Source of the DNA: Chitinophaga sp.
GTDB lineage: Bacteria; Bacteroidota; Bacteroidia; Chitinophagales; Chitinophagaceae
Assembly (NCBI RefSeq): GCF_017745275.1
Contig: NZ_JAGHZS010000008.1
Coordinates: 124,001-188,000 of the forward strand
Direction of reading: 5' to 3'
DNA length: 64,000 bases
In this document: piece by piece, positions 1-64,000 of the stretch
Numbering within the stretch: position 1 is the first letter of the stretch
Layout: each line of letters opens with the position of its first letter
Made by a program: the position numbers and the translations under genes
Notes under the pieces: generated by a model
What the model saw: only the letters and a program-made list of their open reading frames with translations
Database searches by the model: none
What the model was told of the DNA's origin: nothing

Positions 1-610
1 CAAATACAATTGTTTTTCCCTCCTGTTGATTCAGCTCCTGCATAAGGGCCATGATTTCGTAAGAAGTGCGGGTATCGAGATTGCCGGTGGCCTCATCTGC
101 CAGGATCATCACCGGCTGATTTACCAACGCCCTGGCAATCGCAACTCTTTGCTGCTGCCCGCCCGATAGCTGACTGGGTGTATGTCCTTCGCGATCTGCC
201 AGCTTCACGGCTTCCAGCGCACCGAGGGCGCGATCGCGGCGCTCCCGCGTGGATAGCTCCGGGTTGTAGAACAAAGGCAGTTCCACATTCTCCAGGGCTG
301 ATGTACGCGGCAGCAGGTTATATGCCTGAAATACAAACCCTATTTTGTGATTACGTAAACGCGCAAGGTCATTGCGCGACAAGCTGCTAACATTGATGCC
401 ATCCAGCAGGTAGTTACCCGAAGTAGGTTTATCCAGGCATCCCAGGATGTTTAACAGCGTGGTTTTACCGGAGCCACTGCTACCCATAATTGTTACAAAT
501 TCGCCCGCGGATACGTCGAAGCTCACGCCTTTCAGGGCGCGTACTATTTCTGTACCCATCACAAATTCACGCTTGATTTGCTGTAGCTCTAATATTTTCC
601 CGTTGCTCAT
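1..610 (-). CDS. MacB/LolD-type ABC transporter ATP-binding protein (3' end outside window)
   Basis: The reading frame starts with ATG at 610 and stays open to the left edge, so about 203 residues are visible. Walker A (GSSGSGKTT, near residue 41), the signature LSGGQQQRVA and Walker B (VMILADEATG) are all present; the H-loop lies beyond the edge. The sequence is of the MacB/LolD/FtsE class that powers tripartite efflux or lipoprotein extraction from the inner membrane. Its ATG overlaps the stop of the upstream adaptor gene by 4 bases (ATGA), so the two are translationally coupled. The permease partner is expected just outside the window. The exact substrate cannot be told. Confidence 0.93.
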   Translation of the reverse strand, partial: MSNGKILELQQIKREFVMGTEIVRALKGVSFDVSAGEFVTIMGSSGSGKTTLLNILGCLDKPTSGNYLLDGINVSSLSRNDLARLRNHKIGFVFQAYNLLPRTSALENVELPLFYNPELSTRERRDRALGALEAVKLADREGHTPSQLSGGQQQRVAIARALVNQPVMILADEATGNLDTRTSYEIMALMQELNQQEGKTIVF

Positions 611-1836
611 CGTCTGCGCCCTCCACCCATTTTTGGTAAAAACGGACTACCGGTACCACCGGCTGCCTGCACTGCTCCGCCTGCACTCACGCCTGTTATC
701 ACGATATCATTTTCGGTGAGTCCACCCAGTACTTCTATATGCGTATTATCATTCAACCCTGTTCTGATATGCTTTTGTTGCAGTGTATCTCCACGCAGCA
801 GCCATACATAGTTGGACGATCCAATGCGCGCGGTACTTTTAAATGTTTTGCCGGTCGTATCTTTTCGTTCTGCCGGCGTTTTGCGTACGGCGCTTTGTAT
901 CACATATTTCTTTAGTTGTACAGAGTCTGGCCTGAACTTCAGTGCCTTTACCGGCAGTAACAATGCGGAGTCTTTTTCAGCCGTATAAATGGTGACATTG
1001 GCAGTCATCCCAGGCTTTAGCTTTTTGTTATCGTTGGGTGCGTTGATGATGGTGTTGTAGGTTACCACATTGGACGAAACCGAGGGTTGCAGCCTGATTT
1101 CCTGTACCCGCCCTATAAACACATCTTCCAGGTAAGCATCTACGGTAAAGGTTACACGCTGTGAGTCGGTTACATTACCAATATCGGCTTCATCTACACT
1201 GGCTTCTACCTGCATTTTGGTGATATCTTTCGCAATCACAAACAGGGTCGGTGTATTGAAACTGGCTGCAACGGTTTGCCCTACGCTTACATTCCTGTTT
1301 AATACCACGCCATCAATCGGTGAATGTATTTCTGTAAAGGAAAAGTTTTTTAAGGCTGACGACAGTTGTGCACTTACGCTGGCTACATTGGCTTTGGCCT
1401 GATCAATCTGGTTCTTCGCGATATCATAATCTGCTTTGCTGATAGCGCCGGTTTTATACAACAGTTCCTGTCGCTGGAAATTATTTTGCTGGTAAGTCAG
1501 ATTCGATTGTGCTACCTGTACATTTGCCCTGAGCTGATCTACCTGTGCCTGGAACAAATCTTTGTCCAGCTCCCCGAGGAGTTGTCCTTTTTTCACCTGG
1601 CTATTAAAATCTACATACAGGTATTTGAGAGTGCCGGAAACCTGTGTACCAACAGCTACGGTATCTACCGGCTGGATGGTACCGGTGGCAGTAACGGTGG
1701 TGGCTATATGACCATAGGCAGGCCGGGCGGTTTCAAAGGAAATGGGCACTGGTTTCTTCCTGATAAAGAAATACCAGATGGCCAGCGCCAGCAGTATGAT
1801 CACAATAGTGATGATTACACCTTTATATTTTCTCAT
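607..1836 (-). CDS. MacA-like periplasmic adaptor (membrane fusion protein)
   Basis: This 409-residue protein has one N-terminal membrane anchor (about residues 8-26), then a biotinyl-lipoyl-like half, an alpha-helical hairpin rich in Q and N (about 85-150), and a beta-barrel/MacA-type C-terminal region. Such adaptors bridge an inner-membrane ABC permease and a TolC-type outer-membrane duct. It lies between a TolC-like gene (13 bases upstream) and an ABC ATPase (4-base overlap), which fits a MacA-MacB-TolC system. The C-terminus is an odd GGGRRR tail. Drug, peptide or siderophore export are all possible. Confidence 0.93.
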   Translation of the reverse strand: MRKYKGVIITIVIILLALAIWYFFIRKKPVPISFETARPAYGHIATTVTATGTIQPVDTVAVGTQVSGTLKYLYVDFNSQVKKGQLLGELDKDLFQAQVDQLRANVQVAQSNLTYQQNNFQRQELLYKTGAISKADYDIAKNQIDQAKANVASVSAQLSSALKNFSFTEIHSPIDGVVLNRNVSVGQTVAASFNTPTLFVIAKDITKMQVEASVDEADIGNVTDSQRVTFTVDAYLEDVFIGRVQEIRLQPSVSSNVVTYNTIINAPNDNKKLKPGMTANVTIYTAEKDSALLLPVKALKFRPDSVQLKKYVIQSAVRKTPAERKDTTGKTFKSTARIGSSNYVWLLRGDTLQQKHIRTGLNDNTHIEVLGGLTENDIVITGVSAGGAVQAAGGTGSPFLPKMGGGRRR

Positions 1837-1849
1837 ACCTCATTAGCAT

Positions 1850-3202
1850 TTATAGAGTTACCGGTATGCCCCTGTAAAAATCATAGATCCTGATCGTCAG
1901 GGCAGCATTGTATTTAGCCTGTACATAAGATTGTAATGCCTGTATATATAAATTCTTCTGCTGTAAAAACACCACGATGTTGGCCGCGCCTACTTTCAGT
2001 TGTTCGCTCGCAATCCGATAGCCTTCCTGCGAATACCTGAGTTGTTCTACTGCGGCGTCATATTGTGATTGTGCATTCTGTACGTTGATGTATGCCTGTT
2101 CTATGGTTTGAGAAAGATTGGTTTTGGTGTCCTGCAAGGTCAGCTTCGATTGATCTACTTCCAGCTTTGCTTTCTCCACATTGGTTTTCACGACGCGACG
2201 GGTGAAGATAGGCACTGACAATGTGAGTCCTATCTGCTGGTAAAAATTATTATCCAGTTGCTTAAAATAGGCGTTATTATTACCACCTCCATTATAGGAA
2301 GTTCCCAACCCGCCACCGGCCGACAACGTAGGCAAATAGCCCGTTTTAGCCTTTGCGAGGTCAAGGTTAGCAACATCAATCCCTAACTGGCTGCTTTTAA
2401 TTTCCGGCCTGTTGGCAAGAGCGGAGTCCTGTGCTTCCTGTAAGGCATATAAGTGCCTATTTGAAATCAGTGTATCCGGTTCCGTTATATCAAAATCATA
2501 ACCACTGGGCAGCTGCAGTAATTGTTTCAATACAAGTTTATTTTGCCGGTGTTGATTTTCGGCAGTAATGAGCAGGTAGCGATCGTTCGACAACTGCGCC
2601 TGTAACTGCACCAGGCCAATGAGCGCAATGCTGCCCACATCGTACTGTTGTTGCCCCTGCTTCACCTGGGCTTCAGAGGTGGCCACCACATCTTTTACAT
2701 ACACAATATTTTCTCTTGCCAGTAAAATATTCAGGTAGGCTTGTGTAATAAGTACGGTGATATCATTGATCTGCTGTGCGATATTTAACTGGGCCACCTG
2801 CGTTAAAAGGTTCTTCTGCCGGATATCATAGTTGAGATATCCTCCCTGGAAAAGGGTGACGTTGGAATTTACCCCATAATTGCCAGACGTATATACCTCA
2901 TAGGAGCTGTTGCCAGTAGCGGCATTGATACTTTTACCACCATTGAGATTCTGCGAGGCAGTACCGGTAAGATTAGGCAGCTTTGCCGCTTTGGACAACA
3001 GCAAATCCTGTTCTGTACTCAGACGACTCAGTCGTAAACTGTTTAACTGGATGTTGTTCTTTCCTGCATAGTCAAAGCATTGTTGCAGGGTCCATTTAGT
3101 GGGCAGGTTCGCAAAACTGCTGTCCTGTGCCCTGACCAGCGGCCCGGTTAAAAGGAAAAAGAGGAAGAAAATAAAGATACCTGGCTGTCTGTATAACATC
3201 AT
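1850..3202 (-). CDS. TolC family outer-membrane efflux protein
   Basis: The 450-residue product begins with a hydrophobic signal peptide ending near VRAQ (about residue 26). Two OEP repeats follow, with long Q/N-rich helices typical of the TolC periplasmic tunnel, including the recurring DVANLDLAKAKTGYLPTLS-type segment. The length is normal for the family. It is the first gene of the three-gene efflux operon and would form the outer-membrane exit duct for the adaptor and ATPase encoded downstream. No exact TAnnTTTG promoter box was found directly upstream. Confidence 0.94.
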   Translation of the reverse strand: MMLYRQPGIFIFFLFFLLTGPLVRAQDSSFANLPTKWTLQQCFDYAGKNNIQLNSLRLSRLSTEQDLLLSKAAKLPNLTGTASQNLNGGKSINAATGNSSYEVYTSGNYGVNSNVTLFQGGYLNYDIRQKNLLTQVAQLNIAQQINDITVLITQAYLNILLARENIVYVKDVVATSEAQVKQGQQQYDVGSIALIGLVQLQAQLSNDRYLLITAENQHRQNKLVLKQLLQLPSGYDFDITEPDTLISNRHLYALQEAQDSALANRPEIKSSQLGIDVANLDLAKAKTGYLPTLSAGGGLGTSYNGGGNNNAYFKQLDNNFYQQIGLTLSVPIFTRRVVKTNVEKAKLEVDQSKLTLQDTKTNLSQTIEQAYINVQNAQSQYDAAVEQLRYSQEGYRIASEQLKVGAANIVVFLQQKNLYIQALQSYVQAKYNAALTIRIYDFYRGIPVTL

Positions 3203-3272
3203 CGTTTAAGCATTGATGTTAGTAAAAGCTACCGAAGGAATAAGGGGCTAAATAGTAATACAATATAACGAA

Positions 3273-3476
3273 TTATTCGTCTTCATACATCAATGGCAGT
3301 TCTACGCCTTTCATTTTCGTGCGCCTGTCGAAGTTATAGTAACCGAACAGCCTGTCTGTATGGCACCCTAACAGGAAGGCAACTTTTCGCTGATTCATAC
3401 CCGGAGGATTACTAAAAAAAATTGCGGATCTACCTATATAACCGGCAAATCCGCAATTTGTTAAAAGTATCTCCAC
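3273..3476 (-). CDS. Small hypothetical ORF, possibly a remnant of a short HTH gene
   Basis: A 67-codon frame fills the gap between the efflux operon and the DUF983 gene. The more natural start is the internal Met at about residue 27 (MNQRKVAFLLGC...), giving about 41 residues. The KVAxLLGC segment loosely recalls the first helices of short XRE-like helix-turn-helix proteins, but the rest does not follow the pattern and no full domain fits. It may be a real small protein, a degenerate remnant, or chance coding. I do not recognise it. Confidence 0.25.
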   Translation of the reverse strand: MEILLTNCGFAGYIGRSAIFFSNPPGMNQRKVAFLLGCHTDRLFGYYNFDRRTKMKGVELPLMYEDE

Positions 3477-3481
3477 ATTAA

Positions 3482-3943
3482 TTATATCGCATTCTTAAAG
3501 GTGGCGTTAGACCTGCCTGTACCCGCGGGTGGTCCCTGGTGCCAATCTTCATCATAATACACAAAGAAGGCCATCCAGATTGTACGGGACCAGCGCATCA
3601 GCAATGGTTGTAATATCAATAGCAGCGCCGCATTTACACCCAGCCACCAGAAAATACGGTTGTCATAGATAGAGAACCCGATGAACAGCCACCATGCAAT
3701 CAGGCTGGCTACGCAAACGGCTATTGATAAAGCATAACTCACGTAGCCGGTACCGTAGTAAAAACCTACTTCCACTTCTACCTGCTGTCCGCATACAGGA
3801 CATTTTTCCGGCATTTTCATGAAGTTTTTAAAGTCGTACGCATTTGAGGTGGTATAAATAGATCCACGTCTGCAACGGGCACACTTGTTCCCCAACAGGC
3901 TTTTCAGCAGGTTGGGCTTTTCATGGTTTTTATCTGCACACAT
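3482..3943 (-). CDS. DUF983 family membrane protein with zinc ribbon
   Basis: The 153-residue protein carries two CxxC pairs (CARC near residue 21, CPVC near residue 48) that look like a zinc ribbon, followed by two membrane segments (about 68-90 and 98-118). This matches DUF983, a family common in Bacteroidota and Alphaproteobacteria whose biochemical role is not established. It starts 14 bases after the stop of the AraC-type gene and is probably cotranscribed with it. The C-terminus is soluble and lacks further motifs. Confidence 0.85.
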   Translation of the reverse strand: MCADKNHEKPNLLKSLLGNKCARCRRGSIYTTSNAYDFKNFMKMPEKCPVCGQQVEVEVGFYYGTGYVSYALSIAVCVASLIAWWLFIGFSIYDNRIFWWLGVNAALLLILQPLLMRWSRTIWMAFFVYYDEDWHQGPPAGTGRSNATFKNAI

Positions 3944-3957
3944 ATATTTAAGATTTA

Positions 3958-4836
3958 TCAGGATATATTTTTCCGGAATTCTTCCGGTGTTACTCCTGCG
4001 TATTTTTTAAAAAACTTGGTGAAGTAAGAGTTATCGGCAAAATTGAGCTGATACGCAATAGTAGCAATACTCATATCTGCATTAATCAACAATCTTTTTG
4101 CTTCCAGCAATACCCGGTCCCGGATAATTTCTCCGGCTGATTTCCCCAGCATATGCCGGCAAAAAGCATTGAGGTAATTAGGTGTTACATACAGCAGGGC
4201 GGCGTATTCCTTGGGTAACCGCAACTGCATATAATGCTGTTCCACCAGTTTACGGAAGTTGCGTAGCAGCACATAATTGTGTGGCGGCTCCTGTTTGGAT
4301 TGTTCCTGCCTGCTGGCCCTGCTTACGGCAATAAACATTTCCAGTACCAGTAAGCGCAACATATCCTGGCTATAGGCCTGTGTACCATCCATTTCCTTTA
4401 ACATGGCTTCAAACAGTCCGGTAACAACCGGCACGGCAGCTTTGGGCAGTTGTACCACGCCTTCTGCGCTGACACCGCTAAAAAAAGGAAACCGTTCCAC
4501 ATAGGCCGAATCCTGTAAAAAGGCGTTAAAGAAACCGGCAGATACATTCATGACATACCCTTCTGTCTTTCCTTCAAAAAACCAGCTATGCACTTGTCCG
4601 GGTACCATAAAGTACAACTGTCCTGGCTTTACAGGGAAACGTTCAAAGTCGATGGTATGACTTCCACCACCGGCAGTAAAAAACGCCAAATGGTAAAATG
4701 AATGCCGATGCGGAAAATGAATATCCTTATGAGCCGCCAGGTATTCCGAAAAACGGGCTACGAGGATATCTTCAGATGCCGGCTTTCCCATAGCCAGAGA
4801 ACATATATCGTATGTAGGAATGAGTGCCTTCTGCAT
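3958..4836 (-). CDS. AraC family transcriptional regulator with N-terminal cupin
   Basis: The 292-residue protein has an AraC-type ligand-binding cupin (HFPHRHSFYH near residue 40; a PGQ-x-YFMVPGQVHSW segment) and a C-terminal double helix-turn-helix ending in DNSYFTKFFKKYAG-VTPEEFR. It would bind a small effector and regulate nearby or distant genes. I chose ATG at 4836 rather than a TTG 18 bases upstream. A TACCTTTG box lies only 8 bases before the ATG, so the mRNA may be leaderless. The target is unknown; DUF983 downstream is a likely partner. Confidence 0.88.
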   Translation of the reverse strand: MQKALIPTYDICSLAMGKPASEDILVARFSEYLAAHKDIHFPHRHSFYHLAFFTAGGGSHTIDFERFPVKPGQLYFMVPGQVHSWFFEGKTEGYVMNVSAGFFNAFLQDSAYVERFPFFSGVSAEGVVQLPKAAVPVVTGLFEAMLKEMDGTQAYSQDMLRLLVLEMFIAVSRASRQEQSKQEPPHNYVLLRNFRKLVEQHYMQLRLPKEYAALLYVTPNYLNAFCRHMLGKSAGEIIRDRVLLEAKRLLINADMSIATIAYQLNFADNSYFTKFFKKYAGVTPEEFRKNIS

Positions 4837-4843
4837 GATGCAA

Positions 4844-4851
4844 CAAAGGTA
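4844..4851 (-). promoter_or_regulatory. -7 promoter box of the AraC gene
   Basis: TACCTTTG on the minus strand matches the Bacteroidota -7 consensus TAnnTTTG exactly. It ends 7 bases before the ATG of the AraC-type gene. No -33 TTG was found at the usual spacing. Confidence 0.45.
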
Positions 4852-4924
4852 CAAAGGAAGTTCCGAAGGGGGTTGTGGTATTGGGGGCTTTAATGGTACT
4901 TTTTACTTATTGATATGTTTTGAG

Positions 4925-5042
4925 AGCAGAAAGCAAAAAGCAGAAAGCAAAAAGCTATTGTTGCGAATGACCATAGCGGGTAATTATACTTACTGGTCAT
5001 TCGCGACAATAGCTTTTTGCTTTCTGCTTTTTGCTTTCTGCT
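4925..5042. repeat. Long-stem hairpin element 1 (49-bp arms)
   Basis: Arms 4925-4973 and 4994-5042 are reverse complements at 48 of 49 positions, the exception being a G-U wobble, with a 20-base loop. The outer arm is a low-complexity run of AGCAGAA/AGCAAAA units; the inner part reads AGCTATTGTTGCGAATGACC. It begins at the stop codon of the S9 peptidase gene and probably ends its transcript or protects its 3' end. Confidence 0.9.
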
Positions 5043-7435
5043 TACTTTACGTATCGCATCAGCCATTCATCCATTTCCCACAGCATATGCAAAATGCTTT
5101 CTTTTGCAGCATAGCCATGGCTTTCCTGTGGCAGGAATACGAGGCGTGCGTTGCCTCCATTACCTTTCAGGGCGTTGTATAATCTTTCGCTCTGAACAGG
5201 GAAAGTACCGGAATTATTATCAGCTTCTCCATGGATCAGCAGGATGGGTGCTTTGAGTTTATCTGCATAAGAGAAGGGAGACATTTTATAATAAACTTCT
5301 GGCGCCTGCCAGTAGGTACGTTCTTCGTTCTGGAATCCGAAAGGCGTTAAAGTACGGTTATAAGCACCACTACGGGAAATACCGGCCTTAAACAGGTTCG
5401 TATGTGCCAGCAGGTTAGCGGTCATGAAAGCACCGTAAGAGTGGCCACCAACTGCGATGCGGTCTTTATCTCCGATACCCATTTCCGTGATTTTATTAAC
5501 CGCAGCTTCTGCATTCATCACCAGCTGATCGATGAAGGTATCATTGGGCTCTTTGTCGCCTTCACCTACTATTGGCATTTCGGTGGCGTCCATTACAGCA
5601 AAACCGCGGGTAACCCAGAAGATAGCGGAGCCGTAACCTACACGGGTAAATCTATAAGCGGAGCCTCGTACCTGAGCAGCGTCGCTGGCAGATTTGTACT
5701 CACGCGGATATGCCCACATCAGTACCGGCAAACGACCGTCTTTAGCAGGATCATAGCCTTTAGGCAGGTACAGCATAGCGGTCAGGTCTACACCATCTTT
5801 GCGCTTGTATTTTAACAGTTGTTTTTGCACGCCTTCCATGAGTGGCTGAGGATGAGGAAATGCGGTAAGGGCTACTGTTGTTTTTTTCTTCAGGTCCTGC
5901 AGGTAATAATTTCCGGGAGATGACACAGACTCACGTCTTACCACTACTACGAGTTTGGCCGGATCTATCACGTCCGCTACCTGCTCATAATAAGGAGCCT
6001 GGGAGCGCCACAGGATGCGTTGTTTGCCGTTGTCCAGGCTGAAAGCGGAGAGGAAAGGACGATCTCCTTCCGGCGATGCGCCGGGCGCCGTCATCAGCAA
6101 TTCATGTTTGGGAGAAACGTACAACACGGGCTGATGATACTGGTTCTTCATCAATACCGGATCTCCCGGATCATTATACCGGTCATTCTCCGAACGGTCT
6201 ATCAGGGTAACAGGCGCCTGATCCGGGTGAGATGGATCGATGCGGCTTACTGTCACTTTCTGTTGTGCGCTGTTGCCATCATATACCAGCGCCAGTTGAT
6301 TATTGGCCCATTTGATACCGGCAAAACGATTCACAGTTTTCACGAGTGGTGTAGGTGTACCAGTAAATGGTGCGGCCAGCAAACTTACTTCATCGCGGAA
6401 AGGTACCTTCTTTTTAGGATCGCCACCATCGAGGGCTTGTACCCACCAGATGGAAGCCGGAGCATCATTACGCCAGGAGTACTGACGTGGATAATTGCTG
6501 GTAGCATCAAATCCTTTGGGTCTTACTTCATCCAAGGGATTGCTGGCTAATTGCTTCACCTGTTCGCCATTCATAGTCCAAATAGCTATATCCGTTGGAA
6601 AGCGGCTGGCGCCTACCAGGTAGGAGTACGGACGATGCAGGGTTTCTATCAACAGGTATTGATTATCAGGTGATGGTGCAGCAGTCACATAAATGGCTGG
6701 CTGACCAATTACCTGTTCTCCGCTATTGCTGATGATGACTGGTTCGGATTGAAAATAATAATCGAACAACTGCTCATCGAACGGGTTTTTCAGCATATCC
6801 TGGAAAGTAGCGGCGGGTGCGGCCTTTCCGCTGGTTTGCTGAACAGTAGGACCTTCCGGGGCCAGTGGCTTTTCCGGTGCTTTACCAAGGCCGGCAGGTA
6901 CTGCCATTGCGAGGATGCGGTTATCATCCAGCCAGGTAAACACAGTTCCGGGAATATCATTCAGACGACGGTTGCTTACCTGGGAAGCTGTGCCTGTGGC
7001 TACATCTGCTTTCCATAAGCGAATACTGTTGTTATCACTAACGGTGAAGGCAATACTTTTTTGTGAAGGCGACCATTTTACATTGCTGATGCGGGCATCG
7101 GCGGGTAGCCCGGTTACCGGGTATTCCTTACTTCCTTTAATATCTTTAATGCGAATCGCTTTTACATAAGCGGCGCGGCTGGGTCCAAAGTTAGCCGGGT
7201 TAATACGAAGACCTGCCAAACGATATTCTGGCTGTGATAATTCTTCGATAGACGGGAAACTGGTACGTTCCATGATCAACATCATGTTGCCGTTGCTGCT
7301 AAAATCAGTTACCGCAGGAGGCGCTGCCATGGCCAGTTCCAGGATACCGGCGGGAGGCGTTTGATATTTCAGTGCATCCTGGGCATAGGCACGAAACGTA
7401 ATGAATAAGGATAATGATAAAATCAGTTTTCTCAT
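5042..7435 (-). CDS. Secreted S9 family (prolyl oligopeptidase-type) serine peptidase
   Basis: The 797-residue product has a signal peptide (cleavage near YAQ, residue 19), a large beta-propeller-like N-terminal part, and a C-terminal alpha/beta-hydrolase domain. The catalytic triad is visible: Ser in GGHSYGAFM (about residue 666), Asp in LLIHGEAD (about 739) and His in QESHGY (about 773). Length and layout resemble the glutamyl endopeptidase branch of S9. It probably acts in the periplasm or outside the cell on peptides. ATG at 7435 was preferred over a TTG eight codons upstream because it directly starts the signal peptide. It is monocistronic, with hairpin element 1 behind it. Confidence 0.93.
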   Translation of the reverse strand: MRKLILSLSLFITFRAYAQDALKYQTPPAGILELAMAAPPAVTDFSSNGNMMLIMERTSFPSIEELSQPEYRLAGLRINPANFGPSRAAYVKAIRIKDIKGSKEYPVTGLPADARISNVKWSPSQKSIAFTVSDNNSIRLWKADVATGTASQVSNRRLNDIPGTVFTWLDDNRILAMAVPAGLGKAPEKPLAPEGPTVQQTSGKAAPAATFQDMLKNPFDEQLFDYYFQSEPVIISNSGEQVIGQPAIYVTAAPSPDNQYLLIETLHRPYSYLVGASRFPTDIAIWTMNGEQVKQLASNPLDEVRPKGFDATSNYPRQYSWRNDAPASIWWVQALDGGDPKKKVPFRDEVSLLAAPFTGTPTPLVKTVNRFAGIKWANNQLALVYDGNSAQQKVTVSRIDPSHPDQAPVTLIDRSENDRYNDPGDPVLMKNQYHQPVLYVSPKHELLMTAPGASPEGDRPFLSAFSLDNGKQRILWRSQAPYYEQVADVIDPAKLVVVVRRESVSSPGNYYLQDLKKKTTVALTAFPHPQPLMEGVQKQLLKYKRKDGVDLTAMLYLPKGYDPAKDGRLPVLMWAYPREYKSASDAAQVRGSAYRFTRVGYGSAIFWVTRGFAVMDATEMPIVGEGDKEPNDTFIDQLVMNAEAAVNKITEMGIGDKDRIAVGGHSYGAFMTANLLAHTNLFKAGISRSGAYNRTLTPFGFQNEERTYWQAPEVYYKMSPFSYADKLKAPILLIHGEADNNSGTFPVQSERLYNALKGNGGNARLVFLPQESHGYAAKESILHMLWEMDEWLMRYVK

Positions 7436-7519
7436 ATAGCGTTTGGTATTTAAAAGCAATCTGGCAAAATAAACTTATTGCCACAGGTTACAAAGCAGAA
7501 AGTGATGAATGCCTGGCTA

Positions 7520-8239
7520 TTAGTAATTAAATGTGCGGAAGATACGATCCCATATGCTGGTATAAAATCCAAAATTATACTGCTCATGACGGTGATGCGT
7601 GTGGTGAAAAGAGGAAGTGCCCAGGTATTTCAATACGGGCCACTGCCGCACCTTTTCAGGCAATGGCTCCATGCCCAGGTGGCCGGTCATACCGAATATG
7701 ACATTGATCACCAGGTAAAGGAGTATCCCATATATATTCAGTGGAAACCACAACAATAAAAACAGCCACAGAGCGCCAAAACAAAGCGTTTCTACGGGAT
7801 GTAAAATAAAAAGATCTATTGGTTCCGGATCTGTTGCTTCATGATGCAGGGCATGCAGCCACCGGTATAACGGGGTTTTATGGATGAAGTAATGGAAAAG
7901 ATACATCAGTAGGTCCATGGCGAAAAAGAGGAACAGGGCATCCGTTGCTATCCGGGCATTGATGGTGGTAGTAATGCGGATAGCACCTTGTATCCACAAC
8001 CAGTAGCCGGCATATGTAATAGCCGTATTGAGCAGGGTAGTTAGCAGTGCTATCCGCCACTGCCGGGCATTATAGGCAAGTGGATGGCGACGGGCGGCTA
8101 TTTGTGGCGGACCGTATTTCCTTTGCAGGTGATCTCCCCATACCAGCACCGCCAGCAGAATACCCGCATTTTCCATCCCGAATAATAGCCAAAGCAGCCA
8201 GGAAGGCAGGTCTCGTAATATATTGAGTAGTATATCCAT
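7520..8239 (-). CDS. Sterol desaturase / fatty acid hydroxylase family membrane protein
   Basis: The 239-residue protein has several membrane segments and the histidine clusters of the di-iron hydroxylase superfamily: HYFIHKT, HALHHE and HHTHHRH. These ligate two irons in enzymes that hydroxylate or desaturate lipids; the substrate here is unknown. I chose ATG at 8239; longer forms would run into the divergent GntR gene. The gene is divergent from gntR, so both promoters lie in the 76-base gap. A second family member sits at the right edge of the window. Confidence 0.86.
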   Translation of the reverse strand: MDILLNILRDLPSWLLWLLFGMENAGILLAVLVWGDHLQRKYGPPQIAARRHPLAYNARQWRIALLTTLLNTAITYAGYWLWIQGAIRITTTINARIATDALFLFFAMDLLMYLFHYFIHKTPLYRWLHALHHEATDPEPIDLFILHPVETLCFGALWLFLLLWFPLNIYGILLYLVINVIFGMTGHLGMEPLPEKVRQWPVLKYLGTSSFHHTHHRHEQYNFGFYTSIWDRIFRTFNY

Positions 8240-8292
8240 CTGTTTCGGTAAACAATCTCCCAAAAAATTCTTAAAAAATTGGAAAAAGCAAT

Positions 8293-8300
8293 TACCTTTG
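8293..8300 (+). promoter_or_regulatory. -7 promoter box of the GntR gene
   Basis: TACCTTTG matches TAnnTTTG exactly and lies 15 bases before the ATG at 8316. The palindromic operator at 8303-8315 would overlap the expected transcription start. Confidence 0.5.
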
Positions 8301-8302
8301 CA

Positions 8303-8315
8303 ATCATCAGATGAT
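8303..8315. promoter_or_regulatory. Palindromic operator candidate in the gntR leader
   Basis: ATCATCAGATGAT is a perfect 13-base palindrome touching the start codon of the GntR gene. Its last 11 bases (CATCAGATGAT) recur exactly at 9113-9123 upstream of the MFS gene. This is expected for autoregulation by a dimeric FadR-type repressor. Confidence 0.65.
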
Positions 8316-8990
8316 ATGACGAGTTTAAACATTTCTCCCTTAAAGCGGCTCAGCTTAGCTGAGGAAGTGGCCAACCGGCTACAGGAATTAATTGCCTCCG
8401 GTAAGTATGTAGTAGGGCAACAGCTGCCTACAGAACCGGAATTAATGGCTCAGTTTTCTGTTGGGCGTTCCAGCATCCGGGAGGCGATAAAGATACTGGC
8501 GCACAGAGGGTTGATTCGTGTACAACAGGGACTTGGCACCTTTGTATTGTCGCAGTCGGGTCCCGGAGAAGCGTTATCGCAGCGGTTGCAGCGGGCGGAT
8601 TTTGAAGATCTGAATGAAGTGCGTTTTTTAATTGAAGTAAAAATCGCCGAGAAAGCGGCCATGCATCGCAATAACAAGGACATAGAGAAAATGAAAGGCT
8701 TTTTGAAGAAACGCTTCGAATATGCCACTAATCAACAGTTGGAACCTTGTATACAAGCTGATATTAATTTTCATAATGCGATTGCGGAAGCAGGTAAGAA
8801 TGAAATTTTGCGGGACCTGTACAAGACGGTGGCTGAGCATCTGAAAAATTCATTCCTGCTGCGTTACAGCAACACCAATAGCTTTATAGAATCTCAGCAT
8901 TACCATGATGCGCTGCTGCAAAGTATCGTTGATAAAGACCCGAAGAAAGCGCTGATATGGGCAACGAAAATCAGTAATGCGCCAAGGTAA
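8316..8990 (+). CDS. FadR subfamily GntR transcriptional regulator
   Basis: The 224-residue protein has an N-terminal winged helix (about 10-75; the QLPTEPELMAQFSVGRSSIREA segment is a classic GntR recognition region) and a C-terminal all-helical FCD domain with conserved acidic/histidine metal-ligand positions (DINFHNAI near residue 145). Such proteins sense a small acid, often through a bound metal. The start is the ATG at 8316; a longer frame would contain the promoter. The downstream MFS gene carries the same operator, so it is the likely target, with autorepression. The ligand is unknown. Confidence 0.92.
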   Translation: MTSLNISPLKRLSLAEEVANRLQELIASGKYVVGQQLPTEPELMAQFSVGRSSIREAIKILAHRGLIRVQQGLGTFVLSQSGPGEALSQRLQRADFEDLNEVRFLIEVKIAEKAAMHRNNKDIEKMKGFLKKRFEYATNQQLEPCIQADINFHNAIAEAGKNEILRDLYKTVAEHLKNSFLLRYSNTNSFIESQHYHDALLQSIVDKDPKKALIWATKISNAPR

Positions 8991-9113
8991 ACTACCACGG
9001 GATAGCTGGAAGCACATTTTATCAAACAGCCATTGGTTTTGCTTTTTTTTAACCATCCCGGTGTATCACATCTGAATGATTAATAATAACGATATAATTT
9101 TTTACCCTTAAAC

Positions 9114-9128
9114 ATCAGATGATCTGAT
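9114..9128. promoter_or_regulatory. Palindromic operator candidate upstream of the MFS gene
   Basis: ATCAGATGATCTGAT is a perfect 15-base palindrome around a central G. It shares the 11-mer CATCAGATGAT with the gntR leader and lies 15 bases before the MFS start codon, where a bound repressor would block initiation. Confidence 0.65.
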
Positions 9129-9143
9129 CTCAAAAGAACAAAA

Positions 9144-10367
9144 ATGGAAACAACGCTTACTGATCAGCCCAAAGCCGCTGCCCAACAAGTGGCCCAGCAA
9201 ACGGTGCTGTCTATCCTTTTGGCCCTCAGCTTTACCCATTTCCTGAACGACACAATGCAGTCGCTCATTCCGGCGATGTACCCGGTACTCAAGGGTTCCC
9301 TTAAATTAAACTTTACACAGGTAGGGCTGATTACGCTCACTTTCCAGATGTCTGCCTCCCTGTTGCAGCCACTGGTAGGCCTGTACACCGATAAAAAGCC
9401 GCAGCCCTACTCCCTGGCCATAGGCATGGGTTTTACGCTGATAGGGTTGGTAAGCTTATCTATGGCGCATAACTTCCCCATGGTATTGGTATCCGTAGGA
9501 TTCGTAGGCATAGGCTCCGCTGTTTTTCATCCGGAAGCTTCCCGGCTGGCTTATATGGCCTCCGGCGGCAAACATGGTATGGCACAGTCTTTATTCCAGG
9601 TTGGTGGTAACGCCGGCAGTTCCCTGGGACCTTTGCTGGCTGCTATGGTAATTGTTCCCTTTGGCCAGTTTCATGTGATCTGGTTTTCCATTGCCGCGTT
9701 AATAGCCATAGTGGTAATGCTGAACATCAGCAAATGGTACCTGAGCAATACTCACCGTATTAAGCCTAAGAAAGCAGTACAAAAACTGGATCAGCCTACG
9801 TTGTCGAATACACGAATCGTGTTTTCATTGGGTATCCTGCTGGTGCTGATTTTCTCTAAATATTTCTACATGGCCAGCATGACCAGCTACTATACTTTTT
9901 ACCTGATAGATCGCTTCCACGTGTCTGTACAGAGTGCGCAGGTATACCTGTTCATTTTCCTGTTTGCCGTAGCCGCCGGTACTTTCATTGGCGGCCCTGT
10001 TGGCGACCGGATTGGCCGTAAGTATGTGATCTGGATTTCCATCCTGGGTGTAGCGCCGTTTTCGTTGCTGTTACCACATGCGTCGTTGATGTGGACAGCC
10101 GTATTAAGTGTATTCATTGGTGTTATTCTCTCCTCCGCCTTCTCTGCCATCCTGGTGTATGCCCAGGAACTGGTGCCTGGAAAAGTGGGCATGATTGCCG
10201 GTTTATTCTTTGGTTTGGCTTTCGGCATGGCGGGCGTAGGTTCCGCCATCCTGGGCCGGCTGGCAGATGCTACCAGCATTGCGTACGTTTATGAGGTATG
10301 TGCGTACCTCCCGTTAATAGGAGTCCTCACGGCATTCCTACCTAACCTGGAGAAGCGGAAAGCATAA
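9144..10367 (+). CDS. MFS transporter, fosmidomycin-resistance (Fsr) type
   Basis: The 407-residue protein has about 12 membrane segments. The opening SFTHFLNDTMQSLIPAMYP and the later VGFVGIGSAVFHPEASR are hallmarks of the Fsr branch of the major facilitator superfamily, which exports fosmidomycin-like or other small compounds by proton antiport. It follows the GntR gene by 153 bases and has a matching palindromic operator in front, so it is probably repressed by GntR until an inducer appears. The natural substrate is not known. Hairpin element 2 begins within its last codons. Confidence 0.9.
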   Translation: METTLTDQPKAAAQQVAQQTVLSILLALSFTHFLNDTMQSLIPAMYPVLKGSLKLNFTQVGLITLTFQMSASLLQPLVGLYTDKKPQPYSLAIGMGFTLIGLVSLSMAHNFPMVLVSVGFVGIGSAVFHPEASRLAYMASGGKHGMAQSLFQVGGNAGSSLGPLLAAMVIVPFGQFHVIWFSIAALIAIVVMLNISKWYLSNTHRIKPKKAVQKLDQPTLSNTRIVFSLGILLVLIFSKYFYMASMTSYYTFYLIDRFHVSVQSAQVYLFIFLFAVAAGTFIGGPVGDRIGRKYVIWISILGVAPFSLLLPHASLMWTAVLSVFIGVILSSAFSAILVYAQELVPGKVGMIAGLFFGLAFGMAGVGSAILGRLADATSIAYVYEVCAYLPLIGVLTAFLPNLEKRKA

Positions 10368-10480
10368 AGCATAAAGCAAAAAGCCATTATAGCGAATGAT
10401 TAGCGCTGGTAAATAAACTTCTTATGCGCTAGAATCATTCGCTATAATGGCTTTTTGCTTTATGCCTTCTGCTTTATGCT
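10361..10480. repeat. Long-stem hairpin element 2
   Basis: An interrupted inverted repeat starts at the MFS stop codon. The core arm GCAAAAAGCCATTATAGCGA is mirrored in the right half (about 10434-10465), flanked by AGCATAA/AAGC low-complexity units. The core closely matches element 1: GCAAAAAGC-Y-ATT-R-T-W-GCGAATGA in both. It separates the MFS gene from the DMT gene and probably acts at the RNA level. Confidence 0.85.
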
Positions 10481-10490
10481 CCAAACAAAA

Positions 10491-10498
10491 TACTTTTG
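10491..10498 (+). promoter_or_regulatory. -7 promoter box of the DMT transporter gene
   Basis: TACTTTTG fits TAnnTTTG and lies 18 bases before the ATG at 10517, just after hairpin element 2. This gives the permease its own promoter. Confidence 0.45.
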
Positions 10499-10516
10499 CA
10501 TTTAAATCAACTTGTT

Positions 10517-11389
10517 ATGTGGAAAGGCATATTGCTGGTACTCATTGGCGCCTGTTGCTTCGGGGTATTATCAACTATTGTTAAATCAGGATACCGTGAA
10601 GGATATACATTGGGAGAATTTGTGAGTGTGCAGGCGGGATTTGGGATGCTGGCATTATGGATCATTCATTTTTTATCAGGACGAAAAACCCGGGGCCTGC
10701 TGAATAAGGATGCACGAACCTGTTTTGTACTGGGTAGTTCCACAGGCCTGGTGAGCATTACTTATTATCAGAGTGTACACTATATTCCGGCCAGTATTGC
10801 CATTATATTGCTGATGCAGTTTACCTGGATGAGTATGTTGGCAGAATGGATCATTTATAAAAAACGGCCTTCCCGGATACAGTGGATCGCGGTATTTTTT
10901 ATATTAACAGGCACTTTGCTGGCAGGGGGCTTATTTAATACCAACACCAATTCCCTTAACTGGAAAGGAATAGGCTTTGGTTTACTGGCGGCCTTGTGTT
11001 ACACCGTATTCATGGTGGTAAGCGGCCGGATAGGCGCTTCATTGGGGCCGGTACTGAAAAGCGCCTGGATTGTTACGGGCGCCTTTGTGATTGTTTCCCT
11101 GATTTTCCCGCCGCTGTACCTGGTAAACGGTCGCTTTACCGGCACTAACCTGTGGATCTGGGGGATCCCCCTCTCCCTTTTTGGTACCATATTAACGCCT
11201 TTCCTCTTTGCCAAGGGAATACCGCAAACGGGGGTATCACTGGGCGCTATCCTCAGTACGGCGGAATTGCCGGTAGCCATGCTGGCAGCTACCATTTTCC
11301 TGCATGAAACGGTAACTCCCTTACAGATAGTGGGTGTGGTGATTATATTAAGTGCTATTGCCATGGCCAACCTGAAAGGTCGTAAATGA
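10517..11389 (+). CDS. EamA/DMT family permease
   Basis: The 290-residue protein has ten predicted membrane segments in two EamA repeats (about 1-140 and 150-288), with the glycine-rich GACCFGVLSTIVK start and the family-typical GTLLAGG and GVVIILSAIAMANL segments. DMT permeases move amino acids, purines or other metabolites, usually outward. The ATG at 10517 was chosen over a TTG seven codons upstream, which lies in the promoter box. It is flanked by its own promoter and is not obviously part of the GntR unit. The substrate is unknown. Confidence 0.88.
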   Translation: MWKGILLVLIGACCFGVLSTIVKSGYREGYTLGEFVSVQAGFGMLALWIIHFLSGRKTRGLLNKDARTCFVLGSSTGLVSITYYQSVHYIPASIAIILLMQFTWMSMLAEWIIYKKRPSRIQWIAVFFILTGTLLAGGLFNTNTNSLNWKGIGFGLLAALCYTVFMVVSGRIGASLGPVLKSAWIVTGAFVIVSLIFPPLYLVNGRFTGTNLWIWGIPLSLFGTILTPFLFAKGIPQTGVSLGAILSTAELPVAMLAATIFLHETVTPLQIVGVVIILSAIAMANLKGRK

Positions 11390-11414
11390 AAACCCATAAG
11401 GTGTTTTTTTTATC

Positions 11415-11422
11415 TATCTTTG
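11415..11422 (+). promoter_or_regulatory. -7 promoter box of the TPR protein gene
   Basis: TATCTTTG is an exact TAnnTTTG match, 34 bases before the ATG at 11457. No clear -33 element was seen. Confidence 0.5.
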
Positions 11423-11456
11423 CACCCTCTATTAGTGATTTACGAACTGTTTTTTC

Positions 11457-12107
11457 ATGAAAGCATTTAATTTTTTTATTCTATATCGCCTCCCAATAGG
11501 TATCGTATTATTAGCAGGCGGTATTGCACTCGGCTTTACTGTAGGCTGGTGGGAAGCGACTATTGTGCTGGTACTGGCACTGGTATGTTTGGTTACACAC
11601 GTGATGTTTGGTCCCATGAGAATGGTACAGGAAGCCGTGGAAGCAGGTGATATTGAAAGGGCCAGCGCGCTGATGAACCAGGTAAAATTCCCTAAGCTGT
11701 TATACAAACCTATCCGCTCTGTATATTATTTTATGCAAAGCAACATGGCGATGTATTCCAACGACCTTGATAAAGCAGAATCGACTATCCGTCAGAGTAT
11801 CAACTCCGGTAGCCCGATGAAGGAATATGAAGGTATGCAGTACTTTCAGCTGGGCACCATTGCCTATCAGAAAAACGACTTAAAAACGGCTGACCAGAAC
11901 CTGAAAATCGCTATGCGTAAAGGGTTGCCTGACAAGGAAAACACGGCTGCTGCCCTGTTGACCCTGGCATCTATTGCCATGAGCCGTCGCGACTTCAAAT
12001 CTGCCAAGGAATACTTCCGCAGAGCCAAGGCACAAAAGCCTACCACCGCACAGATTGTGAACCAGATTAAAGAAATGGACAAATATATTTCCAGAATGCC
12101 GGGATAA
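11457..12107 (+). CDS. Membrane-anchored TPR protein
   Basis: The 216-residue protein has two membrane segments near the N-terminus (about 8-27 and 32-52). A soluble region with tetratricopeptide-like helices follows: residues 60-95 (GDIERASALMNQ), 120-150 (GTIAYQKNDLKTADQNLKIA) and 160-195 (MSRRDFKSAKEYFRRAKA). TPRs mediate protein contacts, and the protein probably scaffolds something at the inner membrane. I know no specific function. It has its own promoter and is followed by a terminator-like hairpin. Confidence 0.8.
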   Translation: MKAFNFFILYRLPIGIVLLAGGIALGFTVGWWEATIVLVLALVCLVTHVMFGPMRMVQEAVEAGDIERASALMNQVKFPKLLYKPIRSVYYFMQSNMAMYSNDLDKAESTIRQSINSGSPMKEYEGMQYFQLGTIAYQKNDLKTADQNLKIAMRKGLPDKENTAAALLTLASIAMSRRDFKSAKEYFRRAKAQKPTTAQIVNQIKEMDKYISRMPG

Positions 12108-12129
12108 GTTTCGGCTCTTAGCTTTTTAG

Positions 12130-12180
12130 AAATGCAGCGTGGATGAAGTAGCAAACTTTTATCTTCGCTGCATTTTTAGT
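12130..12180 (+). terminator. Terminator-like hairpin behind the TPR gene (element 5)
   Basis: AAATGCAGCG (12130-12139) pairs with CGCTGCATTT (12166-12175), followed by a T-rich stretch. The same AAATGCAGCG core occurs in the hairpin at 21140. It separates the TPR gene from the cobalamin cluster. Confidence 0.65.
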
Positions 12181-12204
12181 TTTTACAGATACCAAAATTT
12201 CGAG

Positions 12205-14166
12205 ATGCAATTAAAATTTTACACCACTGCACTACTGGCCTTGCCTTGCTTCACCGTTGTAGCACAGGATTCCAGCCGGATAAGCCAGTTAAATGAGATT
12301 ACCGTCACCGCCAATAAAGGCCCCCTGAAGGCCAGCGAAACCGGTAAAGTAGTGACGATCCTCACCCGTGAATACCTGCAACAAAACAGTGGCAAGAGCA
12401 TTGCCGGCATCCTGAATCAACAAACCGGCCTGGTGCTGATTGGAGCGGAAAACAACCGGGGCACTACTCCTTCTATCATTATGCGGGGCGCCGCCAGCGG
12501 CAACGCCCTTGTACTGGTAGACGGTCTGCCGGTAACAGATGCCTCCCAATCCAATAATAGCTTCGACCTTAATTTCATTACCCCCGACCAGGTAGAAAGA
12601 ATTGAAATACTTCGTGGTAGCCAGTCTACCTTATATGGCTCCAACGCCGTAGCCGGTGTTATCAATATCATTACCCGTAAAAGCGGCAATAAAAAATTCG
12701 GCGTAGGGCTCAATGGCAGCTATGGCAGCTACCGCGACTTCCAGGGTGGTGCAAATATTCATGGCAATGTGCAGCGCTTCTCTTACCTGTTAAGCTATCA
12801 ACACGAAAAGGCCAATGGTTTTTCTGATGCCTATGACCCGACTGGCAAAGCGAATTTTGACAAAGATGGCTTCCGTCAGGATGCGGTTTTCGCCAAACTG
12901 GGTCTCAGCGCGGGCAAACACTGGAATTTCCAGTACCTGCTGAACTGGAACAACTATCGCCACGACCTTGACGAAGGCGCTTTCCAGGACGATAAAGACT
13001 ATACCGGTAAATCAAAATACCTGCTCAATGGCTTCGGAAGCGAATACCGCTTTAAGAATGGCTCCTGGCATGTGTTGTACAGCTACCAACGTACCAACCG
13101 GACCATCGTTAATGATTCCGCCTTCCAGGTACCCGGTGCCTATGCGAAGTTTGACAGTACGCTGTTTACCGCCAATACCCACCAGGTAGAAACCTATGTA
13201 AACTGGGATGTGACCCACCAGATCAGGCTGATTGGTGGTGCGGCTTACAGTCGTTCCAATATGCAGCAGAAAGACTACCTGCAGTCGTTCTACAGCCCTG
13301 CACCGGAAACGACTATACTGTCGCCCGACAGCTCACATACCAGCCAAACCAGCCTGTACGCCTCTCTCTTGCTGCATAACATGGACGGCTTTAACCTGGA
13401 AGTGGGTGGACGTTTTAACTACCATAACCTGTATGGGAACAACCAAACCATTTCCCTTAATCCGTCTTACCTGATCAATGAACATCATAAAGTATTTGTT
13501 AATATATCTTCTGCCTACAGTGTTCCTTCCCTGTACCAGTTATATACAAATGGATATGGCAATACCGGCCTGAAGCCCGAAACTACTACCAGCTACGAAG
13601 CCGGCTACCAGGCCAATGTGGCACATAACCAGGTAGATTTCCGGGTAACCGGTTTCTGGAGAGATACCCGTGATCTGATTATCTTCTATACTGATATGAC
13701 TACGTATGCGAGCCAGTTTCGTAATGCCAATAAGCAAAAGGCCTATGGCGTGGAAGTAGAAGGTAGTTGGCAGATTACAAAGGGACTGGTATTAACCGCC
13801 AATTATACTTATGCAGATGGCCGTGTTACCATCTTACAGGATAAAAAAGATACTTCTTACTACAACCTCTATAGAATCCCTAAACATGCTGTGAATGCCA
13901 CTTTAGGCTACCAGGCTACACCTGCCCTTTATGTATCGGCCAGTGGTAAATATACCGGTCAGCGGTATGAGTACGACTTTTTAAGCAAGAAGAATGTTCC
14001 TATGGGGGATTATTATACACTGGATTTATATGGTGAGTATAAATTTGGTAACTTGCTTAAAATTTTTGCCGGATTTAGGAATATTACAGATTATAAGTAT
14101 TTTGATATATCGGGCTTTAATTCACGGAGGTTTAACTTTACCACCGGCGTTTTTGTTAATTTGTAA
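12205..14166 (+). CDS. BtuB-like TonB-dependent outer-membrane receptor
   Basis: The 653-residue protein has a signal peptide ending near VVAQ (about residue 20), a short TonB-box-like segment (NEITVTA), a plug domain (about 40-155, with IMRGAASGNALVLVDG and ERIEILRGSQSTLYGSNA) and a 22-strand-type barrel ending in F-V-N-L. It lacks the carboxypeptidase-like extension of SusC proteins, and its length and plug resemble BtuB. Cobalamin genes downstream support a corrinoid substrate. The ATG at 12205 is preferred because it begins the signal peptide. No cobalamin riboswitch fits in the short leader. Confidence 0.88.
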   Translation: MQLKFYTTALLALPCFTVVAQDSSRISQLNEITVTANKGPLKASETGKVVTILTREYLQQNSGKSIAGILNQQTGLVLIGAENNRGTTPSIIMRGAASGNALVLVDGLPVTDASQSNNSFDLNFITPDQVERIEILRGSQSTLYGSNAVAGVINIITRKSGNKKFGVGLNGSYGSYRDFQGGANIHGNVQRFSYLLSYQHEKANGFSDAYDPTGKANFDKDGFRQDAVFAKLGLSAGKHWNFQYLLNWNNYRHDLDEGAFQDDKDYTGKSKYLLNGFGSEYRFKNGSWHVLYSYQRTNRTIVNDSAFQVPGAYAKFDSTLFTANTHQVETYVNWDVTHQIRLIGGAAYSRSNMQQKDYLQSFYSPAPETTILSPDSSHTSQTSLYASLLLHNMDGFNLEVGGRFNYHNLYGNNQTISLNPSYLINEHHKVFVNISSAYSVPSLYQLYTNGYGNTGLKPETTTSYEAGYQANVAHNQVDFRVTGFWRDTRDLIIFYTDMTTYASQFRNANKQKAYGVEVEGSWQITKGLVLTANYTYADGRVTILQDKKDTSYYNLYRIPKHAVNATLGYQATPALYVSASGKYTGQRYEYDFLSKKNVPMGDYYTLDLYGEYKFGNLLKIFAGFRNITDYKYFDISGFNSRRFNFTTGVFVNL

Positions 14167-14183
14167 ACATTAAAACCAACATA

Positions 14184-14777
14184 ATGTCTTTAAAAAATCT
14201 TAATCCGCGGTTTGGTGTATTGCTGCTTTTCATCTTAGCAGCAGGTATAATACGCGTTGTATTGGGAGCTGATTCAAACATGTCGCCTATAGCCATGTTT
14301 ACGCCTGTTGGCGCTATGGCCTTATTTGGCGGGGCTTCCTTCTCTGAAAAATGGAAATCATACGCTTTCCCTTTACTGGCCTTGTTTCTCAGTGACATTA
14401 TCTTAATGCAGTTCTTCCATAAAGAATACGCTTCAGGCCTGTTGTATAAAGGTTGGATCTGGAACTACGCCAGCTTTGCGCTGATCGTATTACTGGGACA
14501 GCTATTGATCAAAAAAGCTACGGTTGCTAACATCGTAATAGGAGCTATAGGTGCTGCGCTGATTCACTTCCTGGTATCTGACTTTGGCGTATGGATCAGC
14601 GGTTCTACCGATTTCCTGACCGGAAAGCCTTTCACCAAAGACCTGGCCGGCCTTACCAGCTGCTATGCACAAGCCATTCCTTACATGCGGTATACACTGA
14701 TAGGTAACCTGATTTACTGCACTATTTTCTTTGGCAGCTTTGAATTAGTAAAACGCAGACTGCGTTTTGCACAATAA
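14184..14777 (+). CDS. DUF6580 membrane protein, candidate corrinoid-pathway transporter
   Basis: The 197-residue protein has about five to six membrane segments and starts 17 bases after the btuB-like stop. The segments MSPIAMFTPVGAMALFGGA and HFLVSDFGVWISGS fit DUF6580, a Bacteroidota-enriched family of unknown function. Size, helix count and the glycine-rich first half resemble the S components of ECF vitamin transporters. Position between the BtuB-like receptor and the BtuG-like lipoprotein suggests a role in moving a corrinoid, or a precursor such as dimethylbenzimidazole, across the inner membrane. That role is inference; no ECF ATPase or BtuCD is in the window. Confidence 0.78.
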   Translation: MSLKNLNPRFGVLLLFILAAGIIRVVLGADSNMSPIAMFTPVGAMALFGGASFSEKWKSYAFPLLALFLSDIILMQFFHKEYASGLLYKGWIWNYASFALIVLLGQLLIKKATVANIVIGAIGAALIHFLVSDFGVWISGSTDFLTGKPFTKDLAGLTSCYAQAIPYMRYTLIGNLIYCTIFFGSFELVKRRLRFAQ

Positions 14778-14793
14778 TATCCTGCATTTGTTT

Positions 14794-14850
14794 TTTAGAG
14801 ATTTGGGTATTGGGCAGATGAGTACATTTGTCTGACCTCAAATCTCTAAA
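14794..14850. repeat. Hairpin behind the DUF6580 gene (element 6)
   Basis: TTTAGAGATTTG (14794-14805) and CAAATCTCTAAA (14839-14850) form a perfect 12-bp stem around a 33-base loop that can itself fold partly (CAGATG/CATTTGTCTG). It lies 17 bases after the DUF6580 stop and may end or attenuate the transcript before the BtuG-like gene. Confidence 0.7.
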
Positions 14851-14950
14851 TTATTATAGGGGGTATCCCTCTTCTGCATCAGCATTCTGTACGGGTTCAC
14901 TAACGGTAAAAACCATACGAAAACAAGACATACGTAAACAAATAACTAAC

Positions 14951-16285
14951 ATGCGCAGTATTTCACGCAAATTTCAACTTTCCTTTCTTGTAGCAGCCAT
15001 TTCTATCGCAGGGTTGGCCTCCTGTTCCAAGGACAACCAGGCAGAAGTAATTGTTCCGCAGATTGTAGCTCCGGGTTTAAAAGATGGCAAAGACACTATC
15101 TATATCGGCGACAGCAGAGTATTAAGCCCTCAACTGGCAAATATTAAGAACCCTACCTTTCAATGGCTGGTAAATGGTGTGCTGGCCGGTACAGATTCTA
15201 CCTTTACTTTTAAGCCAACAGAAAGAGGTGACTATACCATCTCCTATAAAATTATTTCCGGTAATGCCCTGGCTAACTACTACTACCAGGTGAAAGTGCT
15301 AGGTAAATTTGAAAATGGATTTTTCCTGGTAAATGAAGGCTGGTTTGGTCATGAACCAGGTGATGTGAATTTCTACCGCAATGGAGAAGATTCTGTTTAC
15401 CAATACGTATTTCAACGCAACAACCCAGGCAAAACATTAGGTACCACTACCGACTTTGGTGCTATCTTCAACAATAAATTTTATTTCGTATCCAAACAGG
15501 GAGCTGGCCTCGTAGTAGCGGATGCCGGTACCATGAAAGAAACCGGTCGCATTGATCAGTTGCCGGCAAGTGGAAACTCCTTTGTAGGCGTAAATCCCAA
15601 TACCGGCTTGATAGGTACTGTTGATGGTGTTTACCCGGTGAACCTGCAAACACTGACGGTAGGTCCTAAAATTGCCGGTGTGAGTGGCCAGATTGGTAAT
15701 ATGATAAAGGCAGATGCCTATGTGTTTGTGATGTCACAAACAGACGGCGTAGTAGCCTTAAACAGCAGTGATTTCAGCGTGGCGAAGAAACTGGTAGCAG
15801 CAGATGCAGGCTTTGCAATGACGCCGGATGGCACCATCTGGGCTGGTCAGGCCAAATACCTGTTCGCGATCCATCCGCAAACCCTGAAAGCAGATACCAT
15901 TGCAAGTCCGTTCGACATTTATGGTTCCTGGGGAGCCTGGAATGCAGGTATGATCACTGCTTCAACTTTAGAAAATGCCGTATTCATTGGTAAAGCAGAT
16001 AATGAATGGGGCAACAGCGGCAGAGAAGTATACAAATATACCGCAGGTAATCCTGCTTCCCTGCAAACACCATTTATTACGATCCCTACCGGCCGCGGTT
16101 TCTATGGTGCCGGTGTAAGATATAATCCTGGTAATAATACCCTGGTGATCACAGATATGAAATCCGGCTATGGCCAGAATTCAAAAGACAACGCGCTTTA
16201 CATCTACGATGCCAGCAGCGGTGGATTAAAGAAAAGTGTATCCTACACTGGTTTCTTCTTCCCATCCATACCAGTATTTAACTAA
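14951..16285 (+). CDS. BtuG-like surface lipoprotein (DUF5074/YncE-type beta-propeller)
   Basis: The 444-residue protein has a lipoprotein signal (lipobox GLASC, Cys near residue 24), an Ig-like region (about 45-115: FQWLVNGVLAGTDSTFTF) and a C-terminal propeller built from repeated blades (about 125-440). In Bacteroides, BtuG lipoproteins of this type sit on BtuB and capture vitamin B12 with very high affinity; the similarity here rests on domain layout and on the neighbours. ATG at 14951 was chosen since the upstream frame runs through the hairpin. Hairpin element 3 follows the stop. Confidence 0.82.
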   Translation: MRSISRKFQLSFLVAAISIAGLASCSKDNQAEVIVPQIVAPGLKDGKDTIYIGDSRVLSPQLANIKNPTFQWLVNGVLAGTDSTFTFKPTERGDYTISYKIISGNALANYYYQVKVLGKFENGFFLVNEGWFGHEPGDVNFYRNGEDSVYQYVFQRNNPGKTLGTTTDFGAIFNNKFYFVSKQGAGLVVADAGTMKETGRIDQLPASGNSFVGVNPNTGLIGTVDGVYPVNLQTLTVGPKIAGVSGQIGNMIKADAYVFVMSQTDGVVALNSSDFSVAKKLVAADAGFAMTPDGTIWAGQAKYLFAIHPQTLKADTIASPFDIYGSWGAWNAGMITASTLENAVFIGKADNEWGNSGREVYKYTAGNPASLQTPFITIPTGRGFYGAGVRYNPGNNTLVITDMKSGYGQNSKDNALYIYDASSGGLKKSVSYTGFFFPSIPVFN

Positions 16286-16289
16286 GCAG

Positions 16290-16372
16290 CTTTTAGCAGT
16301 TAGCCGTTAGCTATTAGCAAATGCGAGAAGATCGGCTTTTGCTAATAGCTAACGGCTAATTGTTAATAGCTA
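16290..16372. repeat. Long-stem hairpin element 3
   Basis: Arms 16300-16321 and 16338-16359 are a perfect 22-bp inverted repeat made of TTAGC-like units (TTAGCCGTTAGCTATTAGC), with partial pairing beyond. It fills the gap between the BtuG-like gene and cobU, so it may uncouple uptake from salvage expression. Confidence 0.85.
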
Positions 16373-16383
16373 AATCTGTCAAT

Positions 16384-16899
16384 ATGCTTCATTTGATTAC
16401 GGGAGGCGCAAGGTCGGGGAAAAGCAGGTATGCGCAGGAAATGGCGCTATCACAAAGTACACATCCCGTATATGTGGCAACCGCCAAAGTATGGGACGAT
16501 GATTTTGCACAACGGATACAGCGGCACAAAACAGAACGGGGCGCCATGTGGACCAACTATGAAGAAGAGTTGTATGTAAGCCGTTTACCACTGGCCGGTC
16601 ATACGGTAGTCATTGATTGTGTAACACTGTGGCTAACCAACTTCTTCGAGCAACAGGCATATGATATGGATCTTACCCTGGAAGCCATTAAAACGGAAAT
16701 CAAGGCACTACAAGCAATGGCAGGTACATTTATTATAGTGACGAACGAAATAGGAATGGGTGTACACGCTGAAACAGCCATTGGCCGCCGTTTTACGGAC
16801 TTACAAGGCTGGGTAAATCAATACATTGCACGTGTAGCCGACACCGTAGTACTGATGGTATCTGGCATACCGGTTATCATAAAAAAGGAAGCGCAATAA
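16384..16899 (+). CDS. cobU: Adenosylcobinamide kinase / adenosylcobinamide-phosphate guanylyltransferase
   Basis: The 171-residue protein opens with the P-loop GGARSGKSRYAQ and has the family pattern VATAKVWDDDFAQRIQRHK and VTNEIGMGVHAE, all characteristic of CobU/CobP. It phosphorylates adenosylcobinamide and then makes adenosylcobinamide-GDP, the first step of nucleotide-loop assembly in the cytoplasm. Length is normal. The ATG at 16384 directly precedes the P-loop. It heads a tight cobU-cobT-cobS-cobC run, 10 bases before cobT. Confidence 0.95.
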   Translation: MLHLITGGARSGKSRYAQEMALSQSTHPVYVATAKVWDDDFAQRIQRHKTERGAMWTNYEEELYVSRLPLAGHTVVIDCVTLWLTNFFEQQAYDMDLTLEAIKTEIKALQAMAGTFIIVTNEIGMGVHAETAIGRRFTDLQGWVNQYIARVADTVVLMVSGIPVIIKKEAQ

Positions 16900-16909
16900 A
16901 TTCACCCGC

Positions 16910-17956
16910 ATGATAAACAACCTCCGCATAACACCTGTATCCACTGCATTAAAAGCAGCATTACAGGATAAAATAGATCAGAAAACCAAGCCTCCCGGCT
17001 CACTGGGGAAGCTGGAGGCTATTGCCTTACAGGCAGGCCTGGTACAAAATACACTGACTCCGGTTATCAGTCATCCTTCCATTATTGTATTTGCAGGGGA
17101 TCATGGCATCGCCGCAGATGGGCAGGTGAATCCATTCCCCCAGGCAGTCACCGCGCAGATGGTATATAACTTTCTACAGGGCGGTGCCGCCATCAACGTA
17201 TTTTGCCGGCAGCATCAGCTATCACTTACCGTAGTAGATGCCGGTGTGAATCATGAATTTCCTCCCCATCCGTTGTTGAAAGACCGGAAGATGGGAATGG
17301 GTACACAGAATTTCCTGCATATGCCGGCCATGTCGCTCGATCAATGCAGACTGGCCATGCAGGCAGGTGCAGAAGAAGTGAAGCTATTACATGCCCAGGG
17401 CTGTAATACCATTGGCTTTGGAGAAATGGGTATTGGCAATACCTCTGCCGCGGCTTTATTGATGAGCCACTTTACCAAAATACCAGTAGCTTCCTGCACG
17501 GGAACCGGCACTGGCAGTAATGTGCAGCAACTGGCACAAAAGCGGGCTATCCTGCAGCAAGTGATGGCGAAACACGCGTCGCCGGCATCAGCGGAGCAGG
17601 CATTGGCAACCTTCGGTGGTTTTGAAATTGCCATGATCTGTGGCGCCATCCAACAGGCAGCTGCGCTTCAAATGCTGGTGGTAATAGATGGATTTATTGT
17701 GACCGCCGCGCTACTGGCTGCCGTAGCCATGCAGCCTGCCGTAAAAGACTACTGCGTTTTTGCGCATTGCTCCGAGGAACAAGGACATAAAGCGATGCTG
17801 CAACACCTCAACGCGGCGCCTTTGTTACAAATGGATATGCGCCTGGGAGAAGGTACCGGCGCAGCACTTGCCATCCCCCTGATACAGAGTGCCGTAGCAT
17901 TTCTGCAGGAAATGGCCAGCTTTAACAGTGCCCAGGTATCAAATCGTACTATATGA
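16910..17956 (+). CDS. cobT: Nicotinate-nucleotide--dimethylbenzimidazole phosphoribosyltransferase
   Basis: The 348-residue protein carries the CobT signatures: KTKPPGSLGKLE near the N-terminus, VFAGDHGIAADG, FGEMGIGNTSAAALL, and the C-terminal LGEGTGAALA with the catalytic glutamate. It makes alpha-ribazole phosphate from a lower-ligand base, the second branch of loop assembly. The stop overlaps the cobS start by 4 bases (ATGA), so the two are coupled. Confidence 0.96.
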   Translation: MINNLRITPVSTALKAALQDKIDQKTKPPGSLGKLEAIALQAGLVQNTLTPVISHPSIIVFAGDHGIAADGQVNPFPQAVTAQMVYNFLQGGAAINVFCRQHQLSLTVVDAGVNHEFPPHPLLKDRKMGMGTQNFLHMPAMSLDQCRLAMQAGAEEVKLLHAQGCNTIGFGEMGIGNTSAAALLMSHFTKIPVASCTGTGTGSNVQQLAQKRAILQQVMAKHASPASAEQALATFGGFEIAMICGAIQQAAALQMLVVIDGFIVTAALLAAVAMQPAVKDYCVFAHCSEEQGHKAMLQHLNAAPLLQMDMRLGEGTGAALAIPLIQSAVAFLQEMASFNSAQVSNRTI

Positions 17957-18729
17957 AAAAACAATGGCAGTTATTGCTAACCGCTATACTGTTCTATACT
18001 CGTATACACGTTCCCGTTAGCATTCCCTATACACCGGAAATGCTGGGTAAAGCCACCCGCTATCTTCCCCTGATTGGATGGATAACGGGTGGTTTTATGA
18101 TTGCTATCCTGTACATACTGGGTACCATAGCGCCTCCTATGATCAGCATCCTGTTAGCTATTATCATGGGTATCTGGGTAACCGGTGCTTTTCATGAAGA
18201 TGGATTTGCCGACATGTGCGACGGCTTCGGCGGTGGCTGGTCCAAAGAAAAAATCCTGGATATTATGAAAGACAGCCGCATTGGCACTTATGGTATGTTA
18301 GGACTGTTACTGATTATGGCCATGAAGTTCCTGGCACTGCGGGAACTTCCGCTGTTCATGGTAATGCTGACCATTGCTGTTGCGCAGCCACTGAGCCGTT
18401 TTTTAGCGGTTACCGTGATCTATACGCACCGTTACGTACGTGAAAACGACGACGCCAAAGCCAAACCTATTGCGCAGGGGATTAGCTTATCCGACCTGGG
18501 GATGGCCGCAGCATTTGGATGCCTCCCGTTTGTAGCCGTTATCCTTTACCTGCATAACTATACCCTGCTACTAACGATCCCCGCTTTATTGCTGGCCCGT
18601 TGGTACCTGGTGCGGCTCATGCAGAAATGGATTGGCGGCTATACCGGCGACTGCCTCGGAGCAGTACAACAGGTATCTGAAACAGTTATTTATTTATGCT
18701 TTTGTATTCTCACATGGAAATATACCTGA
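17953..18729 (+). CDS. cobS: Adenosylcobinamide-GDP ribazoletransferase (cobalamin synthase)
   Basis: The 258-residue inner-membrane protein has about seven membrane segments and the conserved acidic loop HEDGFADMCDGFGGGW with the following SRIGTYG motif. It joins adenosylcobinamide-GDP with alpha-ribazole (phosphate) to give adenosylcobalamin (phosphate). Start overlaps cobT and end overlaps the phosphatase gene by 16 bases, showing a compact operon. Confidence 0.95.
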   Translation: MKKQWQLLLTAILFYTRIHVPVSIPYTPEMLGKATRYLPLIGWITGGFMIAILYILGTIAPPMISILLAIIMGIWVTGAFHEDGFADMCDGFGGGWSKEKILDIMKDSRIGTYGMLGLLLIMAMKFLALRELPLFMVMLTIAVAQPLSRFLAVTVIYTHRYVRENDDAKAKPIAQGISLSDLGMAAAFGCLPFVAVILYLHNYTLLLTIPALLLARWYLVRLMQKWIGGYTGDCLGAVQQVSETVIYLCFCILTWKYT

Positions 18730-19271
18730 TCCGGCATACCACACCGGCGATAGAAAGTGGTGTTTGTTATGGTGCATCTGATGTGGATGTTGCTGCCAGC
18801 TTTGAAACAGAAGTAGCACGGATAAAACCCCTGCTTCCGGCCAAAACAATGGATGTATATACCAGCCCGTTGCAACGTTGTGAAAAACTGGCTGCCGCTT
18901 TGTTTGGTAGCCAATACACCACCGACGACCGGCTGAAGGAAATGAATTTCGGTTCCTGGGAAATGCTGCCCTGGGATAATATCAGCCGTAATGCGCTCCG
19001 CAAATGGGCCGATAACGTCGTTTTTGAGCACATTCCAGGCGGGGAAAGCTATGAGGAGCTATATACCCGCAGCATCACCTTACTGGAGGAAGTAATGGCC
19101 AAAGGAAACGATGCCGTACTGGTAACTCATGGCGGCGTGATCCGGTGTATTTTAGCGCATGTGACTGATACCGCGCTGGTGGATGCATTCGATATCCAGG
19201 TGGATTATGGCCGGATTTCACATCTACAGGTGGAAAATGAGGAGTTTAAAGTGATATTTTCTAATTTGTAA
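18714..19271 (+). CDS. cobC: Alpha-ribazole phosphatase-like histidine phosphatase (CobC type)
   Basis: The 185-residue protein starts with the histidine phosphatase signature LIRHTTP (RHG-like, catalytic His near residue 7), has YTSPLQRCEKLA, the acidic KEMNFGSWE segment and the second histidine in LVTHGGVIR. In this operon it most likely removes the phosphate from alpha-ribazole phosphate or adenosylcobalamin phosphate. ATG at 18714 lies inside the end of cobS; the frame's upstream codons add nothing recognisable. Operon context is the main argument for CobC over a generic phosphatase. Confidence 0.88.
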   Translation: MEIYLIRHTTPAIESGVCYGASDVDVAASFETEVARIKPLLPAKTMDVYTSPLQRCEKLAAALFGSQYTTDDRLKEMNFGSWEMLPWDNISRNALRKWADNVVFEHIPGGESYEELYTRSITLLEEVMAKGNDAVLVTHGGVIRCILAHVTDTALVDAFDIQVDYGRISHLQVENEEFKVIFSNL

Positions 19272-19352
19272 CTAATTGCCATTAAAACAATTATGTTAAA
19301 ATTTTTAAATATCTGGCTAAAAAACAAAAAAACTGGTAAATCGTGCTAACTT

Positions 19353-19360
19353 TATGTTTG
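19353..19360 (+). promoter_or_regulatory. -7 promoter box of tatA
   Basis: TATGTTTG matches TAnnTTTG exactly, 39 bases before the tatA ATG. It indicates transcription separate from the cobalamin operon. Confidence 0.5.
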
Positions 19361-19399
19361 CATATACCTTATAAAAAGAACACAATTAAATCTGATATA

Positions 19400-19618
19400 A
19401 TGACAACATCTTTTCTGAATATCCCGCTGTTATTTTTGCAGGAAATAGGTATCAAAGAATTACTGCTGATTGCATTAGTAGTATTGTTATTGTTTGGTGG
19501 TAAGAAGATACCTGAACTGATGCGTGGTTTGGGTAGCGGCATACGTGAATTTAAAGATGCCAAAGATGAGCCATCAAAGAAAGGAAGCAACGCTGCTGAT
19601 GCTGACGCAAAAAGCTAA
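19400..19618 (+). CDS. tatA: Sec-independent translocase subunit TatA/TatE
   Basis: The 72-residue protein has a short periplasmic start, one membrane helix (about 15-35: [14 protein letters not shown]), the FG hinge and the amphipathic helix [20 protein letters not shown], followed by a charged tail. This is the classic TatA layout; it oligomerises to let folded twin-arginine proteins pass the inner membrane. The ATG at 19400 was chosen over an upstream start. It has its own promoter box and a strong terminator. Confidence 0.93.
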
Positions 19619-19641
19619 TTGAATTCCGCTTTATAAAACTT

Positions 19642-19680
19642 AAAAGGCAAATCACTCCAAATGGATGATTTGCCTTTTTT
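19642..19680 (+). terminator. Rho-independent terminator of tatA
   Basis: AAAAGGCAAATCA pairs with TGATTTGCCTTTT around an 11-base loop and ends in a T-run. The A-run on the other side lets it also serve the convergent DUF5690 gene. Confidence 0.88.
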
Positions 19681-19701
19681 AATGCCCGTTAACCCCCTCT
19701 A

Positions 19702-21018
19702 TCAGGCTGCCAATCGCATGTCTGTTGCCATGTTATTACCGTTCAGGGAAGTCACTCTTTTTTTAAAATACCACGCAGATAGTACCATCATCACAATGCC
19801 GGTCAGAGACGCTCCCAAAACAGCATCCATAAAAAACTGGCTCCATGATAAGGACATCCCGCCAAAATTCTTCACCAACATCACCAGTACACTTCCCAGG
19901 TAACCGAAAGAATCTGCCACATAAATGATAAAGCCTACGTTGCTTACATATTTGAATACCGCGATCAATCGTTCGAAAAAAATACAGTTAAAAGGGATGT
20001 ATCCCATGTACAGCCCTAATCCTGTTAAAGTCATCCACCATACCGGATCCAGGCGATGTTGCTTAAATAATACCGTGCTGGTAAAAGCGATACCAAAGCC
20101 CATGATCACCATTGCATGGTTGAGCATAAAAGCATGAAAGTTATTCTTTACAAATACCAGCAACCCCATAATCAAAATGATGGCCAGTGACACCGGTATT
20201 TCTGTTTGTGTAAAAATACCCGCCTGTGCGCCAAAGCCCAGGTCCTTCCAAATATCTGCCGCGAAATTATCCCGCATATCTCTTAATACCGTGAGCAGCA
20301 CATAGCTGGCAATCAATAATACCAACCCTGGCAAAAAAGCCTGCAGAAAATCCTTACGCTCCTGCTTATTCATCGGAGCTCTCCTCGTGCGAAGCCGTTC
20401 ATCTTCTGCCGAAGGCGGCGGTATCTGTTCCAGTAATAACACACAAATCAGCATGGGTACAGCAAATACCAACCCCGTTACAAAAGGCATCCAGTATTCT
20501 GTGACGTGCCAGTCTACTACCGTCATTTTTCCTACCGACTTCACAAACCCCGAAGAAAAGATAAAGCTTACAGACAATACAGCTCCCATGAACTCCGTAC
20601 TACGTCTGCCTTCCAGGTAACTAAATACCAATCCCCATATCATGCCCAGCGGAAACCCATTCAAAAAAAGAAAAGGAATATTGTAAGGCGCCGGTACAAT
20701 GGCGAAACACAACAACGATACCCAGGCAATAGCAATGAGCAGGATGATGCTTTGCGCCCGTTTATTCCCCTTCATTTCAGCAATAAAGCGGATACCGTAA
20801 AACTTGCTGCACGCATACCCGATTGTTTGCGTAATCACCAACCATATTTTATAATCGATTCCCAGGAAAGTAACCCCTTCGAAAATGCCGGCCGTAAAAG
20901 GCTTACGAAAAGCATACATGCAGGAATAAGTACCAAAGGCCACCAGGGCGGCATACAAAGAAAAGGTAAAATGATGCGCCCGCTGCAACCGCTGCTGTAA
21001 CCAGGGAATATTTAGCAT
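19702..21018 (-). CDS. DUF5690 family transporter-like membrane protein
   Basis: The 438-residue protein has about 12 membrane segments and an MFS-like fold. The segment FGTYSCMYAFRKPFTAGIFEG near residue 25 is typical of DUF5690, a Bacteroidota family with no assigned substrate. I chose ATG at 21018 over a longer non-ATG start. Its upstream region (21040-21099) matches, base for base in spacing, the region before susC at 26063-26122, so the two are probably coregulated, perhaps by the XRE-cupin protein at 26133. It may carry into the cytoplasm what the SusCD pair brings into the periplasm (inference). Confidence 0.8.
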   Translation of the reverse strand: MLNIPWLQQRLQRAHHFTFSLYAALVAFGTYSCMYAFRKPFTAGIFEGVTFLGIDYKIWLVITQTIGYACSKFYGIRFIAEMKGNKRAQSIILLIAIAWVSLLCFAIVPAPYNIPFLFLNGFPLGMIWGLVFSYLEGRRSTEFMGAVLSVSFIFSSGFVKSVGKMTVVDWHVTEYWMPFVTGLVFAVPMLICVLLLEQIPPPSAEDERLRTRRAPMNKQERKDFLQAFLPGLVLLIASYVLLTVLRDMRDNFAADIWKDLGFGAQAGIFTQTEIPVSLAIILIMGLLVFVKNNFHAFMLNHAMVIMGFGIAFTSTVLFKQHRLDPVWWMTLTGLGLYMGYIPFNCIFFERLIAVFKYVSNVGFIIYVADSFGYLGSVLVMLVKNFGGMSLSWSQFFMDAVLGASLTGIVMMVLSAWYFKKRVTSLNGNNMATDMRLAA

Positions 21019-21039
21019 ATTGTAACAAATGGTTTGGGA

Positions 21040-21099
21040 CAAAGGTGCGGGTCCAATGCAAACGCATTGTTAACAATAACTGAACTAATTGTTAAGTAT
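21040..21099 (-). promoter_or_regulatory. Shared upstream element, copy A (DUF5690 gene)
   Basis: This 60-base stretch aligns without gaps to 26063-26122. Identical parts include CAAAG, GGGTCCAATG (21049-21058), GTTAAC (21069-21074) and TTGTTAAGTAT (21089-21099). It begins 22 bases upstream of the DUF5690 start codon and is a promoter/operator candidate. Confidence 0.65.
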
Positions 21100-21107
21100 A
21101 ACTTAAC
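21066..21107. promoter_or_regulatory. Palindromes upstream of the DUF5690 gene
   Basis: ATTGTTAACAAT (21066-21077) is a perfect 12-base palindrome. GTTAAGTATAACTTAAC (21091-21107) is a perfect 17-base palindrome with arms GTTAAGT/ACTTAAC. Both contain GTTAA half-sites and lie upstream of the gene, suiting dimeric regulator binding. Confidence 0.5.
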
Positions 21108-21120
21108 AGCTATTAACTTT

Positions 21121-21196
21121 TAGCCATTAGCTTTTAGCAAAAATGCAGCGAAGAAGATCTCCGCTGCATTTTCTAAAATCTAAAAGCTAATGGCTG
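21121..21196 (-). repeat. Long-stem hairpin element 4, behind susD
   Basis: Outer arms 21122-21137 and 21180-21195 (AGCCATTAGCTTTTAG and its complement) and inner arms 21140-21150 and 21162-21172 (AAAATGCAGCG) form a nested stem. It lies 4 bases after the susD stop. The inner core repeats that of the hairpin at 12130. Confidence 0.85.
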
Positions 21197-21200
21197 ATGC

Positions 21201-22787
21201 TTATTTCAGCAACCACATAGCGCCATTAATATCATCTGTAGTACCATTAAACTGGCTTTTCAATGAAGCTGTCCAGTTAATAGCATTGGAAGAACGTTCT
21301 GAATCCGGATATTTGAAACGTTTAGGAATAATACCGCTGTTGCCTGTACCAGCACCTACACTGAAAGTAGGTACGCCTGTTCTTCTCCAGTTGATATAAG
21401 CTTCCCAACCGGAGTTTTCAAAGAAGGCCAGGTACTTTTGAGTCAGGATCTGCGCAAGGCCCTGGGCATTGTTTCCTTTGTATTTCACGTTCGCCTGCTG
21501 GTAATACACCCCTTCAAAATCAAAAGGTATATCATAACGTTTACCACCATACGTTTTTACAAATGTTCCTGCTTTGTCTACCGGTACACCGTAGAAAGTC
21601 AGCGAAGCCATAATGCCTTTTTTGTACCAGGCTTCTGCATCACCAGGAATCCAATTACGGTTAATAGCTTCTGCCATGTTAAAGCACAGCTCAGGATAAC
21701 CCAGCATTACACCCGGTTCTGCAGCATAGTTGCTGTAATAGCGGCTACGGCTGCGAACAGAGTATACCGCCGTATCCACGTTTGACATATTAGAAGACAT
21801 ATCGCTCTGGCTGATACCTGGTTCCGCACCTACATAAGCGGAGATCTGTGCCGGTGTTTTGTGAAATGTATTCAGCTGCTGTGTGGCTGGTTCAGCCGTC
21901 ACAAACGCGCGTGGGTCATTCAGGCTTACCAATGTATTCAGGTAAGTAGCCGACATGTTGTAACGGGTAGCATCAAAGCCCAGGTTATCCGGGTTAGATG
22001 GATACTTGTTGATGTTATTGTAGATGAATTGCAGGTTACCATCCATAGATTCAATCAGCGGATATTTTACCGGATCACTTACAATAGCTTTAAACTGCTG
22101 CGCTACGTTTAATTCGTTATCAGAAGTTTTCTGACTCAACGTAATGAGTACACGTAAATGGAAGGTGTTCACTGCACGTTGCCATTTCAACAGGTCATTG
22201 CCGTAGTAAAAATCGCCTTTTAGCACCTGCCCTTCCGCAGTAGCACTTTTATCCGGGTTAGCAATCTGCTGTCCCAGCTGGGTATTGGCATCTTCCAGCC
22301 ACTGCAGGATTTGGATAAAAACTGCTTTCTGATCATCATATTTAGGAGTCAGGCCCAGCTTACCTTTCAGTGCTTCTTTCATTGGCAGGTCCCCCACCAG
22401 GTTAGTCATGCGATAAAAGAACCAGGCACGGAAAAACTTACCAAGTGCATTATACGGATTCACGGCTTGTCCACCGAGACGAGTAGCCTCGCCTTCCATC
22501 TGCACTACGTTCATCAGGGAATAATAGCTGCCGAAGTCAGCGCCGCCCCAGTCGTAGCGTTGGTCGCCATAATAGTTATAGTTGCAGCAGTCGAACTGGT
22601 TCCAACGCATTACATTGCTCCAGGGTTTATCGGAGTTCATATCGGCCAGCACACCGCCTAAAACCAGGCTTGGTGGCACCTTTTCAGGTTTGTTGGTATT
22701 GATAGCATACTCCTCATACTTCTTGTTGCAACTGCTGAGTACAGCACCTGCTAAAGCGATGATGGTAAATATTTTAAATGATTTCAT
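21201..22787 (-). CDS. SusD/RagB-like nutrient-binding lipoprotein
   Basis: The 528-residue protein starts with a lipoprotein signal (lipobox near VLSSCNKK, Cys about residue 19) and shows the SusD-like architecture of TPR-type helices with aromatic-rich loops (GKFFRAWFFYRMTNLVGDLPM is typical). SusD lids bind substrate at the surface and close over a SusC barrel. The susC gene ends 28 bases upstream, so they form a pair. No glycosidase or peptidase gene adjoins, so the substrate is open. The start at 22787 or at 22796 are both possible. Confidence 0.93.
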   Translation of the reverse strand: MKSFKIFTIIALAGAVLSSCNKKYEEYAINTNKPEKVPPSLVLGGVLADMNSDKPWSNVMRWNQFDCCNYNYYGDQRYDWGGADFGSYYSLMNVVQMEGEATRLGGQAVNPYNALGKFFRAWFFYRMTNLVGDLPMKEALKGKLGLTPKYDDQKAVFIQILQWLEDANTQLGQQIANPDKSATAEGQVLKGDFYYGNDLLKWQRAVNTFHLRVLITLSQKTSDNELNVAQQFKAIVSDPVKYPLIESMDGNLQFIYNNINKYPSNPDNLGFDATRYNMSATYLNTLVSLNDPRAFVTAEPATQQLNTFHKTPAQISAYVGAEPGISQSDMSSNMSNVDTAVYSVRSRSRYYSNYAAEPGVMLGYPELCFNMAEAINRNWIPGDAEAWYKKGIMASLTFYGVPVDKAGTFVKTYGGKRYDIPFDFEGVYYQQANVKYKGNNAQGLAQILTQKYLAFFENSGWEAYINWRRTGVPTFSVGAGTGNSGIIPKRFKYPDSERSSNAINWTASLKSQFNGTTDDINGAMWLLK

Positions 22788-22815
22788 ACAAAGCATGTTT
22801 AATAAGTGAAACGGA

Positions 22816-25800
22816 TCAGAAGGAAATGTTCAGGTTAAAGCCATATCTTTTGGTAGTAGGTGTTTGCAGGGTAGATGATCCCTGGTCTGCGCCCGGATAC
22901 TGATCCAGGTCCACATCTTTATTCTTCGCGAAATAAAGCAGGTTCCTGCCTACAAAAGAAACATTGGCGCTTCTGATGAAAGTACCTTTCAGCAGGTTGG
23001 CCGGCAATGCATAACCAATCGTTACTTCCCTGAGCTTCGCAAAGGTTTTGCTGATCAGGTTCGCTTCGTTGTTTTTATAGTAAACGCTGATATAGTCCTG
23101 CAGGAACGACTTGGTGTTATTAGGTGAGAACTGCAGTTTATCGTAGTTGGTGATGTTACCGTTGTTATCATACTGAATAGGCACACCGTTGCTCACCTGT
23201 ACGCCTTCTCCCTGGTAAGATTTCACGCCTTTATAATCCTGGTAGCGGGCTTCTCCCATTGCTCCCTGCGTAGTGAGGATGTTACGTCCACCGCGGAAAG
23301 TTTGTTGTTGAATATAATCGATCATGCTGCCACCTACACGGCCATCGAACTGGAAGCTCAGGCTGATTCCTTTGTAGTTGAAGCTGTTATTCACGCCCCA
23401 AACCCAATCAGGGCTGGCATATCCAAGGAATTGTTGTGTAGGCGTTACAATAGGACGACCATCCGGGCCATTAATAATTTTTCCATCGCTTGTTTTGGCG
23501 AAAGTAGTACCATAGAATTTATCTACCCTGTCTCCTACTCCTACAAACGCATTCAGCTTGGTTTCATCACCGTAGATGCTTACGTATTTCTCAGTGAATG
23601 TAGACCAGTTGGCAGTAATATTCCAGTTAAGGCCATTAGGGTTTCTGAGCGGCGTACCGGTCAGTGTAAACTCATAACCTGTTTTCTTTGTATTTACCCC
23701 ATTGATACGGTTCTTAGCATAACCAGTAGCACTGGAAATAATCACATCATAAATCTGCGGACCATTCTGGCTGGTAAAGTAAGTACCGTCGATGCCTATA
23801 CGATTTTTAAGGAAACGAACATCCGCACCTACCTCAAATACTTTGGTGGCGAAAGGTTTCAGATCCGGGTTGGCAATGGTTTGTGAAATATAAGCACCTG
23901 CCTGGTTCTGGTATACCGGCGTTACGTTATAAAATGGAGTATTATAAATAGGACCATCATAAGCCGACTGATACTCTGCGCCATATCCCAGCGGATAGGT
24001 GGCCAGCGGTGTAGCACCAATTGTTTTGGCAGTAAATCCACCTTTCACGTTAGCATACGAACCTCTGAGCTTCAGGAAGGAGATAGCTGTTGGCAGGTCT
24101 ACATAATCTGATATTACTGTACTTACCGCTACTGACGGATAAGAATATACGTTGGTGCGGATAGGCAGGTTGGAGGCCTTGTCTATACGATCTGTAAGGG
24201 ATATTGTAGCATATTTTCCCAGATCAATATCTACATAACCATAAGTACTCAACACCAGCATAGGCGCCGAATAATTGGTAGCGAACAAAGGATCACGGGT
24301 ATTGGCAAATCCATACCATCCCGGTGCGTTCAAATAGTTAGTAGAAACGTAGCTGGAGTTATACTTATAAGAACGTGCATTTCCACCGATAGACGCGTGT
24401 ACGCCTATTTTGTGCGGGAATACATTGGTGTAGGACAACAGCACATCCGTGTTGTTTTCAAACATAGAGCGTTTGTCTTCCCGGTAGTCACCTTTACCTT
24501 CTTCGCGGCCATAAGGGTGTGCAGAGTAAGGTACTTTTTCATTCCGCATCATATCGTAGCTGGTAATTTGGGTACGTGCCAGCAGCTCCAGTTTATCGTT
24601 GATTTTATAGTTCAGCTTAGCGTAGCCGTTGATATCTGTTTTATAGTGGCCACGTAACCATTCATAGGTCATGAACCACGGGTTATGATAACGTTGGTAT
24701 TCTGCATAAATAGACTGAATGCCTTCTTTACCAGGCTGCCAGTAATTGCGCATATCGTCCATACTCCAGTCGGCGCCAGCCCAGATCAGGGTGTTATAAA
24801 TCAAACTGTTGGGGCCATAGGTTACATCCGGGAAGTTATTGGAATACTGGCGGTTGTAATTCATATAGGCATCCAGGCGCAGGCGGGAAGAGAAATTGTA
24901 TCCTGCAGAGATATTGAAGTTGGTAATATTCAGGGAAGTATTTGGCACAATACCTTTCTGATAGGAATGCGACAGGGAGAAGCGCAGATCGGCTTTATCT
25001 GTATGTGATGCTACTGCGATGTTATTGGTACTCAGCATACCGGTTTGCAGAAAACGCTGCAGGTTGTTTTTACCACGGGCAATCCAGGGAGTGCCGCTAC
25101 GTTTACCTGTTGCAGGATCAACGGGGCTATCGTATTGAGGAATCAGCTGGCCTTCAAATTTAGGGCCCCATACGTCATAGTCGCCATCATTTGTACCACC
25201 ACCTTTACCATCTACGAAAGCATATTTACCGTGGTCGCCAGGGCCGTATTCATCCTGTACTTTAGGGATGGCATTGAATCCTTTTTCGAACATGGTGCTG
25301 GAGTTAAAATCAATTGCCAGGCCGCGTTTATCTTTTGTTCCTTTTTTGGTGGTGATCATGATAGCACCATTCAGGCCACGGGAACCATACAGGGCAGAAG
25401 CGGTTACACCTTTCAGTACGGTGTAGCTTTCAATATCATCGGGGGCAATATTCCAGGTATCAGAGTTGATGGGCACGCCATCTACCACATAAAGACCTAT
25501 ATTATTACCGCGCAGTAATACCAGTGGAGCAGCCAGCAGTTCAGCGGAGGCGCCTACGGTGAGACCAGCCACTTTACCTACCAGGCCGTTGATCGGGTTA
25601 GGTTCACGAGCTTTCACCAGGTCGGCTCCTTTTACTTCCTGTACGGAGTAGCCTACACGTTTTACTTCTTTACGTATACCCAGTGCCGTTACTACTACCT
25701 CATCCAGTGCTTTTTTATCTGGCTGTAAGGTGATGGTGACATCTGTAGCACCTTTCAGGGGATATAACTGTGGCAAAAAGCCGATGAAACTGATTTGAAG

Positions 25801-26028
25801 TACGTCTGTGTTGGCTGCGGAGATAGCAAAGTTTCCGGCGGCATCTGTTATAGCACCGCGGGAAGCGCCTTTCACCTTGATGGTGGCTCCGATAACAGGC
25901 TGGTGGTCGTCACCTGAGATGACTTTTCCCGTAATGGCCTGTTGTGCAAAAAGAGAGGTGGTGGCAAATAGCAGCAAAAAGAAGGCGCATAGCTGCCTTT
26001 TGAGCGCCCGACGTAGATTTGATTGCAT
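22816..26028 (-). CDS. SusC/RagA family TonB-linked outer-membrane protein
   Basis: The 1070-residue protein has a signal peptide (to about residue 29, SLFAQ), a CarboxypepD_reg-like domain (about 30-115: GKVISGDDHQPVIGATIKV), a TonB-box region (LDEVVVTALG), a plug (about 120-230, with VLKGVTASALYGSRGLNGA) and a large barrel ending in aromatic Phe. It imports the substrate bound by the SusD protein encoded downstream, using TonB energy. The upstream gap of 104 bases to the XRE-cupin gene contains the shared 60-base element, suggesting direct control by that regulator. Confidence 0.95.
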   Translation of the reverse strand: MQSNLRRALKRQLCAFFLLLFATTSLFAQQAITGKVISGDDHQPVIGATIKVKGASRGAITDAAGNFAISAANTDVLQISFIGFLPQLYPLKGATDVTITLQPDKKALDEVVVTALGIRKEVKRVGYSVQEVKGADLVKAREPNPINGLVGKVAGLTVGASAELLAAPLVLLRGNNIGLYVVDGVPINSDTWNIAPDDIESYTVLKGVTASALYGSRGLNGAIMITTKKGTKDKRGLAIDFNSSTMFEKGFNAIPKVQDEYGPGDHGKYAFVDGKGGGTNDGDYDVWGPKFEGQLIPQYDSPVDPATGKRSGTPWIARGKNNLQRFLQTGMLSTNNIAVASHTDKADLRFSLSHSYQKGIVPNTSLNITNFNISAGYNFSSRLRLDAYMNYNRQYSNNFPDVTYGPNSLIYNTLIWAGADWSMDDMRNYWQPGKEGIQSIYAEYQRYHNPWFMTYEWLRGHYKTDINGYAKLNYKINDKLELLARTQITSYDMMRNEKVPYSAHPYGREEGKGDYREDKRSMFENNTDVLLSYTNVFPHKIGVHASIGGNARSYKYNSSYVSTNYLNAPGWYGFANTRDPLFATNYSAPMLVLSTYGYVDIDLGKYATISLTDRIDKASNLPIRTNVYSYPSVAVSTVISDYVDLPTAISFLKLRGSYANVKGGFTAKTIGATPLATYPLGYGAEYQSAYDGPIYNTPFYNVTPVYQNQAGAYISQTIANPDLKPFATKVFEVGADVRFLKNRIGIDGTYFTSQNGPQIYDVIISSATGYAKNRINGVNTKKTGYEFTLTGTPLRNPNGLNWNITANWSTFTEKYVSIYGDETKLNAFVGVGDRVDKFYGTTFAKTSDGKIINGPDGRPIVTPTQQFLGYASPDWVWGVNNSFNYKGISLSFQFDGRVGGSMIDYIQQQTFRGGRNILTTQGAMGEARYQDYKGVKSYQGEGVQVSNGVPIQYDNNGNITNYDKLQFSPNNTKSFLQDYISVYYKNNEANLISKTFAKLREVTIGYALPANLLKGTFIRSANVSFVGRNLLYFAKNKDVDLDQYPGADQGSSTLQTPTTKRYGFNLNISF

Positions 26029-26062
26029 GTAAATGTAGGTTTGGGTATTGTTTATTTACATG

Positions 26063-26122
26063 CAAAGTTTGGGGTCCAATGTGATCGGAATGTTAACCTA
26101 TACTAAATTTATTGTTAAGTAT
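26063..26122 (-). promoter_or_regulatory. Shared upstream element, copy B (susC)
   Basis: This copy aligns without gaps to 21040-21099; its conserved blocks are CAAAG, GGGTCCAATG (26072-26081), GTTAAC (26092-26097) and TTGTTAAGTAT (26112-26122). It starts 35 bases upstream of the susC ATG. Confidence 0.65.
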
Positions 26123-26132
26123 TTGTAAATGC

Positions 26133-26717
26133 TTATTTTTCGTTCTCCAGGAAGAAATATACGACGAGGATGAGGGCATTTTCTGCGCCGATGTTACTGG
26201 GTTTATGACCTAAGCGGCCGTCGAAGAACAAGGAGTCGCCTTCTTCGAGTACATATTTTTCGTTATCTATCAGGTATTCTACTGTGCCTTTGATAATATA
26301 TTTATATTCATAGGCATCAGTTTTCACGGTTTGGGTGCGGCTGGCGCCCTTCTTAAGTTCCAGCAGTACAATATCTACCGGGAAATTTTTTACATTTTTA
26401 GTGAGTACCCTTTTATATAGAAATCCTTTAGCCGGCTCTTTCTCAAACTCCTGGTAGTTGGCTTTTTGTTTAATAATCACCTTAGCGCTCTGCGTTTGCT
26501 GATCAATTTCATTGAAAAACTCATTCATATCCAGCTGCAGGGCCTTGATAATATTGATCAATACCAGCAAAGAAGGAACCGTTCTGTTGTTTTCAATCTG
26601 GGATATCAGCCCTTTGCTCACCTGTGCCCGGTCTGCCAATTCCTGGATAGTAATGCCTTTCCCCTTTCTCTTCTCCTTGATCTTATTACTGATCTGAATG
26701 ATAATATCCTCGGTCAT
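26133..26717 (-). CDS. XRE family regulator with C-terminal cupin domain
   Basis: The 194-residue protein has an N-terminal Cro/C1-type helix-turn-helix (about 10-65; ELADRAQVSKGLISQIENNR) and a C-terminal cupin (about 110-190; VLEEGDSLFFDGRLGHKPSN). This layout is found in regulators of small-molecule uptake and catabolism that sense a ligand in the cupin. It is followed by susC and susD on the same strand and is a good candidate for their controller. An exact TATATTTG box lies 18 bases upstream of the chosen ATG at 26717. Confidence 0.9.
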   Translation of the reverse strand: MTEDIIIQISNKIKEKRKGKGITIQELADRAQVSKGLISQIENNRTVPSLLVLINIIKALQLDMNEFFNEIDQQTQSAKVIIKQKANYQEFEKEPAKGFLYKRVLTKNVKNFPVDIVLLELKKGASRTQTVKTDAYEYKYIIKGTVEYLIDNEKYVLEEGDSLFFDGRLGHKPSNIGAENALILVVYFFLENEK

Positions 26718-26735
26718 ATATAAGTAGTATTGAAA

Positions 26736-26743
26736 CAAATATA
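26736..26743 (-). promoter_or_regulatory. -7 promoter box of the XRE-cupin gene
   Basis: TATATTTG on the minus strand matches TAnnTTTG. It lies in the 88-base divergent gap shared with marC. Confidence 0.5.
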
Positions 26744-26805
26744 AGCAGAAAGCTACTAGTATAAAACGTTCTGCATTCTACCTATATTTACGCAAATTAG
26801 CATTC

Positions 26806-27372
26806 ATGTTCAGTATCGACCAAATTCTGGCTATTACCTTTACGTTATTTGCGGTCATTGATATTGTAGGTTCTATCCCGATACTTGTTTCCCTGAAAGA
26901 AAAACTGGGACATATAGACGCCGGCAAAGCCACGCTGGCATCCGGTTTTCTGATGATCCTGTTCCTGTTTGTGGGGGAGCCCTTCCTTAAATTATTGAGT
27001 GTAGACGTGCATTCCTTTGCGGTAGCGGGTTCCATTGTAATTTTTGTTATTGGGCTGGAAATGATACTAGGACTGGAATTCTTCAAAACTGACCAGGATG
27101 CCAAAGCCGGCAGTGTGGTTCCTATTGCCTTTCCACTGGTAGCCGGCTCCGGTACGCTGACTACTATTATGTCGTTAAAAGCGAACTTTGATCAGTATAA
27201 TATATTGGCAGGCATCTGCCTGAACCTGGTCATTGTATATATCGTATTGCGTTCGTTAAATTACATAGAACGTATGCTGGGCAAGGCCGGGTTGATGGTT
27301 TTGCGTAAATTTTTCGGGGTTATCCTGCTGGCAATAGCAGTTAAAATATTTAAGAGTAATATTAATCTTTAA
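26806..27372 (+). CDS. MarC family integral membrane protein
   Basis: The 188-residue protein has six predicted membrane segments, with the MarC-like motifs FFAVIDIVGSIPI-type near residue 12 and the central PIAFPLVAGSGTLTTIM. MarC/YhgN proteins were once linked to multiple antibiotic resistance, but this is not supported, and their function is unknown. The gene is divergent from the XRE-cupin regulator; a TATATTTA box (one mismatch to TAnnTTTG) lies 16 bases before the ATG. No operon partner follows; the next gene is a tRNA. Confidence 0.9.
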   Translation: MFSIDQILAITFTLFAVIDIVGSIPILVSLKEKLGHIDAGKATLASGFLMILFLFVGEPFLKLLSVDVHSFAVAGSIVIFVIGLEMILGLEFFKTDQDAKAGSVVPIAFPLVAGSGTLTTIMSLKANFDQYNILAGICLNLVIVYIVLRSLNYIERMLGKAGLMVLRKFFGVILLAIAVKIFKSNINL

Positions 27373-27419
27373 CCTGATTTGGGATTATACTTTAGAAAAT
27401 GTAGTTTTGCGTTCTTTCC

Positions 27420-27491
27420 GGCCTCGTAGTACAATGGATAGTATAAGAGTTTCCGAAGCTCCAGATTCAAGTTCGATTCTTGACGAGGCTA
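27420..27491 (+). tRNA. tRNA-Arg (anticodon CCG)
   Basis: The 72-base sequence folds as a cloverleaf: acceptor GGCCTCG with CGAGGCT (one G-U), D stem GTAC/GTAT, anticodon loop TTCCGAA, and T arm TCAAG-TTCGATT-CTTGA. The anticodon CCG reads CGG (Arg). The top anticodon-stem pair is A-C, a mismatch. CCA is not encoded. A strong terminator follows at once. Confidence 0.92.
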
Positions 27492-27497
27492 CTAACT

Positions 27498-27540
27498 AAA
27501 ACCTTCAATGCGCATATTATATGTGATTGAAGGTTTTTTT
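27498..27540 (+). terminator. Rho-independent terminator of the tRNA-Arg gene
   Basis: AAAACCTTCAAT pairs with ATTGAAGGTTTT around a 16-base loop and runs into seven Ts. It begins 6 bases after the tRNA. Confidence 0.88.
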
Positions 27541-27589
27541 AACCCATATTGTAACCTATATTTATTTAACGTCCCTAAAAACCTTTTCG

Positions 27590-28726
27590 ATGAAATGGAC
27601 ATTCGTATGTGTGTTTACCCTACTTTGTTTAACCCAACAAGGCAAAGCACAATCCTACATTAACAATCAGACTACCTTGCAGCCAAATGCAAATTTTAAC
27701 ATCGCCGGAGTTGCGCAATCCGCCGCATTGAAAACTACGGCAGGCACCAGCGCTAACGGAAGTCATCACTTTTATCTGTATAATGGTGACGGAAATCTGC
27801 AGGCTAACCTAAGATGGACACAGTCTTTTATCAGCGAGGAAGGAGCAAACAATGCTGGTTCCGACTTTAGATTATTTAGGTACTCTAATACCGGTACCTT
27901 CCTTGGATTTGGGCTTGCCATTGAAAGAGCCACCGGTAATGTAACTGTTAACAGCCTGTCCACTACGTCTATTAACAGCAATAACTCCCAGGGAATACTA
28001 AACATTTATGGAGGTGCCACGGCTGTAGACAGCTATCGTGGGGCAGAAATAGCGATGAGAGGAGGTACTTACAATCAAACTCCCGGAGAAATGTCATTTC
28101 ATACAGGAATAGGAGGAAGTGGGGCCGTTCAACCGGAAAGAATGCGCATTAATGCAGCAGGAAATGTTGGTATCGGGGCTTCTGTATATTATGGTAAACT
28201 TAGTATCTATGATCCGATTGTTGGAAATGCATCGATGACATTTCAATCCGGTGGAGATAGCCGATTCTGGATTAATGAAGGAAATAATGTACTCAAAATA
28301 GGCGGCACAGGGGGGAGTACTCCTCCAGCCGCTGGTATTCTCAACATCACCAATGCAGGGAACGTAGGTATTGGAACAACAGCTCCGCAATCCGAATTTT
28401 CTGTAAAAGGTACTATTACAGCTCAAAGGGTTAAAGTAACACAAACCGGCTGGGCTGACTACATATTCCATAAAGACTATCAGCTACCTACTTTAGCCGA
28501 AGTTGAAAAATATGTGAATACTCACCAGCATCTGGAGGGTATCCCTTCTGCAGCAGAAGTTGAAAAAGATGGTGTTGATGTAGGAGAAATGAATAAAAAA
28601 CTGCTGGCAAAAATAGAAGAGTTAACACTGTACCTGATTGAGCAAAATAAGGAAATAACAGAACAACAAAAGAAAATAGCGGCATTGGAAGAGTGGAAAA
28701 TGCAGCAGGAGAAAAAAGGAAAATAA
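27590..28726 (+). CDS. Secreted tail-fibre-like modular surface protein, copy 1
   Basis: The 378-residue protein has a signal peptide (MKWTFVCVFTLLCL..., cleavage near KAQ), a repetitive glycine/asparagine-rich body with phage-tail-like motifs (NAAGNVGIG, NVGIGTT), and a C-terminal segment (TQTGWADYIFHKDYQLP..., about 285-378) ending in a coiled coil with KKLLAKIEELTLYLIEQNK. Such C-termini in Bacteroidota resemble trimerising or S74-type regions. The next gene is a paralogue with nearly identical 5' and 3' modules and an unrelated middle. The role is unknown, perhaps adhesion. ATG 27590 begins the signal peptide. Confidence 0.82.
   Translation: MKWTFVCVFTLLCLTQQGKAQSYINNQTTLQPNANFNIAGVAQSAALKTTAGTSANGSHHFYLYNGDGNLQANLRWTQSFISEEGANNAGSDFRLFRYSNTGTFLGFGLAIERATGNVTVNSLSTTSINSNNSQGILNIYGGATAVDSYRGAEIAMRGGTYNQTPGEMSFHTGIGGSGAVQPERMRINAAGNVGIGASVYYGKLSIYDPIVGNASMTFQSGGDSRFWINEGNNVLKIGGTGGSTPPAAGILNITNAGNVGIGTTAPQSEFSVKGTITAQRVKVTQTGWADYIFHKDYQLPTLAEVEKYVNTHQHLEGIPSAAEVEKDGVDVGEMNKKLLAKIEELTLYLIEQNKEITEQQKKIAALEEWKMQQEKKGK
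27827..27945 (+). repeat. Conserved module I, copy 1
   Basis: These 119 bases match 29070-29188 with only 3 differences. It encodes FISEEGANNAGSDFRLF and the following conserved residues, up to ERATGNVT. Confidence 0.9.
28429..28650 (+). repeat. Conserved module II, copy 1
   Basis: These 222 bases match 29723-29944 with only 2 differences. It encodes the start of the C-terminal region and most of the coiled coil. Confidence 0.9.
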
Positions 28727-28832
28727 TTAAACAAATAGTAATCGCCGCAATAAAACGACAAAAAATGGCAATTAGCTAACCCCCGCCATGCACATAAAAT
28801 CTGCTTATTTAATATCCCTAAAAATATTCTTC

Positions 28833-29999
28833 ATGAAATGGACACCAATATGTATGTTCGCTCTAGTTGGCATAGCCCAACAGAGCCTGGCGCAGAGTTA
28901 CATTAATAATTCGACCACCTTACAGGCGGGCGCAAATTTCAACATTGCCGGAACCGCACAGTCAAACACATTGAAAACTTTTGCCGGTACCAGCGCTACA
29001 GGAACCGCCCACTTCCATCTGTATAATGGTGACGGAAACGTAGCTGCTAATCTAAGATGGACGCAAGCCTTTATCAGCGAGGAAGGAGCAAACAATGCTG
29101 GATCCGACTTTAGATTATTTAGGTACTCTAATACTGGTACCTTTCTTGGATTTGGGCTTGCCATTGAAAGAGCCACCGGTAATGTAACGGTTGGAAACCT
29201 GACATCGACCTGGCTAAATTTTAACCCGGTGGGGTTAGCGGCTCCTACCTTTACGACCAGAAGCGCCGGAAGCAAGATTACTTTATGGAATGCTCCTGTT
29301 AACGCCACCACTGCTGGCTGGGACATTGGTATGGAAGACAGCCATATTTGGTTTGGTGTTCCTGCCCCACTCAATACCCAGGGTTTTAAATTTTATGCGG
29401 GCATTTCGCAGGTAGGCAGATTAGATGGCTTTGGTGCATTGGATCTTGGAGGACAAGGCCGCTTTAAAGGATGGTACACTGCGAATGGAACCGGCATGGC
29501 GGCGGAACTTGGAGTAACAGCAGCCAACATCGCCTCATTGATTGGCTTCGACAGAACAACCGGCGCAACAAAGTATATTCCATTACAACTTGCTGGAGGC
29601 ACTACCAGTACCAACCAGACAGTACTTCTCCTTAATGAGAAAGGGGCCACTATTGCGCCAGGCAACACCGCCGTGAATCCGCAGACGGCACTGTCAGTGA
29701 ATGGCCTGATTACCGCCAGGCAGGTTAAAGTAACACAAACCGGCTGGGCTGACTACATATTCCATAAAGACTATCAGCTACCTACTTTAGCCGAAGTTGA
29801 AAAATATGTGAATACTCACCAGCATCTGGAGGGTATCCCTTCTGCAGCAGAAGTTGAAAAAGATGGTGTTGATGTAGGAGAAATGAATAAAAAACTGCTG
29901 GCAAAAATAGAAGAGTTAACGCTGTACCTGATTGAGCAGAATAAAAAGATAGCTGCGCTGGAAGAATGGAAAATGCGGCAGGAGAAAAAAGGAAAATAA
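28833..29999 (+). CDS. Secreted tail-fibre-like modular surface protein, copy 2
   Basis: The 388-residue paralogue has the same layout: signal peptide (MKWTPICMFALVGIAQQSLAQ-type, about 21 residues), a conserved first third, and a conserved C-terminal coiled coil (KKLLAKIEELTLYLIEQNK). Its central part (about residues 115-290) has no resemblance to copy 1 and includes WDIGMEDSHIWFG and a DRTTGATKYIPLQ segment, as in other secreted Bacteroidota fibre-like proteins. Copy 1 ends 106 bases upstream. Chosen ATG at 28833 begins the signal peptide. Copy 1's internal EITEQQK heptad is missing here. Confidence 0.82.
   Translation: MKWTPICMFALVGIAQQSLAQSYINNSTTLQAGANFNIAGTAQSNTLKTFAGTSATGTAHFHLYNGDGNVAANLRWTQAFISEEGANNAGSDFRLFRYSNTGTFLGFGLAIERATGNVTVGNLTSTWLNFNPVGLAAPTFTTRSAGSKITLWNAPVNATTAGWDIGMEDSHIWFGVPAPLNTQGFKFYAGISQVGRLDGFGALDLGGQGRFKGWYTANGTGMAAELGVTAANIASLIGFDRTTGATKYIPLQLAGGTTSTNQTVLLLNEKGATIAPGNTAVNPQTALSVNGLITARQVKVTQTGWADYIFHKDYQLPTLAEVEKYVNTHQHLEGIPSAAEVEKDGVDVGEMNKKLLAKIEELTLYLIEQNKKIAALEEWKMRQEKKGK
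29070..29188 (+). repeat. Conserved module I, copy 2
   Basis: Direct repeat of 27827-27945 with 3 differences in 119 bases. Confidence 0.9.
29723..29944 (+). repeat. Conserved module II, copy 2
   Basis: Direct repeat of 28429-28650 with 2 differences in 222 bases. Confidence 0.9.
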
Positions 30000-30564
30000 C
30001 TATTCAATTGTTCATGGCGTAGTAACTAATGGCAGATGGCTACTCCAATCCTAGCTCTTTCCTGAGCTATAGAGGGAACATAAAACATATCTCATCTAAG
30101 GATTCTGGTTTATCTTTCTGCGACCAGAATAATTAAATACAAATTTTTCACCATGCGTAATTCATTCCTCTGTTTTAGCACTCTTCCTGGAATGATGGGA
30201 TTTTAAACTTTTAATCCACCTGGGAGTCGAATTGATAGGGGGGAAGCAGGAAATATACGTTACTAGGTAAATAAGCGCAATAGCGATAGGAATTGAATAT
30301 TAGAGAATTAAACCAATAGGGTAATGGGATCAAAAATAACTAACTATTAACTTTTGCTTATGCCACTGATTTTAAAAGTTAATTACTTTAGATAAAATTA
30401 TCTTGCCGTAATAAATATTCTATACCGTAGATGCATACATTTTATGCTAGTATTTCTTTCCCGGCACAATCAGTATTATTTCCCTTGACGCTTATTAAAT
30501 ATAGGCCGTGGTATTTGTTGTGTATGCCATGCCAGATTAAGCATATTTGCAATTAGACAAATTT
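30000..30564. other. AT-rich intergenic stretch without a recognised gene
   Basis: These 565 bases hold no coding frame I can support; a 16-codon ATG frame near 30153 is too short to trust. CATATTTG at 30542-30549 is one mismatch from a -7 box and could serve the Asp-box lipoprotein gene. No terminator hairpin was seen after the fibre-like gene. Confidence 0.6.
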
Positions 30565-31695
30565 ATGAAATCGAAAAATTTTCTTTTTTTTCTGCCTTTA
30601 GTATTGATTAGCCTTAGTTGTAGGAAATCGAACGATGGACCCAGAATTATTAATGAGGAGAAAGATGTTGTTTTAGTACTTAACCCGGGTAGAAATAATC
30701 CCAGGAACAGTGAAGGAGATTTCATTTCGTTAAAAAACGGTAAGCTGCTATTTGTCTATTCTCACTTTACAGGCAATGTGGACCACGATAACTCTCCTGC
30801 CTATCTTGCCGGTCGTACGTCTTTAGATAGCGGCAAAACCTGGTTAAATGAGGAAAGAATAATTGTGCCTAACGAAGGTAAACTGAATATTATGTCAGTA
30901 TCCTTACTTCGTTTACAAAATGGCTCCATTGCCTTATTTTACCTTATAAAAAACTCCCTGGAAGATTCCCGTCCTTACCTGAGAATCTCTAATGATGAAG
31001 GAGAAACGTGGAGTGCCCCAAGATTGTGTATTACAGACAGGGTTGGCTATTATGCTATGAACAACAACCGCGTAATACAATTGAGAACCGGGCGAATTAT
31101 CCTTCCCGTTTCATTACATAAACTTGAGGGAGAAACAACTTGGAGTTATGTTGGGCGGCTGTACAGCTATTATTCAGATGATAATGGTGTTACGTGGCAA
31201 AGGAGTGAAGTAGTACCTAATCCCAAGAAAATACTTACACAGGAACCAGGCGTCATTGAATTAAAGAATGGGGAGGTTTTAATGATTATCCGAACCAATC
31301 AACGTTATCAATATCTTTCCTATTCCAGGGATCAGGGGCAAACCTGGAGCACTATTAAGAGCAGTACCTTAATGTCACCTGTGTCTCCGGCCTCCATTGC
31401 CAGAATTCCGTCAACCAATGATCTGTTAGTTGTATGGAACAATAATAATGGACAAAATGAGCGCACCAAAGAATATCGTACACCATATACCCTTGCTGTA
31501 TCAAAGGATGAAGGACAAACCTGGAGTACCTTCAAAGCAATTGAAACGAATGAGGATGGTGTATATTGTTATACATCTATACACTTTATTGGAGATCACG
31601 TGTTACTGGCTCACTCGGCAGGTCGTATGTCCAAAGGAACCGGACTATCGATATTAAATGTTACCCGCTTAAGTCTTGGATGGATATATAACTAA
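30565..31695 (+). CDS. Asp-box (BNR repeat) sialidase-like lipoprotein
   Basis: The 376-residue protein has a lipoprotein signal (lipobox LSLSC, Cys about residue 19) and five Asp boxes of the S/T-x-D-x-G-x-T-W type: SLDSGKTW, SNDEGETW, SDDNGVTW, SRDQGQTW and SKDEGQTW. This indicates a six-bladed sialidase-type beta-propeller exposed on the cell. I did not find a clear FRIP motif, so true sialidase activity is unproven; a related exo-glycosidase or a binding protein is equally possible. It lies 4 kb from a locus that makes a nonulosonic-acid glycan. Start at 30565 sets the signal peptide. Confidence 0.85.
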   Translation: MKSKNFLFFLPLVLISLSCRKSNDGPRIINEEKDVVLVLNPGRNNPRNSEGDFISLKNGKLLFVYSHFTGNVDHDNSPAYLAGRTSLDSGKTWLNEERIIVPNEGKLNIMSVSLLRLQNGSIALFYLIKNSLEDSRPYLRISNDEGETWSAPRLCITDRVGYYAMNNNRVIQLRTGRIILPVSLHKLEGETTWSYVGRLYSYYSDDNGVTWQRSEVVPNPKKILTQEPGVIELKNGEVLMIIRTNQRYQYLSYSRDQGQTWSTIKSSTLMSPVSPASIARIPSTNDLLVVWNNNNGQNERTKEYRTPYTLAVSKDEGQTWSTFKAIETNEDGVYCYTSIHFIGDHVLLAHSAGRMSKGTGLSILNVTRLSLGWIYN

Positions 31696-31701
31696 AAAAA
31701 T

Positions 31702-31742
31702 TCCGGTGATCTTAAGAGAGATAAACATTTAAGATCACCGGA
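31702..31742 (-). terminator. Terminator of the ABC-F gene
   Basis: TCCGGTGATCTTAA (31702-31715) and TTAAGATCACCGGA (31729-31742) form a perfect 14-bp stem; on the minus strand it is followed by a T-run. It lies between convergent genes, so it may also serve the Asp-box gene, but the T-run favours the minus strand. Confidence 0.88.
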
Positions 31743-31746
31743 TATG

Positions 31747-33651
31747 CTAGGCAGTCATTTCGCTAAGTTCCAACCAGCGCATTCCCTTTTCATCCAACAA
31801 CTGAATTATTTCACCGATTCTGTGACTCAGGGGCTCCATTTTATCAAAGGCTAGTTCTCCTCCTGACAGTGCCGCTTCAATCGTTTTCTTTTCTGTTTCC
31901 AGTTGTTCAATTTCCTTCTCCAATATTTCCAGCTCCCGTTTCTCTTTAAAAGACATCTTTCGTGTTTTATTTTCCACGATAGTGGGAGTTTTTATTGATG
32001 GTTCCGGGATAGCTTCTTTTTTTGGTGGCAGTGTTTTTTTCCTGTCCTCCTCCTTTTGCCATTCACGGTATTGTGTATAGTTACCTGGGTAATCGCGTAT
32101 TTCCCCATCCCCTTCAAAAACGAAGAGGTGTTCTACCAATTTATCCATGAAATAACGGTCATGGCTAACAATCATAACACAGCCCTGAAACTCCTGTAAA
32201 AAAGATTCTAAAATACTCAGTGTTGGTAAATCCAGATCATTAGTTGGTTCATCTAATACCAAGAAATTGGGATTACGGAATAAAATAGACAACAAGTGTA
32301 ATCTTCTTTTTTCTCCACCACTCAGCTTAGATATATAAGTATATTGTTTTTCTGCAGGAAAGAGGAACAACTCCAAAAATTGCGCAGCACTTACTTTGGT
32401 GCCATCTGCCAACGGGAAATTCTCAGCAATATTTTTAACAAACTCAATTACACGCATGTCTTCTTTCACCACTAACCCTGTTTGGGAGTAGTTACCAAAT
32501 ACAATAGTTTCTCCGACATTGATTTTACCTGAGTCGGGCTGCTCACTACCCAGCAACATATTGAGAAAAGTGGATTTACCCACTCCATTTTTGCCAACAA
32601 TACCGACACGCTCACCTCTTTTAAAGGTGTAATCCATTCCTTTCAGGATTTTTAGATCCCCAAACGACTTATATACCTTCTTCAGTTCAAGAACTTTTCC
32701 ACCCAATCTGGTCATTTTCACATTCAACTCCAGCTGTTGGTCGGCCACCCGGGTACTGGCTTTCTCCTTCACTTCATAAAAAGCATCTTGTCGGGATTTC
32801 GATTTGGTGGTACGAGCTTTTGGCTGTTTACGCATCCATTCCAATTCTTTGCGGTAAAGATTACGGGCTTTGTCTACACTGGACTTATCCATTTCCTCCC
32901 GGGCTGCTTTCTTCTCCAGGTAATTTTCATAATTGCCTTTATAAATGAATAACTGTTCCTGGTCCAGTTCCATTATTTCGTTACAAACACTATCAAGAAA
33001 ATAGCGATCATGCGTTACTAACAACAATGTCACCTTTTCCTGATCCAAATAATTTTCCAACCACTCAATCATGGAAACATCCAGGTGGTTGGTAGGCTCG
33101 TCCATGATTAACAAAACGTGTTTATGTTCAAAGCCGATTTCTATCAATACTTTCGCCAGGGCAACCCTTTTTTGCTGGCCGCCGGATAATGACCCAACGG
33201 GTTGGTCTAAATTATGTATATTTAATTTTCCTAATATTTGCTTTACTTTGGCATCAAAATGCCAGGCATTAAGCTCATCCATTTTAGCAATGGCATCCGT
33301 TAATTTATCAAGATCGGGGTCTCCATGCCCTTCTTCTGTCAGCAGTTCATACTCTTTGATAGCATTTAATACCGGATTGTCGTGATTAAAAATATTCTCA
33401 ATCACTGTTTTGGAGAAATCAAAATCTGATTGCTGGGCCAGCATCACTACAGTAACATCCTTATGAATCCACACCTTACCACTGTCGGGCACATCCTTTC
33501 CGCATAAAATCCTCAATAATGTGGATTTTCCTGTACCATTAAGTGCAACGAGTGCTATTTTATCTCCTTCTTCAATATGAAAAGAAATATCTCTGAACAA
33601 TGGCTTGGTCCCAAATGATTTGGTAAGTCCTTCTACTGTAACGTAATGCAT
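31747..33651 (-). CDS. ABC-F family ATPase (Uup-like)
   Basis: The 634-residue protein has two ABC domains: Walker A GTGKST near residue 40 and GKNGVGKST near 355; signatures SLSGGQQKRVALAK and KLSGGEKRRLHLL; Walker B LLIMDEPTNHLD and FLVLDEPTNDLD. An arginine-rich linker lies between them, and a C-terminal coiled coil (about 565-630) is typical of Uup. ABC-F proteins lack membrane domains and act on ribosomes or on DNA structures. No resistance context is visible, so a housekeeping Uup-type role is likelier. Confidence 0.95.
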   Translation of the reverse strand: MHYVTVEGLTKSFGTKPLFRDISFHIEEGDKIALVALNGTGKSTLLRILCGKDVPDSGKVWIHKDVTVVMLAQQSDFDFSKTVIENIFNHDNPVLNAIKEYELLTEEGHGDPDLDKLTDAIAKMDELNAWHFDAKVKQILGKLNIHNLDQPVGSLSGGQQKRVALAKVLIEIGFEHKHVLLIMDEPTNHLDVSMIEWLENYLDQEKVTLLLVTHDRYFLDSVCNEIMELDQEQLFIYKGNYENYLEKKAAREEMDKSSVDKARNLYRKELEWMRKQPKARTTKSKSRQDAFYEVKEKASTRVADQQLELNVKMTRLGGKVLELKKVYKSFGDLKILKGMDYTFKRGERVGIVGKNGVGKSTFLNMLLGSEQPDSGKINVGETIVFGNYSQTGLVVKEDMRVIEFVKNIAENFPLADGTKVSAAQFLELFLFPAEKQYTYISKLSGGEKRRLHLLSILFRNPNFLVLDEPTNDLDLPTLSILESFLQEFQGCVMIVSHDRYFMDKLVEHLFVFEGDGEIRDYPGNYTQYREWQKEEDRKKTLPPKKEAIPEPSIKTPTIVENKTRKMSFKEKRELEILEKEIEQLETEKKTIEAALSGGELAFDKMEPLSHRIGEIIQLLDEKGMRWLELSEMTA

Positions 33652-33843
33652 ACTGCGAAGGTATAAATTATCGGCAATACTGGAAGGAAACCAAAGATTA
33701 TGTATTTTATATTATGACTTTTTCCGTATATTCATATAGGATAACTGGGATTTTCCTGTACCTCACAACTTTTTGTTTATATACAGCATTTCGGCCCTTT
33801 GTCCATTATTATCCTCCCCCTCTTTGCGTTTAAGAAATAAAAA

Positions 33844-33871
33844 AGCCCTTGCGCTGAAAAGCGGAAGGGCT
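33844..33871 (-). terminator. Terminator behind the Wzi-like gene
   Basis: AGCCCTT-g-CGCT with AGCG-g-AAGGGCT forms a stable stem; on the minus strand it ends in a T-run. It lies 21 bases beyond the stop at 33893. Confidence 0.82.
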
Positions 33872-33892
33872 TGTGTATATATTGTTTCTTGG

Positions 33893-35479
33893 TTAAAAAT
33901 CATAATAGAATTGACGGAAAGTACTACGCAATCCGAAACTGAAAATAAGGTCTGTACTTTTCGATAAATCGTTGCTTACTTTTCTTGCAGCAAGGGATGC
34001 TTCAAGACGAAGATTGTACTTTGGATTCACCACATAGGCAATAGTTCCCTGGGCGTAGAGGAGGTTAGTTTTAATTCCCTGTCCGATCCAGTTACCATAT
34101 TCGTTCGGATGCGTTGTATATGGCTTAGATATATCATGTCCGTAGTTGGTTTTAGTATCCGGGTCATCACCGTACTTAGAGTACATGATTTGTCCTCTCC
34201 CATACCAGCGTTTAATACGGTAGGTGGCTATTCCCAACACCTCCCAGAAATTTGCCCCTAACGGGTGCGCCAAAGACTGATTATAATGCTCATAATTAAT
34301 CAGGGTACTCTTGTACGAATAAGTATATGGACGCACTACATTAAGCTCTCCCTGCAAATCCAGCTTATTGACTTTAAACAGATCAAAGGAACGGAAACCT
34401 AATTGTGCCGACTGTTTATTGGCCCACCAGCCTCTCCCTTTAAATACTTCTTTGAGCTTGAATTCATCCAGCACCAGCTGTCCATATATAGTTGTTTTGG
34501 GAAATAACTTAAACTTGGCGTTCATTCCTACCAGGGCATTATCTGAAGAACCTTCGGAAAACTCTGCAGAGCGGAGAAATATAATAGGATTCATATAACT
34601 CCAATCAAAACCTCTTTTACGGCCCGAAGAATCTGCGTCGGGCCATATTACAGCATCAAAGAGCCCAATTGTCAATCGTTTGCTAACATTCCAATCCAGA
34701 AAATGGAAAACGCCCCATTTCTTATAGTAGCCCAAATCATCATAAGCCGCTGCAAAGTCCTTACTGTGTTTATCCATAAACTGAGCCCACATAGCGGTAT
34801 ACTGTACATTTCCAAGGTTTCCGGTTAACTTAAGATATGGATAACTAAACTGGATATCTGATAAGATAAGAGAGCGATAGCCGTCTCCGATAAAGTTTGT
34901 ACCATATCCGGCTGTAATATTCAGATACTTATTAGGCGTATAAGACAACAAAGCGCTGGCATAGTTATAATCAAATGCTTTACCTTCGCTATAGTCTTTT
35001 ATACTACCTTGTCCGGGGACGATTTGATTTTTCCGGATGTACTGGTCCAGATACCCCGGAAATTTTCCCTGGTTCTCAAAAAAATAAGATTCGAAATAAA
35101 ACTTCTTCCCAATATTGGCCTGGACACTTGCTCCCCGTGTATTCAACCAGGTAGTTCTGCTACCATCTCTGCTTTTACCTATCTGGAAGTCGGGTAAAAA
35201 ATCAATGAATACATTGTAATCACTATTTCTGAACTCCAGCAAATGCTCATTAAAAAGTTTTCTGTGGAACAAACTACGTTTCGTTGTATCCGGCCGGGTA
35301 TACATAGCACTGGTATCTTCATGCAACATGGGTTTAAATGCCGTATGATGATTACTACTATCAATGTATAGTTCCCTGATATCCTGGGAATTGTAAGGCA
35401 TGATAACAGGTAATTTCTCCTGTGCATTTACTGTACCTAATAGCAATACCATTGCTACCATCCAAATGAGATGTTTCAT
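33893..35479 (-). CDS. Wzi-like outer-membrane capsule assembly protein
   Basis: The 528-residue protein has a signal peptide (to about residue 19, VNAQ) and a long run of amphipathic beta strands ending in Phe, as in outer-membrane barrels. Segments such as NYMNPIIFLRSAEF-like WSYMNPIIFLRSAEFSEG and the GWW/QLVLDEF region fit the Bacteroidota Wzi family, which helps attach or export surface polysaccharide. It follows the exopolysaccharide locus after a 189-base gap and has its own terminator, so it may be expressed separately. Confidence 0.78.
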   Translation of the reverse strand: MKHLIWMVAMVLLLGTVNAQEKLPVIMPYNSQDIRELYIDSSNHHTAFKPMLHEDTSAMYTRPDTTKRSLFHRKLFNEHLLEFRNSDYNVFIDFLPDFQIGKSRDGSRTTWLNTRGASVQANIGKKFYFESYFFENQGKFPGYLDQYIRKNQIVPGQGSIKDYSEGKAFDYNYASALLSYTPNKYLNITAGYGTNFIGDGYRSLILSDIQFSYPYLKLTGNLGNVQYTAMWAQFMDKHSKDFAAAYDDLGYYKKWGVFHFLDWNVSKRLTIGLFDAVIWPDADSSGRKRGFDWSYMNPIIFLRSAEFSEGSSDNALVGMNAKFKLFPKTTIYGQLVLDEFKLKEVFKGRGWWANKQSAQLGFRSFDLFKVNKLDLQGELNVVRPYTYSYKSTLINYEHYNQSLAHPLGANFWEVLGIATYRIKRWYGRGQIMYSKYGDDPDTKTNYGHDISKPYTTHPNEYGNWIGQGIKTNLLYAQGTIAYVVNPKYNLRLEASLAARKVSNDLSKSTDLIFSFGLRSTFRQFYYDF

Positions 35480-35668
35480 TAATTCTTTTTTGAGTGCTTA
35501 AAAATTACACAGGATCAGGCATCACAAACACGTCAACAGACTCTTGCATTCTTTAATATATAACAATAAGCCTGCCAAGGCATAAAGATAATACTTTCCG
35601 TAAATCGAGGTGACAGTGGGGGATTAATGCGAAAATAAACGTTACGGCCACAGGAGGTCGTAGCATTT

Positions 35669-36601
35669 TTATTTCCAGTTCTTCTGTTTCACTTCTTCAT
35701 AAACACTGGTAATACCTTCTTCCAGAGTGCGTTTGGCCTTCCAACCATAACTGTGTAATTTACTTACATCCATTAGCTTTCTTGGGGTGCCATCAGGTTT
35801 ACTGGTATCAAAAACCAGTGTACCTTCAAAACCAACAATCTTCTTTATTAATACAGCAAGATCCCCGATACTGATATCTTCACCAACGCCGATATTTACG
35901 AGTCCTTTCTCATTATAATTTTGCATGAGATAGAAACAGGCATCTGCCATATCATCAGCGTGGAGGAATTCCCGTTTGGGCGTACCCGTTCCCCAAATTA
36001 CAACCTCTGGTGCTTTATTTAATTTTGCTTCGTGCATTTTACGGAGCATTGCGGGCAATACATGAGAATTATTCAGGTCATAATTATCGTTAGGACCATA
36101 TAAATTAGTAGGCATTACGGAAATGAAATTACTTCCATATTGCGCTCTGTAAGCATCACACATTTCTATTCCTGCAATCTTGGCAATTGCGTAGGGCTCA
36201 TTCGTTGGCTCCAATGGTCCGGTCAATAAATATTCCTCCTTCAGGGGCTGTGGAGCTAATTTAGGATAGATACACGATGACCCCAGAAACATCAGTTTCT
36301 TCACTTTTTGCACATGCGCATGATGAATAACATTGTTCTGAATCATCAGATTTTCATAAATAAATTGTCCCCGATAAGTATTATTAGCCATAATACCTCC
36401 AACCTTCGCTGCTGCCAGGAAAACGTAGTCAGGTTGTATTTGTTCAAAGAATGTTGCAACAGCCGCCTGATCGCGCAAATCAAGTTCTGCAGACGTTCTC
36501 GTTATAATGTTATTAAGCCCTTCCTTCTGCAGACGCCTTACAATAGCTGAACCAACCATTCCTCTGTGACCTGCAACGTATATCTTATCCTGGACATTCA
36601 T
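35669..36601 (-). CDS. fcl: GDP-L-fucose synthase
   Basis: The 310-residue SDR enzyme has the Rossmann motif GHRGMVGSA near the N-terminus, the catalytic region LGSSCIYP with YAIAK (Tyr/Lys), and the C-terminal [10 protein letters not shown] typical of WcaG/Fcl. It epimerises and reduces GDP-4-keto-6-deoxy-mannose to GDP-L-fucose. It starts 2 bases after the gmd stop, so the pathway is complete in two linked genes. It is the last gene of the locus before the Wzi-like gene. Confidence 0.96.
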
Positions 36602-36603
36602 AT

Positions 36604-37716
36604 TTATTCGAATTGATTTAATACTTTGTAACCTGCATCTTTCAACAGTTTTTCGCGCTGAAAAAGCTCCACGTCAGCTGCTACCATCTCTTTTACAAGT
36701 GCAGGTAAATCATACTGCGGCTCCCATCCTAATTGTTTCTTTGACTTGGTTGGGTCTCCTATCAGCAAGTCAACTTCAGTAGGCCGGAAGTATCTCGGAT
36801 CAATTGCTACAATTTCCTGTCCAATTTGAAGTGGTGAGCTACTATCCTTTAATGCCTTCACATATCCTTTTTCTTCTGCGCCGGTTCCCTTGAACTCTAC
36901 TTCTACACCTACTTCCGCAAAAGCCATTGTAATAAAATCTCTCACAGTGGTGGTAATACCAGTGGCAATTACATAATCCTCTGGCTTGTCCTGTTGCAGA
37001 ATTAACCACATTGCTTCCACATAATCTTTGGCGTGTCCCCAGTCTCTTTTAGCATCCAGATTCCCCATGAACAGTTTATCCTGCATACCCAGAGAGAGTT
37101 TTGCCACTGCCCGGGTGATCTTTCTTGTTACAAAAGTTTCACCACGCAACGGGCTTTCATGATTAAAGAGGATACCATTACAGGCAAACATATTATATGC
37201 TTCTCTATAATTTACCGTGATCCAGTAAGCATACATTTTAGCCACTGCATAAGGAGATCTTGGATAGAAAGGAGTCCTTTCTGATTGTGGTACTTCCTGC
37301 ACTAAACCGTACAACTCAGAAGTAGATGCCTGATAAATTTTTGTTTTCTTTGTAAGTCCGAGCAATCTAACAGCTTCAAGTATACGCAATGTACCAATAC
37401 CATCTACATCTGCAGTGTATTCAGGTGCTTCAAAGCTCACTTGTACGTGGCTCATGGCTCCCAAATTGTATATTTCATCTGGTTGTACCTCCTGGATAAT
37501 ACGAATCAGGTTCGTGCTATCCGTTAAATCTCCATAATGAAGCTTGAATTGAACATTTGTCTCATGTGGATCCTGGTATAAATGATCAATTCTGTCTGTA
37601 TTAAAAAGAGAACTTCTTCTTTTAATACCATGAACTTTGTAGCCTTTTTTTAACAGCAATTGCGCTAAATAAGCACCATCCTGACCGGTTACACCTGTAA
37701 TAAGAGCAATTTTCAT
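36604..37716 (-). CDS. gmd: GDP-mannose 4,6-dehydratase
   Basis: The 370-residue protein has the [16 protein letters not shown] nucleotide-binding start and the catalytic STSELYG and YAVAK motifs of Gmd; [11 protein letters not shown] and [14 protein letters not shown] complete the family picture. It makes GDP-4-keto-6-deoxy-D-mannose for the following Fcl. Length is normal. Confidence 0.97.
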
Positions 37717-37756
37717 TTAACCTTTGTATTTAGGAGCTTACATTATACTATCTAAA

Positions 37757-38719
37757 TTAGTTTTCCTTCATGATATTCTTAATGGTAGTGTCAAGCCCTT
37801 CTGCAAGTGTATAAGGAGCATGAAAACCAATAGTTCTTATCTTATCTGCCGAGAATTGAGTGGTAGCACAGAATTTTTTTACTCTCACTGCACTAATAGG
37901 AAATTTCCTGTTCAGCACCTTCGCCACCACGTCCAAAAATAAACCACCAGAATATCCAATGGCATAAGGTATTTTCAAAGGAGCAATTTTCTTATTGAGC
38001 GTTATCCCAGCCTGCGTTACCAATTCAGTTACACTGAGATCTGGCTTATCCGCATAATTGAATACATGATATCCCGAAAGCTGCTGGTCCATGCAATATT
38101 TTATAAACGAAGAAATATTCTCAACATATGCCATGGACTTTTTGTTCTGTCCGTTGCCAATCATCATAAAATTACCAAATGCGATTTGCTTTAGCAGATT
38201 GTAAACATTACCACGATTACCTGGGCCAAAAACTACAGTAGGTCTGATAATAACTACGGTCCTGTTTGGGGCATCTTTATTAAACCATTCTCTTAAAACC
38301 TCTTCAGCGCCCCATTTACTTTTTCCATAGTGGTTGAAAGGATCTGCCGGATGAGTTTCATCCGGGTTTTCTTTATTCAATCCATAGATAGCTACAGAAC
38401 TGGTAAAAATTATTTTATTAATACCTTTCCGATCCATTTCAGCCAATACTTTCCGGGTACCCTCAACATTGACATCATAATAAAGTGAAACCGGGCTCAC
38501 ATCATCCTTATGTTCTGCAGCCAGCAATACCGTCCAATCGCCTGGTTGTAATACAGCGCTTAGGGATGCTTCATCACGAACATCTGCGATTTTTGTTTCA
38601 GAGGGGAATAAAGCAGAAGTTACTTTATCCAGATTATCAAAAGAATAGTTTCCTTCTTTTAATTTCTTCATTAAATTAGAGCCAATAAACCCTGATCCTC
38701 CAATAATAGTAATCTTCAT
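37757..38719 (-). CDS. NAD-dependent epimerase/dehydratase (SDR)
   Basis: The 320-residue protein has the extended-SDR glycine motif GGSGFIGSN, a catalytic Tyr-Lys in HYGKSKWGAE and a Ser in FTSSVAIYG. It resembles UDP-hexose 4-epimerases or related sugar reductases such as FnlA-type or Gne-type enzymes. It probably alters a sugar nucleotide used in the glycan, but the substrate cannot be told from the sequence. It sits between gmd (40-base gap) and a GT2 glycosyltransferase on the same strand. Confidence 0.85.
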   Translation of the reverse strand: MKITIIGGSGFIGSNLMKKLKEGNYSFDNLDKVTSALFPSETKIADVRDEASLSAVLQPGDWTVLLAAEHKDDVSPVSLYYDVNVEGTRKVLAEMDRKGINKIIFTSSVAIYGLNKENPDETHPADPFNHYGKSKWGAEEVLREWFNKDAPNRTVVIIRPTVVFGPGNRGNVYNLLKQIAFGNFMMIGNGQNKKSMAYVENISSFIKYCMDQQLSGYHVFNYADKPDLSVTELVTQAGITLNKKIAPLKIPYAIGYSGGLFLDVVAKVLNRKFPISAVRVKKFCATTQFSADKIRTIGFHAPYTLAEGLDTTIKNIMKEN

Positions 38720-38760
38720 AAAGCTTTATTTAATAAATAAGACGCAAGGTCTGTAAAAGT

Positions 38761-39579
38761 TTATCTTCTTAGTAATTTAGAATAAAGGAAATTCAGTACA
38801 GAAGTCGGCAACATTTTCATGGCAATTCTTGCAGCAGAATGCGTATAGTATTCTCTTCTGGTTATAAACTTGTCATCTGCCATTGTACCAAAAAAATGTA
38901 ATTCCTCTTTTATGTATTTTATACCCCTTCTCCGGCCCACCATATTATTTCCAACACGTGCATACATCAATATATCAGGAAGGTTATGCATCTTACAGCC
39001 ATTCTTCAGCATTTTATACCAGAGGTTATAATCTTCCAACACTCTTTTATGCCAATAACTTCCCACTTCAAGTGCTTTCTTCTTCTTAAACATTACCGTC
39101 ATATGGTTTATAGGATTCCTATATCTGGCAAAGGCGAGAATATCATCATGGGTAACAGGTACTTTTCTGAACCTGTTCAAATCTCCTGGATTAGTCGAAA
39201 ACTCTTCTATATAACTGCCTAATAAATCAATTTCAGGGTGCTTCTTCAGAAATGCAGTTTGTATTTCAAATCTGTCTTTCCTGGCAATATCATCAGAATC
39301 CATTCTTGCAACATAATCACATTTACATTGTTGTAGGCCTGTATCCATTGCATAACCCATTCCATGATTATCAGAAAGCTGTATGATATTGAACTTTCCC
39401 GGATGAGCCAAAGCAAAAGTGTTAATTACTTCATGTAATGCTGGTGTTAATGGACCATCCTCTACAATTACAATTTCAGAAGGTAATACCGTTTGTTCAA
39501 GTAAGCTTTGAATAGCTAGTTTTAAGTATTCAGGATTTTCTTTTATGTAGACAGGCATTAAAACAGAAAAATCCAACAT
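38761..39579 (-). CDS. Glycosyltransferase family 2
   Basis: The 272-residue protein starts with the GT-A fold pattern FSVLMPVYIKENPEYL, followed by IVIVEDGP and the metal-binding DSDD (RMDSDDIARKDRF). This is a typical amylovoran/EPS-type GT2 that transfers a sugar from a nucleotide donor. Its start faces the divergent DUF4838 gene, so it must have a promoter in the 247-base gap, and it heads the GT2-epimerase-gmd-fcl unit. Confidence 0.92.
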   Translation of the reverse strand: MLDFSVLMPVYIKENPEYLKLAIQSLLEQTVLPSEIVIVEDGPLTPALHEVINTFALAHPGKFNIIQLSDNHGMGYAMDTGLQQCKCDYVARMDSDDIARKDRFEIQTAFLKKHPEIDLLGSYIEEFSTNPGDLNRFRKVPVTHDDILAFARYRNPINHMTVMFKKKKALEVGSYWHKRVLEDYNLWYKMLKNGCKMHNLPDILMYARVGNNMVGRRRGIKYIKEELHFFGTMADDKFITRREYYTHSAARIAMKMLPTSVLNFLYSKLLRR

Positions 39580-39826
39580 ATTATATTAGGTCTTATTTAT
39601 ATATAAAAATAGAATCAATTCAATTGAAAACAAGTTAGTTAGGATATTTTTTAAATTAGATAGTTGGAAAACACATTTAAAAATTATCCTACTTATGCTT
39701 TCCATAAAAGATTAATTTCTGCTTAAAAATCCATTTACATGGCTAGATGTAATTAAGGAATAGCGAAATTATATAAATATTTCGGTCTAAATATTGTTAA
39801 TTACATTTACGTCTAAAACCACTGCT

Positions 39827-41584
39827 ATGAAGCCGATTAAAATGTTTGTCTGGTTTTGTTTTTTACTTACCTCAGCGCTGATAGGTTTTTCCCAATCAAT
39901 GGTGTTGAGTAAACAAACTGTCAAAAACACTTCAATTTTGATTGCTCCGGATGCCTCCCAGGCATGTCAAAAAGCAGCAAACGAGTTGCAAAATTATATA
40001 AAAAAAACTATCAATATTGATATCCCCATTGTAACATCCAGAAATTCGGGAAGTCAGATAATAATAGGTCAGGACAAATTTATCAACCAGTATGCGTCCG
40101 GCATAAACACTGCAAAACTAAATGCCGATGGCTATACGATTCTTTCTAAAGGAAATGACTTAATTATTGCAGGCGGAAGTGGCCGAGGTGCATTATTTGG
40201 AGTTTATACATTACTGGAGAATTATTTCGGCTGCCGGATGTACTCAACAGATGTTGTAAAACTACCTCAGCTCAAAACCCTTACCCTGAAAAGCATTAAC
40301 CTCACTGAGGTTCCCCGGCTTATCCTGAGAGATGTATTTTATCTTGGAGCAATGGACTCGGTATACGCCGATTGGCATAAACTGGTACATGCCCGTAGCA
40401 CCTATTCGCTATTTGGTCTTTTTGCACACTCCGGCTTTCAGGTAATGCCTCCCAGTCAATATTTTAAAAGCCATCCGGAATATTATTCGCTGATCAATGG
40501 CACCCGTCAGCCCTCCCAACTGGATCCCACCAATAAAGATGTATTCACGATCATGCAGGGCTGGCTAAATGCTAAAATGAAAAATCAGCCACAGTATGAT
40601 TACTGGTCGGTTTCTATTGAAGATAATGGTACATATTGTCAATGCGACAACTGCCAAAAAGTAATTGCCGCTACCAATAGCCCAGGTGGCCCCGCGATTG
40701 TTTTTGCTAACAAAATGGCCCAAGCTTTCCCTAAAGAAACCATTTCAGCGCTCGCATACTCGTTCACGCGTAATCCGCCATCAAACATTAAACTAGCACC
40801 TAACCTGAATATTATGTATTGTCCTTATTTTAAGGAGTATGTAGCGGGTTATAATAGCCCTGATTATGCAGATATGAGAAAGCAGGTAGATGGCTGGTTT
40901 AATCTTACCAATAATATTTTTGTATGGGATTATGTTATTGACTTTAAGGCCTTGCAATCTATCTATCCGAACTTATATAACTTAAAACCTAACCTGCAAT
41001 ACTTCATCCGGAAAGGTGCTACCGGCTATTTTGCAGAAGGAAATATTTTTCCCGATGGTGAGTTCGCTGAACTCAGGGCCTACCTGTTATCAAAATTAAC
41101 GTGGAATCCTGATGCCAACGATGATGCCATTATTAGTGATTTTCTGCAGGGCTACTACGGAGCAGCAGCCCCGGCACTTAAAAAATATATTCAACTTACT
41201 TCTCAGCAGTTGACAGGTGGTCCGGATAAATTAACGGATGATATGATTACCACTTACACGGGATTATTTAACCAGGCCATGCAAAGTGTCCAGAATCAAC
41301 CGGCTTTGCTGAAAAGAGTAAAAAAAGAAAAGATATCACTTGATTATTCAGCCATCCAATTCTACCTGAAAGATGCTGAGAAGGATGGTAACCAGTTTTT
41401 TTCCAATCCTCAGAAATCAGCAAAATTCAATGGTTACATGCAGGAATTCCTTTCTTCTGTAAAAGATAATAATATTAAACGGCTGATCCATAGTCAAAAT
41501 AACATCCCAATGTCTCAGTTCTATATGCAGTGGAAAAACAAAATGACGGACCTGCAATCCAAATCCATGCTTAAGAAAAATTAA
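39827..41584 (+). CDS. Secreted DUF4838 protein (glycosidase-like)
   Basis: The 585-residue protein has a signal peptide (about residues 1-23, ending near GFSQ). An N-terminal region resembling the alpha-glucuronidase N-domain follows (about 40-130: IIIGQDKF..., GSGRGALFGVYTLLE). Next comes DUF4838, with the family hallmark SVSIEDNGTYCQCDNCQK near residue 275. Such proteins are related to GH20/GH67-like folds, but no activity is established. It is the only plus-strand gene of the exopolysaccharide locus; its stop lies 3 bases from the stop of a convergent GT2 gene. It might trim or remodel the glycan (inference). Confidence 0.83.
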   Translation: MKPIKMFVWFCFLLTSALIGFSQSMVLSKQTVKNTSILIAPDASQACQKAANELQNYIKKTINIDIPIVTSRNSGSQIIIGQDKFINQYASGINTAKLNADGYTILSKGNDLIIAGGSGRGALFGVYTLLENYFGCRMYSTDVVKLPQLKTLTLKSINLTEVPRLILRDVFYLGAMDSVYADWHKLVHARSTYSLFGLFAHSGFQVMPPSQYFKSHPEYYSLINGTRQPSQLDPTNKDVFTIMQGWLNAKMKNQPQYDYWSVSIEDNGTYCQCDNCQKVIAATNSPGGPAIVFANKMAQAFPKETISALAYSFTRNPPSNIKLAPNLNIMYCPYFKEYVAGYNSPDYADMRKQVDGWFNLTNNIFVWDYVIDFKALQSIYPNLYNLKPNLQYFIRKGATGYFAEGNIFPDGEFAELRAYLLSKLTWNPDANDDAIISDFLQGYYGAAAPALKKYIQLTSQQLTGGPDKLTDDMITTYTGLFNQAMQSVQNQPALLKRVKKEKISLDYSAIQFYLKDAEKDGNQFFSNPQKSAKFNGYMQEFLSSVKDNNIKRLIHSQNNIPMSQFYMQWKNKMTDLQSKSMLKKN

Positions 41585-41587
41585 GAG

Positions 41588-42454
41588 CTATCGACCCTTA
41601 ATTCCTTCTTTTATCCCTTTTACTATGTACTTTAAATATGCCTTTTTTTCCGAAAGGAGAAGTGGGTAACAAATCATTTTAAAACTATACTTAATTCCAT
41701 TCATGCATTTCCAATAAAGTGGAACATACTTTCTTCTGCATAAAATGAAGTAGTTACGATATTGGTAATAACATCTGATAGGGCTGGGAACTTTCAGAGA
41801 AAAAACACCCATGATCTTTTTGTCGCCTTCTCCCAGGGAATGCTCCAGGTGCGCATTTTCATTAATAAAGAAACGATAACCACCTTTGGCCGTTGCACGC
41901 CAGCACCATTCATGGTCAACGCCATCAATAAACAACCACTCATCAATTCCGCCTACTTCTTCCCATATCGGCTTTGATACAAGTGTTCCCGAGCTTATGA
42001 TCTCCGAAACCTCCAGTATCTTCTCATCTGGCAATACATAATTCCCCTTCTTAATTTTTGCTTTATATGGCTCCTTGGTCCACTTGTTAATTGCCTGTGG
42101 GCCAATTCCCCCAACCTTCACCCCTGCTTTTTGCAAAACGTTTAAAGAAGATATTAACTGACTGATCATATCCGGCGCAGGCAAGCTATCCTGATCCAGA
42201 AAAATCAGATGATCTACTGTCTGAAACAAATATGCAGCACCAATATTCTGGGCAGCTCCAATCCCCCTGTTTTCATGCAATGGTATATACTCAATATTCT
42301 CAAAAGGGGCTATCATTTTCCTATTCTTCTCTGATACAGCTGGAGAAGAATTATCAACAATGCATATCTTATCTACCTTGTCAAAGATAGCTTCCAGTTG
42401 CTTTACAGCTCCGGCATCCGGATTGTAATATGTTATCATTATACCAACACTCAT
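41588..42454 (-). CDS. Glycosyltransferase family 2 (rhamnosyltransferase-like)
   Basis: The 288-residue protein has the GT2 start GIMITYYNPDAG, a CIVDNSS segment, and the metal-binding FLDQDSLPAPDM typical of the WbbL/rhamnosyltransferase branch; GVDHEWCWRA gives the acceptor-side motif. It likely adds a deoxyhexose or another sugar to the lipid-linked repeat unit. It is convergent with DUF4838 and lies 17 bases after the polymerase gene. Confidence 0.92.
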   Translation of the reverse strand: MSVGIMITYYNPDAGAVKQLEAIFDKVDKICIVDNSSPAVSEKNRKMIAPFENIEYIPLHENRGIGAAQNIGAAYLFQTVDHLIFLDQDSLPAPDMISQLISSLNVLQKAGVKVGGIGPQAINKWTKEPYKAKIKKGNYVLPDEKILEVSEIISSGTLVSKPIWEEVGGIDEWLFIDGVDHEWCWRATAKGGYRFFINENAHLEHSLGEGDKKIMGVFSLKVPSPIRCYYQYRNYFILCRRKYVPLYWKCMNGIKYSFKMICYPLLLSEKKAYLKYIVKGIKEGIKGR

Positions 42455-42471
42455 CTGCTACTGTCTTTTTA

Positions 42472-43683
42472 TTATATTTTATGGGTTTCGGCAATTTGAA
42501 GCATGGCATCCTTCTTTTGAATAGCCTGCTGTAGTGCAATTAAAATCAGTATTACACCTATATGATTCGAATCAAAAATATAGGGATTCGTACTTGAATA
42601 AAGTATGTAACAAAAATAAATGAATAAAATCCACTTATTTCTAAATCTGTATAATGGCATTAATACAAATAAAAACAAAGACATCAGTGCAAATCCTAAA
42701 ATGCCTAACTGATTTAAGATATACAACGGTTGTAATTCGTAATATAACCTACCTCTATAATCTCTTGAATAAGTTACCTTTTCAATAGTATGTCCCAGGC
42801 CACTTCCAAAAATCATGTTGGCAGGTGATGTGGTCAAATCAGTCATCAATACTTTAGCCTGATCTGAACGTGTATCTAATGATCCCTGCTGTTTTCGTTC
42901 CAATATCGGTTGTACATAATATATATACACCGGCACACACAATAAAATAATCATTATACTGAGTATAATGATTTTATGGAATAACCTGGAGGCAGTGTTC
43001 GACCTTAAAAAATAAATAAAATAAAATACTGCCATAGCAATAATGTAGGCAAAGTTACCAGCCACCACGCTTCCTATAAACAGAATAATCCTGTAAAGCA
43101 GGTTTCTTTTCGTTGTATAAAAATGTGCAACAAATAACGCAAATGGCAACAGGGCATTGCCTCGTATCTGAACTACATAGAAGAAGCTATTATAGGTATA
43201 TACATCTCCCCATTCCATTTCCTGAAAATAAAATCTCACTGGTAAATAGGAGGTTTCAGTAAAGAAAAGGGTGAGGTATATAGAAAATAGGGTAATTATT
43301 ACTGCCTGCAGGCACATTATTACCAGGAATATATTAATGGCTTTACTGGGTAGTACCAGATAGAAAGAATATACGAGCAAAATAAGAATAACAAAGAAGC
43401 GCAGAATAGCCCCCAACTCATTTTGCTGCATAAGACTATAAAAAATATCGAAGAACAGCAGGCCTGTTAATAATATTGTAAGCAATTTCAATGGTACAGG
43501 TGCAATGCTTACCTGTGTGGCTATTGTACGAAAGGCGATGATATATATACCAAACAAACTAACATTCATGAGTGATGACAACACATTAAACGGCACCTGT
43601 CTTGTCATAAATAGAAAGAAGCTGCCAACTAACCATAAGAGGATAGTATTTTTTAAAGTCCTTCGATCAACATCAGGTTGCAT
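42472..43683 (-). CDS. O-antigen/EPS polymerase (Wzy-like) membrane protein
   Basis: The 403-residue protein has about ten or more membrane segments and a large soluble loop (about 270-330, containing RSDQAKVLMTDLTTSPANMIFGSGLGH). The GSGLGHT pattern after this loop is common in Wzy/O-antigen ligase proteins. Sequence conservation in this family is low, so the call rests on topology and on the position beside Wzx, Wzz and glycosyltransferases. It would polymerise repeat units in the periplasm. Confidence 0.8.
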   Translation of the reverse strand: MQPDVDRRTLKNTILLWLVGSFFLFMTRQVPFNVLSSLMNVSLFGIYIIAFRTIATQVSIAPVPLKLLTILLTGLLFFDIFYSLMQQNELGAILRFFVILILLVYSFYLVLPSKAINIFLVIMCLQAVIITLFSIYLTLFFTETSYLPVRFYFQEMEWGDVYTYNSFFYVVQIRGNALLPFALFVAHFYTTKRNLLYRIILFIGSVVAGNFAYIIAMAVFYFIYFLRSNTASRLFHKIIILSIMIILLCVPVYIYYVQPILERKQQGSLDTRSDQAKVLMTDLTTSPANMIFGSGLGHTIEKVTYSRDYRGRLYYELQPLYILNQLGILGFALMSLFLFVLMPLYRFRNKWILFIYFCYILYSSTNPYIFDSNHIGVILILIALQQAIQKKDAMLQIAETHKI

Positions 43684-43694
43684 ATATATTATAA

Positions 43695-44759
43695 CTATTT
43701 AAAAAATGTACTTATCCATTCAGATAGCCGAAGGGGACTCAGATCGATTCTATGCAATGGCGTTGTTCTTACAAAATCTTCATTTATCTCATCTACAGAA
43801 TGATCTACTACTTTTATGTATGACGGATCATAAAAATCGCCTCGCTTTACATATTTATTTGTTGTTATTATCTTTTTTCCTGCAGCAAGTGTTTCAATGG
43901 TTCTGATTGTTAATCCTGCCTGTCCGGGTACCGGTATATCTATGATACATTTTGCACGACTCATCAGATCAGCAACTTCTGCGCGGTCAATTACCTTATC
44001 TTTTATAAAATCCGCTTTCAATTTGCTTTCATTTATCTTCTCCATGAATTTCCGATAAGATGGAAGGAACAGCAGCTTCATTTTGTTCTTTATTCTCTTC
44101 ATGGCTGATTGATCATCAGCTGCATAATACAGCCAGAGAAAAGCATTGTAGCCGTTTTTCCTGGAAAAGCGGTCCAGGTCGAGTAAAAGATCACATCGAT
44201 TTTGAGACGGAATACCTACGGATCCCACATATAAAAAGTCTATATCCTGGTTTGCAGCACCGGCTGCGCCTTCATATTCCTTCGTATAAAATAATGGTAA
44301 ATATTGTACTCCTGTATTGGCTTCACAGTCCACCGGATCAAAGGAGTAGACACGGTTAAACAGGGGAATCAAATCAGCATAATTCCAAACGGAAAAAGAA
44401 TCCCAAAAATACACAATGCTAATCAGCTTCTCATTATTCAACTTTAGAAAATCAAGCAATGTCTGAGTAATAGAAAAACCTCCTATACTAAAAAAATAAT
44501 CGAACTTCTTACTGCCGATGGCTACCATGATTTGTTGCGTGTACTTTTTCTTCCTATCTCCCAGGAATAGCCTACGGAGCGAACGAACCAATCCCGGCCT
44601 GGAAGTTCCATTGTCTTCCGGGAAAAATTTGTTTTCAAAAAAAGTAACCTCAGCACCCTGACGCTCCAATTCGTGTATAATCTTCAGATGGTAATCATAG
44701 AAGACCTGGCCCATGAACAGGATTTTCTTTCCTGCCAGTATATTTCCTTCACCGATCAT
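43695..44759 (-). CDS. Glycosyltransferase, GT-B fold (CgeB/DUF3880-like)
   Basis: The 354-residue protein has two Rossmann-like halves. The C-terminal half contains DIDFLYVGSVGIPSQNR and GLTIRTIETLAAGKKIITTN, the donor-binding Glu region of GT-B enzymes acting in polysaccharide synthesis. It resembles the CgeB/Eps-type group rather than classic GT4. Its start overlaps the stop of the upstream epimerase gene by 4 bases. Donor and acceptor are unknown. Confidence 0.8.
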   Translation of the reverse strand: MIGEGNILAGKKILFMGQVFYDYHLKIIHELERQGAEVTFFENKFFPEDNGTSRPGLVRSLRRLFLGDRKKKYTQQIMVAIGSKKFDYFFSIGGFSITQTLLDFLKLNNEKLISIVYFWDSFSVWNYADLIPLFNRVYSFDPVDCEANTGVQYLPLFYTKEYEGAAGAANQDIDFLYVGSVGIPSQNRCDLLLDLDRFSRKNGYNAFLWLYYAADDQSAMKRIKNKMKLLFLPSYRKFMEKINESKLKADFIKDKVIDRAEVADLMSRAKCIIDIPVPGQAGLTIRTIETLAAGKKIITTNKYVKRGDFYDPSYIKVVDHSVDEINEDFVRTTPLHRIDLSPLRLSEWISTFFK

Positions 44760-45901
44760 TTATATAATCCTTTAGCTTTCATTTCAGCTATTGACTGATC
44801 ATAGCTGCTAGCTGTATTTACCTGTTGTGTATTCACCCAATCTGTAAATCGCTTTAACCCTTCTTCAAATCTAACTTTCGGTACAAATCCGAGCATATCT
44901 TTTATTTTTTCCAGGGAAGCGTAATTATGCCGTATGTCTCCCAATCGAAAGTTTCCTGACACATTGAAATCAACAGTTGTGTTATAACAAGCCATCAGAT
45001 TTTCTACTACTGTAATAACGTCAATCGGCACTCCGGTACCAACGTTAAAAACTTCATTACCCGCTTCTTCTTTCTCAATACCCAAAATGGTAGCGTCTAC
45101 CACATCATCAATGAAAACAAAATCCCTGCTTTCTTTACCATCTTCAAAAATGTTAATAGACTTACCATTCTTTATCAGCGAAGAAAATATAGATAAAATA
45201 CCGGTGTATGGATTCGTGAGAGATTGCCCAGGGCCATATACATTCTGATAGCGGAAGGCCACAGCATCAATACCAATCGCTTTACAGACTGTCATCACTA
45301 ATTGCTCCTGTACCTGCTTGGTAATTCCATAAACAGAAGTGGGGTGTATCTTTGATGTTTCGTCTGTTCCTGTTAATGTAAGTGCGGCTCTGGTAACAGG
45401 GTGTTTGACTTCGAAATCCCCTTTCAACATATCCTCTTCTTTGCGAGCCTCAGGATACACCAGTTCATTATTTTCCCCAAAATACTTACCCTCCCCGTAA
45501 ATTGCACGAGAGGAAGCGATAACCACCTTCTTTATGGTATGCCTGGTATTAGTCAGAATATCCAGCATCAAGGCGGTTGCGCCAATATTTTCATTTGTAT
45601 ACCGCTCAATTTCATACATAGACTGGCCCGTACCGGTTTCGGCAGCCAGATGCACGATCACATCCTGTCCATGAAGTGCCTGTAGCCAATCCTGGCGGGA
45701 AACAACAGATCCTCTGATGAAGTTAACCTTGTTTTTGATAGACTTATATAACGGAGAACTCTGTTCAGGATCATCTCCGTGAATCTGGGCAGAAAGTTTA
45801 TCCAATACCGTGATAGTATACCCTTTCTCAATAAGTTTTAACGATAAATTAGACCCTATAAATCCGGCTCCGCCAGTTATTAAGATGTTTTTATTTTTCA
45901 T
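44756..45901 (-). CDS. NAD-dependent epimerase (dTDP-L-rhamnose 4-epimerase-like)
   Basis: The 381-residue SDR protein has TGGAGFIGSNLSLKL, the insertion with LSAQIHGDDPE after strand 2, and the catalytic ASSRAIYGEGKY and YGITK. The QIHG insertion is typical of a group related to WbiB/dTDP-L-rhamnose 4-epimerases. No rhamnose synthesis genes are in the window, so the substrate could differ. It lies between a GT-B glycosyltransferase and the hexapeptide acyltransferase. Confidence 0.85.
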   Translation of the reverse strand: MKNKNILITGGAGFIGSNLSLKLIEKGYTITVLDKLSAQIHGDDPEQSSPLYKSIKNKVNFIRGSVVSRQDWLQALHGQDVIVHLAAETGTGQSMYEIERYTNENIGATALMLDILTNTRHTIKKVVIASSRAIYGEGKYFGENNELVYPEARKEEDMLKGDFEVKHPVTRAALTLTGTDETSKIHPTSVYGITKQVQEQLVMTVCKAIGIDAVAFRYQNVYGPGQSLTNPYTGILSIFSSLIKNGKSINIFEDGKESRDFVFIDDVVDATILGIEKEEAGNEVFNVGTGVPIDVITVVENLMACYNTTVDFNVSGNFRLGDIRHNYASLEKIKDMLGFVPKVRFEEGLKRFTDWVNTQQVNTASSYDQSIAEMKAKGLYK

Positions 45902-45910
45902 AGTTAATAA

Positions 45911-46564
45911 TTAATTGAATACAGTAAAAGTTCCATCAGGATTAGTTGCTTTCCAGCTATTGCTGTTGAAATCAAATCTTTTTACGATGATGGCCGGGCT
46001 TCCGGTGATGATAGAATAATCCGGGTAATCGCCTTTTCTGACTACGGCATTGGCACCAACTACACAATGCTTGCCTAATTTAACTCCCGGTAATATGACA
46101 ACGTTATTATAAATTTTACAGGCAGCTCCTATTACTACTGGCGTTACCACTAATGTCTGGTATTCCGGAGCAACCTGAATGTCTTTATATGGATGATCAA
46201 TATCTGTAATACTAACATTTGCGGCAATGGCTGTATCTTTCCCTACTTCGATGCTTCCTGCACAGGTAAGATGCAGGTTCTGCTGAATGGTAACCCGATC
46301 TTCCAGCAAAATAGCAGGTGAATACTTTATTCCCATATAAGCGGCTACTCCTTCTACTCTACCATGATGTCCTATATGTACACTATCACCAAGTGTCATA
46401 AATTCTGGTGTTAGTTTTATGGGTTTTATGATAATACATCCTTTTCCCAATTTTCTTGTGAAAAGTCCATACCACCAGGCAGTTTTTGTACGATAAAAAA
46501 AAGTGCGAAGTATGACTACCTGATTGAATAAAGATTGCTTAAAAAAAAAGTTGTACAATGCCAT
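45911..46564 (-). CDS. Hexapeptide-repeat (LbH) acyltransferase
   Basis: The 217-residue protein shows the left-handed beta-helix hexapeptide pattern from about residue 60 to 190 (ILLEDRVTIQQNLHL, VVIGAACKIYNNVVILPGVKLGKHCVVGANAVVRKG), with the loop histidine in ITDIDHPYKD. Such enzymes O- or N-acetylate sugars from acetyl-CoA. In this locus it could decorate the repeat unit, or it might fill the missing LegH step of the nonulosonate pathway; the distance from the Leg genes argues for decoration. Confidence 0.88.
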   Translation of the reverse strand: MALYNFFFKQSLFNQVVILRTFFYRTKTAWWYGLFTRKLGKGCIIIKPIKLTPEFMTLGDSVHIGHHGRVEGVAAYMGIKYSPAILLEDRVTIQQNLHLTCAGSIEVGKDTAIAANVSITDIDHPYKDIQVAPEYQTLVVTPVVIGAACKIYNNVVILPGVKLGKHCVVGANAVVRKGDYPDYSIITGSPAIIVKRFDFNSNSWKATNPDGTFTVFN

Positions 46565-46582
46565 TACATTCGTTTTAAGCGG

Positions 46583-48025
46583 TTACGCTGTTTTCCTGGA
46601 AAACAACAGAAAATTCCAATCTTTTTTGAGGTTACATCCTAATAAAACAAAGGTTAACCCTGAAAAAATGAGTACCATTAACGCTTTTATCAATAAAATA
46701 ACTAAAAGATTACTAAAATTAGAAAAAAGATCAAATAATAATGGTACACTTAAAACAAGCACCAGCAATACTAGTTGTTGAATTAACATTTTACCATTTA
46801 CCCTGGCGTAACACTGGCTAATGATGTTGCCAACAAGGCTGGCACTGAAAGCCGCCACAATAGCGCCGTAATAGCCATAATGTGGTATGAGTATAAAGTT
46901 CAACGTAATTGATACAACAGCTGAGAGAATAATAGAAAGAGAAATGATCTTTTGTTTTTTCTCTGCGATGAGAATGGTATTCAAATAGAGGTTTACTCCT
47001 GATAAGATAACTGCTAATATCATCCCGGGTACAATCACATAACCGGCCTGAAATGCTTTGGATCCCATAAATCTGAAAACTTCCTTTGCAATAATAGCAA
47101 TACCAAACCCACCGATATAAACAAACAATAAATAGTATTTATATAAGCGGGCACTCAAACTTGCAAAGTCATCAGTAGCATACGCCTTGAATAAAATAGG
47201 TTCTATTGTTTTATACAAGGCCTGGATAACTACATTTAATGCAATAGAAATAGTAACAGCAACGGAGTAAATGCCTATTTCGTTGAGGCCTACAAACCGC
47301 TCCAGTATGATCCTGTCACTGATTGTAATAATAAGGTACGAGAGCCCTCCGGGAATCAGCGGAAGGGAAAATGTCAACGCCTCTTTAAGTCGCTTAAAAT
47401 TAAATCGGATGGGAGCGTATTGTGATATTATCAGATAATAGATAATCCCGAAAGGGATATTGATCAGCAATCTCGCATAAAATGTTCCTAACAACCCCAA
47501 ATGCAATATTACTACCAATACGTAGGTGGCTGCATATTGAAAGATAATTCTTGAAACGCTTAAATTAAAAAAGGCTTTGGTATTACCTTTCACCCTATAA
47601 AGAACCAAGGGGATAATAGATATTACGTCAAAGAAGTTATTGATTATACCCAGAAAAAAGTAAGGATAGAACGGTATCTTAATATTAAATGCAGACAGGA
47701 GATATGGTACAATCAAAATCTGTAACCCCAGCAGGACTACATTAAAGGCACAGATAATTAGAAAGATGTCTCCCACCAACCGCTTTTTCTCCTTCTCGTC
47801 CGGTTCCAGATAGTAGTGCCTGAGTACATAACTGTTCAGTGAAAGAGAAGCAATTACATACACAAAGGCCATTACCGCATTGATATAACTGTTTATCCCA
47901 TATTCACTGGTTGACAGATACCTGGTTAATATTGGCAAAAGAAAAAAGGCAAGTACACGCGGTATAATTTCTCCCAAAGAGTAAAATACAGTCGCACCTA
48001 ATACTTTTCTACCCTGTAAGTTCAC
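46583..48025 (-). CDS. Oligosaccharide flippase (Wzx/PST family)
   Basis: The protein, about 480 residues from the chosen start, has about 12-14 membrane segments and the MATE/PST opening VFYSLGEIIPRVLAFFLLPI. It would flip lipid-linked repeat units to the periplasm. The start is uncertain: GTG at 48025 follows the previous stop by 4 bases and gives a normal length, while ATG codons at 48073 and 48103 would overlap the upstream gene by 44 and 74 bases. I favour GTG. It is next to the candidate sialyltransferase-like gene. Confidence 0.9.
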   Translation of the reverse strand: MNLQGRKVLGATVFYSLGEIIPRVLAFFLLPILTRYLSTSEYGINSYINAVMAFVYVIASLSLNSYVLRHYYLEPDEKEKKRLVGDIFLIICAFNVVLLGLQILIVPYLLSAFNIKIPFYPYFFLGIINNFFDVISIIPLVLYRVKGNTKAFFNLSVSRIIFQYAATYVLVVILHLGLLGTFYARLLINIPFGIIYYLIISQYAPIRFNFKRLKEALTFSLPLIPGGLSYLIITISDRIILERFVGLNEIGIYSVAVTISIALNVVIQALYKTIEPILFKAYATDDFASLSARLYKYYLLFVYIGGFGIAIIAKEVFRFMGSKAFQAGYVIVPGMILAVILSGVNLYLNTILIAEKKQKIISLSIILSAVVSITLNFILIPHYGYYGAIVAAFSASLVGNIISQCYARVNGKMLIQQLVLLVLVLSVPLLFDLFSNFSNLLVILLIKALMVLIFSGLTFVLLGCNLKKDWNFLLFSRKTA

Positions 48026-48029
48026 TGGC

Positions 48030-49415
48030 TTAAATATTATTTTTTTCCATAAAATCAGAAAACATGGCGGCATCAAAATTCTTAAAAAAGAATCCTTCCT
48101 CATACTTTTCTGTTACCACATTATCATCGAGTATCTGTTTCAGTTGCATGGCATCTGATACAAAATGTAAATTCACCAGACCTTCTGCGTCATCCGGGGT
48201 CATTGCCCCTTCTACGTTGTAAACAATACCTGTTCTTTGTGCCTGCAATGCCTCGTAGATTGCCGTAGATTTAATCACCAGGGTTGCTTTCGTTTGCTGA
48301 ACCAGCTGCCCCATACTCATTTCATTGGTAATAACGCTGACGGTATCAAACGACTCAAAAGCCGCTGCATAGAAAGCTGCTTCATTCCATTGATTGGGAT
48401 GTAATTTGAAATAAACCATGGTATGATTGTCTAACTTCAGAAACGCCAAAATAAATTCTTTTAGCTGTTCACCATAAATGTTGGCACTTACCACTGTTAA
48501 GCCTTCAGGTTGCTTCCCCTCTACTGCTTGCATCAACAAGCTTTTATAGAAGCTGGTGTTACCGATCGGCATTATTGTTCCAACCGGGTAAAATAATAGC
48601 TTTGTCCAATATTCTGAAAAACTAAAAAAATAAGCCGGCAGGCAAATGGACAATGCCGGATAACTAATGCGCTCGTTATAACTGTAAGCAATATGTGCTC
48701 TTTCTATTAGCCCGTGCTGATATTCTATTACTGGAACTCCAAGATCTCTTCCCGCTGCAAATAGCCCTTTCTGTATACCATTCTGTGTTATAAATATGGC
48801 TTTTACCTGCTTTCTCTTTATAATCCGCTTATAAAAACCATAATCAAATTTAAAGCCATTAATAAGGTTATTTAAATACTGATTATCGAGGCCAGGGCAA
48901 CTGCCAAATGTAGTATTAATAAGGTTCAATAAACTGGTGTAGTCATCTCTTTTATAAAATCGCTGTAGAATTCTCCTCAACAGACCAATATTATAGTAGT
49001 TACTTTGGGGATATTGATAGGCTGATTTTTTTGCTTCAAATGTTTCGAGGATAAAGGCTTCCTTGTGAAGCCGTTTTAATACATCATCCAAGTTTTGATC
49101 AAAGAACTTGTTATCTGAAGATTTATTTCGGGCATTTGTAATCATCAGATATTTATACTTTCCGAAGAGGAAAAAAAAGGCCAGTCTTGCCAGGTAAATA
49201 ATGTTCTGACATAAGCTCTTGATAGCATTTTTTTTGGTAGCAATGGCGGTTGTTACTACTTTATCCTGGTTACGTAACAAACAATAAAAAACATCAAAAC
49301 GTACAAGATCCCATATAAATAAACCAGCTCCATTCTTCAATCCGAATAGCCCGTTTTCTTCTTCAAAAGTATGGAAGCTTCGCCAGTCAACCAGTTTATG
49401 CTCACAATTACTCAT
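48030..49415 (-). CDS. Putative GT-B glycosyltransferase, candidate nonulosonate transferase
   Basis: The 461-residue protein has no clear family match that I recognise. It shows an EYQHGLIERAH segment (about residue 240) and, later, YFKLHPNQWNE (HP motif) and LVIKSTAIYEALQAQ (an S/T motif before a helix). HP and S/T motifs in this order occur in bacterial sialyl- and polysialyltransferases and in related CMP- or CDP-dependent transferases of capsule loci. The upstream neighbour is the CMP-nonulosonate synthetase (27-base gap), so it is a good candidate for adding the nonulosonic acid. This is inference. Confidence 0.7.
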   Translation of the reverse strand: MSNCEHKLVDWRSFHTFEEENGLFGLKNGAGLFIWDLVRFDVFYCLLRNQDKVVTTAIATKKNAIKSLCQNIIYLARLAFFFLFGKYKYLMITNARNKSSDNKFFDQNLDDVLKRLHKEAFILETFEAKKSAYQYPQSNYYNIGLLRRILQRFYKRDDYTSLLNLINTTFGSCPGLDNQYLNNLINGFKFDYGFYKRIIKRKQVKAIFITQNGIQKGLFAAGRDLGVPVIEYQHGLIERAHIAYSYNERISYPALSICLPAYFFSFSEYWTKLLFYPVGTIMPIGNTSFYKSLLMQAVEGKQPEGLTVVSANIYGEQLKEFILAFLKLDNHTMVYFKLHPNQWNEAAFYAAAFESFDTVSVITNEMSMGQLVQQTKATLVIKSTAIYEALQAQRTGIVYNVEGAMTPDDAEGLVNLHFVSDAMQLKQILDDNVVTEKYEEGFFFKNFDAAMFSDFMEKNNI

Positions 49416-49442
49416 CCATTAAAACTATTAAGCGTATACTAA

Positions 49443-50132
49443 TTATCTGTTTGCATTCCGATGAATAAGGAACTCTGTCCACTCCCAATCCAATGGATTA
49501 TCTATATCTACTGAAGAATAATCATCCATAACATATTTACGGATCTTGGAAAACTCCTGGAATGATTTATTTGTCAATGCTTTGACATTGATTACATAGA
49601 TAGCGCCATTATATTCCCATACCTTGGGACAATCATGCCTGCTGGTAAAGTTTCCTGTTTTCGACTTTCGAAGAAATCCTTCTTCATTTTCTTCAAATAA
49701 TACATAATATGGATTGGAGGAGGTTTCTTTCACGCTCACCACCATATCAAGCTCTTCATTATATAAAGCCATTGCTTCTTTTACCTGTTGGGAATTACGA
49801 AGAGGAGAAGTAGGTTGTAACAGCACAATTACATCATACAGCACTCCCTTTTGGCTATAAAAATCGATGGCGTGTAAACAAACCTCCCTGGATCCGGCAG
49901 TATCTGATGCCAGTTCTTCCGGCCTTACAAAAGGGACTTTCAGTCCGGTACTTTCCGCTACTTTTATAATGTTGGCATCATCAGTTGATATGCATATATC
50001 CTCGTTGCTGGCGAGGTCCTGGGCTACTTCTATGCTATAATTAATAAGCGGCTTATTATTAAGTAGTTTGATATTCTTACCTGGAACACCTTTGGATCCC
50101 CCCCTTGCAGGAATTAGAAATAATGGCCTCAT
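49443..50132 (-). CDS. neuA: CMP-nonulosonate cytidylyltransferase (NeuA/LegF type)
   Basis: The 229-residue protein opens with the signature FLIPARGGSKGVPGKNI and has VLLQPTSPLR and the metal-ligand VDIDNPLDW end typical of acylneuraminate cytidylyltransferases. It couples CTP to a nonulosonic acid, giving the activated donor. With the PtmE-like, NeuC-like and NeuB-like genes upstream it completes a legionaminic/neuraminic-type pathway. The PtmE-like gene ends 2 bases upstream. Confidence 0.93.
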   Translation of the reverse strand: MRPLFLIPARGGSKGVPGKNIKLLNNKPLINYSIEVAQDLASNEDICISTDDANIIKVAESTGLKVPFVRPEELASDTAGSREVCLHAIDFYSQKGVLYDVIVLLQPTSPLRNSQQVKEAMALYNEELDMVVSVKETSSNPYYVLFEENEEGFLRKSKTGNFTSRHDCPKVWEYNGAIYVINVKALTNKSFQEFSKIRKYVMDDYSSVDIDNPLDWEWTEFLIHRNANR

Positions 50133-50134
50133 GT

Positions 50135-51184
50135 TTAAAAGTTAAGGTGTTTGATATCCTCCTGCGCCTGAACGAAATCCTGCGGGCGACCGATATCCAG
50201 CCAATATCCGAGAATGGGATAGTGCATCACTTTCTTCTTCTCTGCGATTAGTAGTTCCATAAAGTCAGTTGCATTAAAAAACTGTCCTTTATTTAAATAG
50301 GATAACAGTGATTTTTTCAGGAGATAAATTCCGCCGTTAGAGTAGTAACTGTAAGTTGGTTTCTCATCAAATGAAATTACATCACCACCTGATATCTGTA
50401 AAACAGCATATGGAATTTTCACCTGATAAGGAATGCTGGCAATCATGAAATCTGCTTCGGATGCAACGAACGACTTATAAAAATCCAGGAGGTCAATGTT
50501 GGTAAGTATATCAGAATTCATTAGCAGAATGTCATCCGAATTAAAACCATCGATGAGGCTCAATGCCCCAAATGTTCCGAGTGGTTCATCTTCTTCAACA
50601 TATCCGATGTTAATATTCTTTGACGTGCCATCTCCGAAATACGACTTAATTTGTTCGCCAAGATACCGGATAGAAATGGTAATATGTTGAATACCGAAAT
50701 TGGCAAAACGATCGATATTATGTTCAATAATTGGTTTAGATCCCACCTTCAACAACGGCTTCGGACACTGATCTGTGAGAGGTGCCAGCCGTTCTCCCCG
50801 TCCACCAGCCATCAATACCGCACAAATCGGCAATAGCTCACGATATTGGTTCAAATCCAAAACACCAATCACTTCCTTGAAGTTGCCAAGAACCGGGGCA
50901 AAGCGTATATTTTTATTCCTCAATACCTCCACTTCTGCTATTGGAGGTTGGTGAGAAACAAGATATCTGCAGGAAGCATTGCATACGTTATTTATTAAGT
51001 CAGCAGGTGTAACATCCTTTAACAGCCCCCTCCTTATATCTCCATCGCTCACAGAACCACACAGACGTCCTTCGTCATCCACTACAAATAAAACCGCATT
51101 TACAATTCCTAAACGATCTATTTGTGCCATTGCCTGCTTAACAGTAGCTGCGTTACTAATTAAGTGTAGTTTCCAATTCTGCAT
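50135..51184 (-). CDS. CBS-domain nucleotidyltransferase (PtmE-like)
   Basis: The 349-residue protein combines a CBS pair (about 1-115: VVDDEGRLCGSVSDGDIRRGLL) with a nucleotidyltransferase domain starting at CAVLMAGGRGERL (about residue 121) and ending with GYWLDIGRPQDF. The same fusion in Campylobacter, PtmE, makes GDP-glucosamine for GDP-linked legionaminic acid synthesis. The position between NeuA and NeuC types supports that role here. Mannose-1-phosphate guanylyltransferase activity is a possible alternative. Confidence 0.87.
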   Translation of the reverse strand: MQNWKLHLISNAATVKQAMAQIDRLGIVNAVLFVVDDEGRLCGSVSDGDIRRGLLKDVTPADLINNVCNASCRYLVSHQPPIAEVEVLRNKNIRFAPVLGNFKEVIGVLDLNQYRELLPICAVLMAGGRGERLAPLTDQCPKPLLKVGSKPIIEHNIDRFANFGIQHITISIRYLGEQIKSYFGDGTSKNINIGYVEEDEPLGTFGALSLIDGFNSDDILLMNSDILTNIDLLDFYKSFVASEADFMIASIPYQVKIPYAVLQISGGDVISFDEKPTYSYYSNGGIYLLKKSLLSYLNKGQFFNATDFMELLIAEKKKVMHYPILGYWLDIGRPQDFVQAQEDIKHLNF

Positions 51185-52342
51185 TTATAAGTCGTAAAAT
51201 TGTTTTTGAATATTTTTTATCTGTGTAAAACCTGCAAACACTTTCATCATCTGTTCTGTGGTATTCCCATTACCATAAGGATTTTCTATTTCCTTACATT
51301 TTTGCATAAACTCACCAGAGAAAGCAATTTCCATACCTTTTATGATATCTGCACTAGTGGGATTAACATGTAATACGCTATCTGCTGCAATTCTCCCTTT
51401 CTGTCTGTCGCCTATATTAACTGTTGGAATATGAAAAGAAGGAATTTCCACTATTCCACTGGATGAATTTCCTATCACTGCTTTCACATAAGGGATCAGG
51501 GAAAGATATCTTTTCTGTCCCAGAGATTGAAATGCAAAAAATTTATCGGGGTATTGTTTTACGGTATCCTGAATCATTTCAATTACTACTCTGCCATCGG
51601 CATCTGCATTTGGATAAGTTATTACCACCTGCAAATCCTTAAAATGGAGCAAAGCGTTTATTATTTCCTGAAACTGGCTCCTGGAGGTGTTTTTTTCCAA
51701 TGTTACCGGGTGGTAAGTGACTAATACGGTAGGTCTGGAAAGATCAATAGATAAGGATGCCTCCAGTTCCTGCTGGGAGAAGCGCTCCATTTTCTTAATA
51801 TTATCTATACCAATAGCGCCAACATTGAATACTCTTGCTGGGTCTTCTCCTAACTGAATGACTCTTTTCCGATATACTTCTGTAGCAGTAAAATGCCAAT
51901 AGGCCATCTTGGTAATAGCATGCCTAAAAGCTTCGTCGGTAGCTCCTTCTGTTGTTTCTCCACCACTTATGTGTATAATGGGGAATTGAGCGATATAGGC
52001 AGCTGAAGCTGCCGCAAACGCTTCAAATCTATCTCCCAGTATTACTACATAATCAGGATTCAGCGCAGCAAACGCATCTGTATAGCCTATGATGCCAATA
52101 CCCACTGATTTAGAGATTCCTACAGCGGTGTCACTTGAAAGCAACATATCTACTTTTGCGTCTATTTTCAAACCATCCGCTTCGATCAGCTTATAGGTAA
52201 GTCCAAATTCCGGCGAGAGGTGCATGCCGGTTACCAACAGCTGCAATTCAAAATCGCTTTCAGCTTCAATTGCTTTCATTAAGGGCAGCAGCAAACCGTA
52301 TTCAGCACGTGTTCCGGTAACAAAACAGACTTTCTTCCTCAT
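51185..52342 (-). CDS. neuC: Hydrolysing UDP/GDP-sugar 2-epimerase (NeuC/LegG type)
   Basis: The 385-residue GT-B-fold protein has the NeuC signature FVTGTRAEYGLLLPLM, HISGGETTEGATDEAFRHAI, and the C-terminal GNSSSGIVEIPSF with the nucleotide contact. It splits off the nucleotide and epimerises C2 to give the free hexosamine used by NeuB. In LegG/PtmD enzymes the substrate is a 2,4-diacetamido-6-deoxy sugar. It overlaps the NeuB-type gene by 4 bases and abuts the PtmE-like gene. Confidence 0.95.
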   Translation of the reverse strand: MRKKVCFVTGTRAEYGLLLPLMKAIEAESDFELQLLVTGMHLSPEFGLTYKLIEADGLKIDAKVDMLLSSDTAVGISKSVGIGIIGYTDAFAALNPDYVVILGDRFEAFAAASAAYIAQFPIIHISGGETTEGATDEAFRHAITKMAYWHFTATEVYRKRVIQLGEDPARVFNVGAIGIDNIKKMERFSQQELEASLSIDLSRPTVLVTYHPVTLEKNTSRSQFQEIINALLHFKDLQVVITYPNADADGRVVIEMIQDTVKQYPDKFFAFQSLGQKRYLSLIPYVKAVIGNSSSGIVEIPSFHIPTVNIGDRQKGRIAADSVLHVNPTSADIIKGMEIAFSGEFMQKCKEIENPYGNGNTTEQMMKVFAGFTQIKNIQKQFYDL

Positions 52343-53343
52343 ATGGCTATCAGTTCATCCATTTGAAAGTCTCTTTCTGCCTTTTTACCAATAACGTCAA
52401 ACCAAAGCATCGGACTTAATCCATCACCCGGTCTTTTCACGGTAAGGTTTTCTTCTGTAAATAATTCCCCTTTCTTAATATCTGTGGCTGCTACAATACT
52501 CTTACGTGCAATACTTTTATTTTTGCTTTCGGATGCAGAAGGGACCTTGTTGCCACTACCTAATGCTTTTTCCACATTACGTATGGCCCTCACCATCGCT
52601 GCTAACTCATCGGGCGACAAAGATGCTGCATGATCCGGACCTTCCATCGCTTTATCTATGGTATAATGCTTTTCAATCAGGCGTGCACCTAATGCTACTG
52701 CAGCTACAGGTGCTTCAATTCCCGGAGTATGATCAGAATATCCGATCTGTACGTTGCACTCCTTACCAATAGTTTGCATGGCCTTCAGATTGGCATCTTC
52801 GAAAGGTGTAGGATACTCTGTATTGCAATGTAACACAACAATATTTTCTTTCTTTGCACCGTATTTTATCAGGATGTCTATCGCTGTTTTGATCTCTTCC
52901 ATATCAGTCATACCTGTAGACATGATAAGTTTTTCAAAGCTTTTCGCCATTTTGATCAGGTAGGGCAAATTGACAATTTCTCCTGAAGGTATTTTACCAT
53001 AGGAGATGCCAAGATCCTTTAAAAAGTCTATACTTGGGAAGTCAAAAGGGGTTGACAAAAACATAATGCCTTTGTCAGCAGCATAGGCATTTAGCTCTAT
53101 AAACTGGTCAAATGATAATTCCAGTTTTTTGACCATATCCAGTTGCGTCTCATTTGCACCGGTACTTTCTTTCTGGTAGGCTGCTTTCTGGGCAAATTTA
53201 GAGATGCCTTTTTCTGCAATAAAAGTCTGAAACTTAACAGCATCAGCCTTTGCGTCAACGGCTATATCAATAAGTTGTTTGGCTAAGCGTATATCTCCAT
53301 TATGATTTACTCCTGCTTCGGCAATAATAAATACTTTTTCCAT
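52339..53343 (-). CDS. neuB: Nonulosonic acid synthase (NeuB/LegI type)
   Basis: The 334-residue protein has an N-terminal TIM barrel (IIAEAGVNHNGDI, HCNTEYPTPFEDANL, GYSDHTPGIEAPVAAVALGA) and a C-terminal SAF/antifreeze-like domain (about 275-332). It condenses a 6-deoxy-hexosamine or N-acetylmannosamine with phosphoenolpyruvate. The surrounding LegB/LegC/PtmE homologues suggest legionaminic acid or a relative rather than neuraminic acid. The HAD gene ends 19 bases upstream. Confidence 0.95.
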   Translation of the reverse strand: MEKVFIIAEAGVNHNGDIRLAKQLIDIAVDAKADAVKFQTFIAEKGISKFAQKAAYQKESTGANETQLDMVKKLELSFDQFIELNAYAADKGIMFLSTPFDFPSIDFLKDLGISYGKIPSGEIVNLPYLIKMAKSFEKLIMSTGMTDMEEIKTAIDILIKYGAKKENIVVLHCNTEYPTPFEDANLKAMQTIGKECNVQIGYSDHTPGIEAPVAAVALGARLIEKHYTIDKAMEGPDHAASLSPDELAAMVRAIRNVEKALGSGNKVPSASESKNKSIARKSIVAATDIKKGELFTEENLTVKRPGDGLSPMLWFDVIGKKAERDFQMDELIAI

Positions 53344-53362
53344 GCAATAAAATTAAACAGAT

Positions 53363-53680
53363 TTATTTTTTCTTCCGCATATTGATTTTCTCCTTGACAT
53401 TCACCCAATTATCGCAGGTGATTGCCCTGTCATCAATCCAAACATCGCCTATGGGTTTTCCTAGTATTAGCTGATGGTAGGGCACGTGATGACGCTTTAA
53501 CCAATCAACAGTCATTTCATATTCCATCCAGGTACGGGCGGAATAAAGGATGATAATGTGTCCTTCATTATACAGTTCAGTTATATTCTCTATTGCATTC
53601 GGCAAAGGTTTCGCCATACTTCTGCTAAACTGACGTTCTTCCGTACAAATTGTACCATCCAAATCAATTATTATCTGCAT
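53363..53680 (-). CDS. Small HAD-type capsule phosphatase-like protein
   Basis: The 105-residue protein has HAD motif I (IIDLDGTIC), motif II (ILYSART) and the terminal DVWIDDRA motif, but lacks a cap domain. Such short HAD proteins are frequent in capsule and nonulosonate loci. It may remove a phosphate, as from a 9-phosphate nonulosonate or from a sugar phosphate. Its start overlaps the ATP-grasp gene by 17 bases, so the pair is translated together and precedes neuB. Confidence 0.82.
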   Translation of the reverse strand: MQIIIDLDGTICTEERQFSRSMAKPLPNAIENITELYNEGHIIILYSARTWMEYEMTVDWLKRHHVPYHQLILGKPIGDVWIDDRAITCDNWVNVKEKINMRKKK

Positions 53681-54617
53681 AAAAATAAAATTCTCTAAAG
53701 GCTCTTACCATTAACAAATTCTCCCGCCATTGATCAAAAGGAGCATTAATTATATTTTGATAATCATTTAATAAATATTGTACCACATCTGCACCAGCAG
53801 CGATAGACGTTAGTACCCCTCCTCCTAGTCTGGGATTAATTTCCATCACAAATACTTTCCCACTTGATTTCTCTTTCAAAAACTGGATAGTAATGGGGCC
53901 AATAAATTTTCCCGCCATTAAAATTTGTTTAGAGAGATCTATGATGCTATCATCTTTTATGGTAATCGATTTGATAGCTTCTCCGCCAGCCACTTCTAAA
54001 CGTTTTCTGGGCACAATGGAGACAATATTAGCATTTTTTCCAACGTAGCAGTCAACAGTATACTCATCAGCAACAACAAAATGTTGCAGCAGATAGTCAG
54101 ACGTCTCTTTTTCTTCTTTAAATCTTGCAAAAGACTGATCGTCTTTTAATATAATTAATCCTTTGGAAGCGGACCCATAGCGGGGTTTGGCTATCATTGG
54201 CCAATTCCCGGTATTATTATCCGGCACAGGGAAAGCATTCTGAATAAACCAATCATTTGCAGATACCTTATCAAACATAATGTGACAAATATTCTCGTCG
54301 CTGACAGGAATAAAAATATCAGGCAACAAACGGCCCAGATGCCGGGATATGAGGATAGCAGGATCTACAAAAGGTAGCACAATATTAATGTGGTTATCCT
54401 GAATACATTGAGCTAAATGTGCCAATATATTTTCATCTTTCCATCGCAGTCCAACAATTACTTCGGCCACTTCGGCAATAGGGACAAATTTATCCAATTC
54501 ATATGAAAATATTTTAACATTAATATTTCTCTCTTTTCCCGCCTTGATAAAATGCTCTGCTATAGAAGTTCTTTTTGCTCCTCCAAGGAATAATATATTC
54601 AAGGTTTTCTCATGCAT
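53664..54617 (-). CDS. ATP-grasp domain protein in the nonulosonate cluster
   Basis: The 317-residue protein has a pre-ATP-grasp Rossmann-like region (about 8-105) and an ATP-grasp domain (about 115-300), with KPRYGSASKGL in the ATP loop, EYTVDCYV in the middle and VMEINPRLGGG for metal binding. It belongs to the CarB-like carboxylate-amine ligase group. Linked to the HAD gene (17-base overlap) and then NeuB, it may attach an acyl or amino-acid group to an amino sugar. No LegH-type acetyltransferase is adjacent. Substrate unknown; function is inference. Confidence 0.85.
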   Translation of the reverse strand: MHEKTLNILFLGGAKRTSIAEHFIKAGKERNINVKIFSYELDKFVPIAEVAEVIVGLRWKDENILAHLAQCIQDNHINIVLPFVDPAILISRHLGRLLPDIFIPVSDENICHIMFDKVSANDWFIQNAFPVPDNNTGNWPMIAKPRYGSASKGLIILKDDQSFARFKEEKETSDYLLQHFVVADEYTVDCYVGKNANIVSIVPRKRLEVAGGEAIKSITIKDDSIIDLSKQILMAGKFIGPITIQFLKEKSSGKVFVMEINPRLGGGVLTSIAAGADVVQYLLNDYQNIINAPFDQWRENLLMVRAFREFYFYADNN

Positions 54618-55190
54618 GGCTGCTTTTTTTTTCCTAATAGACGTTACGGTTAATATTACAAATTAGTTCTCCGTGTGACAATTACCTTAGTTCAAAAACT
54701 TAGATTAACAAGTTGAGTCTTTTTTAATGTGGTCATACCTGTTTTACATTCCAACCATATTTCATGACTTATCCATTATCAGTGAACACATCACAGATTA
54801 TATGTTTTTCAATAAATCAATTTGAATATTTCGTGGCTTTCCAGATATGTTTTGGAGAATTACTTTTAGAGTAAATCAACACCTGTTTTGAGTAACTATT
54901 CATTACAGTTACTACGTTCGAGGCTTCCAAATAATGTAATACTCAACCATGATTCATATTAACACAAATCATTATAACCACATTTTAGTGTTATTATGGC
55001 AGCTAAGTTAATATAATTTTAATAGAATGTATAGAAATACCTCCATCATGGGGAGTTTGTAGACATAAAACAGAAAAACGAAGGGGAATGAGGCTGAGAA
55101 ACATAAATTACTTGCTGGCTAAGGTATGCGGCTTACACTTTTACTAAGACACAGCATCTTCCAATAAACGCTTTTCAGGGAAGGTAACCT
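54618..55190. other. Intergenic stretch of 573 bases, AT-rich
   Basis: I see no supported coding frame. A weak inverted repeat (AGTAACT...AGTTACT near 54892-54914) is the only structure noticed. The gap separates the ATP-grasp gene from the methyltransferase gene and so probably holds a promoter of the ATP-grasp-HAD-neuB unit; no exact TAnnTTTG box was found. Confidence 0.6.
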
Positions 55191-55853
55191 TTATTTAACT
55201 GCTAAAATAACATAGTCGCTGATATGAATTTGTTCGTTGTGAGAAGTGTAGTCCAATGAATCAATTGATTCAATTGTAAATACTGATCCGTAAATATCGT
55301 GTATAGATGCTTTATTACTAAGACGGATAAACCCTTTACCTGAAAGAGGTCCATCAGAAACATTGTTAAATTCTAACAGCCCTATCTCATCATAGGTTTT
55401 TCCCAAATACATTTTATCTGAAAAAGTACGGCTATACAGCTTGCCTTGTGGCTTCAGCACCCGTCTAATTTCCTGTAATATTCTCCGGGTATTCTCCTGA
55501 TTATTGGTATATAAACATTGATTGTCTATTACCGCGTCGAAAAAGTTATCTTCATAAGGCAGGATGGAAATATCTCCTATGCTTAGGCTGGCTGACAAGC
55601 CTTCCCTTTGTAACCTGCTGACAGCAATGTCAATGGCTACTTTACTGGCATCGATACCATAAGTATCAAACCCCTCCCTTGAAATAAACCAGATATTGGC
55701 ACCTGTTCCGCAGCCAACTTCCAATATTTTAACCCGGGGCCGGTTAGCTTTGTAGTAGTTGCGGGCAATGAATTGTATGAGACTTTCTGATGGATATTTG
55801 CCCCATTCCTGGTTAGCAAAAACATTATCCCAAATGGGATCCCAACTTTCCAT
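55191..55853 (-). CDS. Class I SAM-dependent methyltransferase
   Basis: The 220-residue protein has the SAM-binding motif ILEVGCGTGANIWF (about residue 40), the acidic residue after strand 2 (TYGIDASKVA) and the conserved YEDNFFDAVIDNQ. It fits small methyltransferases that methylate sugars, lipids or precursors in polysaccharide loci. The gene starts 55 bases after the stop of the LegC-type gene, on the same strand. Its substrate is not clear; O-methylation of the nonulosonate is one option. Confidence 0.9.
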   Translation of the reverse strand: MESWDPIWDNVFANQEWGKYPSESLIQFIARNYYKANRPRVKILEVGCGTGANIWFISREGFDTYGIDASKVAIDIAVSRLQREGLSASLSIGDISILPYEDNFFDAVIDNQCLYTNNQENTRRILQEIRRVLKPQGKLYSRTFSDKMYLGKTYDEIGLLEFNNVSDGPLSGKGFIRLSNKASIHDIYGSVFTIESIDSLDYTSHNEQIHISDYVILAVK

Positions 55854-55908
55854 AGTGCGATAGTATTAAAATTAAAAAAATTAAAACTAAGCAACCACAA
55901 ACATCTTA

Positions 55909-57066
55909 CTACACCGGTAAAAAACGGACACTGCTCGGTATATTCACCACACGGTCTTCTAACCATTCTGCATTCATTAAATCTCCCTTTTGGCAGTGCT
56001 CATACATAGGCAGCCTGGTCATCAGGGTCCATATGGGTCTGCACATTACCTGCTGTTGATTGGCAAATGCAAGGAAATTATCTCTTTCCTCACGGTTGTT
56101 CAACAAAATTGCATTCAACCAAAAATTAGCTTTACCACCTGGTATTTCCTGTACAAAAGGAATACCTTTCTCACTAAAATAATTTTTGTAAAGGCTTGCC
56201 AATTCCCGTTTATTCTCCACAAAGCTGTTAAGCTGTTCCAGCTGGGCGCATGCCAGTGCTGCAGTAATATTTGGTAACCGGTAATTGTAGGCAATTTCAT
56301 CATGCACGAATTCCCATGCATGAGGTATTTTGGCCGTGGTAGAAATATGCTTAGCTCTGTGGGCTACACTTTCATCATTGGTAATAATTGCACCTCCTGC
56401 ACCGCAGGTAACCGTTTTATTACCGTTAAAACTAAATGTACCCATCAGGCCGAAAGTTCCTGTATGCGCTCCCTTATAATAACTACCCAGAGATTCAGCA
56501 GCATCTTCAATCAACTTAATATGAAAAGCATTACACACCTCTGCAACTTCATCTATCCTTAAAGGGAAACCAAACGTATGCATTGGCAGGCAGGCAACAA
56601 TTCGTCTTCCACTTGTTTTATTTATACAAACGCCTTCCTCATTGATGTAAGTATTATTTTCCAGGAAAGTCCGCAAAGCAGTTGGTGACAATCCCATGGT
56701 ATCTTTGTCTACATCTACAAAAACGGGTACCCCACCCGCCTGGCTAATCGCATTGGCTGTGGCAACAAATGTAAGTGGCTGTGTAATCACTTCATCGCCA
56801 TGTCTGACGTCTGCAAGTACCAGTGCGAGGTGCAAAGCAGCAGTGCCGTTTACTATTGCAATAGCATACTTTGCTCCTGTAATTTCAGCCATCATCCGCT
56901 CAAATCTGTTAACATACTCCCCCACAGAAGAAACGAAAGTAGAATCTAATGTATCCATTACATATTTACGCTCATTCCCCCCAAAGTAAGGAGCATGTAA
57001 TGGTATAAATCCCTCCGGTTTGTTAAATACTGATCTTATGTAAGCTACTATTTCCTCCTGTATCAT
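55909..57066 (-). CDS. legC: LegC-type PLP-dependent sugar aminotransferase
   Basis: The 385-residue DegT/DnrJ-family protein has FIPLHAPYFGGNERKYVMDTL near the N-terminus, VNGTAALHLAL, and the PLP lysine in GTFSFNGNKTVTCGAGG (about residue 195). The N-terminal pattern is typical of LegC, which aminates the 4-keto sugar made by LegB. Its start overlaps the legB stop by 4 bases. The product would be a UDP- or GDP-4-amino-4,6-dideoxy hexose. Confidence 0.93.
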   Translation of the reverse strand: MIQEEIVAYIRSVFNKPEGFIPLHAPYFGGNERKYVMDTLDSTFVSSVGEYVNRFERMMAEITGAKYAIAIVNGTAALHLALVLADVRHGDEVITQPLTFVATANAISQAGGVPVFVDVDKDTMGLSPTALRTFLENNTYINEEGVCINKTSGRRIVACLPMHTFGFPLRIDEVAEVCNAFHIKLIEDAAESLGSYYKGAHTGTFGLMGTFSFNGNKTVTCGAGGAIITNDESVAHRAKHISTTAKIPHAWEFVHDEIAYNYRLPNITAALACAQLEQLNSFVENKRELASLYKNYFSEKGIPFVQEIPGGKANFWLNAILLNNREERDNFLAFANQQQVMCRPIWTLMTRLPMYEHCQKGDLMNAEWLEDRVVNIPSSVRFLPV

Positions 57067-58061
57067 ATGTTGTAGATATCCGCTTTGTATTGTTTTAAAT
57101 GCTGATCATTCCTGAACCAGGCAATTGTTTCCTCCAATCCCTGATCCAATGTATAAGATGCAGTCCAGGATGTGTGTTGCTTCAATTTTTCGCAAGAACC
57201 AAACAACCTGAATACTTCGCTCTTAGCGGGCCTTAACCGGTCAGAATCATGCAAAATGGTAGCATTGGGATTGATGAGATTCACAATCTTCTGCGCCAGG
57301 TCACCTACCGTTATTTCAGATTGAGTGGCAATATTACAATCTGTGCCAATGAGGCTATCTGCCTTAGCAATAGCGACAAAACCTTTTACCGTGTCTTTAA
57401 CAAACAGTAAATCTCTTGTAGGGGTAATATCTCCCAGCTTTATTTCTGTTTTACCAGCCAGCAATTGAGTAATGATGGTAGGTATAACAGCTCTGGCAGA
57501 CTGACGTGGTCCATAAGTATTGAATGGCCTTACAATCGTAAGAGGTAAGTCGAAACTCCGGTAAAAAGATTCAGCGATACAATCTGCCCCTATTTTAGAA
57601 GCGGAATAAGGTGATTGTGGTTGTCTGTCATGTTTTTCATCTATCGGCACGTAGCATGCAGTACCATATACTTCAGAGGTAGAAGTAACCAGTACCCGCT
57701 CAATTCCCAGATCTTTCGCCGCCTGAACAATATTCAAAGTTCCTTTTACATTGGTATCTATGTAGGAATCAGGAGAATGGTAGCTAAAAGGGATAGCAAT
57801 GAGGGCAGCAAGATGAAAAACAACATCTACGCCTTTCATGGCAGTCCTTACTCCGTTTGGATCACGTATGTCGCCTGCGAAGATCTCTATATTTGATAAT
57901 TCTTCTTTTGACAATGTATCCAGCCATCCCCAGCTATTGAAAGAGTTATAATATACAAATGCTTTTACCTGCGCTCCTTCAGCCATTAATTGTTGCACAA
58001 GGTGACTACCAATAAAACCATCCGCACCTGTTACTAAAACCTTTTTATTTTTTATTTCCAT
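57063..58061 (-). CDS. legB: LegB-type NAD-dependent 4,6-dehydratase
   Basis: The 332-residue SDR protein has VTGADGFIGSHLVQQLM, then VYYNSFNSWGWLD after strand 2, which is characteristic of LegB, plus STSEVYGTA and YSASKIGAD. It removes water from UDP- or GDP-HexNAc to give the 4-keto-6-deoxy sugar for LegC, to which it is translationally coupled. The gene starts 40 bases after the Wzz-type gene. Confidence 0.93.
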   Translation of the reverse strand: MEIKNKKVLVTGADGFIGSHLVQQLMAEGAQVKAFVYYNSFNSWGWLDTLSKEELSNIEIFAGDIRDPNGVRTAMKGVDVVFHLAALIAIPFSYHSPDSYIDTNVKGTLNIVQAAKDLGIERVLVTSTSEVYGTACYVPIDEKHDRQPQSPYSASKIGADCIAESFYRSFDLPLTIVRPFNTYGPRQSARAVIPTIITQLLAGKTEIKLGDITPTRDLLFVKDTVKGFVAIAKADSLIGTDCNIATQSEITVGDLAQKIVNLINPNATILHDSDRLRPAKSEVFRLFGSCEKLKQHTSWTASYTLDQGLEETIAWFRNDQHLKQYKADIYNI

Positions 58062-58101
58062 ATGCTAAAACGAAATTCTGACATTGAGATAGGTGGACTG
58101 T

Positions 58102-59187
58102 TTATTTTCCATCCAAAATATCCCTTAATATTTTTTTAATCAGTAAATAGAAAACGATCAAAACACCCCCCATAAAACCACCAAATATCAGCCCCTTTAA
58201 TTTGCCTAATTTCACCTTCTCCAAAGGCAAAATAGGAGTATCCACAATTTGAATGACTGGTGTTTCCTGTGCCATTGAAATTTTGGTAAATTCCAGATTC
58301 TTCACCACTTCTCCGTACATTGTTTGTAATACCATTTTGTCTCTCATCGCAAACTCAACATTGACACTTGCCACCTGTTTAGCCGGATTCATATTAAGAT
58401 CCTGCACAGCAGCTGCTGAGTAAGTTTTACGATTCAACAATATCTCCAGTGAATCAGCCTGCGACTGTAATCTGTCAACATTTGATTTCGTTTTCTTAGT
58501 TTTCGTTTCAATATAAAAGCCGGCAGCCTCATCAACCAACGATTCCGTAAATACCTTAGAGAAATTCTCGCTTAGAGAAGTACAGGTAACTGAGATGAAA
58601 TTATACTGCTTTGCGGTTTTGTCTACATCCAGGTTACTTTTTACAATGGTGTTGTAAATAACCTGAAGAATACTGTCCTGAAGTAACGAAAATTTGGTTC
58701 TTTCCTGTCCAAGCGGAAAATGTATCTGTTGTAATTCCGGTTTCTTCCAGGTTTGTCTGAGCTTATTGAATTCAATATAGTGTTCTGCCAGTGTCATTTT
58801 CTTCCCATCTTCCACAATAGGAGAAAGTAAAGTTTTCTCAATCATCAACCTTGACTTCAAAAACACCATAATATTATCTCCCTGAAAAATGCCACTGCTT
58901 CCACTACCTGACAAATCTATCCCAAACTGACTAGCCATTCCCATGTAAGCTCCCAAAGGACCTGCACTGTTTTCCTCCATAACAAAGGTGAGTTCCCCTT
59001 TGTACAAAGGCTTCTTAATAAATGCATAAGTAAGCCCCAGCGCAGCGCCAATAATAGCTACGAGAATAATGAGGAACTTTTTACTCCATAGAAAACGTAA
59101 CCATTCCTGCATTGTTAAAATAATGGATTTCAGCGTTAACTCCTGTTCGCCTACATCAATTCCTCGCGATCGTTGGGATGATTCCAT
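58102..59187 (-). CDS. Chain-length determinant protein (Wzz type)
   Basis: The 361-residue protein has two membrane segments (about 37-57 and 332-353) around a periplasmic helical domain with coiled-coil-like stretches. This is the Wzz/PCP layout with no C-terminal tyrosine kinase. It would set polymer length along with the Wzy-like protein. Its start lies 32 bases after the SLBB gene stop. Confidence 0.9.
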   Translation of the reverse strand: MESSQRSRGIDVGEQELTLKSIILTMQEWLRFLWSKKFLIILVAIIGAALGLTYAFIKKPLYKGELTFVMEENSAGPLGAYMGMASQFGIDLSGSGSSGIFQGDNIMVFLKSRLMIEKTLLSPIVEDGKKMTLAEHYIEFNKLRQTWKKPELQQIHFPLGQERTKFSLLQDSILQVIYNTIVKSNLDVDKTAKQYNFISVTCTSLSENFSKVFTESLVDEAAGFYIETKTKKTKSNVDRLQSQADSLEILLNRKTYSAAAVQDLNMNPAKQVASVNVEFAMRDKMVLQTMYGEVVKNLEFTKISMAQETPVIQIVDTPILPLEKVKLGKLKGLIFGGFMGGVLIVFYLLIKKILRDILDGK

Positions 59188-59219
59188 TTATATTTCTTTT
59201 ATACTAAAACCCTGTTAGA

Positions 59220-61679
59220 TTATTTTACCCTGGTCAGAATAGTCACTACAATCAATGCAATAGAAGCAAGACCACTGCTAAACCCGATTAGTTCCTGCGG
59301 AGATAGGCCTCTTCTCTCTCTCTTACTTGGAATATACACTTCTGCACCGGGCTTTAATTTTGGATATTTGTTAAAAAAGAATATCTTTCTTGTACTTTTT
59401 ATTTCTCCATTAGAATATACCACATAACTTCTTCTTTTCAATGCAGAGGAAGTAAAACCACCAGCTCCCCGTATATAATCACGGAAAGCATATCCTTTAT
59501 CGAAGCGAATTTTCTTGGGGAAATAAACCTCTCCAAACATCTGAATTGTTTGAAGTTTCTTGGGAATTTTCAACACATCACCTTCCTCCAGTAAAATATC
59601 ATATTTAGATGACGGATTCTTCAAAATTTCCGGCAGCTTAATTCCGAGCAATTGATATTTACGTTCCATCATACTCTTTACACTCGAAATACTGGTACTG
59701 TCTTCCAGCTTGCTATAAAACAACGCAAGTTTGTTACTTAACAACGCACTATCCGAACTATTGATATATGTTCTGCGCAACAGTACTGCTCCTTCAGGAA
59801 ACGCTTCCTCTCTGAGTCCACCAGACCTTTTAATAACATCAGAGATATGCTCTCTCTTGTTAATAATAGTATACTGTCCCGGATAGACTACTTCTCCTTC
59901 CAGCAGAACATTTGCCTGTTCGCTATAAGCTGGGGATTTACGGATAATTATCTCATCAAAGGGTTCTAATATCACTTGTTGCCCTGCAATACCAGATAAA
60001 TCGGCAGTGATATCAAACTGTTTAATAATGGCTTTTGCCGTGTCTTTGCTATTATAATCACCTTTCCTGATCCTTCTTGATATTTCCACATGCTTCAAGG
60101 AAGCCGCGTCACGGAGTCCTCCTGCAAGTAAAACCAAATCCTCAAGTCTCATGCTATCTGCATAAGGAAATAGTCCCGGTCTGTTTACCTCTCCCCCAAT
60201 AAATACGGAAAAGCCTTGGCGGAGATCAAATTTCGAAAAAATGACTATACTATCTTCTTTCTCTACCGGAATCACTGTTTTACCACCAACTACATCCTGT
60301 ACATTAAAGCTGATAATAGCAGGTGTGAAATCATGCTGTAAACGGCGGATAATACCGCGATTCAAAGAAGCCTCTTCCCGTACACCATCGGCCTTCTTAA
60401 TCAGATCGGCAATGGTCATTCCCGGTTCCAGCCCATAATTTCCGGGATGAAATACTGCACCGGCAATGGTAACGCGATTGCTAAAGCGGTTCAATATGGA
60501 ATCAATAAAAAACTGGTCTCCTGATTTCAGCTTAAAAGAAGCGATTTCATCTGCTTTAACATTGATCACTTCTCTTTCCTTATTGTTGATACGGTATCCT
60601 GTTATATTTTCTTTAAAAGAACCATCCGTATATCCTCCGGCATAGTCAAGCATAGTTTGAAGCGTTTCATTATCTTTCGCTTCAAATATAGCAGGGTGCT
60701 TCACTTCTCCTATCAACTCCACTCTTGTTTTATATGGATTTACTTTCACAATATCCTGATCCTGCAAAATAATGTTGTTCGATAAATCTCCCCTGGTAAG
60801 AAAATCATACAAATCAAATGTATTAATCACCTGACCGTTACGGATAACCTGTATATTACGAAAAGAGCCATTATCGTTAGGTCCACCGGACACATATAAC
60901 GCATTAGCCACAGAAGCCAGGGAAGGCAGGGTATAAGAACCTGGCCGATCAATTTCACCAATTATCAATACGCGGATACTCCGGATATTTCCCAATGACA
61001 TTTGCACAAAGGTTTTTCCTGTACCTATGGTAGAATATATAGTAGATAATTGTTTAGTAATCCTTGTTTTAGCTTCCTCAATGGTTAAACCATTTACGTA
61101 TACAGGACCCAGGTTGGGAATACGGATGTAGCCTTCTGCTGTTACGGTTAAATTATATTGTACTTCGGAATAACCATATATATCAATCATCAATTGGTCG
61201 TTCGCTGCAAGCCTGTAATTAGAAGGAGTGGGGATTCTTAAGTTCGGTTCAAAAGTGAGGTTCTTATTACTGAAGAGTTCCGCTCCGAAAATCTTTTTCC
61301 TTTTTATGTCGTCGGGATTAAGTCTTTGTCTGAATAAATCAACATTACTGGTATCTGAATCATTAAACGATCGCCCTGAATACTGATTGTCCTGTTGAAA
61401 GGTTTCTGAATTCTTCTTTTTATCCAGGCTTTTATCAAGCCCCATCATCGTGATCCTCGTTTTCAGCTTCTCAGCCTCCGCTGGTGGCACTCCTTTCTGT
61501 TCCGCATAAGAATCAATATCAGACATACTCATATTGTTCTGCTTCATTTCGGCAACAATTCTACGTATCTGAGCATCTGATAAATTGTCGATATTCACCT
61601 GCGCTGGGGACGGTACCTGTGCCATTACACACAAACCTATAAACAGGAACAGTTGGACCAACAGTAATTTTCTTAACAT
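59220..61679 (-). CDS. SLBB-domain polysaccharide export protein (Wza-like)
   Basis: The 819-residue protein has a signal peptide (to about residue 20, VMAQ), a helical stretch, a Poly_export domain (about 155-235: YRLAANDQLMIDIYGYSEVQYNL) and about six SLBB repeats (e.g. RVLIIGEIDRPGSYTLPS, VFIGGEVNRPGLFPY, VLLEGEVVYPGQYTI). A C-terminal membrane helix ends the protein (about 795-815). It is longer than enteric Wza, as usual in Bacteroidota. It would be the outer-membrane export channel and heads the locus. Confidence 0.94.
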   Translation of the reverse strand: MLRKLLLVQLFLFIGLCVMAQVPSPAQVNIDNLSDAQIRRIVAEMKQNNMSMSDIDSYAEQKGVPPAEAEKLKTRITMMGLDKSLDKKKNSETFQQDNQYSGRSFNDSDTSNVDLFRQRLNPDDIKRKKIFGAELFSNKNLTFEPNLRIPTPSNYRLAANDQLMIDIYGYSEVQYNLTVTAEGYIRIPNLGPVYVNGLTIEEAKTRITKQLSTIYSTIGTGKTFVQMSLGNIRSIRVLIIGEIDRPGSYTLPSLASVANALYVSGGPNDNGSFRNIQVIRNGQVINTFDLYDFLTRGDLSNNIILQDQDIVKVNPYKTRVELIGEVKHPAIFEAKDNETLQTMLDYAGGYTDGSFKENITGYRINNKEREVINVKADEIASFKLKSGDQFFIDSILNRFSNRVTIAGAVFHPGNYGLEPGMTIADLIKKADGVREEASLNRGIIRRLQHDFTPAIISFNVQDVVGGKTVIPVEKEDSIVIFSKFDLRQGFSVFIGGEVNRPGLFPYADSMRLEDLVLLAGGLRDAASLKHVEISRRIRKGDYNSKDTAKAIIKQFDITADLSGIAGQQVILEPFDEIIIRKSPAYSEQANVLLEGEVVYPGQYTIINKREHISDVIKRSGGLREEAFPEGAVLLRRTYINSSDSALLSNKLALFYSKLEDSTSISSVKSMMERKYQLLGIKLPEILKNPSSKYDILLEEGDVLKIPKKLQTIQMFGEVYFPKKIRFDKGYAFRDYIRGAGGFTSSALKRRSYVVYSNGEIKSTRKIFFFNKYPKLKPGAEVYIPSKRERRGLSPQELIGFSSGLASIALIVVTILTRVK

Positions 61680-62214
61680 GTATAATAGGATCTAAACTTT
61701 CTCGAATCTTTTTTGGAATCAATCTTACCTGGCTGCCGCCAAATAAGCTGCAAATCTATAAAAAATAACATATAAATGTTAGATTCATCAGAATTCTACC
61801 ACTTTTGGGATGAAATCACTATGAACTGTCGGCTGATAGATTAAGCATGCTTTCGAAAGATATGGTTCCCGCTCTGCAAATATGCGTCCAAATATTGAAG
61901 CAGCTCTAATTTTAAGATTATTATAATATATAAATATTATAAATGTGATAAATCCCTATTATTAAAATCCTTTTCCCGTTCTTATACGTTTATCTATTAG
62001 AGAGTCGTCTGTGAATTACCTGTTTTGATAAATTACTATCGTTACTTAAACTACCACCGTTTTCATCGATCTAAATACTGGCCTTGGATCAATCGCTTGA
62101 GAATCAATTGAAACAACTAAAAAAAGTCATGTTTTAACCGCCCCTTGGCACCTATTCGAATACACCTTTCACCCCTTTCTTTGTTCAAATTAGTTAAGGC
62201 AAAAATTAAACATT
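61680..62214. other. Divergent intergenic region between the EPS locus and the sigma-factor gene
   Basis: These 535 AT-rich bases hold no supported gene. The exact -7 box for the EPS locus lies at 61751-61758. On the plus strand TTTCTTTG at 62176-62183, one mismatch from TAnnTTTG, could serve the sigma-factor gene. No JUMPstart-like or UpxY-type antiterminator signal was recognised. Confidence 0.6.
61751..61758 (-). promoter_or_regulatory. -7 promoter box of the exopolysaccharide locus
   Basis: TAGATTTG on the minus strand matches TAnnTTTG, 71 bases before the ATG of the Wza-like gene. It is the best candidate for the main promoter of the minus-strand locus. No -33 TTG was found at normal spacing. 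Confidence 0.5.
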
Positions 62215-62715
62215 ATGTCGTCTGTTGAATTTAACACCTTGCTTATCGGAAACGCTGATTTCCTGAAACCCTTTGCTTTTACCCTCACCAAAGATGCTGA
62301 ACAGGCAAAAGACCTTTATCAGGAAACCCTTTTCAGAGCCCTATCTAACCAGGAAAAATACCTGGAAGGCACCAACATCCGCGCCTGGCTATTCACCATT
62401 ATGCGAAACATCTTTATCAACCACTACCGTAAAAAATTGAAACATCGCATGGTAGCCGAACCAAGCGCGAGCGACTTCTTTATTAATTACCACCAAAGTA
62501 CCGTTACCAACAAAGCGGCTTCTAATCTACAGATGAAAGATATCCACGTGGCCGTGTATCATCTGCCCAATATCTTCAAAAAGCCGTTTATGCTCTATTA
62601 TGAAGGCTATAAATATTTCGAGATTGCTAACATTCTACAGGAACCACTGGGCACCATTAAAAGCCGGATACATTTTGCCCGGAAAATACTTAAATCCCAG
62701 GTTCCAAGACAATAA
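62215..62715 (+). CDS. ECF-type RNA polymerase sigma factor
   Basis: The 166-residue protein has sigma region 2 (about 15-80: EQAKDLYQETLFRAL and NIRAWLFTIMRNIFINHYRK) and region 4 (about 105-160: YEGYKYFEIANILQEPLGTIKSRIHFARKIL). This is the layout of ECF sigma factors, which direct RNA polymerase to stress- or envelope-related promoters. No anti-sigma gene is adjacent; the next gene is on the opposite strand. It is divergent from the exopolysaccharide locus. Confidence 0.94.
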   Translation: MSSVEFNTLLIGNADFLKPFAFTLTKDAEQAKDLYQETLFRALSNQEKYLEGTNIRAWLFTIMRNIFINHYRKKLKHRMVAEPSASDFFINYHQSTVTNKAASNLQMKDIHVAVYHLPNIFKKPFMLYYEGYKYFEIANILQEPLGTIKSRIHFARKILKSQVPRQ

Positions 62716-62786
62716 CCCATATCATGAAAACTAACATGTAAATACCATCCAGCCCGAAAGCAAGCTTTCAGGCCGGACCATCACCG

Positions 62787-64000
62787 CTATGAACGGTAGT
62801 AACCGTATACCAGCCGTAAATAATGCTCTTTCAGGTGAGACTGGAAATACAGTGCAGTTACCATTATCACAGCAGCGGCGCAAAGAACCGCCGGATGCGG
62901 CCATATATAATAACCCGCCAGGCTCAATACCAGGTACCGGGCATATTCGAGGTAAAAAACCCACTTCCTTTGCTCCATAATAGCCCCACAGTTGATCAGC
63001 GTAAGCACTATCAACAAGGCTACACATACCTGGATGAATACCGGCACATAATGCTCCAATAACAGGAAAGCAAACAACAATACAAGCGTAACAACAATTT
63101 GCCACACCACATAATTAAATAACTTAGGCGTTTCCGTTACCTGCCGGTTACGCGCCAGGTATCTGTCTTCCAATATCTGCCGTGCACCCGGATCCACATT
63201 GTCCGGCTTGCCAAAAATAATCCGCCATTTGTTGCGCCACCCCTTGGCACGACGAGCGGAATACAGCATTTCCAGTATAAAATGGAAATGCTGCCATAGA
63301 AAACTATTGCTCTCCAACGGCTTAGTTAAACCATATACAGGCTCCTCTTCCTCCTTGACAAATGTGCCGAATAATTTATCCCAGATAATAAATACATCTC
63401 CATAATTCTTATCCAGGTACTGCGGGTTACTGGCATGATGCACCCGGTGATGGGAAGGCGTTACCAGGATATACTCCAGGATACCCAGCTTTCCAATAGT
63501 ACGGGTATGAATAAAAAACGGATACAGCCCATGCACCAACAACATACTGGTGATCATCGCCGGAGGGAAACCAATCACCGGCAATATGGCCCAGAAACCT
63601 GTTCTGATAAATGCCTGGAATACCGTAATTCGCGCAGATACCGTATAATTAAACTCCTCACTCTGATGATGTACCACATGCGCACACCAAAACACCGTCA
63701 CCTCATGCGCTAACCGATGATACCAATACCAGATAAAGTCTGTACAAATCAATAACGCCACCCATAACAACACACTGGCTTTGATATCAAATATGGCATA
63801 GTGACGATACAGGTAATCATATAAAAAATAAAACAACCCCACCGTGAACGTATCCAGCAAACGTTCAGCAATACCCACACTCAGGTTAGTAATCGAATCA
63901 TTAAACTTAAAATAGTTTTTCCCCTTTTTACGTGATACGAGGTACTCTAACCCAATGAACGTCAGGAAAAACGGGACAGCCAATGCCAGGTAGTTTAAAT
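62787..64000 (-). CDS. Sterol desaturase / fatty acid hydroxylase family protein (5' end outside window)
   Basis: The open frame runs through the right edge; the visible part is over 400 codons, and no ATG precedes LNYLALAVPFFL at the edge, so the true start lies outside. Histidine clusters typical of the di-iron superfamily are visible: WYHRLAHE, HVVHHQSE and HHRVHHASNP. Membrane segments flank them, and a further C-terminal membrane part (about 290-390) is an extension beyond the basic domain. Its substrate is a lipid or carotenoid-like molecule, not identifiable here. Confidence 0.88.
   Translation of the reverse strand, partial: LNYLALAVPFFLTFIGLEYLVSRKKGKNYFKFNDSITNLSVGIAERLLDTFTVGLFYFLYDYLYRHYAIFDIKASVLLWVALLICTDFIWYWYHRLAHEVTVFWCAHVVHHQSEEFNYTVSARITVFQAFIRTGFWAILPVIGFPPAMITSMLLVHGLYPFFIHTRTIGKLGILEYILVTPSHHRVHHASNPQYLDKNYGDVFIIWDKLFGTFVKEEEEPVYGLTKPLESNSFLWQHFHFILEMLYSARRAKGWRNKWRIIFGKPDNVDPGARQILEDRYLARNRQVTETPKLFNYVVWQIVVTLVLLFAFLLLEHYVPVFIQVCVALLIVLTLINCGAIMEQRKWVFYLEYARYLVLSLAGYYIWPHPAVLCAAAVIMVTALYFQSHLKEHYLRLVYGYYRS

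Follow-up and report, generated by a model that had tools for sequence, protein, structure and literature searches.

Comparative genomic analysis of an ATP-grasp/HAD gene pair found at the LegH position of a legionaminic-type cluster in Chitinophaga

Background

The GDP-linked pathway by which Campylobacter makes CMP-legionaminic acid is known in its make-up. It comprises LegB, LegC, LegH, LegG, LegI, LegF and PtmE (PMC3438082), and a dehydratase, an aminotransferase, an epimerase and a synthase of the same kinds, with two putative counterparts of its nucleotidyltransferases, are encoded in a 64,000-nucleotide stretch of a Chitinophaga sp. contig (NZ_JAGHZS010000008.1, positions 124,001 to 188,000; hereafter the window), whose cluster has an ATP-grasp and a HAD protein in the place of LegH, whereas the Campylobacter pathway has LegH. 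Replacement of an acyl-transferring enzyme by a ligase is already known in another pathway. The Neisseria ATP-grasp protein PglB2, compared here by description, replaces an acetyltransferase on nucleotide-linked 4-amino-trideoxy-GlcNAc (PMC11130364, PMC6959607), its product being a glyceramido-acetamido-trideoxyhexose (PMC11130364). PglB2 is fused to a phosphoglycosyltransferase and UDP-linked, whereas the ATP-grasp protein of the window is free-standing, presumably GDP-linked and part of a nonulosonate pathway. Given this precedent (PMC11130364), the "new decoration chemistry" proposed in an earlier, sequence-only reading of the window was too strong a term.

A ligase working with a phosphatase has been described in Campylobacter, where Cj1438C ligates phosphorylated serinol and the HAD protein Cj1435 then dephosphorylates the product (PMC11800397). 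By description, the likeness lies in a ligase that takes a phosphorylated partner and a HAD that acts afterwards (PMC11800397, PMC13276843); unlike in our proposal, the amine partner is the phosphorylated one, the sugar supplies the carboxylate and the reaction takes place on the polymer, and Cj1435 has a mass of 25.8 kDa as against the 105 aa of the window HAD. In Shewanella oneidensis, the ATP-grasp protein SfmE (SO_3265) is described as sharing an operon with genes for a NeuB-domain protein and a methyltransferase, and the associated glycan contains a mono-N-acetyl nonulosonate with a further group of 236-264 Da; SfmE differs in being 412 aa long, of ATP-grasp_4 type and pseudaminic-type, with no HAD named in the relevant part of that report (PMC3765264). 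The formyl-legionaminic acid of Halorubrum likewise bears a variant acyl group and its leg region holds a possible formyltransferase, which differs from our case in the enzyme and in that LegH is also assigned (PMC6137143). No description of an ATP-grasp swap for legionaminic acid was found in the open-licence literature, surveyed partly by titles among the matches listed, and none was found there that joins ATP-grasp with bacillosamine.

Gene content of the cluster

A GDP-type legionaminic-acid cluster was confirmed at 49443-58061 of the window, with every gene on the minus strand. Pfam and NCBIfam profile matches gave LegB, LegC, NeuC, NeuB, a PtmE-like protein and a CMP-transferase as its gene set, as the sequence-only reading had named them; its further observations, that LegH is missing near LegB and LegC and that a coupled ATP-grasp and short HAD lie ahead of neuB, also held. 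The features are listed below.

57063..58061, minus strand: LegB-type NAD-dependent 4,6-dehydratase (TIGR04180, 488.8 bits; cut-off 475)
55909..57066, minus strand: LegC-type aminotransferase, installer of the 4-amino group (TIGR04181, 538.6; cut-off 420)
55191..55853, minus strand: class I SAM methyltransferase (Methyltransf_25)
54618..55190, no strand: apparently non-coding stretch of 573 bp between methyltransferase and ATP-grasp
53664..54617, minus strand: ATP-grasp carboxylate-amine ligase, proposed LegH replacement (ATP-grasp matches)
53363..53680, minus strand: short HAD phosphatase, 105 aa (EcbF/BcbF-like, below cut-off)
52339..53343, minus strand: NeuB/LegI nonulosonate synthase (TIGR03569, 491.3; cut-off 399.65)
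51185..52342, minus strand: NeuC/LegG hydrolysing 2-epimerase (TIGR03568, 484.9; cut-off 235.9)
50135..51184, minus strand: PtmE-like protein, probably at the GDP-sugar start (CBS and NTP_transferase)
49443..50132, minus strand: LegF/PtmB-type CMP-nonulosonate synthetase (CTP_transf_3)
48030..49415, minus strand: protein with no Pfam match, possible nonulosonyltransferase (context only)

The LegC and LegB genes overlap by 4 bp. None of the 25 NCBIfam matches listed for the PtmE-like protein was above its own cut-off, and the best NCBIfam model for the CMP-transferase was PseF (146.9, below the cut-off of 205.7). Relatives of the 48030..49415 protein adjoin NulO genes in three loci (L033, L162 and L244). 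Other sugar genes occur in the locus, with two proteins at 35669-37716 resembling GDP-fucose enzymes by eye.

Profile searches of the cluster gave no NeuD, PseH or formyltransferase match. The idea that the 573-bp gap conceals a LegH, whole or damaged, was rejected, since nothing in 54618-55190 could be assigned and the longest frame wholly inside it, on both strands, is 48 aa or less. An acyltransferase encoded nearby, at 46564-45911, resembles WbbJ, and its score under the NeuD model is low (26.4 bits; cut-off 160.8). Genome-wide, a search for GNAT-type PseH returned 14 matches at E up to 0.1, the best scoring 39.4 against a cut-off of 93.1.

The ATP-grasp/HAD pair

The HAD gene (53680-53363) overlaps the ATP-grasp gene (54617-53664) by 17 bp, and exactly this overlap was found in 13 of 16 loci. 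The window and a Rickettsiales plasmid are two of the 13, and the other 11 are among 14 additional loci with the HAD. The ATP-grasp protein (317 aa) has ATP-grasp matches only, with no phosphoglycosyltransferase fusion; it may belong with the PRK12767-like ATP-grasp ligases, and its matches include the amide or amino acid ligases PylC, RizA and BL00235 (PylC and RizA by fold); the VIA-align matches listed held no PglB2 or Cj1438 structure, which speaks for that list only. HAD phosphatases are described by a scheme of four motifs. All four catalytic motifs are present in the short HAD protein, in which D6, D8, K75, D83 and D84 are invariant and position 47 is S or T across 15 sequences. It scores 47.3 bits with the EcbF/BcbF capsule phosphatase model TIGR01689 (cut-off 162), and its fold matches include 1xpj, 2obb and 9iqw, the last being a D-arabinose diphosphate phosphatase and not a glycerate enzyme. 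Because the LegB product is a 6-deoxy sugar, the HAD is probably not a sugar 9-phosphatase. A role of either gene in defence was rejected, as PADLOC gave no match.

On the Rickettsiales plasmid (L022), the pair comes after a GDP-mannose 4,6-dehydratase and a LegC-like aminotransferase with no NulO genes, which suggests that the pair is tied to GDP-4-amino sugars and not to NeuB. In a separate set of 18 ATP-grasps, of which the best matches place 17 in clade 2, an adjacent HAD of another family was found for 15, and this second type of pair adjoins PglC- and PglE-like genes in L004 and L023, at the expected position of PglD.

Comparison of LegC clusters

A total of 16 clusters with both LegC and ATP-grasp were compared, namely the window and 15 of the 80 best relatives, with L136 and L031, which come from the same genome, counted once. 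NeuD or formyltransferase was counted if it scored >150 bits anywhere in the fetched region. A NeuD-type acetyltransferase or formyltransferase was present in 30 of the 33 Bacteroidota LegC clusters that have no ATP-grasp and in 1 of the 16 that have it (Fisher p 7.6e-9, in a test that ignores relatedness and on two samples drawn differently), so that the anticorrelation of ATP-grasp and LegH raised by the sequence-only reading was indeed found. It is from this comparison that the absence of LegH is read as replacement. Absence alone proves little, since an acyl enzyme over the threshold is also missing in 3 of the 33 clusters lacking ATP-grasp (L147, L150 and L153), L150 being a 4.2-kb contig that carries a 56-bit formyltransferase match.

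Gene order points the same way, and the comparison shows that the pair occupies the LegH slot and moves as a unit. The gene next downstream of LegC, in 35 clusters of the Bacteroidota sample, was formyltransferase in 4 and NeuD in 22. Gene models gave 20 of these NeuDs; the remaining two, in L139 and L146, are frames that the models had hidden. ATP-grasp directly follows LegC in all 15 other LegC and ATP-grasp clusters (gap -124 to 220 bp), the two being direct neighbours in 15/16. The HAD is present in 13 of the 16 and absent from L078, L090 and L092. Within reach of the 80 best relatives were NeuB in 69, LegB in 66, NeuD in one and formyltransferase in none; LegB or NeuB was in reach of 75, in lineages spanning Cytophaga to Bacteroides.

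A sister group (61 rows) keeps LegB, ATP-grasp and NeuB and has LegC or HAD in none of its 61 loci, and LegC exceeded the cut-off in none of the nine genomes of this group that were searched (completeness not given), which indicates that the product of LegC may not in every case be the substrate of the ATP-grasp. LegC-like genes elsewhere in these genomes were set aside, the best matches of 8/9 having been fetched and all lying in other contexts. Neither clade-1 ATP-grasp nor short HAD was found in 34 PseC regions of pseudaminic clusters; PseC is present in 33 of 344 Bacteroidales-order genomes.

Proposed function and alternative explanations

We propose, with a probability of about three in four, that the pair performs the 4-N-acylation of LegH with a non-acetyl acid and so replaces LegH. 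LegB and LegC would yield GDP-4-amino-4,6-dideoxy-GlcNAc; the ATP-grasp would convert a carboxylic acid to its acyl phosphate and join it to the 4-amine, which is the LegH step; and the HAD would strip off a phosphate, whether from the acid before ligation or from the product after it, so that a phosphorylated metabolite could serve the cell as the source. NeuC, NeuB and the CMP-transferase would carry the modified sugar onward to a CMP-legionaminic-type sugar with a non-acetyl 7-N group (the 4-N of the GDP-hexose precursor).

The sequence-only reading had the ligase acylating the 4-amino group with an amino acid or a hydroxy acid. The site agrees with the position of the pair, and between the two acids the hydroxy acid is tentatively favoured, as the ligase usually comes with a phosphatase. 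Amino-acyl nonulosonates are known, and the resemblance to RizA, BL00235 and PylC would fit a ligase that puts an amino acid such as alanine on the 4-amino group, with the HAD serving another step; since the pairing of the ligase family with two different HAD families is left unexplained by a free amino acid, we consider this unlikely. It is highly improbable that the substrate of the pair is some other sugar of this surface polysaccharide and that the pair is just linked to the NulO genes: the locus does hold the GDP-fucose-like and other sugar genes and L022 has the pair with no NulO genes, yet LegB or NeuB accompanies most of the relatives, in a range of lineages, and LegC adjoins ATP-grasp almost throughout.

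Quite unlikely, too, is a reading in which LegH is encoded elsewhere and the pair modifies this sugar at a later stage or in another way. In its favour, a table for Campylobacter lists LegH as Cj1298 and LegB as Cj1319 (PMC3438082), so that LegH need not adjoin LegB and LegC, and L034 carries the pair together with a NeuD grouping with one that is adjacent to LegC. The sequence-only reading had allowed for such a gene, and one candidate exists: an orphan NeuD homologue (C22:112667-113272, about 67 kb from LegC), the sole NeuD-family gene over the cut-off outside the window, at 187 bits. Its neighbour, however, is a divergent DegT aminotransferase, no NulO gene was found in the 20 kb examined around it, and it scores below every LegC-adjacent NeuD of the tree set (146 versus 192-277 for those 20 proteins, under a census-NeuD profile built from these same LegC-adjacent proteins). 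The NeuD tree settles nothing here, since LegC-adjacent NeuDs fall into more than one clade and both NeuDs of this genome sit on long branches. An orphan LegH would also leave the contrast between clusters with and without ATP-grasp unexplained.

Under the replacement reading, analogy to PglB2 of Neisseria and to the Cj1438C/Cj1435 system of Campylobacter makes D-glycerate, via phosphoglycerate, the likeliest acid, a choice to which we give somewhat less than even odds; the product would then be Leg5Ac7Gra, possibly O-methylated. More tentatively still, a two-gene cassette of phospho-acid ligase and phosphatase may have been recruited repeatedly by bacteria to transfer phosphoglycerate, an intermediate of glycolysis, directly to the 4-amino group of nucleotide sugars, having arisen at least two times with two HAD families and, in Bacteroidota, replacing LegH to give 7-N-glyceroyl nonulosonic acids before glycan assembly. 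The replacement reading points to the step that sets which acyl group legionaminic-type acids carry at C7 and suggests that this step is modular (acetyl, formyl or a ligated acid), so that LegB, LegC and NeuB alone would be an unsafe basis for predicting "diacetyl-legionaminic acid". The cassette is also a candidate gene kind for acylations with no known genes. For Pse5Am7Gra of Tannerella forsythia, the glyceroyl gene "remains elusive" (PMC6120980), and a review of Bacteroidota O-glycans leaves undecided whether groups such as glyceroyl are added to the activated sugar or once the glycan is assembled (PMC12871550).

The methyltransferase next to LegC had been suggested as a further modifier of the sugar, and a conserved role of this kind found no support: it sits between LegC and ATP-grasp in the window, and in the 15 other clusters no gene lies between the two. 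That it might be common to the Rickettsiales cassette was rejected, the methyltransferase there being of TylF type and not similar at E 1e-3. Among the 15 related clusters, a similar methyltransferase occurs only in L030, about 7 kb away.

Organization of the nonulosonate cluster

The cluster at 49443-58061 of the window (C22:124001-188000), in a genome of 7.94 Mb, is read from 58061 on the minus strand in the following order:

from 58061, minus strand: LegB, LegC and a methyltransferase
54618-55190: 573 bp, apparently non-coding
53664-54617, minus strand: ATP-grasp ligase
53363-53680, minus strand: short HAD protein, 105 aa
down to 49443, minus strand: NeuB, NeuC, PtmE-like protein and CMP-transferase
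48030-49415, minus strand: 461-aa protein without Pfam match
then, minus strand: flippase-type protein (by eye) and WbbJ-like acetyltransferase

LegB, LegC, NeuB and NeuC exceeded their curated cut-offs in profile searches, and the cluster NeuB was the sole PF03102 match of the whole genome at E 0.001. Profile searches of the cluster gave no match to NeuD (the LegH type), PseH or formyltransferase, which confirmed the sequence-only reading that the cluster lacks a clear LegH and has an ATP-grasp/HAD pair. Across the genome, the NeuD model TIGR03570 gave 16 matches, one of them above cut-off (C22:112667-113272, on the contig carrying the window), and the PseH model TIGR03585 gave 14, none above cut-off. 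This orphan NeuD adjoins a divergent DegT aminotransferase, with no nonulosonate gene in the 20 kb fetched around it. It scored 146 bits vs 192-277 for the 20 LegC-adjacent NeuDs of the tree set, a gap that is partly by construction because the profile was built from the very NeuDs it scores (27 from the census).

Proteins similar to the 461-aa protein adjoin nonulosonate genes in L033, L162 and L244, and it is a candidate nonulosonyltransferase. The 573-bp stretch separating the methyltransferase from the ATP-grasp gene may be what is left of an insertion; in the 15 other clusters no gene lies between LegC and ATP-grasp.

Acyl enzymes of LegC clusters

A total of 395 genomes of the phylum were searched for LegC, of which 138 matched at 1e-100 and 40 were above cut-off, and the regions of all 40 were examined (39 fetched plus the window). 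Five (L170-L174) scored below 550 bits against the LegC profile and were excluded, leaving 35. By gene models, 20 have NeuD after LegC, 4 have formyltransferase, 3 have NeuC and 8, the window and L136 among them, have other genes; a NeuD frame hidden by the gene models was present after LegC in L139 and L146, so that NeuD adjoins LegC in 22 of 35. When all frames of each region were considered at 150 bits, 20 regions held NeuD only, 6 formyltransferase only, 4 both, 2 ATP-grasp and 3 none. Pfam agreed on one representative each of formyltransferase (PF00551, PF02911) and NeuD (PglD_N, hexapeptide). The three control clusters (of 33 without ATP-grasp) with no acyl enzyme over threshold do not fit the replacement, and one of them, L150, lies on a contig of 4.2 kb, where a formyltransferase frame of 56 bits follows LegC.

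Scanning of genome contigs gave at least 503 ATP-grasp relatives among the 587 candidates listed, and the best 80 of 503 were kept. Among these 80, NeuB was present in 69 and LegB in 66 (>45% identity, fetched stretch), NeuD in one (L034) and formyltransferase in none (>150 bits). Neither NeuB nor LegB was found in five (L037, L046, L067, L074 and L087), although L037 holds LegC, HAD and PtmE-like genes. Sixteen clusters, the window included and the rest from the best 80, combine LegC with ATP-grasp, and 13 of them carry the short HAD. NeuD occurred in 1/16 of these vs 24/33 census clusters without ATP-grasp (p 1.1e-5), and NeuD or formyltransferase in 1/16 vs 30/33 (p 7.6e-9), p-values that are indicative only, as the two samples differ in origin and their rows are related. 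The anticorrelation proposed as a check was borne out, and the sequence-only interpretation was mostly right about a replacement of LegH. One misfit is L034, which has both NeuD and the pair. The ATP-grasp gene lies directly 3' of LegC in all 15 clusters other than the window (gap -124 to 220 bp), which does not bear out the methyltransferase as a core part.

PIG-L de-N-acetylase-like genes accompany formyltransferase in four LegC clusters (L142, L154, L159 and L167), three of which also have NeuD; this hints that the sugar is deacetylated and then re-acylated.

The ATP-grasp/HAD unit

In the window the two genes overlap by 17 bp (53664-53680), as they do on plasmid 2 of Rickettsiales bacterium Ac37b. 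Of 14 further HAD loci, 11 share the 17-bp overlap, and the genes overlap by 10 bp in L042, by 7 bp in L036 and by 10 bp in L072, where the ATP-grasp frame is short. D6, D8, K75, D83 and D84 are common to all 15 aligned short HADs, and position 47 is S or T. In a tree of 87 ATP-grasps (with a long-branch warning on L023), HAD-bearing rows, Ac37b outermost, surround two sets without HAD, one of 61 Bacteroidales-type rows and one of five, of which three are named Flavobacteriales. An old pairing followed by two losses of HAD would explain this most simply.

The Ac37b ATP-grasp and HAD are 40% and 46% identical to those of the window. The plasmid also encodes a GDP-mannose 4,6-dehydratase (600.8 bits, cut-off 415) and a LegC-like aminotransferase (371.4 bits, under the cut-off of 420), which looks like a GDP-perosamine route. 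This context suggests that the cassette tracks a GDP-4-amino sugar rather than NeuB.

Other related ATP-grasps (clade 2) are 24-31% identical to that of the window. Matches at 1e-15 were found in 20 of the 395 genomes, two being clade 1 (the window and G473, whose LegC coordinates equal those of G629, the genome of L031), and the other 18 loci (L186-L203) were examined with flanks of about 1.5 kb. The best match was clade 2 in 17 of 18, L200 being closest to the Ac37b protein, and HAD adjoins ATP-grasp in 15 of 18, mostly overlapping. This partner HAD showed no blastp link to the short HAD at 1e-3 and is HAD_2 by Pfam in both representatives run (L003, L004). In L004, L005 and L023 the clade-2 ATP-grasp takes the place of PglD next to genes for a PglC-like sugar transferase and a PglE-like aminotransferase (named by eye or record); L005 has no HAD within its 3.9 kb.

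At L200 (genome G596), the ATP-grasp and HAD adjoin two weakly methyltransferase-like frames, which would suit an O-methylated acyl group. One short contig (L029:2-5622) carries a clade-1 ATP-grasp and short HAD, NeuB, a methyltransferase, then a clade-2-like ATP-grasp and HAD, both cassettes thus lying within one cluster.

Proposed reaction and acid

The free 4-amino group left by LegC becomes N7 of the nonulosonic acid; elsewhere it is acetylated by LegH or, according to the census, probably formylated. As the only enzyme seen here that could make an amide, the ATP-grasp ligase would acylate this amine. The swap is the nonulosonate counterpart of that from PglB to PglB2.

None of the cluster's genes was recognised as acid-forming, and a phosphatase usually accompanies the ligase, so that the simplest acid source would be a phosphorylated central metabolite. 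Phosphoglycerate may fit best, since amines of this sort are known to bear glyceroyl groups: these are described in the PglB2 product GATDH (PMC11130364, PMC6959607), in Pse5Am7Gra of T. forsythia (PMC6388019, PMC6120980) and, as 2,3-di-O-methylglyceroyl on the 5-amino group (oxonium 391), in Campylobacter pseudaminic acid (PMC3068675). The window methyltransferase, not a conserved part of the cluster, could supply such an O-methyl group. For Cj1438C and Cj1435, the order described is ligation of a phosphorylated partner first and dephosphorylation after (PMC11800397).

Clusters without LegC

The 61-row sister group (among L038-L105) comprises LegB-ATP-grasp-NeuB clusters of Muribaculaceae and kin, e.g. 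L043 at about 9.0-13.7 kb. LegB was present in 55 and NeuB in 51 of its loci, and LegC (>300 bits) and short HAD in none of the 61, a result that does not fit the proposed replacement. LegC was above cut-off in none of the nine sister-group genomes searched (completeness unstated; best 155-402 bits), with B. ihuae as positive control. Eight of the best LegC-like genes from these genomes were fetched; a HAD_2-like gene lay beside two of them and a clade-2 ATP-grasp beside one, and none of the eight was in a nonulosonate locus. This leaves two readings: a PglE-like enzyme works for both, or the ATP-grasp has a different role in this group.

In two of 34 pseudaminic-acid regions (L237:11269-14399 and L263:1383-4461), PseG and PseI are separated by an ATP-grasp of about 380 aa (weak matches, 53 and 24 bits) and what by eye is a PLP-type enzyme, at the place where others carry GNAT-like or formyltransferase-like genes; this is possibly another acyl swap.
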